Source: an uncultured Candidatus Saccharibacteria bacterium (GTDB lineage: Bacteria; Patescibacteriota; Saccharimonadia; Saccharimonadales; Saccharimonadaceae). From it: a stretch of DNA of 64,000 nucleotides. Below the pieces are notes generated by a model. It was not told the origin of the DNA. It ran no database searches and was given only the letters and a program-made list of their open reading frames with translations. Each line of letters opens with the position of its first letter. The first letter of the stretch is position 1. Made by a program: the position numbers and the translations under genes. The stretch lies in the NCBI GenBank assembly GCA_945873065.1, contig CAMCBN010000006.1, positions 26,743-90,742 on the forward strand, in the 5' to 3' direction. Shown one piece after another: positions 1 to 64,000 of this stretch.

Positions 1-24
1 TTATTTAGCCGTTAGATAAACGTC

Positions 25-510
25 TTAGATAATGCTTCCGTAGCCGTTTTTCGTAACAATCAGATGGTCGTTAAGTGTGATTCCAAGCAATTTTCCCGCC
101 TCTCGCAATCGTTCTGTCACTGCACGGTCAGCGTCGCTGGGCTTAAGGCTACCACTCGGGTGATTATGTGCCACGATGATCGAGGCGGCGCGGTCGGCGA
201 TAGCGTCGGCGAAAACTTCACGCGGGTGGGCCAGACTGGCAGTCAGCGTGCCGATGGTGATGACGCGTTTGGCAATCAAACGATTGGCGCCGTCCAGAGT
301 CAGACAAGCGAAATATTCCTGCTTTTTATCGCGAATATCGGCAAGTTGCTCGACGGCTTTTTCAGGGCTATCGATAATTGGCTGATCGCTATCTACCAAA
401 TGCCGGCGCGCCAGTTCAAAACTTGCCAGAATCACCGGGATTTTCGCCGCGCCCAAACCACCAACCGCCCTCAAATCATCATACGAAATATCCGCACCTT
501 TTTGTTTCAT
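25..510 (-). CDS. radC: RadC-like JAB/JAMM domain protein (short form)
   Basis: HNHPSGSLKPSDAD motif typical of the RadC JAB domain; residual HhH-like segment LRAVGGLGAAKI at the N-terminus. Confidence 0.85.
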   Translation of the reverse strand: MKQKGADISYDDLRAVGGLGAAKIPVILASFELARRHLVDSDQPIIDSPEKAVEQLADIRDKKQEYFACLTLDGANRLIAKRVITIGTLTASLAHPREVFADAIADRAASIIVAHNHPSGSLKPSDADRAVTERLREAGKLLGITLNDHLIVTKNGYGSII

Positions 511-572
511 TACCCTTAAAACGCGCCCCTTTCGTGGACGCGTTTTGAGTACTAACCTACTATTAGCCTAGC

Positions 573-998
573 TTAATCAACCACTTCCACACCCATCGAG
601 CGGGCAGTACCAGCAATGATCTTGACTGCACCATCCAGATCTATTGCATTGAGCTGGTCCATCTTGGCTTTTGCGATTTCCTCGAGCTGAGCGCGAGTGA
701 TCTTGCCGACCTTGTCGGAGTGTGGTTTGCCGCTGCCCTTTTTGATGCCAGTAACGGCACGGATCATATCGTCTACTGGTTGACCGAGCGACTTCCAAGC
801 GAAAGTGCGATCTTCGAACACCTGAATGTGTACGATAACGTCTTTGCCCATATCGCCTTTAGTGGCATCGTTAAATGGATTGATAAAGTCCATCATATTA
901 AGACCCCACTGACCGAGTGTCGAACCAACTGGAGGTCCAGCAGTAGCACGGCCGGCTGGTATGCGGAGTTTCAGATTACCGATAACTTTTTTTGCCAT
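573..998 (-). CDS. rplK: 50S ribosomal protein L11
   Basis: KLRIPAGRATAGPPVGSTLGQWGLNMMDF... L11 signature; adjacent to nusG/secE. Confidence 0.97.
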   Translation of the reverse strand: MAKKVIGNLKLRIPAGRATAGPPVGSTLGQWGLNMMDFINPFNDATKGDMGKDVIVHIQVFEDRTFAWKSLGQPVDDMIRAVTGIKKGSGKPHSDKVGKITRAQLEEIAKAKMDQLNAIDLDGAVKIIAGTARSMGVEVVD

Positions 999-1165
999 AA
1001 TTTTCCTTTACTAAATATATTTTGAAGCTGATATTTAGTGCGTAACATCTGTATTATAGTTGATCTAACCTAACAACGCAACTGTTGTCGATGGGCTCAC
1101 TAACCCCATCGCAACTGAGACGCCTGATGGTACTTGATTCGCCGAGAGTAATAACAAAAGCGTGT

Positions 1166-1714
1166 TTACATTTTTTTAACTTGTAGAGCATCGAGCTCAA
1201 CTGGCGTATCACGACCACCAAACATACCCACCATGACCTTGAGTTTACCCTTCACGGTATCGATCTCAGCCACTGAGCCCTCGAAACCTCTGAACGGGCC
1301 ATCAATGATGCTCACCACTTCACCTTCCGAGAAATCAATCTGATGTTTCGGATCTTCGACACCCATACGCTTCTTGATCTTCTTGATCTCGGCATCACTC
1401 ACAGGAGTCGGCGTAGTGTCAGCACCGACGAAACCTGTCACACCCGGCGTATTACGGACAATATACCAGGTTTCATCAGTGAGTTTCATTTCTACCAGCA
1501 CATAGCCCTGAAATATTTTCACTTCGACGACTTTGCGTTTGCCGTTCTTGATTTGGATCTGCTTTTCCTTCGGCACTATAGCGTCAAAAATCTTGTCAGC
1601 CATATCGACTGTCTGAATCCGCTGACGAATGCTATCAGCTACTTTCTCTTCATGTCCACTATAAGTATGTATTACATACCATTGCCTAGTACTGTCGTAT
1701 CGATTTTTTGCCAT
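1166..1714 (-). CDS. nusG: Transcription termination/antitermination factor NusG
   Basis: WYVIHTYSGHEEKV N-terminus, GPFRGFEGSV KOW motif; GGGAGGTGA Shine-Dalgarno just upstream. Confidence 0.97.
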   Translation of the reverse strand: MAKNRYDSTRQWYVIHTYSGHEEKVADSIRQRIQTVDMADKIFDAIVPKEKQIQIKNGKRKVVEVKIFQGYVLVEMKLTDETWYIVRNTPGVTGFVGADTTPTPVSDAEIKKIKKRMGVEDPKHQIDFSEGEVVSIIDGPFRGFEGSVAEIDTVKGKLKVMVGMFGGRDTPVELDALQVKKM

Positions 1715-1717
1715 TTA

Positions 1718-2086
1718 TCACCTCCCAATAATAATTTGAAACATATACTTGAAGCCTGCATCAAGTAACAAAATAATCACTGCAAAAATGGCCGTAAATA
1801 TTAGTACCGCCCCTGTCATTTTCCAAGTCGTAGCCCGATCTGGCCAACGTACCTGACGTAACTCGCGCCACGCTCCTCTGAAATAACCAACTTTAGATCC
1901 TTTTTTGCGAGATTCCGTTGATGTAGACGATCGCTTGACTGACTTTTTGTTCGTTTCAGACCTACCCTTACCTTTTTTTGATGCCTCACTTGATGAAGCA
2001 GTAGGTCGTTTCGACGCATCATCATTGGCAGTAATTCGCGTCACTTTTGTCGCCGACTTAGCGCTAGTTTTACTTGTCTTGGCCAC
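1718..2086 (-). CDS. secE: Preprotein translocase subunit SecE with a long basic N-terminal extension; probable GTG start after GGGAGG
   Basis: C-terminal WRELRQVRWPDRATTWKMTGAVLIFTAIFAVIILLLD typical of SecE; position upstream of nusG. Confidence 0.85.
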   Translation of the reverse strand: MAKTSKTSAKSATKVTRITANDDASKRPTASSSEASKKGKGRSETNKKSVKRSSTSTESRKKGSKVGYFRGAWRELRQVRWPDRATTWKMTGAVLIFTAIFAVIILLLDAGFKYMFQIIIGR

Positions 2087-2163
2087 AATTTCCTCCCATC
2101 TAAAAAGCCTGCTTAAGCAGACTGTCAAGTTTCATTATAGGCCAACTGAGCAAAAATGACAAA

Positions 2164-3861
2164 TCAAGGGTTTTTTCTCGTAGCATTAGATTCAGGCTTA
2201 ACTGTATTAGACCCGCCAGCCGTGACTTCACTGCGTATTTTTTTGTGACCCGTTCTCGTCGGGTGGCATGAGGGCAGCTTGAACCAAAAGGTCGAACCAT
2301 GGTTTAAACGACTCTTTAGACGAATCTCAGTTCCCAAACGCCTGGCGAGTTTTGTAGCTACATACATGCCGAGGCCAGTACCACCAGTTTCACGCGTTCG
2401 GTAATCTTCACTACGCCAAAATCTATCAAAAACATGCGGCTGATCTGCCTTACGGATACCAATACCTGTATCGTGAACTGCAAAGGTGATCACACCATTA
2501 TGGCAGCTAGCTACCAGCTCTACACTACCCTGTTTGGTATATTTCAATGCATTTGTGATAATATTCTGCAATAATTCTTTGATATATAGTTCGCTCGCCT
2601 CAACATAATCAGCCCCAGCCTCGACTGTCACAATGAAGGCGAGAGACTTTTTTGCTGCTTGAGGCTGATATTCATGATCGAGCTCGTTCATCAATGACCG
2701 GACATCTATACATTCTACCTGATCTGCCATACCACGCTCTGCCCGTGCAAGAGTGCTAAGGTCGTTCACTAATTTTGCTAGAAAAACGATCTGTTTGTAC
2801 GCTGCACTCAAATGATTCGACAACGTACTCGTCGGAGTTACACCTCTACCTAATAACAATTGTATATTGCTCAACGCTCCTTCAGCTACAGTTATTGGCG
2901 TGCGCAATTCGTGGCTCACCACACTGATGAATTCATCACGCTCCTCATCAAGCGATTTTTGCTTGGTGACATCGCGCAAAAGTAATACGTATCCATCAGA
3001 ATCAGTTGATTTATCGTTTGTCGCATGTATTGGCGAAAATGTTACACTGAGCCAGATCCTCTCACCAGACACTTCTATTTGCAAATCTTCGCGAACTTCT
3101 ACCTCTGTTGAAGCTTGCAGCAACTCGACTAATGATACGGGTGTGCCGTTTTTATCTGTTACATGGATGATCTCGTCGACTACCTTACCTCGTAACCCCA
3201 TACTTATATCGAGCAACTGTAAGCTCGCGGCATTGTATAGTTGGATTACTCCTCGAGAGTCTGTCGCGATGATAGCTGTCGCCAAATTATTGACGATTGT
3301 CAAAATACGATCACGCTGCATCATGGCCTGTTCTCGCGTTTCTCCTAGAGCATATCGATAAAAATTATTTTGATGCGCTACAATATCCACCACTGAGCCA
3401 ATCACAATAGTCACAGCTGTCACTATTACAACATTTAATGCTTCTTGTGGCACAATCACAATATCAGCAATAACAGCTATGACTAATATGCAAACACTAG
3501 TTATATAGCCTCGAAGTCCAACATATCCAAACGAAGCTAGCATAAGGAGAGACCAGCTACATGTCAATGGCGTCGCCAAACCTGGCAGCAAAAAAAGAAA
3601 AAATACAAAAAAGCTTTGGTATACAAGCATTCTTTTATACTTATCGGTAAGTTCGCGTGCTGGATAAAGAAACACAAAGACACCAAATAATAGCCACGCC
3701 ACGACCACGCTATAAAACATCTGTGTACCGATCAACTGTACTCTCTCGCCTCGTTCGAGGTGAAAGATAAGAGAACTCGCTAAGAGTATCAGCGGCAGTA
3801 CAACACCAAGGGATTGAACAAGTATATCCGTTCTACCGTCCGATCGAGGTACTTGTTGCAT
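2164..3861 (-). CDS. Membrane-bound PAS sensor histidine kinase (orphan, no adjacent response regulator)
   Basis: Multiple N-terminal TM helices, PAS region, H-box FISVVSHELRTPITVAEG, N/G1/G2 boxes (ALKYTKQGSVEL, DTGIGI, GGTGLGMYVATKL). Confidence 0.92.
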   Translation of the reverse strand: MQQVPRSDGRTDILVQSLGVVLPLILLASSLIFHLERGERVQLIGTQMFYSVVVAWLLFGVFVFLYPARELTDKYKRMLVYQSFFVFFLFLLPGLATPLTCSWSLLMLASFGYVGLRGYITSVCILVIAVIADIVIVPQEALNVVIVTAVTIVIGSVVDIVAHQNNFYRYALGETREQAMMQRDRILTIVNNLATAIIATDSRGVIQLYNAASLQLLDISMGLRGKVVDEIIHVTDKNGTPVSLVELLQASTEVEVREDLQIEVSGERIWLSVTFSPIHATNDKSTDSDGYVLLLRDVTKQKSLDEERDEFISVVSHELRTPITVAEGALSNIQLLLGRGVTPTSTLSNHLSAAYKQIVFLAKLVNDLSTLARAERGMADQVECIDVRSLMNELDHEYQPQAAKKSLAFIVTVEAGADYVEASELYIKELLQNIITNALKYTKQGSVELVASCHNGVITFAVHDTGIGIRKADQPHVFDRFWRSEDYRTRETGGTGLGMYVATKLARRLGTEIRLKSRLNHGSTFWFKLPSCHPTRTGHKKIRSEVTAGGSNTVKPESNATRKNP

Positions 3862-3933
3862 ATTTCTAGTATACCTGCACCTATCTTATATACACAAGCG
3901 TTTTATTCTAAAATAATAAAATATCAACTAAAC

Positions 3934-4635
3934 CTAGATCACTGGTGTTTTTTGACGTAATTGCGTCCGATGATGTTTGTAGTTTGGATCATATCGCTCA
4001 ACGCAACGCCAAAATGCTGAGGAATGATTCATTTGACGAGTGTGACAAAGTTCATGTACTAATACGTAATCGATTAGTTCATCAGGTAATAGCATCAAAG
4101 CTATATTCAGACTGATCGTCCCATTACTGCTGCAGCTACCCCAGCGACTCGATGCATGTTGTAGTCTGACTCGTTGATAATGGAAACCACCATGTTTCGC
4201 TAATAACGCTAATCGTTGCGGCAGATACATCTTCGCCTCTTTGCGCAATACAGTTCGCACATGCTCGCGAATCATTTTCTGTACAGAAGGCGTCGTTATT
4301 TGATGCTCTGGTGGCAAACATACCAGTATAGTCGATCGCTCCACGGAAACAGATGGTTGGTCTACCATTTGGGTCGGTACAACTACAATTTTGTGACTTC
4401 TACCGATGAGTTGCTTATCGCGATACTGCACTAAAGCTGCATGTCGCACAAGGAGTTGCTGTGCTATATTCCTCATCGCCGCAACACGATGTCGCACCAG
4501 TACTAGTGGCATTCGTAACGGTGCGACAACTACCAACTGCCCCTGCGAGGCTATAGATACAGACACGTGTTTCGCAAATGGATGGCGTCGTACTTTTAAG
4601 TCACCAAGCACTGCATCATGAATAAGCGTCTTCAT
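3934..4635 (-). CDS. YgjP-like/DUF45 zinc metallopeptidase
   Basis: VLVHELCHTRQMNHSSAFW and LQHASSRWGSCSSNGTISLN, both typical of the YgjP/DUF45 family. Confidence 0.85.
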   Translation of the reverse strand: MKTLIHDAVLGDLKVRRHPFAKHVSVSIASQGQLVVVAPLRMPLVLVRHRVAAMRNIAQQLLVRHAALVQYRDKQLIGRSHKIVVVPTQMVDQPSVSVERSTILVCLPPEHQITTPSVQKMIREHVRTVLRKEAKMYLPQRLALLAKHGGFHYQRVRLQHASSRWGSCSSNGTISLNIALMLLPDELIDYVLVHELCHTRQMNHSSAFWRCVERYDPNYKHHRTQLRQKTPVI

Positions 4636-4656
4636 AACACCTTCACTTCCTCAACA

Positions 4657-5166
4657 CTAGGCTACGTATTGCTGAGCCGAGCGACGAAAGAACGCAGCCA
4701 CTACACGTGCTTGTGAATTGTAGGTGTGTTTGCCACTGATCACACAATAATCTTCTTGCTGTGTTGGCTCACTAAAATGCTGTGCGTAATAATCGAACGC
4801 TTCTTTGGTGAGACGTCGATTTTTTAGACTACGCCGACAGGCTGTCGTTATATCCGTCTGCACCCAGACTATCACTGGTCTGTATCCCCGCTCTCGCACC
4901 AATCGAGCAAATTCGCTTCGACGAGCTCGCGTATTACTATCTCCTTCATAAATAAATGGCTGACGCGTCTTTGCTATTTCCTGCAAAAAACTTTTGCTAA
5001 CTACTGCGGCGCCCGCCGCATCTTGGCAGTACCCTGATAGCTCATTCATATCCACAAATGGTATTCCTAAGGATTTAGCAAACTGAGCAGCAAAAAATGT
5101 CTTGCCGCTCCCTGGCAAGCCCACCATCATAACTGCAAACGGATGAGACGTTGATGCTGACTGCAT
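4657..5166 (-). CDS. AAA/polynucleotide-kinase-like P-loop ATPase
   Basis: Walker A GLPGSGKTFFA near the N-terminus; PNK/zeta-like layout. Confidence 0.7.
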   Translation of the reverse strand: MQSASTSHPFAVMMVGLPGSGKTFFAAQFAKSLGIPFVDMNELSGYCQDAAGAAVVSKSFLQEIAKTRQPFIYEGDSNTRARRSEFARLVRERGYRPVIVWVQTDITTACRRSLKNRRLTKEAFDYYAQHFSEPTQQEDYCVISGKHTYNSQARVVAAFFRRSAQQYVA

Positions 5167-5271
5167 ATACGTTTATTATAGCAGACAATAGCGAATATAA
5201 GCATTTTCGTTTTAGGTGACACTAGAGGCTTTTACCAGACACTAAAATCTGCTATAATTTCAAGGTGTTGT

Positions 5272-5346
5272 AGGGGCATAGTACAATGGTCAGTATAACG
5301 GTCTCCAAAACCGTCGATTGAGGTTCGATTCCTCATGCCCCTGCCA
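5272..5346 (+). tRNA. tRNA-Trp(CCA)
   Basis: Acceptor AGGGGCA/TGCCCCT, anticodon loop CTCCAAA, T-loop GGTTCGATTCC, encoded CCA; TATAAT upstream. Confidence 0.97.
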
Positions 5347-5398
5347 ATATAAAGGAGAGCACCCCGTTGGGTGTGTTTTTGATTGAATACCTAATGTT

Positions 5399-6118
5399 AT
5401 GTCATCTAATAATAACGTAATGAATAAAGTGAGCTCTACTCTTCGTCGGATCGCTCCATCTAATATTGCTAAACGCACCGCTACGCGCAAAATCATGCAG
5501 CAATTTACCGAACAGGTAGGCATGGTTTACTTCGGTTCTGTCAAACAGGATGACGAAAATTATCGGCCTATCCGCGGCTATACCCTTTCGACTACCTCTC
5601 AAGATGATCATTACAGTGTTGGGACAATTCGTCAATATCCAGTCACCTTAGTCGAGCGCCACGACAGCCCTCGTTTTAGCGACACTAATACCGATACAAC
5701 CTCAGGGCCACAACACTGGCTCATCGCTGCTGTCACACTATACACCCGCCACGATGTCCCGTATATATTTGTGTCACCACGACAGCACGCAGCAACACAT
5801 CCTCATTATACTGGACGCCCACTTCGCTTGGGTGTATTTGGGCCATACCCGCCAGAGTTTGATCAACGATTCGTCATCTACGGCGAACCTGGACGAGCAG
5901 TCGAAATCGAACGTTATCTTACACCAGATATTGCCAATGTTTTGATCAGCCACTTCAAAGAATTTAGCGTCGAAATATCTGGCGGGGTAGTTTACCTTTA
6001 CGCCAGCGTTCAGCCAAGTATCGAGGTACTAGATGCACTGGTTTCGAATGCTTTGTGGCTTGCAGCTGTCATCGATGTCTTCGCCGAACAGTTAGCTGCT
6101 GCACGAGCAAGGTTATAG
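5399..6118 (+). CDS. Hypothetical protein (239 aa)
   Basis: Long intergenic-to-intergenic ORF with biased composition between tRNA-Trp and rpmG. Confidence 0.75.
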   Translation: MSSNNNVMNKVSSTLRRIAPSNIAKRTATRKIMQQFTEQVGMVYFGSVKQDDENYRPIRGYTLSTTSQDDHYSVGTIRQYPVTLVERHDSPRFSDTNTDTTSGPQHWLIAAVTLYTRHDVPYIFVSPRQHAATHPHYTGRPLRLGVFGPYPPEFDQRFVIYGEPGRAVEIERYLTPDIANVLISHFKEFSVEISGGVVYLYASVQPSIEVLDALVSNALWLAAVIDVFAEQLAAARARL

Positions 6119-6180
6119 ATACAAACTACAAAAAATGCGCCTTAATAGCGCACTTCTCATAGACTATTGTCGCCTAAGTC

Positions 6181-6390
6181 CTAACCCTTACGCGGCTTCA
6201 CCTCGTTGCGGCCAAGTGATTTTTTAGTCTCGGTGTATGTCGCATGTTTGCGAGCTTTTGGATCGTACTTTCGCAAAACAAGTTTATCTGGGGTATTCAT
6301 GGTGTTTTTGCGCGTCACGTACGTACGATGGCCAGTCAAATTACTGACAAGCGCTATAATCTTTCGCTTTGTATTATTCTTCTTTGCCAT
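6181..6390 (-). CDS. rpmG: 50S ribosomal protein L33, cysteine-free form; start at internal MAKKNN
   Basis: [24 protein letters not shown] matches L33; ATG at 6390 is preceded by a purine-rich SD-like stretch. Confidence 0.93.
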
Positions 6391-6478
6391 TTCTTTACTC
6401 GTTATTATTTGATAACTACCTTGGTCGATTATAGCATAGACCATACGATCATGCCAGTATTGTATCTTACACTATTGC

Positions 6479-7114
6479 CTAATACCGCTTGCGCGTCCGT
6501 GTCATCCTTGCTATGCAAAATATAGAACCAACCAATAATGTAGCAGCCACTCCGCTAATCAACCAAAAATTTCGCCCAGTCTCTGCCAGCAAGATGTTTT
6601 GCGAACGTTGTCGCGGTTGCTGCGACGAAGTTAGCTGTGCTATAGGGGCACTCACACCCGGGTGTTTCACTCTTGTTGCTATATCTACCGTAGTGAGATC
6701 GTTATTGTTTACCCCTTGTACTACAAGTTGATGTGAATTAGCGTCCGGCAAGACAATATCAAACTCTGCGAAAGCCCAGTCATTACTATAAGGTACATCA
6801 CGCCTGCCTACCTCTCGACCATCAATCACCAATCTCACTAATGTATCATTATGAAAGCGCACTTGCACCTTAGCGTGCAATACACCATTTTGGTCACGAC
6901 TATAAGTGATGCTTACGATTTCGACCGCGGGTTGCGGCTGAGTGATCGTTACGTTGACACGCTGATCATAGCTTGATGACTCTGCAAACACTGGTGGCGC
7001 ATAGCTCAACACAGCAGATACGATCGTTGACACCGATAGCATCAGTCCTACAAAAATCGCCATTCGAGCCCTCTTAGCGCCGTATCTTTTTGTAAATCGC
7101 ATAACCACCTCCAC
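6479..7114 (-). CDS. Secreted protein with LAETG-TM-RKRY C-terminus (sortase-signal-like)
   Basis: N-terminal signal peptide; C-terminal LAETGRNFWLISGVAATLLVGSIFCIARMTRTRKRY. Confidence 0.75.
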   Translation of the reverse strand: MEVVMRFTKRYGAKRARMAIFVGLMLSVSTIVSAVLSYAPPVFAESSSYDQRVNVTITQPQPAVEIVSITYSRDQNGVLHAKVQVRFHNDTLVRLVIDGREVGRRDVPYSNDWAFAEFDIVLPDANSHQLVVQGVNNNDLTTVDIATRVKHPGVSAPIAQLTSSQQPRQRSQNILLAETGRNFWLISGVAATLLVGSIFCIARMTRTRKRY

Positions 7115-7991
7115 TTATCAATATTACTACGATGATGCTTACAAGAATTACCAACCAAGTCGGTGCTAACAACACTGTATGTGTATCAACATGAGTTTCA
7201 CCGAGAAACTTCACCTGTGTTTCGACAGTATACAAACCGATCCCGAGATTTTTGGCCTCAAACGGAAGTGCACGAATCGTTTCGGATAATACTGGCCGCT
7301 CTACCTGGTCCGACTCATAAACTGTCGCACCGCCAAAGATAGATTTGACAGTCATCTTTGATGTCGTCGTTATATCAACGTTCCCTGTATTTTTTATCCG
7401 AGCTTTTGCATTTATAAGTGCCTGCTGCTGCCAAAATGACGCCTCAGACGATAACAATTCGCCGCCTTCACGCGTGTGGCCACCCTGTACTGTACCGTAT
7501 ACTATCAGACCCACTCGCTTTTTGGTCACAATAGAACTACTAGCATCTTCTTCACCTGTCGTTTCGGCAAAAATCGCTGCATGCTGACCGACTGAGGCAA
7601 TATCCTTCGGCACTTTGATGGTATATTTTACAGCTACTTTTTCGCCTGGCTTCAATGAATATTCGGCCTTATCGAAACTAATCCAGCGCGCGATTTGCGA
7701 CTGTGGACGGTCTTTGCCGAAGATTGGATTGTAATCCTCGTCTGCGACATGGTACGACTGTGTGTAAGCCTTGAACGTAAACCCCTTCTGCCCACTATTG
7801 ATCACTGTAAATGTGCCATCATAGATTTTTTCTGGTTGTAGTGCTATGCGCAAAGAAGTCGGCGATAAAGTGAGTTGTACATTATCACTCGACGAATTCG
7901 TCTCAGCATTAGCCACTGCTGGATTAAGCGCCAATACACAGCCAAACAATAACAACAACGCTACCCCGAGTCGACTTCTTAGGCACATCAT
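7074..7991 (-). CDS. WxLIP/DUF916-like surface protein with C-terminal TM anchor
   Basis: LTLSPTSLRIALQPEKIYDGTFTVINSGQKGFTFKAYTQ... Ig-like start, C-terminal LVILVSIIVVILISGGGYAIYKKIRR; overlaps next gene. Confidence 0.7.
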   Translation of the reverse strand: MMCLRSRLGVALLLLFGCVLALNPAVANAETNSSSDNVQLTLSPTSLRIALQPEKIYDGTFTVINSGQKGFTFKAYTQSYHVADEDYNPIFGKDRPQSQIARWISFDKAEYSLKPGEKVAVKYTIKVPKDIASVGQHAAIFAETTGEEDASSSIVTKKRVGLIVYGTVQGGHTREGGELLSSEASFWQQQALINAKARIKNTGNVDITTTSKMTVKSIFGGATVYESDQVERPVLSETIRALPFEAKNLGIGLYTVETQVKFLGETHVDTHTVLLAPTWLVILVSIIVVILISGGGYAIYKKIRR

Positions 7992-7992
7992 C

Positions 7993-8556
7993 TTAGTTCG
8001 TCACCGCCGTAAAGGTTACGATTCGTGAATACGTACCACTTGGTTTTGCGGTCGTGACCTTTGATCCCCAAGTAACTACTGTAGCATCACTAGTTACTGG
8101 TGTAGCAGCAGTCTTCAAGGTGTCTGGCGAGCCATTAGTTTTGATACCAGCGTAACTGTCTGGTGCAAAGCTAGCGAGACGATAACCCCAAGTATCATTA
8201 CCGAGTGCAGCGGGGGCCGCGAACGTACCACTAGTAGCAGCGATCGTGTCACTACCTTTGGCTAATGTCGTATCAGCGACCGACGACTCGAGTAGTAATT
8301 TATAGCCTGCTGAGTTATTGGTACCAACAGTCAAAGTTTGGTTCGCTGTGCCAGTAGTGCCACCGGGTGTTGGTGTTACATTAATATCGACCGGGCCGGC
8401 CGCCGACGAATTTAGCGTAATAGACGAATCAATGATCACACGCACTTCAGTATTAGTTGTCTGACTCGCAGCATGGGTATTAGTCAATGGTAACGCCGCC
8501 ACTACTAGCGCTAGTGCACTGCCCACGGCGAGTTTTGTTGCTACTTGATACTTCAC
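7993..8556 (-). CDS. Secreted WxL-like domain protein (WGYR...TAVTN type)
   Basis: Signal peptide; NDTWGYRLASF and PSGTYSRIVTFTAVTN end; shares this module with the C-terminus of the RCC1 protein. Confidence 0.7.
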   Translation of the reverse strand: MKYQVATKLAVGSALALVVAALPLTNTHAASQTTNTEVRVIIDSSITLNSSAAGPVDINVTPTPGGTTGTANQTLTVGTNNSAGYKLLLESSVADTTLAKGSDTIAATSGTFAAPAALGNDTWGYRLASFAPDSYAGIKTNGSPDTLKTAATPVTSDATVVTWGSKVTTAKPSGTYSRIVTFTAVTN

Positions 8557-8652
8557 TGGTATCCTCCTTTTGTTATTAACCTAATCTTTAGAGCATACTA
8601 TCCGCTCTTTTGGTTGATTTGCTATGACTCTTACCTACTCATACTTATCTCC

Positions 8653-11600
8653 TTAATTAGTAATCGCCGTATAAGTTACTGTCGATTTGTAAACGCCACT
8701 CTGTTGCGCTCCTGCTACACTCGCTCCATACCACACGGTTGTCGGCTCAGCAATAGGTTTGGCCATTGAGGTGGTACGAATGACGTCTGGTATACCCATA
8801 GCAGGCACTGCCGCCCATGTATACGCAGTTGCAGAAGTGTTAGACTCGATCGTTGTCGCGGTTCCGAAACCTCCAATACCGCCGACTCTGTACCCCCACG
8901 ACACGCCACTCAACGCGGTAGGAGAATTCATAGAACCAGTCGTAGGTTGTATGGCACTACTACCATTTAGCAATCGTCTATCGGTAGTAGCCGCTGCCAA
9001 CGATAGCTTATATCCACTCGGTGAATTAGTCGCTACTAGTACGTCGGATTTATTGCTCGACATTGTCGATGAACCAGAAGGTGTAATAGCTATATCAACA
9101 TTTGCGGCAGCTTGCACTGTGATATAAACCAATTGAGCCACTACTGTGTTCGAGTAAGTTCCTACTCCAGCTTTATTAACGGCGGCCACCTTGAAACTAT
9201 ATTTTGTACCTGGATTTAGCGTTCCTGATGGAATAGTCATACCAGTCGCCGTCGTCGACGCATGAGGATAAGTGTGCCAAGTAAGACCATTATCATCTGA
9301 ATATTGTACAGTATAATCAACTATTGGCGAACCACCACTATCACTAGGTGTTGTCCAATTTAGTTTAATGCCGTTTTCGAGCGGCACCGCTGTCAAATTT
9401 GTTGGCGCATTTGGCACTGTAATGTATGTGTAGCCATTCGATTTTGTCGCTTGGTATGCTGTGTCACCATCACCCAGATCGACCGACACTGGTACCAAAC
9501 CCACCGCATGTGCAGGATTCGTGACTATCATCTTTGTGCTATCCACGATCTGAATATTAGTCGCTTCCAAGCCACCAAATGTCACCTTCGGAGCGGCTGA
9601 TGCGAGCGAAGAAGGTTTGTCGATAACAACACTCACTGGTGCAGGAGAGTTGGATGTCGTATTATTGCCTAGCTGGCCGCTCGTATTCTGCCCCCACATA
9701 TAAGCAGTACCATCCTCAGCTAGCGCCGCCGAATGCTTACCGCCAGCATCTATTTGCACTACTGCCTTACCCGCCATTGGAGTGCCAGTGGTATTGACGG
9801 CGACAGGAGTAGATGAATTAGCCGTTGTGTTGTTCCCTAGCTGACCAGATGCACCACTTCCCCAAGAGTAAACTGTACCATCTACAGTTAATGCCAAAGA
9901 ATGCTCGGCACCAGCATCTATCTGTACGATGGTTTTGCCAGCCATCGGTGTGCCAGATGTTTTGAGAGCTACCGGAGCGGGAGAATCATTTGTCGTGCCA
10001 TCACCCAGTTGACCGAAGGTATTACTTCCCCAAGAATATATCATATTATCCGAGGTAAGTATCGACGTATGTTTATCGCCAGCTGTCACTTGTATAATCG
10101 TTTTACCAGATATTGGCGTGCCAAATGTCTTGACAGCGACAGGAGCCATAACTTGGCTGGTCGTCACACTATTACCAAGTTGACCGCTGTCATTATCGCC
10201 CCATACATAAGCAATACCATCCGAAGCAAGTGCTACGACATGATTTTTCCCAGCCGCTACTTGTACGATCTTCTTGCCAGCCATTGAGGTCCCAACAGTA
10301 GCCACGGCGACAGGAGTAGATGAATTAGCCGTTGCGTTGTTCCCTAGCTGGCCTTTATTATTGCTTCCCCAACTGTATAGCGTACCATCTGAGGCAAGAG
10401 CGAGAGAAAAAGAACCACCACTAGCTACCTGTACGATGGTTTTGCCAGCCATCGGTGTGCCAGTAGTCTTGACGGCTACTGGGATAGAAGAGTCATTCGT
10501 CGTGCCATCGCCCAGTTGACCATCATTATTGGATCCCCAAGTATAAACAGTACCATCTGAAGCGAGTGCAAGCGAATGTGAGGCTCCATTAGCCACCTGC
10601 ACAATGGTTTTGCCAGCCATCGGTGTGCCGGTAGTCTTGACAGCGACTGGTATAGAAGAATTGGTATTTGTACCATTACCCAGCTGGCCCTTATTTCCAT
10701 CACCGTGACTATGTACCGTGCCATCAGAGGCTACCACCGACGAGAATGTATCACCAACTGAGACTTGATTGACCGCTCTATTCTTTACAGTAAAATTATT
10801 ACCCGTGATCGTTACTGATTCATTTCCAGCGATAGAGCCAATATCTGGCGAGATAGCTGTGATCGTTGGCGTAGCATGCGGGCGTGCAAATATCGTCGTA
10901 CTATAATCACCTGGCTCGTCTTTAGCCAAAGCAGCTACTCGTACTTGATACAGCTCTTCATTTACGAGACCGGTTATCGTCTGCGACATCGCAGCTGCAG
11001 ATGTGTCGATTATGTGCCAATTTGTTTCGCCAACCTTACGATATTCGACGCGATACGCTGTCACCGTGTCATCTCGTGTCGCTACTTCTTTAGCCCAAGA
11101 AACAGTTACTGATCCATCCGAGGCGGCTGCCGCAATATTTACAGGGGCAGATGGTGTGCCAACGAGCTTGACTAGGGTCGGATTAATCTGGTCGGTTGTC
11201 GTACCATCGCCTAATTGACCATTTGAGTTACGCCCCCAAGCATACACATTACCATCAACATCGACTGCCGCGGAATGCGCAGCATCATATCCACCAGCAG
11301 CGATACTGATGAATTTCTTGTCAGCGGGGACATTCACCGCAACAGGGGTGCTAGTATTACTGGCTGTGCCATCACCGAGCTGATAACTATAGTTCTTACC
11401 CCAAGCATATAGCTTCCCGTCTGCGTCTATAGCTATCGAATGTCCAGCACCTGCCACGACAGATGTAATCTTCTTGCCGGTCATAGGTCCAAGGGGACTA
11501 AGACTTACGGGAGTCGTGCTACTTGATGAAGCTGCGCCACCTATCTGACCAAACAAATTAGAGCCCCAAGCGTAGACCCTACCGTCATTTGTGGTAGCTA

Positions 11601-12516
11601 ATGAATGAGCTATCTCTTCGTTATGCGTCCACCCATAACCACCTCCAGCCGATATGCTCGTGAACGTTACACCTGCTGGAGTCTGTACTTTTATTGGATT
11701 AGACCTATCACTCGTCGTACCATCACCCAGCTGACCGTAGTTATTTCTACCCCAGGCAAAGATAGTGCCATCCGAAGCGAGTGCGAGTGAGCTATAGGTC
11801 CCACTATCGATATCAATGATCGTTTTACCTGCCATGACACCACCCGTGTTTACTAATACTGGCGTAGTAGAGCTAACTGTCGAACCATTGCCGAGTTGAC
11901 TGTAATTATTCTGACCCCAAGCATAAATTTCGTTATTGGCCGTCAGAGCTATGGAAAAACCTGCTCCTGTCGATATTCGCGTGACAACCGTACCAGTAGG
12001 CAAAGCCACTTTCACTGGTTTGGTAGCATTTGTCGTAGTGCCATCACCCAGTTGACCGTTGTTATTAGCACCCCAAGCATAGACGGTACCATCTGAGGCA
12101 AGAGCAAGTGAATGCCCAACTGAAAAATTTCCACCCGCCACGACTTGCGTTATTACTTTACCGTCCATCGGTGTGCCAACAGTTTGTACAGCTACAGGTG
12201 TAGTCGCATCAGTAGTCGAGCCAGTACCTAGCTGTCCATTTCCATTCCAGCCCCAAGCATAAACTTGACTTTGACTACTTATACCAAGTGTGTGATAACT
12301 TCCTGCCGAAACCTGGGTAAATCTTTTAGCGATCGCCTGTGTTGGCCGGTCAAGTAGCAACATCACCCAATACGCCAGCAATAGAACTGTTATCATACCG
12401 AGCGCGTAATACCATGATTTCTTACGGCGTGTGATAAATAAACCGTGCGTTTTCTGTAAATGTAGTGCCCCTCTCACATTACCCTCTCGATTGTGGGCCT
12501 CATTTAAACTGCTCAC
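8653..12516 (-). CDS. Giant RCC1-repeat surface protein: TM-RCC1x7-FN3-TIG(N)-RCC1x7-TIG(C)-FN3-WxL-like
   Basis: 14 copies of [AST]WG.N..GQLG[DN].T-type RCC1 repeats, two FN3-like segments, split IPT/TIG motifs, C-terminal WGYRVGG...SGVYKSTVTYTAITN. Confidence 0.93.
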   Translation of the reverse strand: MSSLNEAHNREGNVRGALHLQKTHGLFITRRKKSWYYALGMITVLLLAYWVMLLLDRPTQAIAKRFTQVSAGSYHTLGISSQSQVYAWGWNGNGQLGTGSTTDATTPVAVQTVGTPMDGKVITQVVAGGNFSVGHSLALASDGTVYAWGANNNGQLGDGTTTNATKPVKVALPTGTVVTRISTGAGFSIALTANNEIYAWGQNNYSQLGNGSTVSSTTPVLVNTGGVMAGKTIIDIDSGTYSSLALASDGTIFAWGRNNYGQLGDGTTSDRSNPIKVQTPAGVTFTSISAGGGYGWTHNEEIAHSLATTNDGRVYAWGSNLFGQIGGAASSSSTTPVSLSPLGPMTGKKITSVVAGAGHSIAIDADGKLYAWGKNYSYQLGDGTASNTSTPVAVNVPADKKFISIAAGGYDAAHSAAVDVDGNVYAWGRNSNGQLGDGTTTDQINPTLVKLVGTPSAPVNIAAAASDGSVTVSWAKEVATRDDTVTAYRVEYRKVGETNWHIIDTSAAAMSQTITGLVNEELYQVRVAALAKDEPGDYSTTIFARPHATPTITAISPDIGSIAGNESVTITGNNFTVKNRAVNQVSVGDTFSSVVASDGTVHSHGDGNKGQLGNGTNTNSSIPVAVKTTGTPMAGKTIVQVANGASHSLALASDGTVYTWGSNNDGQLGDGTTNDSSIPVAVKTTGTPMAGKTIVQVASGGSFSLALASDGTLYSWGSNNKGQLGNNATANSSTPVAVATVGTSMAGKKIVQVAAGKNHVVALASDGIAYVWGDNDSGQLGNSVTTSQVMAPVAVKTFGTPISGKTIIQVTAGDKHTSILTSDNMIYSWGSNTFGQLGDGTTNDSPAPVALKTSGTPMAGKTIVQIDAGAEHSLALTVDGTVYSWGSGASGQLGNNTTANSSTPVAVNTTGTPMAGKAVVQIDAGGKHSAALAEDGTAYMWGQNTSGQLGNNTTSNSPAPVSVVIDKPSSLASAAPKVTFGGLEATNIQIVDSTKMIVTNPAHAVGLVPVSVDLGDGDTAYQATKSNGYTYITVPNAPTNLTAVPLENGIKLNWTTPSDSGGSPIVDYTVQYSDDNGLTWHTYPHASTTATGMTIPSGTLNPGTKYSFKVAAVNKAGVGTYSNTVVAQLVYITVQAAANVDIAITPSGSSTMSSNKSDVLVATNSPSGYKLSLAAATTDRRLLNGSSAIQPTTGSMNSPTALSGVSWGYRVGGIGGFGTATTIESNTSATAYTWAAVPAMGIPDVIRTTSMAKPIAEPTTVWYGASVAGAQQSGVYKSTVTYTAITN
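9430..12300 (-). repeat. Coding tandem repeats (RCC1 units), several near-identical at DNA level
   Basis: Recurring gccagccatcggtgtgcc / ccatcacccagttgacc / caagagtaaactgtaccatc-type blocks about every 150-170 nt. Confidence 0.85.
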
Positions 12517-12606
12517 AATTAAACTAATGCTATATACTATATACTCTTAGTCTAAAAAACGCCTATGCTTTTGTCAAGATGGCTACATTTTGAAAGTTAT
12601 CATATA

Positions 12607-12638
12607 AAAGTAACGCCTCACGAATGAAGCGTTACTTT
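12607..12638 (-). terminator. Hairpin terminator of the LPXTG gene
   Basis: AAAGTAACGC...GCGTTACTTTTAT inverted repeat 3' of the minus-strand gene. Confidence 0.65.
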
Positions 12639-12681
12639 GTCGAATCACTAGATCAGTAGCCTGATCTTTTCAGTGTTTGTC

Positions 12682-14199
12682 CTACACCTTGCGACGGCTT
12701 AATACGTATGCGTAGGTAACTGCACCAAGACCGAAGACACCGAAGATTCCGCTCAGAGTATCCATGATACCACCAGTGTGTGGAAGTTCTGCTGGAGTAG
12801 TAGGCTGTTGCTCACACTTGCTCATATCAGTTGTCATAGTTGACTCGTTGTAATCTTTCTTTGCGATAGTCTTAACAGCCTTCTCGCTGATGATACAAAC
12901 TTCGATATTACCACACTTCGACTTGTCTGTAGTCATATGCGACTCATCGTACTGACTGCGATCAATCGTCTTGATCTTGTTGTCTTTCAGATCACAAACT
13001 TCGATGTTTTCGTAAGTTTCAGTAGTTGCGCTATCACAACCATCCGGACCACCAGGGACACTCGGCGTATCGACACAGACAGTATTCTTGTGTGTACCTG
13101 CTGAATACTTAGCGTACTTAGCAGTAATGGTGAAGCTCTTCGTCTCACCGACCTTCAATGTTGGGATAACATATTTCCAGGTGTTGCCAGTGATCGCACC
13201 TGCGCTACCCTTGACAAGTGCCACTTCAGCTGGTGCCTTGTCAGTCACAGCAGCGTTCTTCAATACAGTGTTACCTGTGTTAGATACTGTGATTTCGTAA
13301 GTAAACTCAGTACCAATACTTGCCTTAATATGTTTTTGCTTGTTGACAGTTTTGGTAATACTAATGCTTGGTTTCTGCTCTTCTGTGACTGTAAAGGTGC
13401 CACCACATGCTGCACTTGTCACATTACCAAGACTCGTGATAGCAAAAGCCTGTGCTTTAAATGTACCAGTCGACGAAACACCAAGTACTACAGAGTTTGA
13501 CGAACCATTCGCTGAGGTCGCATTAACCGCAGTACCCTTTTCGTTAAAGATGTAGTAGTGAATTTGTGAAACAGTTGCACCATCTTTCACAGACGCCGAT
13601 GCGCTAAGCTTGACGTGGTTGCGGTTGACTCGTTCAATCGTTAGCTTGTCACAAACCGCAGCTGGCTTTGGACTAGGTACAGTTTCGGCGACCAGGTTAC
13701 CACAGGCAGCCATAATATAGAACGTACCACGTGTCGCAGAATAACCCTGCCAACCAGAGAAGCTTGAGTAGCCCCATAACATCTGTGGTCGCGAGTATGC
13801 AGTGTAACCTGCAACTTTGTGACTGCGCTCACCCTGGGCGTAAGTAAAGTGCGATGCCCAGCCCCATGAATGCATAGTCGACTTGACTTGGTATCGCTGG
13901 CGAGTCGCTGACATACTAGCCAACTCAGCGCGTGTAATACCATTGTAGGTCATTATGTCACGGAAGTTCCTAGTGTTTGCGTCGTAATGAGCCAGGATGT
14001 TCTCCTTGCTACTGACACCGTGGACAATCATGTCGTCCTTTGCTGGGTCATACGATGTCGCTGCTTCAGCCTGTGCTGGTACGAACACCGAGAATGCTTG
14101 GATAGCCAAAGCGAACACAAGAAATGCAATTCCCGTGCGACGTGCAACTCGCTGGCGCGACACTCCCCTCTTTAGCGTTGATAATTTGATATGTCCCAT
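12682..14199 (-). CDS. LPXTG-anchored surface protein with DUF11-like domain; start at MGHIKLS after AAAGGAG
   Basis: Signal peptide, DUF11-like TKTVNKQKHIKASIGTEFTYEITVSNTGNTVLKNAAVTD, C-terminal LPHTGGIMDTLSGIFGVFGLGAVTYAYVLSRRKV. Confidence 0.9.
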   Translation of the reverse strand: MGHIKLSTLKRGVSRQRVARRTGIAFLVFALAIQAFSVFVPAQAEAATSYDPAKDDMIVHGVSSKENILAHYDANTRNFRDIMTYNGITRAELASMSATRQRYQVKSTMHSWGWASHFTYAQGERSHKVAGYTAYSRPQMLWGYSSFSGWQGYSATRGTFYIMAACGNLVAETVPSPKPAAVCDKLTIERVNRNHVKLSASASVKDGATVSQIHYYIFNEKGTAVNATSANGSSNSVVLGVSSTGTFKAQAFAITSLGNVTSAACGGTFTVTEEQKPSISITKTVNKQKHIKASIGTEFTYEITVSNTGNTVLKNAAVTDKAPAEVALVKGSAGAITGNTWKYVIPTLKVGETKSFTITAKYAKYSAGTHKNTVCVDTPSVPGGPDGCDSATTETYENIEVCDLKDNKIKTIDRSQYDESHMTTDKSKCGNIEVCIISEKAVKTIAKKDYNESTMTTDMSKCEQQPTTPAELPHTGGIMDTLSGIFGVFGLGAVTYAYVLSRRKV

Positions 14200-14481
14200 A
14201 TATACTCCTTTGTGCTGTTTCACTGGCACCTTACTACTTATACTATATTCTATATCACACTTTCGACAATAATGCTATACCTTTGTGAAACTATATAAAA
14301 CATAAGCACAATAAAAATTGTAGCTACCCCTGTTAAATATAAAATAATATTCTCGACAAAATATTACTTAAATACCAATTTTCTGCGCTCACGTGCTTAT
14401 CTCATGTTTTATATTTAGCATTTATACTCGACAGACCAGACCTTCACTTTGTATAAGTGATCTGTTATAATCTAGAATAAT

Positions 14482-14557
14482 GCCGCGATAGCTCAGTTGG
14501 TAGAGCGCATCCATGGTAAGGATGAGGTCTCGGGTTCAAGCCCCGATCGTGGCTCCA
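14482..14557 (+). tRNA. tRNA-Thr(GGT)
   Basis: GCCGCGA/TCGTGGC acceptor, anticodon loop ATGGTAA, encoded CCA; TATAAT 10 nt upstream. Confidence 0.97.
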
Positions 14558-14578
14558 TATAGTGCAATCATACACGTC

Positions 14579-14608
14579 AAAATACCACTCTACAGAGCGG
14601 TATTTTTT
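14579..14608 (+). terminator. Rho-independent terminator after tRNA-Thr(GGT)
   Basis: AAAATACCaCTC tacaga-GcGGTATTTTTT hairpin plus T-run. Confidence 0.7.
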
Positions 14609-14634
14609 ATTTTTACCCCTAATAGCCTTTACGA

Positions 14635-15264
14635 TCAACCAGCCTTACTCTTATTGTCTTCAGTAGCTGCAGTAATGATAGCCCGCAACTCATCGAGACT
14701 TATCTCTCTCTGGGGTATATATGGAGCATCACTGATCCAGTCGGGCATATCAGTCACAAGTGTCGGTCGACGATCCAAGACATCACACGGTACAAGGATG
14801 TATTCTATCTTCTGGGGGTCAGCACGCGACTTTAGCCGAACATGTAACCCCTCTGGTTTCCCCAAAAACGAAACGTAGCCCCATGGAGAACGCTCGTCCA
14901 TCAACCACGTATACCAAAATAACTCCCCACTTGCCCGTCTCAGTATCTCCTCTTGCCACTCTGGTGGCACAAGTGCAATACTAAGCGGCAGGTCCTGTAA
15001 AATACGTCCTATCGTATCGGCAAACTCCTCCCATGTCGAGATAACTGGCAGAAAAGATAGCTCTGGAACCTCTGGAGTGCCCGGAGAAATAAACGACCAT
15101 AGGTGCGAAAGCTCGCCCATTCCATCTTCTGGATTCCACCATTTAAGTTGTAGATATTCATCATTAAGTATCTGGTCACAATCACTGACTTTCAAGATAG
15201 TCGCATAGCGCACTTCATCACTACCCCCAGCAACTTTATACCTATGGCCTCTAGCCATGTGCAC
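14635..15264 (-). CDS. Hypothetical protein; reading frame stays open upstream to an in-frame TAG at 15373-15375
   Basis: Coding-like frame; upstream in-frame peptide LHDQLREIANILGSPPHEIQGPDLTFRWILDKHFVDV precedes the ORF-track start. Confidence 0.6.
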   Translation of the reverse strand: MHMARGHRYKVAGGSDEVRYATILKVSDCDQILNDEYLQLKWWNPEDGMGELSHLWSFISPGTPEVPELSFLPVISTWEEFADTIGRILQDLPLSIALVPPEWQEEILRRASGELFWYTWLMDERSPWGYVSFLGKPEGLHVRLKSRADPQKIEYILVPCDVLDRRPTLVTDMPDWISDAPYIPQREISLDELRAIITAATEDNKSKAG

Positions 15265-15429
15265 ATCGACAAAATGTTTATCGAGAATCCACCGAAAGGT
15301 CAGGTCAGGACCTTGAATTTCATGTGGTGGAGATCCTAGTATATTTGCAATCTCTCTTAGCTGATCATGTAACTATGTTTTATGCGATACTGAGCTTGAC
15401 AATATCGCCTTTACACGATCAATTAGTTT

Positions 15430-15453
15430 AACCCGAGTATCAAAACTCGGGTT
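15430..15453 (-). terminator. Hairpin 3' of tRNA-Tyr
   Basis: ACCCGAGT...ACTCGGGT inverted repeat downstream of the minus-strand tRNA. Confidence 0.55.
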
Positions 15454-15473
15454 TATAAACTTCCTTCCTAAAA

Positions 15474-15558
15474 TGGTACCGGAGGTAGGACTCGAACCTA
15501 CGAAGCTAAAAAGCGGGAGATTTACAGTCTCCTGTCATTGCCACTAGACGACTCCGGC
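15474..15558 (-). tRNA. tRNA-Tyr(GTA)
   Basis: GCCGGAG/CTCCGGT acceptor, anticodon loop CTGTAAA, long variable arm, encoded CCA. Confidence 0.96.
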
Positions 15559-15692
15559 ATGTAAAACTACGAACTGAATTTAGAATAGCAAAAAAAATGA
15601 AAGCTGTCAAAAACTATTTTTCAACATCAAACGATATACCTTATTCTACGCTGGTATTCTTGTTTGTTCTATGCTATAATCCATGTAGTTGC

Positions 15693-15769
15693 GCCGCTTT
15701 AGCTCAGCTGGTCAGAGCAACTGTTTTGTAAACAGTAGGTCTACGGTTCGAATCCGTAAAGCGGCTCCA
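15693..15769 (+). tRNA. tRNA-Thr(TGT)
   Basis: GCCGCTT/AAGCGGC acceptor, anticodon loop TTTGTAA, encoded CCA; TATAAT upstream. Confidence 0.96.
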
Positions 15770-15788
15770 TCAAGATACATCTCTCTTA

Positions 15789-15814
15789 CCCCTACCTTTG
15801 TCGGTAGGGGTTTG
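15789..15814 (+). terminator. Terminator after tRNA-Thr(TGT)
   Basis: CCCCTACC tttgtc GGTAGGGG TTT. Confidence 0.75.
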
Positions 15815-15847
15815 GTTGCAGTTGCATATTATGCCACTTATAGCTTC

Positions 15848-16921
15848 TTACATGACACGACGCTGCTGGCCCATAGGGCGCTGCTGTGGCCGAACTGGTG
15901 CAACAGTACGGAGTACTGGCTGGCTCCTATCCTGAGGGTATACATAAGTCGAACCGCGATAGTCCCCAGTGTGCTGCTGGCGAGAAAGTTCAGGCTGAGC
16001 TTGATATGTAGGCTGGGGTCTATGCCGAGCTAATTCGTGAGTATGCATCATCTCTGCCATATGCGGTGACTGTTTATCCATCCTAGGCGTATCATGAGCA
16101 GCCTGGCGAAACTGCTGTGCTGGACGATAAGTTTCTGCCGATTGTTCATGGTGTTGATGCGATTCAATACGAGACGAAGGTGTGGCTGATGGCCGCCGAT
16201 GCTGCGCTGTAGTAGATTGCGGTAACGCACGGCCGCGAGATGATTCCTGGCTACCACTCTGGCCACGCTGCAACCTAGCGACAGAAGAAGTCTGCGGTGC
16301 TACTGTACGTGTAGATTGCTTCGTCTGATGCGATATTTTTGCTCGCGCATGATCTGCTTTTTTTGCGTCACCAGCCTTGTCGTAGGCATCAGCCAACACC
16401 TGATACATTTGATCACTCGGTTCTAGCTTGGCAGCTTTTTCGTATGACTCGAGCATCTTTTTGGTATTACCCAACTTTTCTTGCACTTTAGCATATGCGA
16501 TATGACGAGCAGCTAGTTTATCTTCCATACCTAATGCCTGTTCAAAAGCTAACGCCGCCTTATCGTAACGTTTCGTCTCAAAATAAATTAATCCAACATT
16601 ATGCAAACTAGACGCACTCGGCTCCAAGCTCTGTGCTATCTCAAAGCATTCAATCGCATCGTCAAAGGCTTTTTGCTTAGCATACAAAATACCCAGACGA
16701 TTGTACGCTGTAGCGTTACGCTCGTCGATACGCAATATCGTTAATAATGCCTTTTCGGCACGCAAGTACTTGTGTGTGTGGAGCGATTCCTGCGCCACCT
16801 CCCACAAGCGGTCGAGCTTACCAGACAAACGCATTGGCAACTGCGATGCGCTACCCGTGGCAGGCTGCGTTCTCCATAACGCAAAAAAACCAGCCACAGC
16901 TACAAGTAGTAATCCGTACAT
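15848..16921 (-). CDS. TPR-repeat membrane-anchored protein with Q/P-rich tail
   Basis: Consecutive TPR motifs (AYNRLGILYAKQKAFDDAIECFEIAQSLEP...); start MYGLLLV placed by -10 box TATACT 6 nt upstream. Confidence 0.85.
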   Translation of the reverse strand: MYGLLLVAVAGFFALWRTQPATGSASQLPMRLSGKLDRLWEVAQESLHTHKYLRAEKALLTILRIDERNATAYNRLGILYAKQKAFDDAIECFEIAQSLEPSASSLHNVGLIYFETKRYDKAALAFEQALGMEDKLAARHIAYAKVQEKLGNTKKMLESYEKAAKLEPSDQMYQVLADAYDKAGDAKKADHARAKISHQTKQSTRTVAPQTSSVARLQRGQSGSQESSRGRALPQSTTAQHRRPSATPSSRIESHQHHEQSAETYRPAQQFRQAAHDTPRMDKQSPHMAEMMHTHELARHRPQPTYQAQPELSRQQHTGDYRGSTYVYPQDRSQPVLRTVAPVRPQQRPMGQQRRVM

Positions 16922-16923
16922 GA

Positions 16924-17760
16924 TTATAGTATAACACACGCCAACAATTGCAGACGCAGATTACCTCCAGCTGCTATCGACTCATAAGCTCTAGCCACTA
17001 CTTGCATTGTATTCAACAATCTGTCTGATGGATTACGCTGTATCATGTGCCAGTCTATTTTGCACAAGCATTCGAGAAATGTCAGCGCCAATCTACGATC
17101 TTTCAAATAGTGCTGGACGATGGTAATTTTTTGGTAGTAATCACCAGTGAGAAACTGCCGAGCGTGAGTCATAGTCTGAGCAGTCGCCTGAAACGACGCG
17201 CTATCGTTAACTAGCCGCGCTATCGTCGCTGGCTGCTGCGACGCGAGAAAATGCAGCTGCTGCCGTTGCTTTTCGTCAACAATACCAAGTTGCAACAATT
17301 GTGATTGTGTCTGCGCGGGTAACGGCGGCAACAGTCGGACTATTTGCACACGTGAACGAATTGTCGCCAATATCTTGTGTGGTCGATGACTTGTCAAGAT
17401 AATATGCAACGCCCGTGGAGGCTCCTCAAGGAGTTTTAAAAATGCATTCTGCGCTGTAATAGTCAGCTGATCGGCATCATCAATAATAACAAATCTCCTA
17501 GATGCTACCTTGCCACGCGCCAGTTGCATCAACGATCGAATTTGATCGATTCGTATCACTCCCTGAATATAGTCGGTGTTTCCTTTTGTATCGGTCGGTC
17601 GAATAATCTGAGGTTTATCTTGTCCTGCGACGATCAGTTGAGCGGCTGTCAATAACCCGACTCCAGTCTGGCCAGTCAACAACAATGACTGCGGTGAATG
17701 AGCAGCAAGAGTATCAAGGCGCTGTAATGTTACCGGATTATATATCAGCGATGACATCAT
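16924..17760 (-). CDS. holB: DNA polymerase III delta-prime-like subunit
   Basis: GQTGVG Walker A, IIDDADQLTITAQNAFLKLLEEPP, SHRPHKILATIRSR motifs. Confidence 0.88.
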   Translation of the reverse strand: MMSSLIYNPVTLQRLDTLAAHSPQSLLLTGQTGVGLLTAAQLIVAGQDKPQIIRPTDTKGNTDYIQGVIRIDQIRSLMQLARGKVASRRFVIIDDADQLTITAQNAFLKLLEEPPRALHIILTSHRPHKILATIRSRVQIVRLLPPLPAQTQSQLLQLGIVDEKQRQQLHFLASQQPATIARLVNDSASFQATAQTMTHARQFLTGDYYQKITIVQHYLKDRRLALTFLECLCKIDWHMIQRNPSDRLLNTMQVVARAYESIAAGGNLRLQLLACVIL

Positions 17761-18916
17761 CTATCCCTGGAAACTCGTCGCGAAACTCTGCTGGTACTGG
17801 CGCGACAAATGTCTTATTCTTCCCCACTGCCGTAGCGATACTCAAACGATAAGCATGCAAAAACATTCGCTGCCCAGCTTTCCCATACACTCTATCACCA
17901 ACTATCGGCGCATCAATATATCTGAGATGAACACGTAGCTGGTGTGTCCGACCCGTGCGAGGTTTTAGAGCTAATAAACTTTTACCATTAGCCTGGGCTA
18001 AAGTTTTGTATAACGTTTGAGCTGATCGACCCCGTGGATCGGGTCGAAATGTACTAGGAGCAGCTGGATTGCGGCCGATCGGTATATCAATATGTGCCAC
18101 TGGCTGTGTTGGAGCGCCTTGGACTACGGCTAGATATACTTTTTGTGCAAGCCGCTGGGCAAACTGTTTTTTGAGCCAAGCGAACGCCTCAGGTGTACGT
18201 GCCCCAATAATAACGCCACTCGTATCTCGATCAAGCCGGTGAACGATTCCGGGTCGATTCGTTTCGAGCCCAACCTTGGTATAACGGCGAAAAAAATCTG
18301 CTATAGTGAATTCATCATTCAATACGCCCTTGCTATGTGTCAACATACCTGCTGGCTTGTTGACAACTATTACTTCATCGTCCAGATACAAAATCGGTAG
18401 CGTCATCCGATTATGATCATCGGCCTCTGGTATACGGTATGTGACATTATCATATTGATCCACTTCTTGGCGAGCCCGTGTAGCAGGCTTACCATTGATA
18501 TACACTAGGCCCTGCTTAATATATTTCTGCCAAGTCGATCGACTGAACTCCGGATGATCTGCAGCCAAAAGAAGATCGAGGCGTGTTTTATTTTTGACTG
18601 CGCAAAATAAATATATATCTTTACCCTTGTAGGGCATACCAAACGTAGATAGATGAGCAACTGGGTTTTTAAGCAGCTCACCAGACACATCGCTTTTAAC
18701 AATACGAATTTGCTGCATGATATAGCTAACGTTATCTTCAGCAGTCTCGTCAACCAGCATAAAAAAGTGCTGCTGACGATAACGAAAAGTAACGAGTTGA
18801 TTAATTGGGCTCGGATGTAGCTGCTTTACCTGATCGATCTGCTTGACTATAGCGTCATCTCCAGCCACGGCAAATTTCTGCAAGATAGCGAGTATATCAC
18901 GAGTAGTGACTTTCAT
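17738..18916 (-). CDS. RluA-family pseudouridine synthase with ~107-aa N-terminal extension before the S4 domain
   Basis: GIVHRLDRDTSGVIIGA, LKPRTGRTHQLRVHL, S4-like RSTWQKYIKQGLVYINGKPATR. Confidence 0.93.
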   Translation of the reverse strand: MKVTTRDILAILQKFAVAGDDAIVKQIDQVKQLHPSPINQLVTFRYRQQHFFMLVDETAEDNVSYIMQQIRIVKSDVSGELLKNPVAHLSTFGMPYKGKDIYLFCAVKNKTRLDLLLAADHPEFSRSTWQKYIKQGLVYINGKPATRARQEVDQYDNVTYRIPEADDHNRMTLPILYLDDEVIVVNKPAGMLTHSKGVLNDEFTIADFFRRYTKVGLETNRPGIVHRLDRDTSGVIIGARTPEAFAWLKKQFAQRLAQKVYLAVVQGAPTQPVAHIDIPIGRNPAAPSTFRPDPRGRSAQTLYKTLAQANGKSLLALKPRTGRTHQLRVHLRYIDAPIVGDRVYGKAGQRMFLHAYRLSIATAVGKNKTFVAPVPAEFRDEFPGIDDVIADI

Positions 18917-20025
18917 TATGCTTCGTCTTCATCTTTCCTCAAACCAACCGCTATTTGAACACGCCGCAAAGTCTCATTCGCTATAATATTCATCGCCGCC
19001 TCACTAGAAGCGAGCTTAGCCAAAATAGCCACATCATCAATTTTCGCTAGCCGCGATTGAAACCTAGACAAAAAATCAGCCACTTCACTTGCTACGATTT
19101 TCTTAAAGTCCCCATAGCGCTCTCGACCGGAAAACTCATCAACTATATCAGCTAACGTTATATCTAGCCCAGCATCTTGCCGGACCAAAGCCAGTATCTC
19201 TAAGAGATTAGCTATACCAGGTTGATTCTCTTTGTCGTAATTAATCCTAGCCAACGAGTCGGTGGTAGCGCTCATGACTTTTTTGTACGCAGCCTGTGGT
19301 TCATCATTCAGAAAGATCACACCCTTACCAGACTCGTCGGATTTACTCATTTTTTTCGCAGGGTTGATTAGATCCTTGATGCGTAAGCCTTGCTCATTAC
19401 CGAAAAATTGATGCTGCTCAGACACTGGCTTTGGTACTACAAAGAGATTACCAAATTTACGATTCATCCGCTCTGCGATATCGCGGGTAATCTCTAGATG
19501 CTGCGTCTGGTCATCGCCTACTGGCACATAAGTCGAATTATAAAGCAAAATATCAGCTGCCATCAGTACTGGATAGTCAAAAAGACCAACAGAAACCCGA
19601 TCGCGTGCCGGCCCGTCAGTTCCTTCTGCTGCGTCACCTTGGGTCAAAGCCCGACTCGCCTTACGGGACTTGTCTTTAAACTGCGTCATCCTCTCCATCT
19701 CACCGAAGCCAACAAAGTTATTCAAAATAACCGTCAATTCACTATGAGCCGACACATAACTTTGCCGGTAAAGATAGATCGACTCGTCATCAAGCGGCAA
19801 ACCGGCAGCCGCATAAACACGCGCATTGTTCATAATGCTACCGTATAGTTGACTATGATCGATAGGTGTTGTAAAACTATGTAAATCAGGAATAAACAGG
19901 TTAATATCATACTCATCGGCATGTTTTTTAGCCATATCAACAATCGGTAAAATTGCACCGAAATAATTACCAATGTGGATGTCATTATTGGCACGAACAC
20001 CAGTCAGAATAACAGGTCTAATCAT
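18916..20025 (-). CDS. trpS: Tryptophanyl-tRNA synthetase
   Basis: TGVRANNDIHIGNYFGAI (HIGH region), KKMSKSDESG (KMSKS). Confidence 0.95.
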   Translation of the reverse strand: MIRPVILTGVRANNDIHIGNYFGAILPIVDMAKKHADEYDINLFIPDLHSFTTPIDHSQLYGSIMNNARVYAAAGLPLDDESIYLYRQSYVSAHSELTVILNNFVGFGEMERMTQFKDKSRKASRALTQGDAAEGTDGPARDRVSVGLFDYPVLMAADILLYNSTYVPVGDDQTQHLEITRDIAERMNRKFGNLFVVPKPVSEQHQFFGNEQGLRIKDLINPAKKMSKSDESGKGVIFLNDEPQAAYKKVMSATTDSLARINYDKENQPGIANLLEILALVRQDAGLDITLADIVDEFSGRERYGDFKKIVASEVADFLSRFQSRLAKIDDVAILAKLASSEAAMNIIANETLRRVQIAVGLRKDEDEA

Positions 20026-20075
20026 AGGATATATTATAGCACGATACTTAGTAGCAGGTTTAGCACCTACTTAGA

Positions 20076-20876
20076 TTAACCTTGGATCAATTTCGCTATT
20101 GCCTTACCATAGCGCTTACGAATCTCATGACCTGCCAAAACAGTACTAATTGTCACATCACGACGCTGACGTTCTATCGACCGGAGGTTCGCTGGTACCA
20201 TTACGCCATCCAGCGTGCCATAAATGATAGTGATCGGCAATGATGGTAGCTTTATAATGTCATCTAACGATGTTTGATGTAAAATACTATTGCGCGCCGT
20301 CTTGACAAAGGGCGACAGACCCTCACGACTAACGTGAAAGCTCTTTTGAGTACGTTTATACTGATTAATGACGTTGATGAGTTGCGGTGATGAATCTATA
20401 GCCTCTAGGAAACTTTTGCCGATAGTCTTGATAATCGCTTCACGAAGCGGTCGCTTTGTTATATCACTCTGTAAATAGATAGGTGGTGAACACAAAATCA
20501 ACCGTTGAACATGATTCGGAAATAGTTTTGCGTACTCGATCGATACTAGAGTGCCTAATGAGTGACCACACAAAATTATTGGACGCGATGGTGCAACACG
20601 CCGGATTGTTTTGTGTAAAGCACGAGCATGGTCTGTCAATGAATAATCAGGCCAATCTGGTTTACGCGACTGACCAAACCCAAGTAAATCAACCGCTAGG
20701 ACTGGTTGGTCTCCCAGCCAATCCAAGACATTGTGCCAAATATTATAGTTAACACCGATGCCATGAACCAACACTATTAACGGCTGCGTAGCACGCCAAT
20801 CTCCATATTTTTGCGCATGAAGCAAATAAGAAAGGCCAAACAACTGATGCAATTTATCGTACATGTAGTTATACAT
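20076..20876 (-). CDS. Alpha/beta hydrolase
   Basis: LVHGIGVNYNIWHNVLDWLG, nucleophile elbow LCGHSLGTLVSIEYA. Confidence 0.88.
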   Translation of the reverse strand: MYNYMYDKLHQLFGLSYLLHAQKYGDWRATQPLIVLVHGIGVNYNIWHNVLDWLGDQPVLAVDLLGFGQSRKPDWPDYSLTDHARALHKTIRRVAPSRPIILCGHSLGTLVSIEYAKLFPNHVQRLILCSPPIYLQSDITKRPLREAIIKTIGKSFLEAIDSSPQLINVINQYKRTQKSFHVSREGLSPFVKTARNSILHQTSLDDIIKLPSLPITIIYGTLDGVMVPANLRSIERQRRDVTISTVLAGHEIRKRYGKAIAKLIQG

Positions 20877-20940
20877 TATACATTATTTTTATTACAATTA
20901 GCCTCGCCTACCACCTATCCGCAAAGGAAAGAGAGGCCAG

Positions 20941-20983
20941 TAATTACAAAATACTCTACATCTAAGCAGAGTATTTGTAATTG
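20941..20983 (-). terminator. Terminator of the rpoA-rpsI operon
   Basis: AATACTCT...AGAGTATT extended inverted repeat just 3' of rpsI. Confidence 0.7.
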
Positions 20984-21002
20984 CGATAATATAGAAATAT
21001 AT

Positions 21003-21404
21003 TTAACGCTTCGAGTACTGTTCACGCTTACGAGCACTACGCAAGCCGTACTTTTTGCGCTCCTTTTCGCGTGGGTCTCGACGCAAGAATTCAGCCTTCT
21101 TTAGCGTACCGCGAAGATCAGGTGCTCCGACAGTGATAGCCTTAGCGATAGCCATCTTGATAGCATCTACCTGACCACTCAGACCACCACCGCTCACACG
21201 AATGGTAATATCAAACTCTTGCTGCTTACCGACCAATACTAACGGATCGGTGACCTCAGCTAATAATGTTTTGTTACCAGATAGGTACTCAAAGGCTGGC
21301 TTATCATTGATAGTCACCAAACCGCTACCCTTGACTAAACGAGCACGAGCAGTTGCGCTCTTGCGCCGACCAAGACCATAGTGGTATTTTTTCGTATCTA
21401 CCAT
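21003..21404 (-). CDS. rpsI: 30S ribosomal protein S9
   Basis: GLGRRKSATARARLV..., C-terminal RRDPREKERKKYGLRSARKREQYSKR. Confidence 0.97.
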   Translation of the reverse strand: MVDTKKYHYGLGRRKSATARARLVKGSGLVTINDKPAFEYLSGNKTLLAEVTDPLVLVGKQQEFDITIRVSGGGLSGQVDAIKMAIAKAITVGAPDLRGTLKKAEFLRRDPREKERKKYGLRSARKREQYSKR

Positions 21405-21405
21405 A

Positions 21406-21843
21406 TTACTGCACCTCTACTTTCTCTGGTTTTTGCGCTTCATGATTGTGCTCACTACCAGGGAATACACGTAGTCGAGCCATTCGGTCAGCCAACAACT
21501 TATTCTTTGGTAGCATGCCTTTCACTGAAGCTTCAATGATGCGCTCTGGGAACTTCTCGCGAACTTCCTTTAGCTGAGCATCCTTGATGCCGCCAGGAAA
21601 ACCGCTGTGGTGGTAATATATTTTGTCGGTCTCTTTCTTGCCCGTCACTACAACATCCCGAGCATTGATAACGACTACATAATCGCCACCATCAACATGA
21701 GGGGTGTATGTAGGTTTGTATTTACCAATCAGATATGTCGCAATTTGTGTCGAAAGCCGACCAAGTGTAGTCTCGCTCGCGTCAATCAAAACCCACTGAC
21801 GTTTTACTTCAGCTGGTTTCTGTGAAAATGTCTTGTCAGCCAT
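21406..21843 (-). CDS. rplM: 50S ribosomal protein L13
   Basis: WVLIDASETTLGRLSTQIATYLIGKYKPTYTPHVDGGDYVVV. Confidence 0.97.
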   Translation of the reverse strand: MADKTFSQKPAEVKRQWVLIDASETTLGRLSTQIATYLIGKYKPTYTPHVDGGDYVVVINARDVVVTGKKETDKIYYHHSGFPGGIKDAQLKEVREKFPERIIEASVKGMLPKNKLLADRMARLRVFPGSEHNHEAQKPEKVEVQ

Positions 21844-21845
21844 AG

Positions 21846-22259
21846 TTATTTCTTTGCCTCCTTGGCCGTTGTGTCATCAGTCGACTTTGGCATAGGCTTG
21901 AGTTCATCAACAAACTCAATCGTTGCCATCTGTGCGCCATCGCCACGGCGCAATCGCGTACGCGTTACGCGAACGTGCCCACTAGTGCGGCTGGTCAATT
22001 GAGGCGCAACCTGGTCGACCAACTTGACGGCTGCGATTTGCGTGCTCAAACCAGCGATGACCGCTCGGCGATTGGCCAAATCACCTTTTTTCGCCTTCGT
22101 GATTAGTTTTTCGATGTAGCGCACAAGCTCCTTTGCCTTCGGTAGCGTTGTCTCAATCCGCTCCTCAAGAACCAAACTAGTCGCCAGGCCCTTCAGTAGT
22201 GCCCGTCGCTGGTCTCGCTCACGGCCAAGCTTGCGCCCTTTGTATCCATGTCGATGCAT
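21846..22259 (-). CDS. rplQ: 50S ribosomal protein L17
   Basis: MHRHGYKGRKLGRERDQRRALLKGLATSL. Confidence 0.97.
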   Translation of the reverse strand: MHRHGYKGRKLGRERDQRRALLKGLATSLVLEERIETTLPKAKELVRYIEKLITKAKKGDLANRRAVIAGLSTQIAAVKLVDQVAPQLTSRTSGHVRVTRTRLRRGDGAQMATIEFVDELKPMPKSTDDTTAKEAKK

Positions 22260-23183
22260 TTAGAGCTCCAATTCTGCTAGTTTATCTTTTACTTCGTCGA
22301 GCGCTTTGCTACCAAAACCTTTCAGTTCGCGTAAATCCTGCTCGGTCAATGTCACAAGATCGTGAACAGTGTGAATATCGTTATTGACTAACGCATTAGC
22401 TGTACGAGCACTCAAACCAAGATCTTCGATAGAGGTGTTGAGGTCGTCTTCTTCCTCAGCCACCTGAGTGCCAAGCGCTGGTGCAGATACTACCTCTGTA
22501 CTACCAGCCAATGCTTTGTATTGATTGACGAGAATAGCCGCTGCCTGTTCAAACGCATCACGTGGAGTCAGACTACCATCAGTCTCAACCGTCAACTCGA
22601 GCTTCTCCAAGTTGGTTTCCTGACCGACACGTGTCGGATCGACCTTGAAGCGAACACGAGTGACAGGGCTAAACATCGCATCTAGTGCGATCATGTCACT
22701 ATGTAAACGATTGGCGCTCGCCTCTTCAATCGTATAATAACCTCGCCCAGCCTCAGCGACAAGATCGAGTACCACCTCGGTGTTTGGATCATCTACAGTA
22801 CAAATAACGTGCTCTGGGTTGACTACCTCTACCTCGGCATTTGGTGCTATATCAGCAGCAGTCACTACACCAGCACCCTTCTTACGTAAGCTTAACTCAA
22901 CAGGATCATCACTATGGACGACCAAATTCACCCCTTTTAGATTCAGCATGATGTCGACCACATCTTCCTTGATGCCAGGAACCGTCGTAAACTCATGTGT
23001 TGCCCCCTGGATACGGAAGGCTGTCAGCGCGCCACCCTGGATACTATTTAGCAACACCCGGCGCAAACTGTTACCCAGCGTATGACCATAGCTCGCGTGC
23101 AACGGCTCGATCACAAATGTACTGCTGTGATCCCCATTGTCCTCGATGCGAGCAAGTGCTGGATCGTAAATTACTTTAGACAT
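22260..23183 (-). CDS. rpoA: RNA polymerase alpha subunit (start MSKVIYD)
   Basis: FVIEPLHASYGHTLGNSLRRVLL; C-terminal alpha-CTD HhH. Confidence 0.97.
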   Translation of the reverse strand: MSKVIYDPALARIEDNGDHSSTFVIEPLHASYGHTLGNSLRRVLLNSIQGGALTAFRIQGATHEFTTVPGIKEDVVDIMLNLKGVNLVVHSDDPVELSLRKKGAGVVTAADIAPNAEVEVVNPEHVICTVDDPNTEVVLDLVAEAGRGYYTIEEASANRLHSDMIALDAMFSPVTRVRFKVDPTRVGQETNLEKLELTVETDGSLTPRDAFEQAAAILVNQYKALAGSTEVVSAPALGTQVAEEEDDLNTSIEDLGLSARTANALVNNDIHTVHDLVTLTEQDLRELKGFGSKALDEVKDKLAELEL

Positions 23184-23205
23184 GTACGAAATCTCCTTAC
23201 CCTTA

Positions 23206-23823
23206 TTAGCGTGAGTAATACTCAACGATCAGCTGCTCATTGATATCCGCTTCGGCTTCTTCGCGCTTTGGCTGACCGACCACTTCTATCTTGAGTTTCT
23301 TAATATCACTCTTGAGCCAACTGAGTGGCACTTGGGATGTTGCCCCATAAATATCGTTAATCGCTGTAAAGTAACCAGATTTTGTACTTTTCGGACGAAC
23401 CGTAACCACATCACCTACTTTAAGTCGGATTGATGGAATATCGACCCGACGACCATTTAGCTCGAAATGACCATGACTGACCAACTGACGAGCTTGACGA
23501 CGACTAGTCGCAAAACCAGCGCGGTATACTGCATTATCAAGACGGAGCTCGAGAAAGCGAAGAAGATTCTCGCCACTCAGGCCTGGTTTGCGTACTGCTT
23601 CACCCATCAACTTAGCGAATTGCTTTTCTAGTAGCCCATACATACGACGCACCTTTTGCTTTTCGCGAAGCTGTGTCGAGTACATGCTTGGTTTGCTTCG
23701 ACGACCGTGAGCGTGCTCACCTGGGATACCGCTTTTACGGGCCATGATTTTGTGTGCTTTTGGATGTAGCGCGACACCCTCACGGCGACTCTGCTTGACG
23801 ATTGGACTTGTGTCTCGTGCCAT
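23206..23823 (-). CDS. rpsD: 30S ribosomal protein S4 (cysteine-free form)
   Basis: LREKQKVRRMYGLLEKQF, LDNAVYRAGFATSRRQARQLVSHGHFELNGRRVDIPS. Confidence 0.97.
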   Translation of the reverse strand: MARDTSPIVKQSRREGVALHPKAHKIMARKSGIPGEHAHGRRSKPSMYSTQLREKQKVRRMYGLLEKQFAKLMGEAVRKPGLSGENLLRFLELRLDNAVYRAGFATSRRQARQLVSHGHFELNGRRVDIPSIRLKVGDVVTVRPKSTKSGYFTAINDIYGATSQVPLSWLKSDIKKLKIEVVGQPKREEAEADINEQLIVEYYSR

Positions 23824-23825
23824 GA

Positions 23826-24212
23826 TTACGCCCTCCGTGCCTTCCGTGGACGGACGCCACCATGCGGCACGCCAGTCACATCTTTAATACTATTTACTGC
23901 AATATCAAACCCGCTCATCGCGCGAATTGCCGCATCACGGCCCAAGCCGACACCCTTGACGAACACGTCAACTGTGCGCAAGCCATAGCTAGATTTCGCA
24001 GCCTCAGCAGCTTTTTCGGCAGCAATTTGCGCTGCATAAGCAGTACCCTTTTTGCTACCACGAAAACCACAAGCGCCAGCACTAGCAGCTGTTAGTACAT
24101 TACCCTTATTATCGGCGAAGGTAATGATTGTATTGTTAAATGTCGCCTGAATGTGCAGCTGACCAGTCGGGACTGATCGGCGCTGCTTTTTCTTTGATTT
24201 AGCTTCTGCCAT
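23826..24212 (-). CDS. rpsK: 30S ribosomal protein S11
   Basis: IQATFNNTIITFADNKGNVLTAASAG; DVTGVPHGGVRPRKARRA. Confidence 0.97.
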   Translation of the reverse strand: MAEAKSKKKQRRSVPTGQLHIQATFNNTIITFADNKGNVLTAASAGACGFRGSKKGTAYAAQIAAEKAAEAAKSSYGLRTVDVFVKGVGLGRDAAIRAMSGFDIAVNSIKDVTGVPHGGVRPRKARRA

Positions 24213-24229
24213 TGTTTAGTCCTTTCTGA

Positions 24230-24616
24230 TCAAGTCTTACTTGCTGCTTTTGGCTGTGCGCCACCGACCGCTATCGCTTTGCCCTTGCGAGTCCGTGCAT
24301 TCGTCCGGGTTCGTTGACCGCGAGTCGGCAAACCTGCCTTGTGGCGTAGACCACGATAAGCATTAATGTCTTTCAGACGTTTGATATTATTGGTCACCAG
24401 GCGTTGCAGATCACCCTCAGTGACATAATCATTATCGATAATGTCGCGGAGCTTCTGTTCTTCAGCCTCGGTGAGATCTTTCACCCGAGTGGTCGGCTCG
24501 ATTTTAGCCGCCGCAAGGATGTCTCGAGCGTGCTTTGGCCCAATACCATAAATGTAGGTAAGAGCGATCTGCACCTGCTTTTCAGTTGGGATAACTACCC
24601 CAGCAATTCGAGCCAT
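24230..24616 (-). CDS. rpsM: 30S ribosomal protein S13
   Basis: [50 protein letters not shown]. Confidence 0.97.
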
Positions 24617-24618
24617 GC

Positions 24619-24735
24619 TTAACCCTGCCTTTGCTTATTCTTAGGTTTTTTCTTGTTGATGACACGGAGGCGGCCTTTACGCCGGACCAGCTGATCATCA
24701 GGGCTGATCTTTTTGACACTCGCACGAACTTTCAT
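24619..24735 (-). CDS. rpmJ: 50S ribosomal protein L36 (38 aa, cysteine-free), absent from the ORF track
   Basis: Manual translation [38 protein letters not shown]; canonical position between infA and rpsM. Confidence 0.95.
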
Positions 24736-24813
24736 GAGCGTACAAATCTCCTACAGGAAAAACCTGTGTTTAATGAGAAACCGCGGTGATATCAGGCCGC
24801 GGGATCTGCGTTA

Positions 24814-25038
24814 TTAATCACGTGCGCGGAAGACGATTCTGCCCTTAGTAAGATCGTAGGGAGTCAACTCTACTTCCACGGTATCGCCTGGTACTAAACG
24901 GATATGATGCTTACGCATCTTGCCGCTGATGTGAGCGATAATGCTTAGGCTATTTTCTAATTCCACCTTAAATTGAGTATTAGGCAGTGCTTCCACTACC
25001 TTACCACGCAACTTAATAACTTCTTTAGAACTTGCCAT
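24814..25038 (-). CDS. infA: Translation initiation factor IF-1 (start MASSKEV)
   Basis: [50 protein letters not shown]. Confidence 0.96.
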
Positions 25039-25263
25039 AGATATACAACCTTGTATTATAATCTGATATCCTTCAGATGTAAACCCCTTATCCAAAATTA
25101 ATGATCAATACAATATACAATAATAGCACCTATTTGATACCCATATCCCTAGTGTCAGAGCACCAGATACGATGAGACACCACAACTGCTGGTGTGTCTC
25201 TGATTCTGTGTCTCGTCGTTAAATATAAAGTGCTACAGGATAGGGCTCCATCCTAGCAAACGC

Positions 25264-26739
25264 TTACGACACGGCCTTTCGTCGGCGCAATAATTGTCGC
25301 TTCGGCTTCGGGATACTATCATCATCGAGATCATCTACCGAGAAATCATCATAAGTCACCATCAAGGCACGTGAATTGATCGCTCGTAACGTTTCAAGAC
25401 CAACAGTCACCACAATCAGCAGACTTGTACCACCGATCGCTAAGTTCGACGTATTAACACCAAGTTGTGCGGCAACGTAATCAATAATAAACGGCATGAC
25501 GGAAATAATACCAAGCACCATCGATCCGAATAGATTGAGCCGGGTAACTGTTCGCTTAAGATACTCATCAGTAGTCGAGCCTGGACGGACACCTTCAATG
25601 AACCCCCCTTGATTTTCGAGACCTTCAGACATCTCGTGTGTATCAAAAACAAAACTGCTATAAAAGTAGGTGAAGGCAATGATCAACAAAAAATACGCTA
25701 CCGGATAAACAAACATTGATGCGTCACCGCTAGCATATGTCGTTGCACTTGGCGCCTGGAACCATTTCACTAGGTTGGTACCTAACTCAGGATTTATATT
25801 TGAGGCTCGCATAATCTGCCCGACAAACGACGGAAGAGACAAAAATGCCATAGCAAAGATGATCGGAACCACGCCAGCAGAAATAAGCCTCATCGGCAGT
25901 AGACCTTTGATGCCACCATACGACGTATTACCACTCACACGCTTGGCGTAGTTAATCGTAATAACTCGCTGCGCTTCATTAATTTTCACCAGCAGATACA
26001 GCGATACGAGACCTATCGCGGCCAAGCAGGTGACTGTATAAAACATCGTTGGGTTGACTGGCACCGTAAACCAACCAAAGACACTGAGAGAACCAGACTG
26101 CGTATCAAACAACGATGTCACTATTGAGCCAAAAGTCGTCGGCAACTGACTAATAATACCAGCAAAAATCAACAAACTAATACCATTTCCTACACCTTGC
26201 TCAGTCATCAACTCACCGAGCCACATCAAAAGGATCGACCCAGCTGTCATCGCAGTAATTGCCACAAACCATTCATTTGGCGAGCTAGCTACAGTACTTG
26301 CAGTACTCCCAGCCAAGACCGATTGTCGCAAGAGGTAAATAATACCCGCCGATTGAGCGATCGCTAATGGAACTGTTATAATGCGCGTCCACACGTTAAT
26401 TTTACGACGACCAGTCTCGCCGTCCTTATGCATTTCCTCTAGGCGTGGTATAGCCTTTGTGAGTAACTGCGTGATGATACTAGCAGTAATGAATGGGCTT
26501 AATCCAGCTAGCACAATAGACAACTGAGCTAAAGCGCCACCGGTCATAATATTCAAAAAACCGCCAAAATCACTACTCGAAACCACATTTTGGACTATAT
26601 CCTTCAGCTTACTTGGTTCGGCTAATGGCACCGGTATGTGCGCTAATAATCGATATGCCACGATAAGCCCCAAGACTATGCCTAGGCGTTTTTGCATATC
26701 TTTATTTTTGAGTGAACGTATCACAACCTTCCAGTTCAT
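25264..26739 (-). CDS. secY: Protein translocase subunit SecY
   Basis: RRKINVWTRIITVPLAIAQSAGIIYLL, polytopic, INYAKRVSG, EFLKRTVTRLNLFG-like region. Confidence 0.96.
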   Translation of the reverse strand: MNWKVVIRSLKNKDMQKRLGIVLGLIVAYRLLAHIPVPLAEPSKLKDIVQNVVSSSDFGGFLNIMTGGALAQLSIVLAGLSPFITASIITQLLTKAIPRLEEMHKDGETGRRKINVWTRIITVPLAIAQSAGIIYLLRQSVLAGSTASTVASSPNEWFVAITAMTAGSILLMWLGELMTEQGVGNGISLLIFAGIISQLPTTFGSIVTSLFDTQSGSLSVFGWFTVPVNPTMFYTVTCLAAIGLVSLYLLVKINEAQRVITINYAKRVSGNTSYGGIKGLLPMRLISAGVVPIIFAMAFLSLPSFVGQIMRASNINPELGTNLVKWFQAPSATTYASGDASMFVYPVAYFLLIIAFTYFYSSFVFDTHEMSEGLENQGGFIEGVRPGSTTDEYLKRTVTRLNLFGSMVLGIISVMPFIIDYVAAQLGVNTSNLAIGGTSLLIVVTVGLETLRAINSRALMVTYDDFSVDDLDDDSIPKPKRQLLRRRKAVS

Positions 26740-26973
26740 CTGCTTCCTCTCGCCACTAAACTACTTCCGTTATCCTTACCAGTATACACGACTATCAAGA
26801 TAATAGAAAGAAGTGCACGGGGCAAATAGTAGACTACTCACTATGGGTTTTGCGGCATGCATCTACTCGTGGTACAATATCAGTCGTATTATTTAATTTG
26901 CTCTGAGAACTTTGCGTAACAGATCTTACGAGCTGACGCGCGAAGGTTACAGGGCCGTACACAAGGAGGAGCT

Positions 26974-27294
26974 ATGGCTCAAACTAACCAGGGTCTAAAG
27001 ATTCGGATCCGCCTAAAGGCATACGACCACAAAGTGATCGACCAAGCAGCAAAACAGATTATTGATACTGCACTCCGTACTGGTGCAAATGTTGCTGGCC
27101 CCGTGCCTCTACCAACACGCCGCAGCAGTTATACGGTAGTGAAAAGTCCACACGTTTACAAAACCGGTGGCGAAACCTTTGAGATGCGCAACCATAAGCG
27201 TCTGATCGATATCACCAACGCTACGCCAAAGACCATCGACAGCTTGCAAAACCTCAGTTTGCCAGCTGGTGTAGACGTTGAGATCAGAATGTAA
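26974..27294 (+). CDS. rpsJ: 30S ribosomal protein S10
   Basis: [53 protein letters not shown]. Confidence 0.97.
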
Positions 27295-27320
27295 ACCGAT
27301 TAGCATCGAGCTGTTAAATC

Positions 27321-27358
27321 AAAAAGAGTGGCATTACTAATCTACAGCCACTCTTTTT
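27321..27358 (+). terminator. Terminator between convergent rpsJ and tuf
   Basis: AAAAAGAGTGGC...GCCACTCTTTTT. Confidence 0.85.
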
Positions 27359-27386
27359 GATTGATTTGTTTATTTTTATCAAAAAC

Positions 27387-27417
27387 AAAAATACCTCCGC
27401 TATTGGGAGGTATTTTT
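27387..27417 (-). terminator. Terminator of tuf
   Basis: AAAAATACCTCC gctattg GGAGGTATTTTT. Confidence 0.8.
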
Positions 27418-27432
27418 ATGAGTTTAGTGCAA

Positions 27433-28617
27433 CTACTTGACGATGTTGGTCACAACACCAGCACCGACGGTACGGCCACCTTCACGGATAGCAAAATCCT
27501 GACCCTTGTCCATAGCGATCGGAGCGTTCAACGTTACCTTGAAGGTCACCTGATCACCTGGCATTACCATCTCTTTGTCTGCTGGAAGTTCAATCTCACC
27601 AGTCACGTCCGTAGTACGGAAGTAAAACTGTGGCTTGTAGCCCTTTGAGAATGGAGTGTGACGACCACCCTCTTCCTTCTTAAGGATGTAGACCTCAGCC
27701 TCAAATTCTGTGTGAGGTGTCAACGTACCTGGCTTGACGATAACCTGACCACGTTCGATCTGGTCGCGCTCAATACCACGTAGCAATAATCCAGCATTGT
27801 CGCCTGCTTGACCCTGGTCGAGACTCTTCTTAAAGGCCTCAACACCAGTCACAACAGAAGTCTGAGTCGGTTTCAAACCAACGATTTCTACTGGGTCATT
27901 GATCTTGACTACACCCTGCTCAATACGGCCGGTAGCAACAGTACCACGACCCTTGATCGAAAATACGTCTTCGATCGGCATCAAAAATGGCTTGTCGAGG
28001 TCGCGCTGTGGCAGCTCAAAGTAGTCGTCCATAGCTTTGACCAATTCCATGATAGCATCCTCAGATGCTTCGTCACCTTCAAGCGCTTTAGTTGCCGAGC
28101 CCTTGATAATCGGTGCGTTATCACCATCGTAGCCGTTCTTAGTGAGTAGCTCACGGACGTCCATTTCGACTAACTCGACCAACTCTGGGTCAGCCAAGTC
28201 CATCTTGTTGAGGAAGACAACGATTTTCGGCACACCAACCTGGTGAGCAAGTAGCACGTGCTCGCGGGTTTGTGGCAATGGACCATCGTTAGCGGCAACC
28301 ACCAAAACTGCCCCATCAATCTGAGCAGCACCAGTAATCATGTTCTTGACGTAGTCGGCGTGACCCGGCATGTCAACGTGCGCGTAGTGGCGCTTTTCTG
28401 ACTCGTATTCCTGGTGAGAGCTAGCGATGGTAATACCGCGTGCTTTCTCCTCAGGAGCGTTGTCGATATCTTCGTAATTGCGAGGCTTGTTTACATCGCT
28501 AGGAAGACGCTTTGCCAACACATGCGTGATGGCAGCAGTCAACGTAGTTTTACCGTGGTCGACGTGACCCATGGTACCAACGTTGATATGTGGCTTACTT
28601 CGATCGAAATCTGCCAT
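27433..28617 (-). CDS. tuf: Elongation factor Tu
   Basis: [42 protein letters not shown]. Confidence 0.98.
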
Positions 28618-28749
28618 GTAGGTAAGTACTCCTTACTTATGGTTAATATTGATTACGACGCGAGCTACCTGCCGATGCGCAAGCACCAGACAAAACGCGT
28701 CGCGCGTTAGATCCTATTATATGGGGATCCGCATAAAAAGTAAAGTTAG

Positions 28750-29472
28750 TCACGATAGAGCAGCAAAGAAACTCTGCACCTTCGGATGCGAGGAGTGGTT
28801 GATCACCTTTTCTGGTGCTCCATCCTCGATGATTAGACCACCATCAAGGAATAAAATCCGCGATGCCACATCGCGCGCGAACGACATTTCGTGTGTCACG
28901 ACCATCATAGTGATGCCGGTTTCCGCTAGACGTTTTATCACCGCGAGCACTTCATCAACCATTTCAGGGTCAAGGGCACTGGTCGGCTCGTCAAACAACA
29001 ATACTTGTGGCTGCATCGCTAATGCCCTAGCTATTGCTACTCGCTGTTTTTGTCCACCCGATAAATGGCTCGGATAATCGTTTGCTTTATCGCGCAAGCC
29101 CACTTGATCTAACGCTGCTAGGGCTATTTTTTTGGCCTTTGTACGAGTAAGTTTACGCACCTTCACTGGTGCTAACATAATATTATCCAGTACCGTCATA
29201 TGTGGGAACAAATTAAATTGCTGGAAAACCATCCCCAACTCTGTACGAGCTTTATTAAGGTCTGTCGCTGGATCAGTCATTTCGATACCATCTACCCAGA
29301 TCCGCCCACTAGTTGGTACTTCGATCATATTAATGCAACGCAACAATGTGCTTTTACCTCCACCACTAGAACCTAGCACGACGACGACTTCGCCACGATC
29401 TACAGATAAATCAATACCACGCAGTACATGATTTTTGCCATATTTTTTGTGAAGCTGCTTAATATCAATCAC
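28750..29472 (-). CDS. Polar amino acid ABC transporter ATP-binding protein (GlnQ-like)
   Basis: GSSGGGKSTLLRCIN, LSGGQKQRVAIARALAMQPQVLLFDEPTSALDPEMV. Confidence 0.95.
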   Translation of the reverse strand: MIDIKQLHKKYGKNHVLRGIDLSVDRGEVVVVLGSSGGGKSTLLRCINMIEVPTSGRIWVDGIEMTDPATDLNKARTELGMVFQQFNLFPHMTVLDNIMLAPVKVRKLTRTKAKKIALAALDQVGLRDKANDYPSHLSGGQKQRVAIARALAMQPQVLLFDEPTSALDPEMVDEVLAVIKRLAETGITMMVVTHEMSFARDVASRILFLDGGLIIEDGAPEKVINHSSHPKVQSFFAALS

Positions 29473-30166
29473 TAGCCCTCAATCTCCTCTCTACTCGTCG
29501 CATCACTCGCGTAAATAATGTCGTCAGCCCTAAGTAGATCAGAGCCGCTGCAAACAATGACTCAAAGGCAGTCGCCGTTTGGAAGCGGATATTGTCTGCA
29601 CCGCGCATTAGATCATTCATGCCTATCCAGCCTACGACCGATGTTTCTTTCAATAATGTTATTCCTTCGCTTATTAATGATGGCAACGACTGCTTGAGTG
29701 CTTGTGGCAAAACCACGTAGCGCATAGTTTGCCAGCGACTCAGTCCTAATGATCGCGCTGCCTCTACTTGGCCACGATCTATACTCTCGATACCACCACG
29801 GATAATCTCTGCAACGTATGCACCACTATTTATACCAAAAGCCAAGCTAGCGATCCACAACTTCGGCACTCCACGGTACGATCCGAATACTACATAATAC
29901 ATAATCAATAATTGCACTAACGCTGGCGTGCCACGAATGATGGTCGTATAGATATTAGCTAAGCCAGCCAAAGGTCGCCACTGTTGCAAGCGAAGTGATT
30001 TACTGGCAGCTAACGGGCGCCATTCTGACTGTTGCAATAAAGCGATAACCAAACCAATAACCAGGCCAATGACTGTCGCAAAGACAGTCAGTAGTAGCGT
30101 TACTTCCAGACCCCTCCATAAAAACAAGTAGCGTCCATCACCGAATAGTATCTCTACTGCATTCAT
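29465..30166 (-). CDS. Polar amino acid ABC transporter permease (GlnP-like)
   Basis: IIRGTPALVQLLIMYYVVFG, EIIRGGIESIDRGQVEAARSLGLSRWQTMRYVVLPQALK. Confidence 0.95.
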   Translation of the reverse strand: MNAVEILFGDGRYLFLWRGLEVTLLLTVFATVIGLVIGLVIALLQQSEWRPLAASKSLRLQQWRPLAGLANIYTTIIRGTPALVQLLIMYYVVFGSYRGVPKLWIASLAFGINSGAYVAEIIRGGIESIDRGQVEAARSLGLSRWQTMRYVVLPQALKQSLPSLISEGITLLKETSVVGWIGMNDLMRGADNIRFQTATAFESLFAAALIYLGLTTLFTRVMRRVERRLRASD

Positions 30167-30978
30167 AGCTTGGCTGCCCCAAAGTATTTCTTTACCAATG
30201 CATCATAGCGCCCATCACGCTTCATTTTGGCTATACTATCATTTACTTCCTTCAATAATTTTGTATTACCCTTTCTTATAGCGATAGCGTATTCTTCTCG
30301 CGATAGATTACGAGACAACATAGTTAACCCTGGGTTAGTCACCAAGTATTGCGACGCTGGCCCGTTATCCATGATCGCCGCATCAATTCGCCGAGAATTT
30401 AGCTCTTGCATCACACTAGAGGTTGACTGTAATTGCACGACCTTAGCGCCATTGATTTCTCGCGCTAAGGTGTCACCTGTCGTGCCCAACTGCACCCCGA
30501 TTCGCTTGCCTGCTAGATCTTCAATACCAACTACTACTGAACCAACTTTGGGCACTATGACCTTTTGTGTCGCAGTATAGTACGAGTTCGAAAACTCAGC
30601 ATTTTGTTTACGCTCAGACGTGACTGTCATCCCAGCGGCGATTAGGTCAATGCGCCCTGCTTGCAGCGCTGGCAGTAAACCATCAAAAGCTATCTCTTCG
30701 ATCTGCAATGATCGATTGGTGTCCTTGGCAATCTCACGCGCCAAATCGATATCAAAACCAACCGTTTGTTGTCCCTGTTTATACTCAAATGGTTTGAACC
30801 CTGGATCGGTACCCAATACTAACGTTTTTTCTAATCCACCAGCAGTCTGCGCTGTAGACGAGCTTGGGTTTAACTCAACATCCCAGTACATATAGCCCAC
30901 CACTGCTACGACAATAACTACAAACACCCCCACCTTCAGCCGTTTCAACAGCTTATTATACCGCTTATGCTGTACCAT
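30163..30978 (-). CDS. Amino acid ABC transporter substrate-binding protein
   Basis: LVLGTDPGFKPFEYKQGQQTVGFDIDLAREIAKD, LDLIAAGMTVTSERK-like motif. Confidence 0.94.
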   Translation of the reverse strand: MVQHKRYNKLLKRLKVGVFVVIVVAVVGYMYWDVELNPSSSTAQTAGGLEKTLVLGTDPGFKPFEYKQGQQTVGFDIDLAREIAKDTNRSLQIEEIAFDGLLPALQAGRIDLIAAGMTVTSERKQNAEFSNSYYTATQKVIVPKVGSVVVGIEDLAGKRIGVQLGTTGDTLAREINGAKVVQLQSTSSVMQELNSRRIDAAIMDNGPASQYLVTNPGLTMLSRNLSREEYAIAIRKGNTKLLKEVNDSIAKMKRDGRYDALVKKYFGAAKL

Positions 30979-31091
30979 ATAGGGTAAGTATAAGCGTATT
31001 GACCTAATATTGCAAGTGTTTCAATCAGTATACTTGTTGACATCTTGTTTGATGCGCTATACTAAATATATAAGCTAAATGGAGGACACCT

Positions 31092-31535
31092 ATGAACAAT
31101 ATCACCAAATATAATCCGTTCGAAGAGCTACGTGCGCTGCAACGTCAATTATTTGACAACCCATTCTCACCGACGCTCAACCAAACGGCCACGACCGACG
31201 TTTACACTGTCAACAACAACCTTATCGTAGAAGCGCACTTACCGAACTTCGACGAAGACGATGTCGATGTTAGCCTAGACAATGGCGCACTTATTATCCG
31301 AGGTGAACGACACGAAAAGACCGAAGATTCCGAGCGCAAATATATCATCCACGAAAGCAGCACGAGTTTCTTTCGCCGTGTTCAATTACCAGAAGACAGC
31401 AACAAAGATGAGATCAAGGCACATCTCGAAGATGGTGTTTTGCGGGTCACTGTTCCGCTAAAACCACTGCCTGAACCAAAGAAAATCACAGTCAAAAAAT
31501 CAACCAAAAAGCACGACAAAAAAGATAAAAAATAA
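31092..31535 (+). CDS. Small heat-shock protein, Hsp20/alpha-crystallin
   Basis: Alpha-crystallin domain LIIRGERHEKTEDSERKYIIHE...FFRRVQLPEDSN...GVLRVTVPL; SD GGAGGA. Confidence 0.93.
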   Translation: MNNITKYNPFEELRALQRQLFDNPFSPTLNQTATTDVYTVNNNLIVEAHLPNFDEDDVDVSLDNGALIIRGERHEKTEDSERKYIIHESSTSFFRRVQLPEDSNKDEIKAHLEDGVLRVTVPLKPLPEPKKITVKKSTKKHDKKDKK

Positions 31536-31557
31536 GATTCCGAAAGAGTCATTCCTT

Positions 31558-31590
31558 ACACACCGCTTATTCTAGCGGTGTGTATTATTT
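31558..31590 (+). terminator. Terminator of hsp20
   Basis: ACACACCGCT tattct AGCGGTGTGT ATTATTT. Confidence 0.75.
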
Positions 31591-31634
31591 CAATCTATAT
31601 CAGCTACATCAAATCTGCGCATAATAAATCACAA

Positions 31635-31662
31635 AAAAGCACCCCTAATTTGAGGTGCTTTA
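31635..31662 (-). terminator. Terminator of fusA
   Basis: AAAGCACC cctaatttga GGTGCTTT inverted repeat. Confidence 0.7.
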
Positions 31663-31679
31663 TTGGCTATCCAACACTA

Positions 31680-33773
31680 TTACTTGTTGCGACTGTCGAT
31701 GATCTCCTGCGCCACATTTGGCGGTACTTCCTCGTAATGAGCTAATTCCATTGTACTGGCTGCACGACCCTGCGACATCGAACGAATATCAGAGGTATAG
31801 CCGAACATATTGGCTAGTGGTACGATCGCCTTGACTAGCTTGGCACCACCCATCAAGTCCTCCATAGCTTCGATTCGACCACGCCGACTATTCAAGTCGC
31901 CGATGATATCACCCATGAATTCTTCTGGGGTAGTCACTTCGACTTTCATGACCGGCTCAAGCAGTACAGGATTGGCTTTCTTGATACCCTCTCGCGTCGC
32001 CAAATGCGCTGCCAAGTTGAAGGCAAGTTCACTAGAGTCGACGTCGTGGTAACTACCATCGTACAGTGTCGCTTTGACATCGACTACTGGGTATCCAGCA
32101 ATCACACCACCATCGAGCGTCTCGCGAATACCCTTCTGTACGGCCGGACGATATTCTTGCGGCACAACACCACCCTTGATCTCATCGATAAATTCAAAGC
32201 CCTTACCCGGCTCATTCGGTTCAAAGCGTACCCAAACATCACCATACTGACCACGACCACCAGATTGCTTGGCGTGTTTACCCTGCGCTTCAGCATTACC
32301 CTTGATCGTTTCACGGTAAGCGACCTGAGGTTCGCCAACATTCGCCTCAACATTAAACTCACGTTTCATGCGGTCTATCGTAATCTCCAAGTGTAACTCA
32401 CCCATGCCCGACATAATCGTCTGGCCAGTTTCTTCATCGGTACGAATACGGAAGGTTGGGTCCTCCTCGGCTAGACGCTGCAAAGCGATACCCATTTTCT
32501 CTTGGTCGGCTTTAGTTTTTGGTTCGACTGCGATCGACACTGGTGGATCCGGGAATTCAATACTCTCAAGTGCGATCGGATGATTGAGCTCGGCTAACGT
32601 GTTGCCCGTGAAGGTACTCTTAAGTCCAACTACTGCGGCAATATCTCCTGCACCGACAGAAGCAATCTCCTCGCGCTTATCAGCATGCATACGTACAATA
32701 CGTCCTATACGCTCTTTCTCACCAGTAGTCGTGTTAAGAACATAGCTCCCAGCCTTTAGCACACCAGAGTATACCCGAATAAAAATCAACTTACCAACGA
32801 ATGGGTCGGCAGCAACTTTAAAGGCTAGCGCCGCCATAGGCTCAGCATTATCTGGCTGGCGATTAATTTCATCACCAGTCTTTGGGTTTTTACCCCAAAT
32901 TTCACCAACATCAAGCGGGCTAGGTAGGTAATCTGCCATCAAATCAAGTAACTTTTCTACGATTACACCACGGCCATCACCACCAGTCACTAGATAAAAG
33001 TCGCCTTCAAGCACGCGCTTACGCAATGCACCTTTCAACTCATCAATCGTGATAGATTCTTCGCCCTCATCAAGGAATCTCATCATCAAATCATCGTCAG
33101 CTTCTACAGCATTTTCTACCAACAGACTGCGCGCGTTTTTTGCCTTCTCGAGCATATCAGCTGGTATCTCACCAACCTTTAGCTCATGATCAGTGTAGTC
33201 GTCGTAGGTATAAGCCTTCATGTCGACGAGATCAACCACCCCATGAACGTCCTTTTCAAAGCCAATCGGTAGGTGGATCGGGAAAGCCTGTTTGCTGAGG
33301 CGGCTATGGATCGATTCGATCGACTTATAAAAGTCACCACCTGTCTGATTGATCTTATTGATAAAGCAAATACGTGGTACGCCGTACTTGTTGGCCTGAC
33401 GCCACACTGTCTCAGATTGCGCCTCCACACCCATCTTGCCATCGAACACCGTTACCGCACCATCTAGCACGCGCAGTGAACGCTCCACCTCGGCAGTAAA
33501 ATCGATATGCCCAGGTGTGTCAATAATATTAATCTTATGGCCCTTCCAAAAACATGTCACTGCCGCACTAGTGATAGTGATGCCACGCTCTTTTTCCTGA
33601 GCCATCCAATCGGTAGTAGCACCATCACCATCTCCTTTTACCTCGCCGATCTTGTGATTGATACCTGTGCGATACAAAATACCTTCTGTAGTAGTAGTCT
33701 TACCAGCGTCTATGTGCGCGATAATCCCAATATTTCGATAGTCCTTCAACGGGACATCCTTCGGGGTTGCCAT
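31680..33773 (-). CDS. fusA: Elongation factor G
   Basis: [50 protein letters not shown]. Confidence 0.98.
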
Positions 33774-33871
33774 AACTCCTTCTCTCCTTTTAGATCTGTT
33801 TTAGCATGAGTAACAATAACTCTCGATGATTGATTATATCATGAATGAGAGTCCGACGGTAGACTTTCGCG

Positions 33872-34381
33872 TCACAACCCAGCCCCGCCGCTTGACCACA
33901 CACCGTACTGATCATTCTTACCAGCGATGCGCATTGCTTCAGGTACAGCAGACAACTCATCACCTGATATAGCGCCGGATTGTATATACACTAACTTGTA
34001 CTCAGTTTGCTGTGCATTAGTATTATATTTGTAAGTATTAGAGGTAGCACTACTAGTATCACCATCAGTCACTGTTGGTAACTCAGCGATCGCTTGCGGA
34101 ACTAGCTCTTGTAGGAAATTTGCACCATCACGACGCTGATAAGCCGGAGCAGTACTACCCGCACTTACTGCCATAGGATATGCACCATGTTTAGTGTAAT
34201 ATCGCTCAAGTGCCTGGCGCATGCTAGTCAAATCTGCAGCACGAGCTCGCCCTCGCGAACTCGCTTGCACCTTTTGATAACCAATCAATGTCAACGAAGC
34301 TAAAATCGCGATCACAACAATCACCACCAACAACTCAATTATAGTATACCCTCTTCGCGATTGATAATTGATCACGCTCAT
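33872..34381 (-). CDS. Type IV pilin-like protein (class III signal peptide)
   Basis: RRGYTIIELLVVIVVIAILASLTLIGYQKVQ. Confidence 0.9.
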   Translation of the reverse strand: MSVINYQSRRGYTIIELLVVIVVIAILASLTLIGYQKVQASSRGRARAADLTSMRQALERYYTKHGAYPMAVSAGSTAPAYQRRDGANFLQELVPQAIAELPTVTDGDTSSATSNTYKYNTNAQQTEYKLVYIQSGAISGDELSAVPEAMRIAGKNDQYGVWSSGGAGL

Positions 34382-34465
34382 GCTTCAATTATACGCAAGC
34401 CACCCAAACATCACAAGCGCTTTCGTAAATTTATTTTGATCAAAGCCCCTAAGGCCACCCTTATA

Positions 34466-35407
34466 TCACTCACTTCTCTTTGGTGGCTCAACTGTAGCGG
34501 TAACACCCTTCTCTAGATCACGACAAGTTAGACCCTGGAAAATCGAACGAAAATCGACTTTTGTACCTGTTTTGCCCTTATACAAACTACAGACTAACGT
34601 TTCACTCTGTCTTACATTGAAGAAATTCCATCGACCATCTGGTAACTGATAAAACATCGCTATCCCCAAAGGTGTGTACGCGTGTGGCAACACACTACCG
34701 ACTGGTATCTCGGCCAATTTATACCCTGCAAGCTTGCTATCACGCACCGACATCGTGCCAACTATACCGATGTCATAACTTGATGAAGCAGCTGGAGAAT
34801 AGGCATTAAATAGTGGCAACTGATGCTTCGCTAGTGCTGTGTAGTCGTCGTCGTCCAAGCATTTAAACTCGACGAAACGCGTTTCCAGTTTTTTGGGATC
34901 AACAGGGGTATTCTTGATCTGGCAAGTGACATCATCATTTGAACGTGTAAAGTCGGCTAGATACTCGGTGTCTTTCTCACCATCTTTGACTACTGTACGA
35001 GTGAACTGGTCGTACTCTAACATATGCTCTAATGATGCTACATTACGCGTCGCCTCGGCTTTCGGTAGGGTCGCGGCGGCGTTCTTCGTAGCAGCGGGGT
35101 CAGTCGCTACAGAGTAAAAACGTTGTCCTTTTGCCTTGACTGGTATAGATAATGACGTTTTAGCTGACTCTGTACCCTTAAAATACTCCTTAGCACGCGC
35201 TAAAACTTTGGCAGCAGTCAGCTTTTCGCGCGGTTCATTCGACTGTTTCGTTTGTTGTGTTGGTTGTTCAATATGTTTCGGCTGAGCGATAATAAACACC
35301 ACTACCGCTGTAAGGCCGATCACGACAAAAGCGCCTATAGCCAATAAGAGAGCGAGACGCTGTGGAGTAAGCGATGATTTTTTCGTAGTCTTGGGTGTAT
35401 GTGTCAT
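34466..35407 (-). CDS. Membrane-anchored hypothetical protein (313 aa)
   Basis: Single N-terminal TM helix then a large extracytoplasmic region; leaderless-type promoter. Confidence 0.75.
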   Translation of the reverse strand: MTHTPKTTKKSSLTPQRLALLLAIGAFVVIGLTAVVVFIIAQPKHIEQPTQQTKQSNEPREKLTAAKVLARAKEYFKGTESAKTSLSIPVKAKGQRFYSVATDPAATKNAAATLPKAEATRNVASLEHMLEYDQFTRTVVKDGEKDTEYLADFTRSNDDVTCQIKNTPVDPKKLETRFVEFKCLDDDDYTALAKHQLPLFNAYSPAASSSYDIGIVGTMSVRDSKLAGYKLAEIPVGSVLPHAYTPLGIAMFYQLPDGRWNFFNVRQSETLVCSLYKGKTGTKVDFRSIFQGLTCRDLEKGVTATVEPPKRSE

Positions 35408-35447
35408 ACCTCTAGTATACCATTGATTTATTCAGTCGAGCATAAGC

Positions 35448-35481
35448 AAAACCACTGGCCCCTACACGAACCAGTGGTCTA
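35448..35481 (-). terminator. Terminator of rpoBC
   Basis: AACCACTGG...CCAGTGGT inverted repeat 3' of rpoC. Confidence 0.65.
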
Positions 35482-35503
35482 TCCGAGAACTTAGACGGTT
35501 TGG

Positions 35504-38500
35504 CTATACAGCTTGACCATCGTCGTCGACACCAATCTCTGGGTCAGCAGCATCGGTCACAGCTTCTACCTCGTCTTCATTAATATTGTCATCAAGGTCA
35601 TCCTCGAGAGACAACGGATGAACCCCTGTCCCAACTGGCACCTTATTACCGATAATAACATTTTCTTTCAGTCCCTTCAGATGATCAGCCCGGCCACTGG
35701 TTGCGGCGTTGATCAGCACACGTGTAGTGTCTTGGAATGATGCAGCTGACAACCAGCTGTCACTCCAGATACTAACTTTGGTGATACCAAGCAGCAACTG
35801 CGAATACTGAGCTGGGTTTTTGTCTTCGGCAACTAATTTCTTATTTGCCTCGACCACCGCTGCTTTCGACAGGATGTCGCCCATTACGAATTCACTATCA
35901 CCTGGATCTTCGATTTGAACCCGACTAAACATCTGTCGCACGATGATCTCAAGGTGCTTACCAGCCACATCTTGACCCTGTGCAGCGTAAATACGCAACA
36001 CCTCATTTATGATGTATCGCTGAGTCGCTTCAGTACCTTTGAGACGCATCAAATCATGCAGATTGAGCGACCCCAGCGTCAAGCGATCACCCGGCTCGAT
36101 GATATCTCCTGGCTTGACGACTAAATGCATCGTACCAGGGATCTCATACCGTACTGGTGAAGTTGCATTACCAGCCAACGCTAATGTATCGCCAGCTAGC
36201 TCGACCACACCATCAAACGGTGCCATCAACGGTTTTGTGCCATCTCGGAGAGATGCTATCACATCACCAACTTTAACACTACTGCCTGATTGGACCATGA
36301 TCATACGACCCTCAAGTGGCAACCGTTCAACCTTGCCAGCTTGTGGCGTCACCTGCACGATATACTTCTTACCATCTTCCCAAATGTCAACCACACCAGC
36401 TACCTCTGTAACGTATGCTTGGCCCTTTGGATTTCGCGCCTCAAACAACTCCTCAACACGCGGCAAACCTTGAGTGATATCACTACCACCCACACCAGAA
36501 CTGTGGAAGGTATTCAGTGTCAACTGAGTACCCGGCTCACCAACTGACTGCGCAGCGATCACACCAACTGGCTGAGCCCCCTCAATAAGGCTTCCGGTTG
36601 CCATATCAATACCATAACTCTTGCGCGGTATACCGTTAAGATTATTTGTCGATAAGACTGACTGAATGCGTACTTCGTCAATCGACTGATCAGCCTCGAT
36701 CGCATCAGCAATCTCACGCGTAATCAGTTGATCTCTACCAACATGGCCAGGTACTGCCTCGGCCGTGTAGCGACCAAACAGCCTATTGCCAAACTCGATC
36801 ATCGTTTCTTCTGTCTCGCTACGATAAATCGTGAAACCATCGTCGTCGCCCTCTTCATCTTCCACTGTAAAGACGTCTTGCGACACATCTACCAAACGAC
36901 GCGTTAGATAACCTGAGTCGGCTGTCTTTAGTGCGGTATCAATCAATCCCTTACGAGCACCACGTGTTGCCACGAAAGCCTCTAGGCTAGATAAACCACG
37001 CTTGAAGTTACTACGAACTGGCAGCTCAATCTCTCGGTTCGAAGCGTCCACCTGAATACCGATCATCGCACTAGCCAGCTTAATATTATTAACACTACCA
37101 CGAGCACCAGAGTTGACCATAGTCGCTACCGATGTGTCCATATGAGCAAGCTGGCCACGCAAAAAGTCTTCCACCTTACGGTCGACATTACGCCAGTTGT
37201 TGACAGTCAGTGTATAGCGCTCATCTTCAGTGATAAGCCCTTGATCGAGTTGCTCAGAGATAGCCGCCGAACGCTGGTCTCCTTCTGCCACGAAATCGGC
37301 AATTTCATCAAAACTAAGGTAATCTTCCATACCAGTCGATACCGCAGCTGTCGTAGCAAAGCGGAAAGCCAAGCCCTTCATACGGTCAGCAGTAATAGCC
37401 GTTTCAGCTGCGCCATAGCGATCAAAAATCTGTCCCAAGACTCGTTTAAGCTCCTTCTTGGTTTGGACATTGTTATTGTATGGAAAATCATCTGGCAGAA
37501 TCTCGTTAAAGAATACTCGCCCTAATGTCGTATTGCGGATCTCGCCTTTTGCACGAATACGGATTGGGCTCTGTAGGTGGAGCTTACCCATGTCATACGC
37601 AATCTCTGCATCACGACTATTAGCAAACACTGCCACTGTATCAGTCTGTGCCGATGGCTTTTCATACGTCAAGTAATAGTTGCCAAGCACAACATCCTGA
37701 TCGATACTCAATACTGGACTACCATCGGCTGGCTTCAACAGGTTATTAACCGCGCTCATCAACTCACGAGCCTCAGCTTGAGCCTCATCACTCAACGGCA
37801 AATGGACAGCCATCTGGTCACCATCGTAGTCAGCGTTAAATCCATTAGCTACTAGCGGATGTAGTTGGATAGCTTTACCCTCGACCAGTTTTGGCTGGAA
37901 GGCCTGTATACTCAAGCGGTGCAGTGATGGTGCACGGTTTAATAGCACATATTTACCCTTTACCACCTCATCAAGTGCGTCCCAAACGACTGCTTCACCA
38001 GCTTCGATCAATCGTGTAGCGCTGCGGATATTATGTGCGTACTCATTACGAATCAGCCAGCTAATCACGAATGGCTTGAATAGTTCTATCGCCATTTGTT
38101 TTGGCAAACCGCACTGATTGATCTTCAGTTTTGGGCCAACCACGATCACCGAACGACCAGAGTAATCGACACGTTTCCCTAGTAAGTTCTGGCGGAAACG
38201 ACCTTGTTTACCTTTGAGCGTGTCACTGATGCTCTTGAGTCGGCGCCTACCTCCAGCCGCATTGACCGCCCGACCGCCACGAGCAGCTGAGTTATCTATC
38301 AAGCTATCCACCGCTTCTTGTAGCATGCGCCTTTCATTACGCTTGATCACCTCTGGTGCGTTCAACTCGATCAGCTTTTTCAAACGATTATTTCGGTTAA
38401 TCACACGCCGATACAAATCATTCAGATCGCTGGTAGCAAACCGTCCACCGCTTAGAGCCAACATTGGTCGAAGATCTGGTGGAATCACTGGCAGCACTGT

Positions 38501-39385
38501 CATGCAAAGACTCGATGGCTTAATACCAGCTGCCTGCATTCCTTCTAGTACCTTCAATCGCTTAAGAATTTTCTTTTCACGCTGCCCCTTAGCAGTCTCG
38601 GCTTCTTCTTGTAGTTGTGCTATCAATGTCTCAAGGTCAATCTCATCTAACATGCGCTTGAGAGCTTCACCACCCATGCCGACCTCGACAAGCTCTTCGT
38701 ATTCTTCTGGTAAGTTGCCGTAGTCGGTCTCACTCAATAGTGCGCCTTTTTGTAAACTATCAAGTTGGGTTTTCTTGTTATTATATGTGCCTTCTAGCTC
38801 CTCATATTCACGTGTCTGTTGCTCGGCCAACGCTTTGATATCTGCGCCATCAGCCTGCGCTGCATTTTCGTAGCGTAACTTGATCGCTGCGCGCGCTGCT
38901 TCAGTTTCGGCCTCGAGATCAGCCAAATACTGATCACGTGTGGCTGTATCGACATCGAGAATCACATATTTCGCGAAATAAGCGATTAGTTCCAGATTTC
39001 GTACAGTCATACCAAGCAACAAACTCATAGCACTTGGTGTGCCACGCATAAACCAGATGTGCGCAACTGGCGTAGCTAACGAGATATGCCCCATCCTTTC
39101 GCGACGAACGATAGACTTTGTGACCAACTCACCGTTCTTGTCGACTGCAGCCTCGCGACTGCGCACCCCTTTGAGCTTGTTATCATGAGGGTTAATATCC
39201 TTGACAGGACCAAAAATCCGCTCACAAAACAACCCATCACGCTCTGGTTTTTGTGTTCGATAATTTATCGTCTCTGGCTTAGTGACTTCGCCGTAGCTCC
39301 ACCGTAGGATATCTTCGGGGCTCGCGACAGCCAAACGCACTGCATCAAAATTGTTAATGTCGTGGTCTGGTACTACGTGTGACAT
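35504..39385 (-). CDS. rpoC: RNA polymerase beta-prime subunit (both zinc-site cysteine sets missing)
   Basis: [62 protein letters not shown]. Confidence 0.98.
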   Translation of the reverse strand: [1293 protein letters not shown]

Positions 39386-42300
39386 TAGGCTTCCTCCTCT
39401 ACTGTTTCTATTGCATCGGCATCCTGGATCGACATGCCGTTATTACCTTCAATTTCGCCGATGTTGTCTGATTCATCAAGGTAAGTCTCGGCATTATCGT
39501 CGACAGGGACCGTCTTGTCTTCTGGGCCAGCTGCCGCAATAACGTGCTCAGCATCGACAAGTTCATCTGACTCATTTATCAGATCGACTCTCAAGCCTAA
39601 CCCCTGCAATTCTTTTACAAGCACGTTGAAGCTCTCTGGCAATTTCGGACCAGCAATTGGTTCATTCTTAATAATCGCCTCGTACGCCTTAGCACGCCCA
39701 TAGACATCATCCGATTTGATCGTCAACATTTCTTGTAATGTAGTCGCTGCACCATACGCTTCAAGTGCCCACACCTCCATCTCACCAAGACGCTGACCTC
39801 CATTTTGCGCCTTACCACCGAGTGGCTGCTGTGTCACTGTAGTGTATGGACCAGTACTTCGAGCATGGATCTTGTCACTAACCATATGGTGTAACTTGAT
39901 CATGTGCATGATACCGACTGTAGTTCGCTCTTCAAACGGCTCACCGCTCAACCCATCGTATAGCTGACTCTTACCATCACGGGCGATACCTGCCTTTTCA
40001 AGTTCGTCGCTAATCACATCAGATGGCACGCCGTTGAATGGTGGTGTTGCTACCTTGTATCCCAATGCCCGAGCAGCCATACCAAGATGCGTCTCAAACA
40101 ACTGTCCTAAATTCATACGGCTTGGCACACCAAGTGGGTTAAGGATGACATCGACCGGTGTTCCGTCTGCCAAATACGGCATATCCTCGACTGGCATAAC
40201 TCGAGCACATACACCCTTGTTACCATGTCGGCCGGCCACCTTATCGCCAACACCGATCTTACGTAACTGCGCGACAAAAATCTGAATCTGCATCAAAACG
40301 CCAGTCTTCAACTCGTGCCCATTCTCGCTGCTAAACACCTTGACGCCAACTACCTTACCACCACCAGCATTATTCATACGCTGCGAGGTATCGCGTACAT
40401 CCTTGGCCTTTTCGCCAAAAATCGCACGCAACAGTCGCTCTTCACTAGAAAGCTCCTGCTCACCCTTTGGTGTAATTTTTCCGACCAGAACATCGCCCGC
40501 CTTGACTTCCGAGCCAACCTGTACGATACCGTTTTCGTCTAAATGACGTAAACTATCCTCAGATACATTCGGAATGTCACGCGTGACAATCTCTGGACCA
40601 AGCTTGGTTTCACGTACTTCAACAGTGTAGTCTTTGATGTTGATGCTAGTCAAAGTATCGTCTTCAACAAGACGACGACTCAAAATCACGGCATCGTCCA
40701 TATTGTAGCCACCCCAAGGCATGAAGGCTACCAGCAAATCTTTTCCAAGTGCAAGCTCGCCATCGGCAATTGAAGCTCCCTCGATCAACGTATCGCCTTT
40801 TGCGACCACATCACCACGGTTCACGTGCACTTTTTGGTTGATACAGCGATCATCGTTACTTTTAGCGAAGTGGATTAAATCGTACCGTTTCGTACCATCA
40901 GCATAGCGAACTTCAACAGCTTCAGCGTCAGCACGAACAACTTCACCATCAGCTTCCGCTACAATCAGCTGACTCGAATTTAATGCCACCTCATGCTCAA
41001 TCCCTGTTCCTACTGTCGGTGACTGCGGCTGTAATAATGGCACCGCCTGACGTTGCATGTTCGAACCAGTCAAACTGCGGTCGATACGGTTTTTCTCGAT
41101 AAATGGCACCAGGCTAGCTGTCGAGCCAAGAATCTGCTTGTGCGCTGCATCCATGTAAGTGACCTCACTGGCGTCGACTTGCCCTGGCTGTAGGAATTTG
41201 CGAGCACTAACACGATCACGTACGAATGTACCATCCTCGTTCAATCGCGCTCCAGCATCGGCGATCACCTCTGTAACTTCTTGTGAAGCATCAAGATAGA
41301 CAATCTCGTCAGTCACTCTGCCATCGACCACCCTTAGGTATGGTGTTTCAATAAACCCGTATTCGTTAATACGAGCATAAGTGGCGAGATTAAGTACCAG
41401 GCCAATGTTCGCACCTTCTGGTGTCTCCACTGAACAGATACGACCATAGTGGGTCGAGTGAGCGTCACGCACCTCGAACCCAGCTCGCTCACGGCTCAAA
41501 CCACCAGGTCCCATTGAACTCAAGCGACGCTTGTGGCTCAACTCCGACAACGGATTCACCTCGTCAAGCAACTGGCTCAACTGGCTACTAGCAAAAAACT
41601 CACGTACCGCCGCTACCACCGGACGAGCATTGATCAATGAACTCGGTGTCACTGTTTCGAGGTCGCTCGTACTCATGCGATCTATAGCGTTGCGCTGCAT
41701 ACGAAGCATACCTACACGGAATTGCCGAGCCACCAACTCGCCGACCAACTTCACCCGACGGTTACTAAGCGAATCAATGTCATCAGCTGGCTCTTGCGTA
41801 TTATTCAAACGAATAATTTCACGGATTACACCGACCAAATCGCTCATCTGCAGCGTACGATACTCGGTAGTGTTCGGCAAATCGACCCCAAGTCGCTGAT
41901 TAATCTTATAACGACCGACTCGACTGTAGTCGAATCGTTTAAAGTCGAAAAACATCCGCTCAATCATCTGGCGCGCACTATCTACCGTAGCGAGATCACC
42001 AGGGCGCAACCTACGGAATACCTCGATCAATGCTTCGTTTATACCGTGAGCTGGATCTTTTTCCAAAGTAGCCTCAATGTACTTCACTTCACCAGTATCG
42101 ATATCAGCAAATGCCTCACGAATATCTGATACCTTACTCATACCAAGTGCTCGCAGTAGTGTGGTCGCAGCAATCTTGCGACGTCGATCAATCTTAACGT
42201 AAATCACCCCTGATGGGCTCGTCTCAAACTCAAGCCACGCCCCACGGCCTGGGATCATCTTGGCGCCGTATAGATTGCGCCCTGCCACACGATCTGCACT

Positions 42301-42738
42301 AAAGAGTACACCAGCACTACGAATCAGCTGGCTAACTACCACACGCTCTGTACCATTGATAATAAACGTAGCACGATCTGTCATCCAGGGGTAATCCCCC
42401 ATATAGATGTCCTGTTCTTTTACTTCACCAGTAGTCTTGTTGATCAGCTCCACTTTAGCCTGCAATGGAACGTCAAAAGTCAAGTTGTTCTCTTTAGCGA
42501 ACTTCTCTGTATACTTTAGCTCACCAAACTTGTAGTCTTTAAAACGTAGTTCGAGCTTTTGGCCAGTAAAATCTTCGATAGGATTAATCTCGGCAAATAT
42601 CTCGCTTAAGCCAGTCTCAACAAAATCCTGCCAAGATTTCTTTTGATGAATCAACAGATCTGGCACCGCCAACGCCGTGTCGTTATCTGTAAAGAACACG
42701 CGCGACGGAGTAGTTGCTGCCGATGTCGATTTAGGCAT
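39385..42738 (-). CDS. rpoB: RNA polymerase beta subunit (start MPKSTSAA after GGAGGAG)
   Basis: SQLSQLLDEVNPLSELSHKRRLSSMGPGGLSRERAGFEVRD. Confidence 0.98.
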   Translation of the reverse strand: MPKSTSAATTPSRVFFTDNDTALAVPDLLIHQKKSWQDFVETGLSEIFAEINPIEDFTGQKLELRFKDYKFGELKYTEKFAKENNLTFDVPLQAKVELINKTTGEVKEQDIYMGDYPWMTDRATFIINGTERVVVSQLIRSAGVLFSADRVAGRNLYGAKMIPGRGAWLEFETSPSGVIYVKIDRRRKIAATTLLRALGMSKVSDIREAFADIDTGEVKYIEATLEKDPAHGINEALIEVFRRLRPGDLATVDSARQMIERMFFDFKRFDYSRVGRYKINQRLGVDLPNTTEYRTLQMSDLVGVIREIIRLNNTQEPADDIDSLSNRRVKLVGELVARQFRVGMLRMQRNAIDRMSTSDLETVTPSSLINARPVVAAVREFFASSQLSQLLDEVNPLSELSHKRRLSSMGPGGLSRERAGFEVRDAHSTHYGRICSVETPEGANIGLVLNLATYARINEYGFIETPYLRVVDGRVTDEIVYLDASQEVTEVIADAGARLNEDGTFVRDRVSARKFLQPGQVDASEVTYMDAAHKQILGSTASLVPFIEKNRIDRSLTGSNMQRQAVPLLQPQSPTVGTGIEHEVALNSSQLIVAEADGEVVRADAEAVEVRYADGTKRYDLIHFAKSNDDRCINQKVHVNRGDVVAKGDTLIEGASIADGELALGKDLLVAFMPWGGYNMDDAVILSRRLVEDDTLTSINIKDYTVEVRETKLGPEIVTRDIPNVSEDSLRHLDENGIVQVGSEVKAGDVLVGKITPKGEQELSSEERLLRAIFGEKAKDVRDTSQRMNNAGGGKVVGVKVFSSENGHELKTGVLMQIQIFVAQLRKIGVGDKVAGRHGNKGVCARVMPVEDMPYLADGTPVDVILNPLGVPSRMNLGQLFETHLGMAARALGYKVATPPFNGVPSDVISDELEKAGIARDGKSQLYDGLSGEPFEERTTVGIMHMIKLHHMVSDKIHARSTGPYTTVTQQPLGGKAQNGGQRLGEMEVWALEAYGAATTLQEMLTIKSDDVYGRAKAYEAIIKNEPIAGPKLPESFNVLVKELQGLGLRVDLINESDELVDAEHVIAAAGPEDKTVPVDDNAETYLDESDNIGEIEGNNGMSIQDADAIETVEEEA

Positions 42739-42975
42739 ATTCACTCCTCCACTCCTTAGTATTGATTTAATTTTATACAGCACAAGAGGCGCTCTCTACC
42801 TCTGTCCTTATCGTGTGGCACCCGAAGCTTTTCTCGATATAGACATTCTGCATACGAAAACGCCGCGCCACCAGCGCAGTATACACCTAACCCACATCAC
42901 ACAATCTTCATTGCCCCTAGCATAGCGTATACCACTAGGTGATGTCAAGAATTTTTAGTGCAAAATCACACCTAG

Positions 42976-43629
42976 CTAGCTTTTGCTGGTCTTTTTGCGA
43001 GAAGTATGAGTTTGGGCCTGTTTCTTCGCTGAGACATCACCACCTATCACTTCATCTGCCAGACCATACTTTACTGCATCTGCAGCACTCAGCCAGTAAT
43101 CACGCTCCATATCAGCCTTCACCTTATCTAGTGTCTGACCAGTATTTGCCGCCATAATACCTGCCAAACGTTCTTTCAGCTCGACCGCCTCACGCAAACT
43201 AATTTCTTGATCGGTGACCTTACCTTGGGTGCCACTTGATGGCTGATGAATCATCACGCGAGCATTCGGTAACACAAATCGTTTGCCTTTTGCCCCGCTA
43301 CTGAGTAGAAACGCTCCCATGCTAGCCTGCAAACCGACACCAATTGTCTGAACATCTGGCTTTATATACTGCATCGTGTCGTAAATCGCTAACCCATCAT
43401 AAACACTACCACCTGGGCTATTGATGTACAGTTGGATATCTCTTTCTGGGTTCTCGTTGGCTAAATGGAGAAGCTGCGCTACTACTACATTGGCGGTCAT
43501 TTCATTGACTTCTTCACCAAGAAAAATAATCCGATCCTCTAGTAAACGAGAGTAAATATCATAACCACGTTCGCCATCACGCGTGCGAACGACAACATTA
43601 GGCACAAGATAATCATTCGGTTTCATCAT
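42976..43629 (-). CDS. clpP: ATP-dependent Clp protease proteolytic subunit
   Basis: [53 protein letters not shown]. Confidence 0.97.
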
Positions 43630-43635
43630 ATGTTC

Positions 43636-43664
43636 ATTGTAGCGAGATAATTAGCACTCGTCAA
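43636..43664 (-). promoter_or_regulatory. clpP promoter TTGACG-N17-TACAAT
   Basis: -35 complement(43659..43664), -10 complement(43636..43641), 17-nt spacer; ATG 6 nt after the -10. Confidence 0.8.
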
Positions 43665-43677
43665 GTGGGAGTGCTAA
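43651..43677. promoter_or_regulatory. CIRCE operator (HrcA site) upstream of clpP
   Basis: TTAGCACTC-N9-GAGTGCTAA, exact match to the CIRCE consensus. Confidence 0.96.
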
Positions 43678-43710
43678 TTTTATCTATCCGACCAATGACT
43701 AAAACGTAAA

Positions 43711-45210
43711 TTAGTTCTTTGTTGGTTGGTTATTGTCGGTGTGTTTACTGGCTATCAGCTGACTACGCTCTGCGGTCTGCTGTCGAGATTTATCCAACAT
43801 AAGCTGTGCTTCATCGGTGGACAAATCTAGCACTCGAGCATAATACTCACCCCGCCCACCACAGCCAGATGCTACCAAAATACCAAGCTGTTCATCAGCG
43901 TAAACAACCTCTTCTTTACCTTCAGGCTGTGTACTTGTGCCGAAAATAGTGGTCCTGATCTCGAAAGTTGATCGCCCATCGTTAGAAATAACGTACACAC
44001 CAACGAATTTTTCAGTCTCAGGTGAAGTCGGCGGCTTATCTGTAGACTGTGCCACATTCATACCTATAAACAGCCTATCAGCATTCGGTATCGCCGTACG
44101 CAAAATATGATCTGGCGGTAGATCACTCACCAAACCAAACACCTTATCTTCTTCGTACGACAACTGGTATTTGCCTGGCGCAATATCCCCAGTCTGTCGC
44201 CATGGCTGCAAAAATAGCATCTCCGCCGGTGAATAAATAGGCTTCTGCCCGGTAGGTATTTCAACACCATTGATATCTTTTCCTGAATTATTCATCAACC
44301 CCGACCCCATAACAGTGTGTATCGAAGCGTAAGGATTTGAATCAAGTTTGCACCCCTGTTCAACCAAGACCTGAATAGTGTCAACGGCTCCTACCTGAGT
44401 TAAATTACCATTCTCGTCTGTAAGTTGAGCAGTAAAAACACCTTCGTGCGCCATACCCTCGCCGAAGCGGCCTCCGTCTGGGTTGAGCAGATGTCCCATC
44501 TCATGTGTAATACCAGACCCAAACGGCGTACCCCTTGTGCTAAAGTGTATCCGCGGCTTACTAGGATCCATATAGGCAAGACCAACTGCTTCCTTCCCTA
44601 ATTCTGACTTATCACTATCAAATAAAATTAACGGTACGATATGACTATCTGGATCATAGTCATCTCTAGATCGAATCCATTCTCTAGTACTATCAACATG
44701 ACGCTCGAAGGCTGCTTTAGTATACATCGGGAATTGCCGACCATCCGCATCAGTATCTGAACCATCGGGATCGTCCACCACTTCCCTATAGCGAGTACTT
44801 AGCTTATAGTTACCACCAAGAGTATTTTCTATCTGCTTAATAGCATCATCAACCGCTAACTGTATATTCTCCTCACCCCAATGACGTCTATTACTACCAT
44901 CATCACCATTGCCATAACTTTTTGAGTCGATACCTGTAGCATAGACTGCAACGACTCCGAGAGTTATCTTGATAGTATCATCACGGCTAAGAAGCGTCTC
45001 ACGAGATCCACGCACAGGACTTTGCTCTTTGTCGGTAATTCCAGCTCTACTGGCTCCAAGAAGACTACCAATCATAGCGCCAGCCACCGCTGACGTAGAG
45101 TAGCCCAAGAACTTTCTACGTGACAAGTCTTGCCGCGTTGAGGTATCTCTATGATCAGCAGAGTTAGTAGAATCTGTCTCTTTAGTAGTAATAGTAGTAA
45201 TCGATTTCAT
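43711..45210 (-). CDS. Tat-signal protein with zincin-like HEMGH motif
   Basis: N-terminal LSRRKFLGYSTSAVAGAMIGSLLG twin-arginine signal; GITHEMGHLLNPDGGRFGEGMAHEG. Confidence 0.75.
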   Translation of the reverse strand: MKSITTITTKETDSTNSADHRDTSTRQDLSRRKFLGYSTSAVAGAMIGSLLGASRAGITDKEQSPVRGSRETLLSRDDTIKITLGVVAVYATGIDSKSYGNGDDGSNRRHWGEENIQLAVDDAIKQIENTLGGNYKLSTRYREVVDDPDGSDTDADGRQFPMYTKAAFERHVDSTREWIRSRDDYDPDSHIVPLILFDSDKSELGKEAVGLAYMDPSKPRIHFSTRGTPFGSGITHEMGHLLNPDGGRFGEGMAHEGVFTAQLTDENGNLTQVGAVDTIQVLVEQGCKLDSNPYASIHTVMGSGLMNNSGKDINGVEIPTGQKPIYSPAEMLFLQPWRQTGDIAPGKYQLSYEEDKVFGLVSDLPPDHILRTAIPNADRLFIGMNVAQSTDKPPTSPETEKFVGVYVISNDGRSTFEIRTTIFGTSTQPEGKEEVVYADEQLGILVASGCGGRGEYYARVLDLSTDEAQLMLDKSRQQTAERSQLIASKHTDNNQPTKN

Positions 45211-45271
45211 GGATGAAATAATAAAAAATTAATCTATTTTGCTAAATATAGTATCGGCCTACTATCGACCG

Positions 45272-46561
45272 CTACCTCGTCGTGTTCAGTGCCACCAAAT
45301 GATCGATCGTTTTCTCGGTTAGTAATCGATTAGCGATTTCGTGTTGTACCTCTGGCTCATCAAAGCGCTTGACCATATCTGGACTATTGGAGTATTGTTG
45401 CTTGAACACATTGATGCGCTCTGTCAACTCGTCCTGACTAGCTGTGATGTTTTCTACTTTGCTCAATTCTGCTAGTACCAGGCCAGACTTGATACGTTGG
45501 TCGGCATCAGGCTTTGCTTCTTTCTCGAGCCACTCATCTTTATCCTTGAAGCCTTTTTGCTTCATATATTCTTCAAGGCTCAACCCGCGCCCTGTCAGAT
45601 TTTGTACCATATCACGCTCGATAGACTTAAGCTGATCTTCGCGTAACACCTCTGGCACTGGTACTTCACTACTGTCCACCAACTGCTTGACAGCCTCATC
45701 GCGTAATTTATCATCTGCCTCGCGTTGCTTTTGAGCGGTGATCTCCTTCTTGATATCCTCACGCAAATCTTCCATCGATGTAAATGGACCGACTTTAGCT
45801 GCAAATTCATCGTTATATTCTGGCCTAGTAACACGCTTCACGCCTTTGATAGTCGTCTCAAATACGACATCTTGCCCAGCTAGTTCCTTGGCGTGATATT
45901 CCGTCGGGAACGTTAGAGTAATATCTTTTTTGTCGCCTTTTTTCAGCCCAACAAGCGCTTCTTCAAAGCCAGGTATAAACGACTTACTCCCCAGTATTAG
46001 TGGGTAATCATTACCCGTCCCGCCGGGAAAGGCCACACCATCTTTCTTACCGATGAAGTCAATCGTCACCTCATCACCATCCTGAGCTGTCTCGTCAGTG
46101 TCTGTTTTGTCGGCCAGGTTACTAGCAACTCTACCGAGTATCTCTTCTATCTCGTCCTTACTGACCGAAACTTTCATTCGCTTGAGGTTTAATTTCTTGT
46201 AATCGCCGAGTGTAATCTTCGGCATCACCTGCGCTTCGGCGGTAAACTCTAATTCACTATCTGGCACATATTTCTTGATTTCGACCTGTGGGCGTTCGAG
46301 TACTTGAACGTCACTTTCGGTAAACGCTTCAGCCACAGCCTTACTAAGAGCGTTATTCAAGACCTCTTCTGCTAACACAGCTTGATCGACATGCTTAGCT
46401 ACTACCTCAAGCGGTACATGCCCTTTGCGGAATCCATCAACGCGGGTCGTTTTAGCTAGTTTGCGCAGCGCAACCTGGCGAGCAGCTCCTAGTTCAGCTG
46501 GGTCAACAGTAATCGTTGCTAATACTTTGGTGTCTGATAGGTGTTTTATTGACGTCTTCAT
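45272..46561 (-). CDS. tig: Trigger factor
   Basis: RVDGFRKGHVPLEVV; FKBP core DGDEVTIDFIGKKDGVAFPGGTG. Confidence 0.96.
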   Translation of the reverse strand: MKTSIKHLSDTKVLATITVDPAELGAARQVALRKLAKTTRVDGFRKGHVPLEVVAKHVDQAVLAEEVLNNALSKAVAEAFTESDVQVLERPQVEIKKYVPDSELEFTAEAQVMPKITLGDYKKLNLKRMKVSVSKDEIEEILGRVASNLADKTDTDETAQDGDEVTIDFIGKKDGVAFPGGTGNDYPLILGSKSFIPGFEEALVGLKKGDKKDITLTFPTEYHAKELAGQDVVFETTIKGVKRVTRPEYNDEFAAKVGPFTSMEDLREDIKKEITAQKQREADDKLRDEAVKQLVDSSEVPVPEVLREDQLKSIERDMVQNLTGRGLSLEEYMKQKGFKDKDEWLEKEAKPDADQRIKSGLVLAELSKVENITASQDELTERINVFKQQYSNSPDMVKRFDEPEVQHEIANRLLTEKTIDHLVALNTTR

Positions 46562-46644
46562 AGTTGGTTATTGTACCATAGATAACGACCGTTCGCGAAA
46601 TATAGACCACCTGACCACACTTTACTATGCAAATTTAGATGAAA

Positions 46645-47991
46645 TTATACGTCAAATACATCATCGTCATCGTCGCTACGGGACAATTGACGTCGGTGAT
46701 CTTTGACTGCAGTCACGACACGCTCAAGGCTCAATTTCTGCTCATCACCGGTGATAATATTTTTTAGTGTGTAGATTTCATTTTCCAACTCTTCCTCACC
46801 GACAAACATCATATACGGAATCTGCTTTTTGACTGCCGACTTGATCTGTTTATCTAGTTTACGCCCTGTAAAATCAACCTCTACATTAACATTCTCATCG
46901 CGTAATTCATCAGCGACCTCAAGCGCGCCACGCATCGCATTACCCAAGACTATCATATAAATATCAGTACTCGAGATAAACTCAGGCATTAGATCGTGAG
47001 CCTCCAAGAACAGTTCCATCATTGATAAACCAGGTGCAAAACCAACGGCGCCGACCGGCTCCGCACCAAATACCCCGACCAATCCATCATAGCGACCACC
47101 ACCAAATAGTGCACGGTTATTGTCTGGGTGTGTATCAAAGAATTCAAAAACTGTACCGGTGTAATAATCAAGTCCACGCATCAATGTAATATCAAAAATC
47201 GCATTTGTCACCCCACTTCGCTCTAGTAAAGTAAAGAGTCGCTGTACATCACGAACCGCTTCACTCTCGCGGATCTCCTCTGGCAAATCAGCCATGGTAT
47301 GCGCTGTCAGTAATTGCGCGATTTTTTGCAGCCCTACCGATGCTGCATCTGCGCCAAATATCTCGATTGCTTGATCACGAAAAACTTCAGGCGGAATCTT
47401 GTTTTTACGATCAAACAAACGAATCATCTGCTGGGCCTGCTGCACATCAAGTCCCAAAAAATGCGCCATCATAAAATCGATCAATCGACGATTATTCACC
47501 CGTATCACATACATGTCATCAGTAGCACCAAACGCCTTCATGATCTGGCTGCCGATCGCGATCAATTCTGCTTCACCTTGGGTGTTATCTACACCGAATA
47601 AATCAACATTAAGCTGCCAAAATTCCCTTTCTCGCCCACGCTGTGGCCTTTCATATCGCATAAACTGCGCAATACTAAACCACCGAGCTGGGTAAGCTAT
47701 TTCCTGTCGCCGCGCGGCGATCATACGACTTACACTGGGAGTCATCTCGGGGCGAATAGCTACACGACGATCACCACGATCAACAAACTGATATGTCTGC
47801 TCACCTACGAGCTCCTGCCCGCTTTTTGCCTCATAGACTTCGATAGGCTCAAGCAACGGCGCATCGTACTCCTCATACCCGTATTTCTTGACAACTTGTC
47901 GCCAAGTTTGAAAAATATATTTACGAATACGAAGATCTTCTGGATACCAATCCCGAGAACCCCGATACGATTCTGCTGATAATTTTGTCAT
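46645..47991 (-). CDS. hisS: Histidyl-tRNA synthetase (start MTKLSAES)
   Basis: RPEMTPSVSRMIAAR, GLDYYTGTVFEFF, GGGRYDGLV. Confidence 0.96.
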   Translation of the reverse strand: MTKLSAESYRGSRDWYPEDLRIRKYIFQTWRQVVKKYGYEEYDAPLLEPIEVYEAKSGQELVGEQTYQFVDRGDRRVAIRPEMTPSVSRMIAARRQEIAYPARWFSIAQFMRYERPQRGREREFWQLNVDLFGVDNTQGEAELIAIGSQIMKAFGATDDMYVIRVNNRRLIDFMMAHFLGLDVQQAQQMIRLFDRKNKIPPEVFRDQAIEIFGADAASVGLQKIAQLLTAHTMADLPEEIRESEAVRDVQRLFTLLERSGVTNAIFDITLMRGLDYYTGTVFEFFDTHPDNNRALFGGGRYDGLVGVFGAEPVGAVGFAPGLSMMELFLEAHDLMPEFISSTDIYMIVLGNAMRGALEVADELRDENVNVEVDFTGRKLDKQIKSAVKKQIPYMMFVGEEELENEIYTLKNIITGDEQKLSLERVVTAVKDHRRQLSRSDDDDDVFDV

Positions 47992-48058
47992 AATTACTGC
48001 TATTTTTGCATAAACGTGATAGAAAAACAAGAGAACTCACCATCTTGCCTATACAATC

Positions 48059-48589
48059 CTAGACTATTTTCTGCTGCTGCAGCCACGTATACATAGCGAT
48101 ACCCGCAGCTACACCAACATTGAGGCTCCGTGTGCTGCCGAACTGCTCGATCGCAACTATCATACTAGCTCGCTGCAATAACTCTGGCCGTATGCCAGAT
48201 CCCTCCGCGCCAAATAATAATACGGCATTAGGCGGCAAAGTTACACTTCCTAACGGTATAGACCCAGCAACATTATCAACAGCCACCAGCGGTCGTGGAA
48301 TGATCGTCTCCATCAAAGAACTAACTGTGCCGTAGTAGTGAACATGCAGATACTTGTCAGTCATCATAGCACCACGTTTATTCCACTGACGTCTACCAAC
48401 AATGTGAACATTCCGTACCCCAAAAGCGTTCGCAGTACGCACGATCGTACCCATATTGAAATCTCGCGATACATTATCGAGCACTATCTCAAGCGACGTA
48501 CCATGCGCATCAAGATCGTCTACAATCTGTTGCTGCGGCCAGCCCTTATACTGATCGACAACATTTCTTGTATCGTTATCTGAAGTCAT
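48059..48589 (-). CDS. TrmH/SpoU-family RNA methyltransferase
   Basis: LDNVSRDFNMGTIVRTANAFGV, LLFGAEGSGI, SLNVGVAAGIAMYTWL. Confidence 0.92.
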   Translation of the reverse strand: MTSDNDTRNVVDQYKGWPQQQIVDDLDAHGTSLEIVLDNVSRDFNMGTIVRTANAFGVRNVHIVGRRQWNKRGAMMTDKYLHVHYYGTVSSLMETIIPRPLVAVDNVAGSIPLGSVTLPPNAVLLFGAEGSGIRPELLQRASMIVAIEQFGSTRSLNVGVAAGIAMYTWLQQQKIV

Positions 48590-48622
48590 CTGCACGCTAC
48601 AAAGTTCTTTCTTATCGTAATA

Positions 48623-49387
48623 TCAAGCGTTATTACGCTTATCGTGTATGCTGCCACCCATACGCTTATCACTAAACATACCAGATATAGTTTGCGCACC
48701 GTGCAACTGCGGCATCACCTCACCCGCCAAGATAACGGCCAGAATGACTGCAAACCCACACATTATCGATGGGATACCAGCGATCGTACTCGGATCAACA
48801 ACGTTAGCTGTCGTTGTTGGCAAAATAAATGACAAATAACCAACCGCCAAGGCACGTAATGCAGCCGCTCGATGCGCATCGTTGACTCGCTGCGCCGACC
48901 GAAAAGCGTACATCGTCCCCATAACTAACCACCCATAATAGTACATAGCATATAGAGGCGTCGCATACGGGGAAGTTTCGAAAATAACATAATTACCAAG
49001 ACAAACTTGCGACGTGATACCCCACCCCGTCAATGCAAAAAATCCAGCGAACCCAACCCCCGTAGCATACGCCACCCCAACCGAAAGACGACGTTTCGTA
49101 TCTTGAGCTAACTTCGTTGCAAGGTGATAGCCGAGTGGCGGCAATGCAGTAATCGCTATATACCCGAGCCGCGACCACGATAAACTATCAATCCCAAACG
49201 AACCCTCACAAACATTATATTCTGCAAGCTGAAACAGAGCCAAACTCAACAAGACCGCTACCACGAGGCGCGTTACACTATTTAATTTGTAGCGCCACAC
49301 CGTATAGGCAGCCAATAAGACTTCAATCACAAATGTAGCTATCATAACCGGCGGTGAGAAACACCTCAAACTCAAGCTTTTTCTCAT
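48623..49387 (-). CDS. Polytopic membrane protein, 7TM-sensor-like
   Basis: About 7 hydrophobic segments; start MRKSLSL placed by TATACT 7 nt upstream. Confidence 0.75.
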   Translation of the reverse strand: MRKSLSLRCFSPPVMIATFVIEVLLAAYTVWRYKLNSVTRLVVAVLLSLALFQLAEYNVCEGSFGIDSLSWSRLGYIAITALPPLGYHLATKLAQDTKRRLSVGVAYATGVGFAGFFALTGWGITSQVCLGNYVIFETSPYATPLYAMYYYGWLVMGTMYAFRSAQRVNDAHRAAALRALAVGYLSFILPTTTANVVDPSTIAGIPSIMCGFAVILAVILAGEVMPQLHGAQTISGMFSDKRMGGSIHDKRNNA

Positions 49388-49429
49388 TACGCTTAGTATA
49401 AACCAATCAGGGAGTTTTAGCAATAGCGA

Positions 49430-50713
49430 CTATCTGAGGCCTGAAATCTCCTCCATATCAAAATATTTAGCCATCCACCGATTAAACCAATCACCACCAC
49501 CTTCGCCTAAATTTGCAGTACCATTATATGCATTATAGAGCGTTCTAGGCTTGGAAAGACGCGGAACTGCGACCCGTGTTTGTCCTCTGTCTTTTGCCTC
49601 TTTAATCAACCGATATTGATAGGCCACCTCTTTGTGGCTCTGCATATTGTCACTGACGACAAAACCATAACTATAAATCGTTATCGATACCAATACTCCA
49701 ATAATAATATGTAGGACACTTTGCGCCTGTGCGTATCTAAGAACTTCAGTAAACAAACTCAAAAAAACGACAGACAGCAGTACACTTGGCCCAAATAAAA
49801 CGCGGTGAGGTATCTCGGGTGACAATATCAACGCATAAGTGCTCACAAAATGAGCAAACAAAACCAAAGATAAACAAACCCACTCCTCGTACGAGCACCT
49901 CCTCATCTTGTGGCGAAGAGATATTGCAAAGGCTACTATCGCGACGTAAATCGGTACAAAATAAAAACGTTGAAGCCTCAAAACCTCAATCAAGTTGCAA
50001 GAAATATCGAAAAGATCCATCACATTTTCTCCAGCACGCGCCTGAGAGCCAGGCGATTTTAGAATGAGATAAAAACCCACTGCTGCAGACAATAATGACA
50101 GCCACTTGGCTAAATTGATAGTCTTGTTGACAAACAGACTATAAATCAGATACAAAAAACAGCTAAGTATTATAGCAGGTGCTGAATTTTCGTTTGTCGC
50201 ACCGGCTAAAAAACCTAGAATAACCAATGGCAAACAGGTAATGAAATTTGATCTCCAAAAAAGAATAGCATAAAACCAGGTTAAATAAAAAATAGAGGTC
50301 CACAAATAATTTGCAGAGCCAGACAGCCAAAGCACTGTTTTGCCGAATTCGGGCAACGTCCACCAGAGTAGTAGATACGAAGATATAAGAATCAATGGAT
50401 TAAGTTTGCTAGATCTCGTTATTTTATTCGAAAAATGAGCGATCAAAAGTCCTAAACCTACAAAAGCTAAGCTATTCAAGAAATTAAATATTGACTTGTC
50501 AAACTGCATAAAAATCTGGACAAGCGTATGAGCTACAAACCGCCCATTCCAGGTTTGCCAATGATTTATTTGAGAATCAACGAGGTCGGGTATCGATTTT
50601 ATCAACCTCAGATCACCCGAAGGAGGCAAATCACCTCTGTAAAAGAAATGGTAAATAAAATCATCTGATGTGTAAAGCGTCAAGCTATTTAATAGATACA
50701 CCCCAAAGAACAC
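49430..50713 (-). CDS. DUF6056-like polytopic membrane protein
   Basis: LYTSDDFIYHFFY...SQINHWQTWNGRFVAHTLVQIFM, many TM helices. Confidence 0.75.
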   Translation of the reverse strand: MFFGVYLLNSLTLYTSDDFIYHFFYRGDLPPSGDLRLIKSIPDLVDSQINHWQTWNGRFVAHTLVQIFMQFDKSIFNFLNSLAFVGLGLLIAHFSNKITRSSKLNPLILISSYLLLWWTLPEFGKTVLWLSGSANYLWTSIFYLTWFYAILFWRSNFITCLPLVILGFLAGATNENSAPAIILSCFLYLIYSLFVNKTINLAKWLSLLSAAVGFYLILKSPGSQARAGENVMDLFDISCNLIEVLRLQRFYFVPIYVAIVAFAISLRHKMRRCSYEEWVCLSLVLFAHFVSTYALILSPEIPHRVLFGPSVLLSVVFLSLFTEVLRYAQAQSVLHIIIGVLVSITIYSYGFVVSDNMQSHKEVAYQYRLIKEAKDRGQTRVAVPRLSKPRTLYNAYNGTANLGEGGGDWFNRWMAKYFDMEEISGLR

Positions 50714-50877
50714 TATGCTTATGATAGCGATCAGTAAAAACTTATTTTTAGTGATTATAGCCTTAATTCTAGTAAATCCCGATTAGGCCCTAATTGTACC
50801 AAAGAAAGAAGTATTTTCATATACTTATACTACCAGTGTAGCATTCCGCTGGTAGATATTGAGACAATCTATTTTCT

Positions 50878-52494
50878 CTACATAGGCTTCACACTATACT
50901 CATTACGCAACATTGTAGTGATAGTCTGTGCCTTGAGTGGTGTCTTGTTATCCGGGCTGAGAATGCCATACGGATCAAATAATCGTTTAATTTCATGATA
51001 CAGATCAGCTATGCCGACTGACTGCTGCGACTGGGTAAACCGTGCCTTGAGACGACCCTCTCCGCCACTGCCTACGAGATAACCATCATGGCGTCGTAAT
51101 AACTTCGCTAACTCATCGTACAGTTTAAATATTTTTTGCTTGTCGCTTACTTTGCGTAGTGATAAGTATGGGTACACGCCATATAGATTATTTCCTGGGT
51201 GCCCCGCTAGTGGTAGAGGTAAACGTAATATCTTAGCGAGTCCTGGCAGCTCCCGAGTGAACGACTCAAACTGCTGTGGTGGTATATAAAAACCTTCAAA
51301 CAACCGTGTTGCTGCTACCTGTGCAGTATCTGGCCAACAATACTGATCAAGTACTGCAAAGGCAGCCCATACGTCATCAGCCTCATCCTCGGCCACGGTT
51401 ACTGCCACTTCGCCAGCTATCTGCATTTGCTCCAATTTATGCTGTTTACGCATTTGAGCACGGTTGTTAAAGTCATCGATTTCTACCAATATTACTACAC
51501 GTGGCGCAAACTCTCGCGCTGCATTCTCGTAAAAATCGTACACCTTACCCTCTTTGCGCAATTGCTCAAATATCACTGCGTCGAAATATTCCATACGAGA
51601 TACCTGTAGTGCATCGATCTCATCTATTGCGGCTCGTGCTGTCTGTCCATCGCTAAATACTAACGCTATGGCATTCTTGCGAAAACTAAAAAATTCTGTT
51701 TTTAATATCAGTTCATCAATTATACCAAGTGCCCCCTCGCTTCCTACGAACAGCGGACCAAGGTCGAATGAACCATCCTGTCCCTTAACATGGGCAATCC
51801 CTCCATAGCCTGAGACATCGTACGGATCAAGCTGCTCTATCAAGGAAGCATTATCTGTTATCAATTCATCGAGCCCTCGATAAATATCCCCCTCCATTGT
51901 TTGTAACTGCTTACGTCGCTGCAACTCTCGTCGAGAAATTCGTTCTGTCTGAATAGTCTCACCGTTTGCCAGCACTACCTCTAGTTGGTCGATAGCATCT
52001 ATGATATTATTACTTTTGTTTAAACTGGCGCTACGAGAGCCACTTGCTAAAACTCCGCCTACTGTTCCTGTCTGTCCTATGAGGACACCGATACCAGCCC
52101 CATGCAGCGCCAGCGTGCTATTTAGATGTTCTGCCGATACGCCAGGTTGCACTCGCACTCGTTGCGATTTGCTATCGTACTCAAAAACACGTCGCATATA
52201 CGGTGACATATCGAGTATAACTCCTTGACCGACAGCCCCGCCTAACACACCTTGCCCCATTCCTCGCGTTACGATAGGGATATTGTGACCCTTTTCAGCC
52301 ATTTGCCAAGCGAAACGGGCGATAGTACATATATCGTCACTGTGTTGTGGTATCACGACTAATTCTGGCGTTGCTGCCAAAATACCCGCATCCGCACGGA
52401 GTGCCATACGCCAATCTGCTCGTGCTGATACCGAACCTGTTATACGACCACGGAGATAATTAGCAACTTTATTCACGAAAATCCCTATATTCAT
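50878..52494 (-). CDS. FAD-linked oxidase (GlcD/D-lactate dehydrogenase-like)
   Basis: VVIPQHSDDICTIARFAW, TRGMGQGVLGGAVGQGVILDMS, IGQTGTVGGVLASGSRS, FVGSEGALGIIDELILKT. Confidence 0.9.
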   Translation of the reverse strand: MNIGIFVNKVANYLRGRITGSVSARADWRMALRADAGILAATPELVVIPQHSDDICTIARFAWQMAEKGHNIPIVTRGMGQGVLGGAVGQGVILDMSPYMRRVFEYDSKSQRVRVQPGVSAEHLNSTLALHGAGIGVLIGQTGTVGGVLASGSRSASLNKSNNIIDAIDQLEVVLANGETIQTERISRRELQRRKQLQTMEGDIYRGLDELITDNASLIEQLDPYDVSGYGGIAHVKGQDGSFDLGPLFVGSEGALGIIDELILKTEFFSFRKNAIALVFSDGQTARAAIDEIDALQVSRMEYFDAVIFEQLRKEGKVYDFYENAAREFAPRVVILVEIDDFNNRAQMRKQHKLEQMQIAGEVAVTVAEDEADDVWAAFAVLDQYCWPDTAQVAATRLFEGFYIPPQQFESFTRELPGLAKILRLPLPLAGHPGNNLYGVYPYLSLRKVSDKQKIFKLYDELAKLLRRHDGYLVGSGGEGRLKARFTQSQQSVGIADLYHEIKRLFDPYGILSPDNKTPLKAQTITTMLRNEYSVKPM

Positions 52495-52607
52495 ACTGTT
52501 TCTGCTTATCACTATACCATACCGAGAGAAAAACGGCAGCAATCTCATGATCTTATGGGAAAAATCGCATACTTCATGGCTGTATATACATGCGCTACAA
52601 TTATGTT

Positions 52608-54641
52608 ATGAATCTATTGACCAACATAACACAAATTCGCGGCGTAGGCCCAGCAACTGCCACCAAGCTAGCTGACGCTGGCATACACACCGTTGGCGAT
52701 ATCGTGTATTTTTTGCCACGCAAGCATGAAGACTTTACCGCAGTGAGTTCCATCACCGACCTCCACCCCGGTAAAGTCACTATCGAAGCCCGTTGCGAGT
52801 CGGTCAATACCAGGCTAGTCCGGCGCGGCCTCCGCATCACTACAGCTGTCTTAGCGGATAAGTCGGGTAAGCTTAATGCTGTATGGTTCAATCAACCATA
52901 CCGTGCTCAACAGCTAGCAAAAGGGGATAAATTTTACTTTAGTGGACAATTCGAGTATTCCCACGGGCGTTACCAACTCACCAACCCCAGCACTGAACAT
53001 TCTACGAATACACCAAAACAGAGCCAACGACTAGTACCCGTATATCGTGCGATCCGTGGCCTCAAAAGCCAGCTTGTGCGTAAAATCCTCACCGAGCTTA
53101 AGCCCTTTATATCAATGCTGCCAGAGACGCTTCCATCACAACTCGTCGCCCAAGAAAAACTCATGAACCGAAGCGAAGCATTGCTTGCCCTGCATTTCCC
53201 TAACACACCAGAAGATATCACCCGTGGGCGAGAACGCCTAGCCTTTGAGGAACTATTTAGCCTCATCCTCGCTAGTCAACTCAATCGCCAAGATAACGCC
53301 AAATTGCAGGGATACTCCATCCCATTCAAGCAGCCCATTGTAGCCAGTTTCGTGAAGCGGTTACCCTTTACCCTGACTGATGATCAACGTCGAGCTGCCT
53401 GGGAGATTATCCAAGACTTCGCGGCAAGTATACCGATGAATCGACTACTACAAGGCGATGTTGGCAGTGGTAAAACAGTCGTCGCGAGCCTGGCGGCCTG
53501 TCAAGCTGCTAGCGCCGGCTATCAAACTGCCCTGATGGCACCGACTGAGATCCTAGCACGGCAACACGCCAACACCCTAGCGGCACTACTCGAACCATGT
53601 GGTGTGAGCGTTGGACTACTAACAGGTAGTGTCACCGGGATAGCACGACAGAAAGTGCTTGACGCTATCGCACGTGGTGGTGTTGATGTGGTCGTCGGGA
53701 CACACGCTCTGATTCAAGACACGGTGCAGTTTGCTCAGCTCGGCTTCGTTATAATTGATGAGCAACATCGTTTCGGTGTAGCTCAACGACAAAAACTTCT
53801 CGATAAATCAGGAGGGCACATGCCACATCTGCTCGCCATGACAGCCACCCCTATACCACGCAGTTTAGCACTCACCGTTTATGGTGAGCTCGATGTCAGT
53901 ATCATCCGCCAGCAGCCAAAAGGTAGACAACCCATTATTACCGACATCATCACACCAACCGCACGGCCAGGCTTGTATCAGCATATAGCCGATGAACTGA
54001 ACCAAGGAGGACAAGCCTATGTCATTTGTAATCTTATCGATGACAACCCCGAGAATGATATCAAAAGCGTCGAATCCACTCAGCGCGTGTTAAAACAAAG
54101 CACTCTCGGACGTTATCGCATAGGTTGTCTCCACGGTAAAATGAAAACAGCCAACAAAGAACAAATCATGCAGGACTTCGCCGACCACAAATACGACATT
54201 CTCGTTAGTACAACAGTCGTTGAAGTCGGTGTCGATATACCAAACGCTAACATTATCATGATCGAAGATGCCGAGCATTTTGGTTTAGCCCAGCTTCATC
54301 AATTACGTGGCCGCGTAGGACGTGGCATCCGACAAAGTTACTGCTACCTAATGTTGAGTAGCCATAACCCACCCAGTCAACGACTTCGCGAAATATCTAC
54401 ATCAAACGATGGATTTTACCTTGCCGAAATTGATCTAAAACTTCGTGGACCTGGTGAAATTTACGGTAAGGCTCAACACGGTGCACTCAATTTGCGTGTA
54501 GCCAATCTTGCTGATACAACCACTATAGCTCGAGCTCAAAAATCTGTTAAAAACTTCATATCTAATGGTGAATCGCTCGATGATTATCCAGAGCTAGCTG
54601 AAAACGTACGCTACAATCAACGTAGAACGATATTAAATTAA
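52608..54641 (+). CDS. recG: ATP-dependent DNA helicase RecG
   Basis: LLQGDVGSGKTVVASLAA, IIDEQHRFGVAQRQKL, MTATPIPRSLALTVYGELD, QLRGRVGRG. Confidence 0.97.
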   Translation: MNLLTNITQIRGVGPATATKLADAGIHTVGDIVYFLPRKHEDFTAVSSITDLHPGKVTIEARCESVNTRLVRRGLRITTAVLADKSGKLNAVWFNQPYRAQQLAKGDKFYFSGQFEYSHGRYQLTNPSTEHSTNTPKQSQRLVPVYRAIRGLKSQLVRKILTELKPFISMLPETLPSQLVAQEKLMNRSEALLALHFPNTPEDITRGRERLAFEELFSLILASQLNRQDNAKLQGYSIPFKQPIVASFVKRLPFTLTDDQRRAAWEIIQDFAASIPMNRLLQGDVGSGKTVVASLAACQAASAGYQTALMAPTEILARQHANTLAALLEPCGVSVGLLTGSVTGIARQKVLDAIARGGVDVVVGTHALIQDTVQFAQLGFVIIDEQHRFGVAQRQKLLDKSGGHMPHLLAMTATPIPRSLALTVYGELDVSIIRQQPKGRQPIITDIITPTARPGLYQHIADELNQGGQAYVICNLIDDNPENDIKSVESTQRVLKQSTLGRYRIGCLHGKMKTANKEQIMQDFADHKYDILVSTTVVEVGVDIPNANIIMIEDAEHFGLAQLHQLRGRVGRGIRQSYCYLMLSSHNPPSQRLREISTSNDGFYLAEIDLKLRGPGEIYGKAQHGALNLRVANLADTTTIARAQKSVKNFISNGESLDDYPELAENVRYNQRRTILN

Positions 54642-54679
54642 ATGTAAAATACCTTACAAGGTATTTTACATTAAAAAAA
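54641..54679 (+). terminator. Terminator of recG
   Basis: AATGTAAAATACCTT/AAGGTATTTTACATT near-perfect inverted repeat followed by A/T run. Confidence 0.75.
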
Positions 54680-54731
54680 TAAATGTTTATCTACCTCTTC
54701 TATGTGCTATCTGCTATAATAAAAGCTAACT

Positions 54732-55547
54732 ATGTATAGTGGAACTACATTCCGCGACCAGTCGGGACGCTTGGTCGGGGTACATCAGAGAATTGATAAG
54801 TTAGCCAGACGAGATTTATCATTCATATATACTGGGCCAGGTCTTTTACATTTTCCTAACAATCGCGAAATATTACATTTCGAGGGTAATAACGGCCCTG
54901 ACGGTATTAAACGAAAAAGCCCCAGTGTCGATGAGCCGTGGCATTTTATCGATCCATCCAGCCCAAACGATCGCGATTTAGTGCGTATCGTACTTGACCA
55001 TCATTATAATCTCGTTGAAGCGCTGCGCCATGACAATAGCGTCCGAGCAGCATTTGAAGCGGCTTGGCTATCACATGCTATCGTTGACGGCCTCACTCCA
55101 GCCCACCACTATCCATTAAGTGACAAGATCGAAGAACTATGGGGTAAGCCAAGAGAAGAGCGCCTCACCGTACTAGATAAAAATTTCATCCATGGCGCGA
55201 CAGGGCTCGATACTATCAACAAAAATTGGGAATATTGGGGTGCAAAAGGAGTTTTTACGACACATTGGCTGTTTGAATATGGTGTCGCTACTTCAATACG
55301 CACCGCTCGCTTCGCCCATACTACACCCACCCCAGAATGGCTCGCCGAGGCACAACAGTTTGGTCTTGAAAAAGTTTTTCTTCGCTCAGTCCAACGCGTT
55401 TACGCTATGGATATGTATCATACGTTTTGGAAAAATGGCTGGACAACAGGGTTGGCGTTACAAACTCGCAACGAGCTTATTCCCGAAATTATCCGCACAG
55501 TAACTTTCGCTTGGTATAACGCCCTTGCTGAGGCCTATCCTTTATGA
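54732..55547 (+). CDS. Hypothetical protein, His-rich, possibly zinc-phospholipase/S1-P1-nuclease-like fold
   Basis: Spaced His/Asp motifs PWHFIDP, HHYNLVEAL, AAWLSHAIVDGLTPAHHYPL. Confidence 0.55.
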   Translation: MYSGTTFRDQSGRLVGVHQRIDKLARRDLSFIYTGPGLLHFPNNREILHFEGNNGPDGIKRKSPSVDEPWHFIDPSSPNDRDLVRIVLDHHYNLVEALRHDNSVRAAFEAAWLSHAIVDGLTPAHHYPLSDKIEELWGKPREERLTVLDKNFIHGATGLDTINKNWEYWGAKGVFTTHWLFEYGVATSIRTARFAHTTPTPEWLAEAQQFGLEKVFLRSVQRVYAMDMYHTFWKNGWTTGLALQTRNELIPEIIRTVTFAWYNALAEAYPL

Positions 55548-56098
55548 GGGTTCGTATTATCGCTGGACGTTACGGCAATCGTTGGCTCGAAGCTCCGGAT
55601 ACTCGTCGTACTCATCCTATGGGTGAACGTATAAGGAACGCTCTTTTCAATTCAATACAAAACGAATTACCTGGTGCTAATGTTCTCGATGCTTTTGCAG
55701 GTACTGGGTCGATTGGCCTGGAGGCATTAAGTCGAGATGCTGCTACGGCCACGTTCGTAGAAAGTGATCGCACAGCCTATAGGGTTTTGTGCCACAATAT
55801 TGATTCGTTGCACGCCCAAGATATTGCACACCCTATCAAAGCTCGTGTCGCTAGCTGGATCGACACCTATCAGGGTGAGCCATTTGACCTAATATTTGCC
55901 GACCCCCCCTATCATGACTTGCAATTACCAACAATAAGCCGCTTATTTACACTTCTCAAACCAGGTGGCACTATGGTATTATCGCATACAGAAAAAGGTG
56001 GGGAGCCAAATCTAATAAACGACGACATTGTTGTGGTGGACAATCGCGGATACGGGAATGCGCACCTCACCTTTTTCTATCGGAAAATTGACGTATAA
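55544..56098 (+). CDS. rsmD: 16S rRNA (guanine966-N2)-methyltransferase RsmD
   Basis: MRVRIIAGRYGNRWLEAPDTRRTHPMGERIRNALFNSI, VLDAFAGTGSIGLEALSR, IFADPPY. Confidence 0.95.
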   Translation: MRVRIIAGRYGNRWLEAPDTRRTHPMGERIRNALFNSIQNELPGANVLDAFAGTGSIGLEALSRDAATATFVESDRTAYRVLCHNIDSLHAQDIAHPIKARVASWIDTYQGEPFDLIFADPPYHDLQLPTISRLFTLLKPGGTMVLSHTEKGGEPNLINDDIVVVDNRGYGNAHLTFFYRKIDV

Positions 56099-56169
56099 TA
56101 ACCAATCAGCAATAATGTATCATCGCTATTTGATTGTGGTATTAACGACGTTGTGCTACAATAGTGTAG

Positions 56170-57876
56170 TCATGCGGATGTGGTGGAATTGGTAGACACG
56201 CATGCCTTAGGAGCATGTGCTTTCGAGCGTGAAGGTTCAAGTCCTTTCATCCGCACCACGACTCCCCTATACGAACCCGCACCAAGCGGACTCGGCCCGG
56301 GAGCAGTCGCAGCCAACGAAGTGCGCTCACCCGTCAGGGTGGGCGCTTTTCGTTGGGTGACTACTCCTCTGGAGTGGTCACCCGAGAGGAGCTGTATGTC
56401 CTTGTTGCTGCTGTCCCCGCTATGATCCTTGGCTGTAATGTTACCTTCGTCACTGTCGTCTGGGTCTGGTTGGTGGATGTCACCGTTGCTCTTCAGACTG
56501 GACTGCGGTCCTGGTTGGCTGTGGCATGCAGTCCACTGCAGCCTGGAGCTGGTCAGCTGGTCGAAGGGGGAGTTGAGGCTGGCGGCAGCACTGGTGGTGC
56601 TGGTGTGGTCGTGGACGATGACCGGTGCCACGGACGATACCGACTCCTCAGACCTCTCCACACTTTCCACACTCTCGCTCTCATCACTCTCCACGCTCTC
56701 CTCACTCTCCACCTTCTCGTCACTCATTGGCCCGCTCTTCGGTTCGCCCTCCCTGATGACTCGCCCGTGTTCGTCGATCTCCGGGTTGACCAGCACCTTC
56801 TCGAAGAAAACCTGGTTGAGCTGCTTCTTGAGGTGGTCTGGCGCCGCCTGGTACAGGCGGTGGCAGTCCTCGAGGAGGTCCAGGGCCTGAGACAGGTGCT
56901 GGCGTACGGCCGTGGTGTCGGCTTGGTAGCCGTTGAGCTGTCGCTGGATGCTCAGCAGCTCTCGGCTCAGTCGCTCTTGTTCATCTTTGAGCAGATCCAG
57001 GGGGATGGCTCCGCTGTAGTGAGCCTGGAGGAGTTGGCGGCGCTGGTCCTCGATCTGGGTGCGACGGATGGTCAGGGAACGGATGTCGTGCTGACTCGTG
57101 GCCTCGATCCGCTCCAGCTCTTCAAGCAGATACCGCTCGATTACCTCCCGGTCCTGGTGTGACAGGTGGATCTGCCGGTAGACATCGGACATACGGGCTT
57201 CGACCTGCTCGATGAGCACAGCCCGGAAGGGGCAGTCGTGCAACCGATGCCTCCTGGCGCACACGAAGTAGGGGTAGACCACTCCACTGTGGTTCTTGGC
57301 GTTCTGGACCAGCAGACGAGCACCGCACTGGCCGCAGACCACGGTGCTCTTGAGGAAGTGGTTGTGCAGGCGCTGGCGCTCACCGTTGCGGTGGGAGTCG
57401 AGCACCGCCTGGACCTGGTACCAGGTCTCGGCATCGACCAGAGCCGGGTGTTGGCCGGGATACTCCACACCTTGGAACTGCACGACTCCTCGGTAGTAGG
57501 GATGACGCAGCAGAGTGTGCAGTCGGTTCTTGGTGATGGGCTTGGCCGGCTTGCTTGGGGCGGCTGGCAGGTCGAGTCCCAGTCCGGCCAGGTGTTCGGC
57601 CAGCTGAGCCACAGTCCAGTTACCGGTAGCGTACTGGCTGAAGGCCAGGCGCATGAGAGGTGCTCGCTGCTCATCGAGCTCGACAGTGCGGATCTCCCGG
57701 CCTTGGGCGTCTCGACCTCGGACGTTGCGGTAGCCCAGTGGCGCCTTGCCCAGAGTTCCGCCGTTCCTGGCTTTCTCACCCATCCCCTTGATGACCTCGT
57801 TGGCCAGGTTGCGGGAGTAGAACTCGGCGATGGAGCTCATGATGCCGTGCAGTAGGATCACAAGACCGGTAAAATC
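56170..57876 (-). pseudogene. Large serine recombinase, N-terminal catalytic domain missing; 3' end reads through tRNA-Leu antisense
   Basis: TGLVILLHGIMSSIAEFYSRNLANEVIKGMGEKARNGG... Recombinase domain plus zinc ribbon CGQCGARLL...YFVCARRHRLHDCPF; no resolvase catalytic N-terminus, stop TAA shortly upstream. Confidence 0.85.
56174..56258 (+). tRNA. tRNA-Leu(TAG)
   Basis: GCGGATG/CATCCGC acceptor, anticodon loop CTTAGGA, long variable arm, encoded CCA. Confidence 0.97.
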
Positions 57877-57925
57877 ACGAACTATAGCTGATAATGTGAT
57901 AGTTCTTCCAAATTAAGTAAGAGCG

Positions 57926-57954
57926 TTGCACATGCATGGAGTTTAAGTTACACT
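57926..57954 (+). promoter_or_regulatory. Promoter TTGCAC-N17-TACACT of the tRNA-like RNA
   Basis: -35 at 57926-57931, -10 at 57949-57954, spacer 17; RNA 5' end 10 nt after the -10, the same spacing as tRNA-Thr(GGT). Confidence 0.65.
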
Positions 57955-57963
57955 CAATTATAT

Positions 57964-58082
57964 GGGGTGCGAAGCGGCGTTGGATCGCCGCCACGCCGCG
58001 ATCGTTGGTGTGTGAAAGCTGACAGCCAATACTGGTGAAAGTCAGACGCTAGCATGGATAGTTCGAGTCTATCCCGCGCCCC
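57964..58082 (+). ncRNA. Candidate tRNA-like structured RNA, class unknown
   Basis: Closing helix GGGGTGCG/CGCGCCCC (8 bp); T-arm GGATAG-TTCGAGT-CTATCC; GCGGCG-TTGGAT-CGCCGC arm; CTGAC...GTCAG internal arm. Confidence 0.6.
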
Positions 58083-58150
58083 GATTTTGTTCAGAGCGTC
58101 TTGAAGATTGTTGACTATTCGACGTGACGATCAATTGACATTTCTTTCGA

Positions 58151-59095
58151 TTATTTTGTGCTCTGACTTAGTAACATTATTTTTTCCACTGAACCGCTCT
58201 TCTTATTCTTGACGGTTATTACCTTGTGCGGTCGACTATTTGGATAGACATGCACGATCTGACTGTGACCACTCTTGAACGTATGGCGTATAGTGCACCC
58301 GTCTTTAAATTGCGAACTGGTCAGCCTGTAGGTCTTGTCGACTGGACCCTCGTCTTTCTTACGCCTGCTTTTCTTCGCATGAGGTGGCTCGATACCCTTC
58401 TTCTCCAGAAGTTTGTCGAGAAGTTTTCTGCACCCGCCACCTTTTCGGCCGGTTATAAGACGATTGTCAATCGATAGGCGAGACCGCTCAAAATACCAGT
58501 GCTCACCCGTGCGACGGTTATAAGGGGTCTCGCGTTCTTCGTGGCGCAGGCGATGGTCGAGAAGTAGTATATCTTTCTCGGACATTTCAGACCACACACC
58601 CGATGCGGAGGCACTCACGGTAGTTATAAAATACATCTGTCGAGCGTCATCGCTACGAAAACACTGGAGTGTTCCATCAGTCAACAAGGCGTACACAGTA
58701 TTTGAATTAGAATTATTTCTCACTTCAAGTGGACCATTTGAGAATTTGTGTAACGTTTTTCCGACTTGCATCTCAGATTCGGTCAACAAGACCCAATAAC
58801 CTATATGCTTCTGCGAGAGCACGTCCTGTTGTTCGGTAGTGGTGGCCTCACTAGAAACAAATAGCCTTTTGAGCAGACTGGACCTCCGTCGTTTCATGCG
58901 ATTTGTCGGGATCTCATCATAGGTACGTTGCCGTTCCTCAAATTTTGCAACTTCTGTATCGGTATATCCGTCAGGTGCGACATCGTTTTGAACGAGTAAA
59001 GTTGCGACTGTCCGCGCATAATCCATGATGTCTTGCATATCCAGAGTCGACGCTTCGTAGTCTCTCGCGACTTTCTGCCAATCGATGTTTGACAT
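58151..59095 (-). CDS. Hypothetical protein (start MSNIDWQ likely)
   Basis: Long ORF with coding-like composition; no recognised domain. Confidence 0.65.
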   Translation of the reverse strand: MSNIDWQKVARDYEASTLDMQDIMDYARTVATLLVQNDVAPDGYTDTEVAKFEERQRTYDEIPTNRMKRRRSSLLKRLFVSSEATTTEQQDVLSQKHIGYWVLLTESEMQVGKTLHKFSNGPLEVRNNSNSNTVYALLTDGTLQCFRSDDARQMYFITTVSASASGVWSEMSEKDILLLDHRLRHEERETPYNRRTGEHWYFERSRLSIDNRLITGRKGGGCRKLLDKLLEKKGIEPPHAKKSRRKKDEGPVDKTYRLTSSQFKDGCTIRHTFKSGHSQIVHVYPNSRPHKVITVKNKKSGSVEKIMLLSQSTK

Positions 59096-59628
59096 CGTCG
59101 AGTAACCTTCCCCTGGGGCGGTATTCGTCATATTTGACGATTGCCACCAGGTTATCGCCCGGAAAAAGAAAGGTCAAGACCTAAGGGTAAATATAAGCGC
59201 TATCTTATTGATAGAGCAGAAAACAAGAGTCGATGGCGAAATGTCAGCAACCTACTCCAACATAGCACAAAGCTGGTTGGATCCGGTGTCGACGCGGATC
59301 GAGGCGAGGTCGATGACGACGATCTCCACCGAGGGCCACCGTAGCCCGGCTCGGGAGACTCTAGTTCACGCCTACGCTACGATAGCGGTCTCCAGGCGTC
59401 CCAGGAGAGACCTTGTAGCGGACGCGCAGAGTAGTCCCGGCCACCAGCAGCATGGTGTGGATCACTCGGTACATGTAGCTGGCCGAGGGCGATGGTCATC
59501 CCTTGAGCTGTCGTACCGCCAGCACTAGTTATACCCTCATCTGCCAGGAGCCTCCATATCCTTAGCTTGGGACACGATCCGTGTAGGCTATACTCTCAAA
59601 GCCAACGAGACCGAACGGAGCGACAGGA

Positions 59629-59931
59629 ATGGCTGGGATCGATAATCTCGGTAAGTACGGGCAGATCACGAATGCGGCAAAAGCCGCTGGAGGTGTCGAT
59701 AATCTGATCCACAATGTGGAGAAGACTGCTGTGTCAAACGCGGCGCTGGGTCTGCGTGTACAAGGGGCGGGTATTGGCGTTGGCGTGATAGGCATTCTTG
59801 CTGTAGTATACAAACTCTATCAACAGAAAAAGCAAGCAAACGCCACAGCCCAGGAGGCAGCTCGAGCCGAACTACGCGACACCATTAGCGCTGAAGAACC
59901 TCAGCAGATCGATAATGAGGACAGGAACTGA
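59629..59931 (+). CDS. Small single-TM hypothetical protein
   Basis: SD GGAGCGACAGGA before ATG; GIGVGVIGILAVVYKLY TM segment. Confidence 0.6.
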   Translation: MAGIDNLGKYGQITNAAKAAGGVDNLIHNVEKTAVSNAALGLRVQGAGIGVGVIGILAVVYKLYQQKKQANATAQEAARAELRDTISAEEPQQIDNEDRN

Positions 59932-60001
59932 AACTCACATAACTGACGGCTTAACAATTTAGACTGGGATATGGATTCACTTCGCAGCGATAGCCTGCCA
60001 A

Positions 60002-61481
60002 TCAGCAGTAATAAGCCAGTCGTGGATCTGCTGGCTTATCCTCCTCGAGACCAACAACCACCATCCAGTCGAACTGCTGACCTTTGCCAGCATGTCCAGT
60101 CAGGAGATGCACTCCGCCACGGGTTATGAGTGAGTCAGCATCGCCGACCTGAATGCGCTTCTTAACCTGGTCTGGTGTGATGCCTTCCTGCAGAAGATCG
60201 AAGCACCAGTCGATCGCATTAGACAGGGCCGTTCGCTCGTCCGGATCCTGTTCATTATCGAGGCTAACAGCCTGACAAAGGTATTCATGTTGATCTTCAG
60301 CTTCTCGGAATTCTTCAAGTGAAATTGCTTGCAATGTGCTTCGTACTCTTTGCGCGACCGACTTATCTAACACGCCTTCGTCCCACAGGCTATACTGCAG
60401 GCTACTCTCTTCTTGATCTCTTTGTCGACAAAACGGCGCCGATACTTGCTGCGCGCAGAAATCCCGATTCGTTGCTGAGGAACTCTTTCTAGGATGCCTT
60501 CGCAAAACCGCCTGAGGTAAAGGGCTTCCTCTTCTGTATCTTTAAAATACAGATAGCCAGCCAGACCACCAGCGGGCCAAGAATCAGGATTGGCCGCAGC
60601 CAGTGTTTGTCCACCTGTCAGGGCCTTGAGCGAATTTACCGCCTTCAACACAGCCGGGGATGAGCGGAAAGATTCAGTGAACTTAATAGTGTTATCACAC
60701 TCACAGCCTTTAGCTGCTTCATGACGGATTCAGGTTCTGCTCCAGCAAAACGATATATTCCTTGCGCCAGATCGCCGGCATATGTTGTCTTTCCGTAACC
60801 GATACGCTGTACAATTCGGAGTTGCTGTGGTGTTAGATCTTGAAATTCGTCAACGATGATAGCGCCGAAATGATGTCGGTAGAGCGATGCTACCTCATCG
60901 TTAGCAAGAATTAGTTCGGCCAGCCGTGGCAAATCGTCGTAGGTTAACCGCTTTTCGGACTGGCGCTGCTGCTCGATCCGTAATGCATATTCATCGCCTG
61001 AACGTTCGATCTCAGTTAGAACCTCTTCATCGGTCGCCTTGCGTCGCTTTGCTGAACTGATCTTGCTCTGTACGTCCGCAGCTAAATAATAGTTTAGATT
61101 CTGTGCACGACATTGTTGTGCCACCCAGTCACTTTGCGGCATGGTCCATGATGGTGAGTCAAGGCCGATCACATTGCCATGAGCCTGAATGATCCGGGCG
61201 GAGAGACCATGGAAGTTGCACACCGTGACTGCCTCACGCATCTGGCGTGGCGTCAGGTAGCGACTCAAGCGATCGCGCATGTTGTCCCGAGCTCGATTAG
61301 TGAATGTCGTTACCAGGATGCGTTGAGGTGCCTTGATGATCTGCCGAGAGAGCAAGCCCTTCACACGTAACGCCAAAGTCTCGGTCTTACCGCAGCCAGC
61401 AGGAGCGACAACAAGTAGTGACAACTCGGGGTAATCCCGAACGAGTGCCTGTTTTGAAGTAATATCGACCATTTCAAGCAT
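60002..61481 (-). pseudogene. UvrD-like helicase (GajB-like), two frameshifts and truncated C-terminus
   Basis: APAGCGKTETLALRVKGLL, TFTNRARDNMRDRL, IIVDEFQDLTPQQLRIVQ, then frame changes near 60705 and 60425: FTESFRSSPAVLKAVNSLK..., LLTGHAGKGQQFDWMVVVGLEEDK. Confidence 0.8.
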
Positions 61482-62245
61482 TTTCGATATCGCTGAGCAG
61501 ATTCATGATGCTTGTAATTTTTGATGCAGTTGTTTCGTCTAGTGAATTTGCCACTACGATCGCCCCTTGAATCTTATACTTGCTCTTACTTCGCAGGAAG
61601 GCGGCGATATCAGTTTTGGTTGGCAATCCATTTGCGTCCGCATACTTTATGTTATTCAACTCGTTTTTGCTGAATGTGTTGCTGTTCTGTAGGGCTGTCC
61701 ACAAACTTCCTGCATCAAGTGCTTTAGTGTATTCTTCTTCGAGATCCTTTTCGGAGATCCAGATCGAGTGCTCACTAAAGTCGCACTCTTGTAGGCCGAT
61801 ACTCTTGGACGTATTATCGACCGCATCTCGGTCAATCAACAATGACAGAGGGATATTGAATCCTTGATTTCCAAACAGCCTCCAGATCGCCCCCATGTCG
61901 CCGGCGCCTTCAGCTTCGACCACACTGATCCCAAAACGATCTAAATCGCGTCCAGTGAGTTCGGCGACTCGCTCGAGAATGACTCGATCAGCCGCTCCCT
62001 CAACTGCTATTACGCGGCGAGCGGTCAGAGGTTCTAACTTATTACGTCCCCACCATCGAAGCATTGCACGCTGATCATTATTGAGGATCTGAGCAGTCGG
62101 CTGAACGACCTTACCGCCATCTCGTACCGCTACAATCAACTCAGGATCAAATGCACTCACAATATCAGGCGAGTGTGTTGCGATGATCTTCTGGTTCTTT
62201 CCATTCTTCAGCAGTCGAGCAAGGCCACGCTTGAGCACATTCAAT
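61474..62245 (-). pseudogene. OLD-family nuclease C-terminal part (GajA-like), N-terminal ATPase missing
   Basis: NQKIIATHSPDIVSAFDPELI then TOPRIM VIAVEGAADRVILERVAELTGR...LSLLIDRDAVD...DLEEEY; overlaps start of the helicase gene by 8 nt. Confidence 0.75.
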
Positions 62246-62640
62246 ACGAGACGCAGATTGCGATCGCCCGGACGGTCGCCCCGTCTGATGTTGAGATCGC
62301 CAGAATCGATGCCGAAACTCGTCTTACCGACACCAGGGCAAACGCCGCCCTGACAGAGGCCGATGCAAGAAAACGCATCAACGATGCGAGCGGTCTTCAT
62401 AGCGAACAAATCGCCCGTGAGTCGCAGTTTGCTCAGCGAGACGAACTGAATCTGCGCAAAGCACAAGAAGAGTCGAGGAATGCAGAATTTGCATTTTCCA
62501 TCCAGCAAGCAAACAATCGCATTGAAGAAGAAAATGAACTGCGCAAACAAAGGATCAAGGAGCGACGCGTTGCGCGGGAAAAATTCTGGGAGAAGGTGCT
62601 ACCGTTGACCTTGTTGGAAATGCGGAACGGGTTGAGGTAG
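62242..62640 (+). pseudogene. 5'-truncated coiled-coil protein
   Basis: Heptad-rich DVEIARIDAETRLTDTRANAALTEADARKR...; no convincing start, frame begins at the junction with gajA-like sequence. Confidence 0.5.
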
Positions 62641-62739
62641 AGCCACATCCTGAATCCGTCCCGTCGCAACTACGATGCTTGATTTTAAATACAACTCGAG
62701 ATATGTTTGATATAGCATTAATGCAATAAAGGAGTTTAT

Positions 62740-62994
62740 ATGTCATCTACTGACCCAACGTCGAGTTCAGGCAAAAAATACGACTACGACAAGCCAGTCA
62801 CCATCACCTTTACTGCGAAAGAATGGTTTGATCTCACACGGGTGATCGGCGAGCTTACGATGGGCGATTATGCGCCAGACGCAAAAGGCTGGGAATGGCT
62901 GCAAGAGGTAATGGGCGTCGCTGATCGACAGACAATCATCGACCTGAGCAATCACATCATTAAAGCCTGCAATCAAAACTTAATGAACGGCTAG
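62740..62994 (+). CDS. Small hypothetical protein (84 aa)
   Basis: SD AAAGGAG 7 nt before ATG; coding-like composition. Confidence 0.6.
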   Translation: MSSTDPTSSSGKKYDYDKPVTITFTAKEWFDLTRVIGELTMGDYAPDAKGWEWLQEVMGVADRQTIIDLSNHIIKACNQNLMNG

Positions 62995-63020
62995 AGCGAA
63001 GTTTAATGCGGTGATTCGTT

Positions 63021-64000
63021 TTGAACGATAATTCTTCTAATAATCGATCTACTCCTTCTCCTGAAGACGTGGGAGAAGAGACGCCAGATCGCTACATTCC
63101 AGATAATCTCGATGAAATTATGCAGAGAGTGTACGAGCATGGCGTCATTCAGAGGAAACATCACATCCAACAGGGCATGAGTGAGCAAGAGTATCTTCAA
63201 ACGACAAGAGACACTATTACCTCACCTTCTATCATTGCTGAGCTTCAGCAGCATGGCGGTCCTACATGGCTATATGGTCGTAAGTTTGGAGATACTGAAC
63301 AAGTTGTCGTAGTACCAAGCACTATTGTCCCTGACTACAGGGATCCAACTTCTTTTGACGTAACCAAGTCAGGCCGTCAACTTACGAGTTATTTTGACTA
63401 CAAACTGAGTCACACCAATGAACACCCTAGGATAGTCTTTAACTCAGGATTGCCCCTGTCGGTCGACACCAAGCAACTCGCATCGAATACTACCCAGCCG
63501 ACTAGTGACACATTGAAGTCCAACGAGGTGAAAGTACAGCAGCCTGCGAGCTCTGAACCTGTACCTGCAGTACAACCGGTTGCACCCACCAATGTAGATA
63601 ACCAGAGTACGAGCGTACCCGTAGTCTCTCAGACCTCCTCTGGGATGGTGCCGTCCATCGATCCGCAAAAGTCAGTACCGGCAGAGCATGAAGTCAACTC
63701 GACGTCGCTCGAGGCTGCATCAGTTGGCGATACAACGTCGTCTAATATCTCGGTCTCTAACAGCCTAACCTCCACAAACGAATCGATATCGCCCGGAAGC
63801 AATCAACAAATAAGCAACGAATCAGCAGCACAACCTGCCATGGTTTCGACTCCTTTAGATGGAGAGGTTACTGAAGCCAATCTACAGTCAGGAGCGCACA
63901 TCGATAAGTCGGGCGATCACAGCTCGGTCGTTGCTTCCTCCCAGCCAGTCGCGGAATCCGCCACGTCTCACGATGTAGAGACATCAAGTGTCGATACCGC
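63021..64000 (+). CDS. Partial Ser/Thr/Val-rich low-complexity protein (possible TTG start), runs off the window; absent from the ORF track
   Basis: Manual translation: open frame of 326 codons to the window edge, LNDNSSNNRSTPSPEDVGEETPDRYIPDNLDEIMQRVYEHGVIQRKHH... Confidence 0.65.
   Translation, partial: MNDNSSNNRSTPSPEDVGEETPDRYIPDNLDEIMQRVYEHGVIQRKHHIQQGMSEQEYLQTTRDTITSPSIIAELQQHGGPTWLYGRKFGDTEQVVVVPSTIVPDYRDPTSFDVTKSGRQLTSYFDYKLSHTNEHPRIVFNSGLPLSVDTKQLASNTTQPTSDTLKSNEVKVQQPASSEPVPAVQPVAPTNVDNQSTSVPVVSQTSSGMVPSIDPQKSVPAEHEVNSTSLEAASVGDTTSSNISVSNSLTSTNESISPGSNQQISNESAAQPAMVSTPLDGEVTEANLQSGAHIDKSGDHSSVVASSQPVAESATSHDVETSSVDT

What the first reader, a model, noticed from the sequence alone, without database searches (positions are those of the whole stretch)
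57926..58082. Promoter-driven tRNA-like RNA that is not a canonical tRNA
Seen: TTGCAC-N17-TACACT, then 10 nt later a ~119-nt element closed by GGGGTGCG/CGCGCCCC (8 bp). It has a perfect T-arm (GGATAG-TTCGAGT-CTATCC), a 6-bp arm GCGGCG-TTGGAT-CGCCGC with a GG in the loop (competing with a 7-bp GCGGCGT/ACGCCGC pairing), and an inner CTGAC-AGCCAATACTGGTGAAA-GTCAG arm. D-loop GG plus T-loop TTCGA could form a tRNA elbow. It lacks U8, a normal anticodon loop, correct acceptor/T-stem length (8+6 bp) and an encoded CCA. An 8-bp acceptor with a 6-bp D-stem recalls tRNA-Sec or allo-tRNAs, but no TCA anticodon loop is seen. It lies in a mobile region beside a broken recombinase.
Basis: partly seen in the sequence, partly recalled or inferred. 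Interest (0 to 1): 0.7.

Follow-up and report, generated by a model that had tools for sequence, protein, structure and literature searches.

The report
New tRNA-shaped RNA family, not tRNA
This 119-nucleotide stretch is a member of a previously uncatalogued family of RNA genes in Saccharibacteria, which fold like a transfer RNA but have no anticodon and no amino-acid attachment end, so they must do something other than decode; what that is remains unknown.

Summary
A diverged second copy lies in the same genome. Covariance searches then found relatives in eight other genomes, across three families of the same Saccharibacteria order and at 50-75% identity. A sequence-only alignment of eight genomes folds into one five-arm structure. 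It has 35 pairs; 26 show compensatory double changes, 95% of cells pair, and 0 of 500 shuffles match this. The structure is an 8-bp acceptor-like stem, a 6-bp D-like arm, two further arms and a 6-bp T-like arm with a T-loop. It is not a tRNA: no conserved anticodon loop, no encoded CCA although all five tRNAs in the window encode it, and no ARAGORN or Rfam match. -10 boxes sit just upstream and terminators follow several copies. The most conserved unpaired bases are UGAA.G and GUUAGCAU in the junction and the D- and T-loops. Distribution is patchy, often beside tRNA or tmRNA genes or broken serine recombinases. Best reading: an accessory, trans-acting tRNA-mimic RNA whose partner is unknown. 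Family status is near certain; the mechanism is inferred.

The parts
57926..57931 (+). -35-like TTGCAC, 17 nt before the -10
   Evidence: Sequence; weak match to consensus, not listed by the scan.
57949..57954 (+). -10-like TACACT, 9 nt before the RNA
   Evidence: alone p about 0.25, but -10 boxes upstream of eight loci together beat all 2000 shuffles.
57964..58082 (+). tRNA-like RNA gene (whole element)
   Evidence: Homologs and covariation; fold z -4.42.
57964..57971 (+). Acceptor-like stem, 5' strand (8 bp with 58075-58082)
   Evidence: 7 of 8 pairs show two-sided compensatory changes, 95.3% of cells paired.
57974..57991 (+). D-like arm: GCGGCG / loop TTGGAT / CGCCGC; relatives have TTAGAT or TAAGAT
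   Evidence: 4 of 6 pairs with two-sided changes, 100% paired; loops.
57992..58012 (+). Arm 3 (CACGCC / GCGATCGTT / GGTGTG), in the place of an anticodon arm; loop not conserved.
   Evidence: All 5 consensus pairs have two-sided changes; model with this arm scores a relative 67.7 bits against 51.3 without it.
58013..58018 (+). Joiner UGAAAG, nearly invariant and unpaired
   Evidence: UGAA and the final G invariant in nine distinct members.
58019..58045 (+). Arm 4 (CTGAC ... GTCAG with inner CCA/TGG hairpin); most relatives carry GGGTAATC ... GAGCC inside this arm instead
   Evidence: helices 4 and 5; compensatory A-U to G-C between the two copies of this genome.
58046..58055 (+). Joiner ACGCTAGCAT (family: ACGUUAGCAU), highly conserved and unpaired
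58056..58074 (+). T-like arm, 6 bp, loop TTCGAGT (relatives mostly TGCAAGT)
   Evidence: 4 of 6 pairs with two-sided changes, 100% paired; loops.
58075..58082 (+). Acceptor-like stem, 3' strand; no CCA follows (CGCGCCCC|GATTTT)
56170..57861 (-). Large serine recombinase lacking its N-terminal catalytic domain, divergent from the RNA (context)
   Evidence: Pfam Recombinase and Zn_ribbon_recom; PHROG integrase, match from profile position 207.

Best explanation
The element is a stand-alone RNA gene of a new family. Transcription starts at or next to the first base of the acceptor-like stem. [quoted passage not shown] Arm 4 and two conserved single-stranded joiners occupy the region between arm 3 and the T arm. 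It does not decode. Most likely it acts in trans, using its tRNA-like body to engage a tRNA-handling protein or the ribosome, as a decoy, scaffold or regulator, with the conserved junction (UGAAAG and ACGUUAGCAU) as its specific functional site. It is carried as a sporadic accessory gene, in some lineages at a fixed tRNA locus and in others next to mobile-element remnants. Shown here: family, secondary structure, family-level promoter signal, lack of CCA and anticodon, patchy distribution. Inferred: transcription, the elbow contact, coaxial stacking, trans action, the partner and the role.
For: Second copy at 92% identity in the same genome; its substitutions inside helices keep pairing. Relatives at E 1e-7 to 1e-24 in nine genomes of three families of one order. 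Sequence-only alignment plus RNAalifold gives 35 pairs, 26 with two-sided changes; 95.4% of cells paired against 71.8% in shuffles. -10 boxes 0-9 nt upstream in eight loci (sum 50.7 against at most 40.9 in 2000 shuffles); clear terminator hairpins with a T-rich tail 0-60 nt downstream in four. D-loop/T-loop co-change: G at the first purine of the D-loop with TTCGAGT, A with TGCAAGT; the next G is invariant and faces C or U at T-loop position 56. No shared downstream gene. Real tRNAs are the model's nearest background at 18-25 bits, against 76-111 for members.
Against: No transcript, ligand or partner has been seen. Several copies (window, truncated C3 copy, G763) lie next to recombinase or HTH remnants, so some may be passengers. 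In G754, G804 and G818 the RNA follows a tRNA by 9-15 nt and could be processed from a tRNA operon rather than be an independent transcript. Arm 4 of the window copy differs from the family consensus and the window copy has a weak promoter and no good terminator, so this copy could be decaying. D-loop/T-loop co-change rests on few independent events.
Confidence: 0.55

Rival explanations
1. It is a divergent tRNA that still decodes (tRNA-Sec-like or allo-tRNA-like), with an 8-bp acceptor and 6-bp D-stem.
For: 8-bp acceptor-like stem, 6-bp D-like stem and long fourth arm; next to real tRNAs in four genomes.
Against: Arm-3 loop is not conserved in length or letters (GAAA in L071, nine nt in the window, a long insertion in L075); no CCA while all five window tRNAs encode it; 8+6 bp stack; 6- and 10-nt joiners; hairpins inserted in the T-loop of two members; ARAGORN and Rfam tRNA models do not match.
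Confidence: 0.04
2. It is a bacterial Y RNA (YrlA type), a tRNA mimic that works with the Ro60 protein.
For: tRNA-like D- and T-loops and a length of 110-170 nt resemble YrlA as I know it from memory.
Against: No TROVE/Ro60 protein in this genome; no Rfam match up to E 10 for the window element or the G208, G815, G763 and G037 members.
Confidence: 0.02
3. It is a cis-acting tRNA-like riboswitch or leader (compare yjdF) that controls a downstream gene.
For: tRNA-like aptamer folds exist (PMC9142559); the conserved junction could bind a ligand; terminators follow several copies.
Against: No conserved downstream gene; in the window, G208, G763 and G037 the next genes are on the other strand; in G754 the next gene is another tRNA.
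Confidence: 0.08
4. It is mainly a DNA-level feature: an integration target or passenger of serine-recombinase elements, its structure a leftover of a tRNA-like gene used as attachment site.
For: Window and C3 copies both abut N-terminally truncated serine recombinases; the C3 copy is a 3' fragment ending exactly at the RNA's 3' end; the G763 copy follows an HTH fragment.
Against: Five relatives lie at one conserved chromosomal tRNA locus with no recombinase seen in the stretches read; covarying helices, conserved joiners and promoter boxes point to selection on an RNA.
Confidence: 0.15
5. It is a ribozyme or a ligand-binding RNA whose active site is the conserved junction.
For: The most conserved letters are unpaired and lie in the junction (UGAA.G, GUUAGCAU, AA before the D arm).
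Against: No known ribozyme model matches; nothing suggests cleavage or splicing products.
Confidence: 0.12

Closest known systems
tRNA (Rfam RF00005), especially class II and tRNA-Sec
   Same: Acceptor-like, D-like and T-like arms in tRNA order; D-loop and T-loop able to form an elbow; a two-nt AA linker where positions 8-9 lie; long fourth arm; neighbour of tRNA genes in some genomes.
   Different: 8+6 bp acceptor/T stack, no anticodon, no CCA, six- and ten-nt conserved joiners around arm 4, T-loop mostly UGCAAGU, T-loop insertions tolerated, not reported by tRNA models.
YrlA bacterial Y RNA
   Same: Non-coding tRNA mimic with its own gene (from memory).
   Different: No Ro60 in the genome; no Rfam match.
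yjdF riboswitch (tRNA-like fold, PMC9142559)
   Same: D-loop/T-loop-type elbow in a non-tRNA bacterial RNA; a ligand-binding junction is conceivable.
   Different: yjdF is an mRNA leader; this RNA has no downstream gene in common and no Rfam yjdF match.
tmRNA tRNA-like domain (RF00023)
   Same: T-arm and acceptor without an anticodon.
   Different: No room for tag-coding or pseudoknot domains; a real tmRNA lies beside the G037 copy.

Membership tests
tRNA | Anticodon loop of seven nt with conserved flanks | tested here: not met
   Arm-3 loops vary from four nt to long insertions with no shared letters.
tRNA | CCA 3' end (encoded here, as in this genome's tRNAs) | tested here: not met
   All five window tRNAs end in CCA; no consistent CCA at members' 3' ends. 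CCA added after transcription cannot be excluded.
tRNA | 12-bp (13 in bacterial tRNA-Sec) acceptor/T stack | tested here: not met
   8+6 pairs, covarying.
tRNA | Match to tRNA models (ARAGORN, Rfam RF00005) | tested here: not met
tRNA | D-loop/T-loop elbow | tested here: inconclusive
   Letters compatible and co-changing in few events; needs structure probing.
Bacterial Y RNA (YrlA) | Ro60/TROVE protein in the genome | tested here: not met
   PF05731 absent from G000, one control genome positive; other carriers not tested.
Bacterial Y RNA (YrlA) | Match to an Rfam model | tested here: not met
   No match to any of 4227 families up to E 10.
yjdF or other riboswitch | Located upstream of a conserved regulated gene | tested here: not met
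   Neighbours differ or lie on the other strand.
yjdF or other riboswitch | Ligand binding | not testable with these tools
   Needs in-line probing or SHAPE.
tmRNA | Tag reading frame and pseudoknots | tested here: not met
   Only 114-171 nt; ARAGORN and Rfam negative at the elements.

The most novel reading that the evidence does not exclude
A new class of trans-acting RNA whose tRNA-like body serves only as a handle, while the conserved multi-arm junction is a dedicated active or binding site with a biochemical role not known for any tRNA mimic (a ribozyme, a ribosome or tRNA-enzyme regulator, or an accessory defence or competition factor of these ultrasmall bacteria).
Probability: 0.3. Interest if true: 0.85.

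Novelty: new variant of a known kind. Interest (0 to 1): 0.66.

Why it matters
Few tRNA mimics are known in bacteria, and the literature searches run here found no such RNA described in Saccharibacteria, whose genomes (about 1 Mb or less) leave little room for idle genes. This family is absent from Rfam 15 yet supported by 26 covarying pairs across eight genomes, with a clear conserved core to test. It makes a concrete experiment possible: find the partner of an RNA that looks like a tRNA but cannot decode.

Tried and rejected
Structure A (stem 41-48 with 83-90, the single-sequence MFE) was rejected in favour of arm 3 because it is broken in G208 and scores lower (51.3 against 67.7 bits). Nucleotide BLAST against phages and plasmids found no relative. 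Pattern scans of viral contigs gave nine hits, none accepted by the model as a member. A D-arm pattern over 381 genomes of the phylum gave only chance hits apart from this genome. No copy or relic at the window's own Thr-Tyr-Thr tRNA cluster. A Y RNA was rejected for lack of Ro60. Weak model hits L085 and L089-L093 are real tRNAs; L073, L074 and L088 were not accepted. Literature searches found no description of such an RNA in Saccharibacteria, but the library lacks most subscription papers.

Full report
Observation. No tRNA, tmRNA or Rfam family is found there. The finding became testable when the same genome proved to hold a second copy, G000:C3:3525-3632 (minus strand), 92% identical over window 57975-58082. 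That copy lacks the first 11 nt, where the C-terminal part of a serine recombinase gene begins, so it is probably a pseudogene. Its differences from the window copy that fall in helices keep pairing, including one compensatory A-U to G-C change.

Family. A two-sequence covariance model found a relative in a termite-gut Saccharibacterium (G208, contig WRHJ01000002.1). It showed that the single-sequence MFE was wrong in the middle: replacing one helix by arm 3 raised its score from 51.3 to 67.7 bits. The corrected model found G815 and G763, and G037 on rescoring. A five-sequence model then found, out of sample, G754, G818, G804 and G720 at 86-102 bits. In all there are nine genomes in three families of one order. 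A sample of 146 genomes of the whole phylum gave none outside the window's own genome. Genuine tRNAs are the model's nearest background, at about 18-25 bits.

Structure. MAFFT on eight genomes, by sequence only, plus RNAalifold reproduces the same arms with no help from my model: 35 pairs, 26 with changes on both sides. 95.4% of cells pair, against 71.8% in column shuffles and 31-46% when partners are slid; no shuffle of 500 reaches any of the five measures. Pairwise identity among distinct members is mostly 48-74%. The arms are: acceptor-like (8 bp), D-like (6 bp, loop UURGAU), arm 3 (5-6 bp, loop free to vary), arm 4 (5-7 bp, in most relatives with GGGUAAUC ... GAGCC inside) and T-like (6 bp, loop mostly UGCAAGU or, in this genome, UUCGAGU). 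The unpaired invariants are AA before the D arm, UGAA.G between arms 3 and 4, and G..GC.U before the T arm. The D-loop purine and T-loop position 55 change together (G with U in this genome, A with G in the others), and the next D-loop G is invariant opposite C or U at position 56. That fits an elbow, but few independent events support it. Two relatives carry a hairpin inside the T-loop.

Gene. A -10-like box lies 0-9 nt before the stem in all eight loci examined (summed score above all 2000 shuffles), and a clear terminator hairpin with a T-rich tail follows at 0-60 nt in G208, G815, G763 and G037. The window copy's own promoter is weak and it has no good terminator. The RNA is not encoded with a CCA, although all five tRNAs of the window are.

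Context. In G754, G804 and G818 the RNA follows tRNA-Tyr directly. In G720 it lies about 0.7 kb after it, and in G815 it is near the tRNA-Thr of the same locus. In G208 it follows ftsH; in G037 it lies beside tmRNA. In the window it lies between a recombinase without catalytic domain and an unknown 326-aa gene, next to a decayed Gabija system; in G763 it follows an HTH fragment. No protein gene is shared. In one genus with all candidates scored, 3 of 19 genomes carry it. At the window's own Thr-Tyr-Thr cluster nothing is left. So the gene is accessory: gained, lost and sometimes found with mobile DNA.

Mechanism. Decoding is excluded for practical purposes. A cis role is unlikely without a common downstream gene. 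A trans-acting tRNA mimic is the simplest reading: the body gives access to a tRNA-binding partner and the conserved junction gives specificity. Partner and effect are unknown; I put 0.55 on this reading and over 0.95 on the existence of the family and its secondary structure.

Limits. In the largest searches only the best 8-35 candidate sites per genome were scored, so prevalence is a lower bound. No expression data were available. The literature held is partial.

Noticed in passing
60002-62550 (-): Decayed Gabija system: fragments matching GajB (two ORFs) and the C-terminal part of GajA.
   Followed up: partly
56170-57861 (-) with tRNA-Leu 56174-56258 (+): The broken serine recombinase ORF ends across, and antisense to, a tRNA-Leu gene, suggesting an old integration at that tRNA.
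   Followed up: no
58151-59131 (-): 326-aa protein convergent with the RNA, no Pfam, PADLOC or PHROG match.
   Followed up: partly
L032 3525-4092: Junction of the 5'-truncated RNA copy with a serine recombinase C-terminal ORF; the ORF reads back into the D-like arm, possibly through an 18-nt shared stretch.
   Followed up: partly
L072 1501-1650 and L087 1501-1643, T-loop: Hairpins of about 20 nt or more inserted inside the T-loop, with AAGU retained after them.
   Followed up: partly
L072 and L082, joiners: Both members in which UGAAAG is UGAAGG or UGAAUG also have GCCU for GCAU before the T arm: possible contact between the two joiners.
   Followed up: no
L076 5396-5418, L078 11161-11183 (viral contigs): A smaller phage hairpin pair, CCG-UUAAG-CGG then GGGAGG-UGCAAGU-CCUCCC, uses the same T-loop beside a D-like loop; not a member by the model.
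   Followed up: partly
L098 390-824: ORF with a CdiA C-terminal-like domain about 200 nt upstream of the G815 copy.
   Followed up: no
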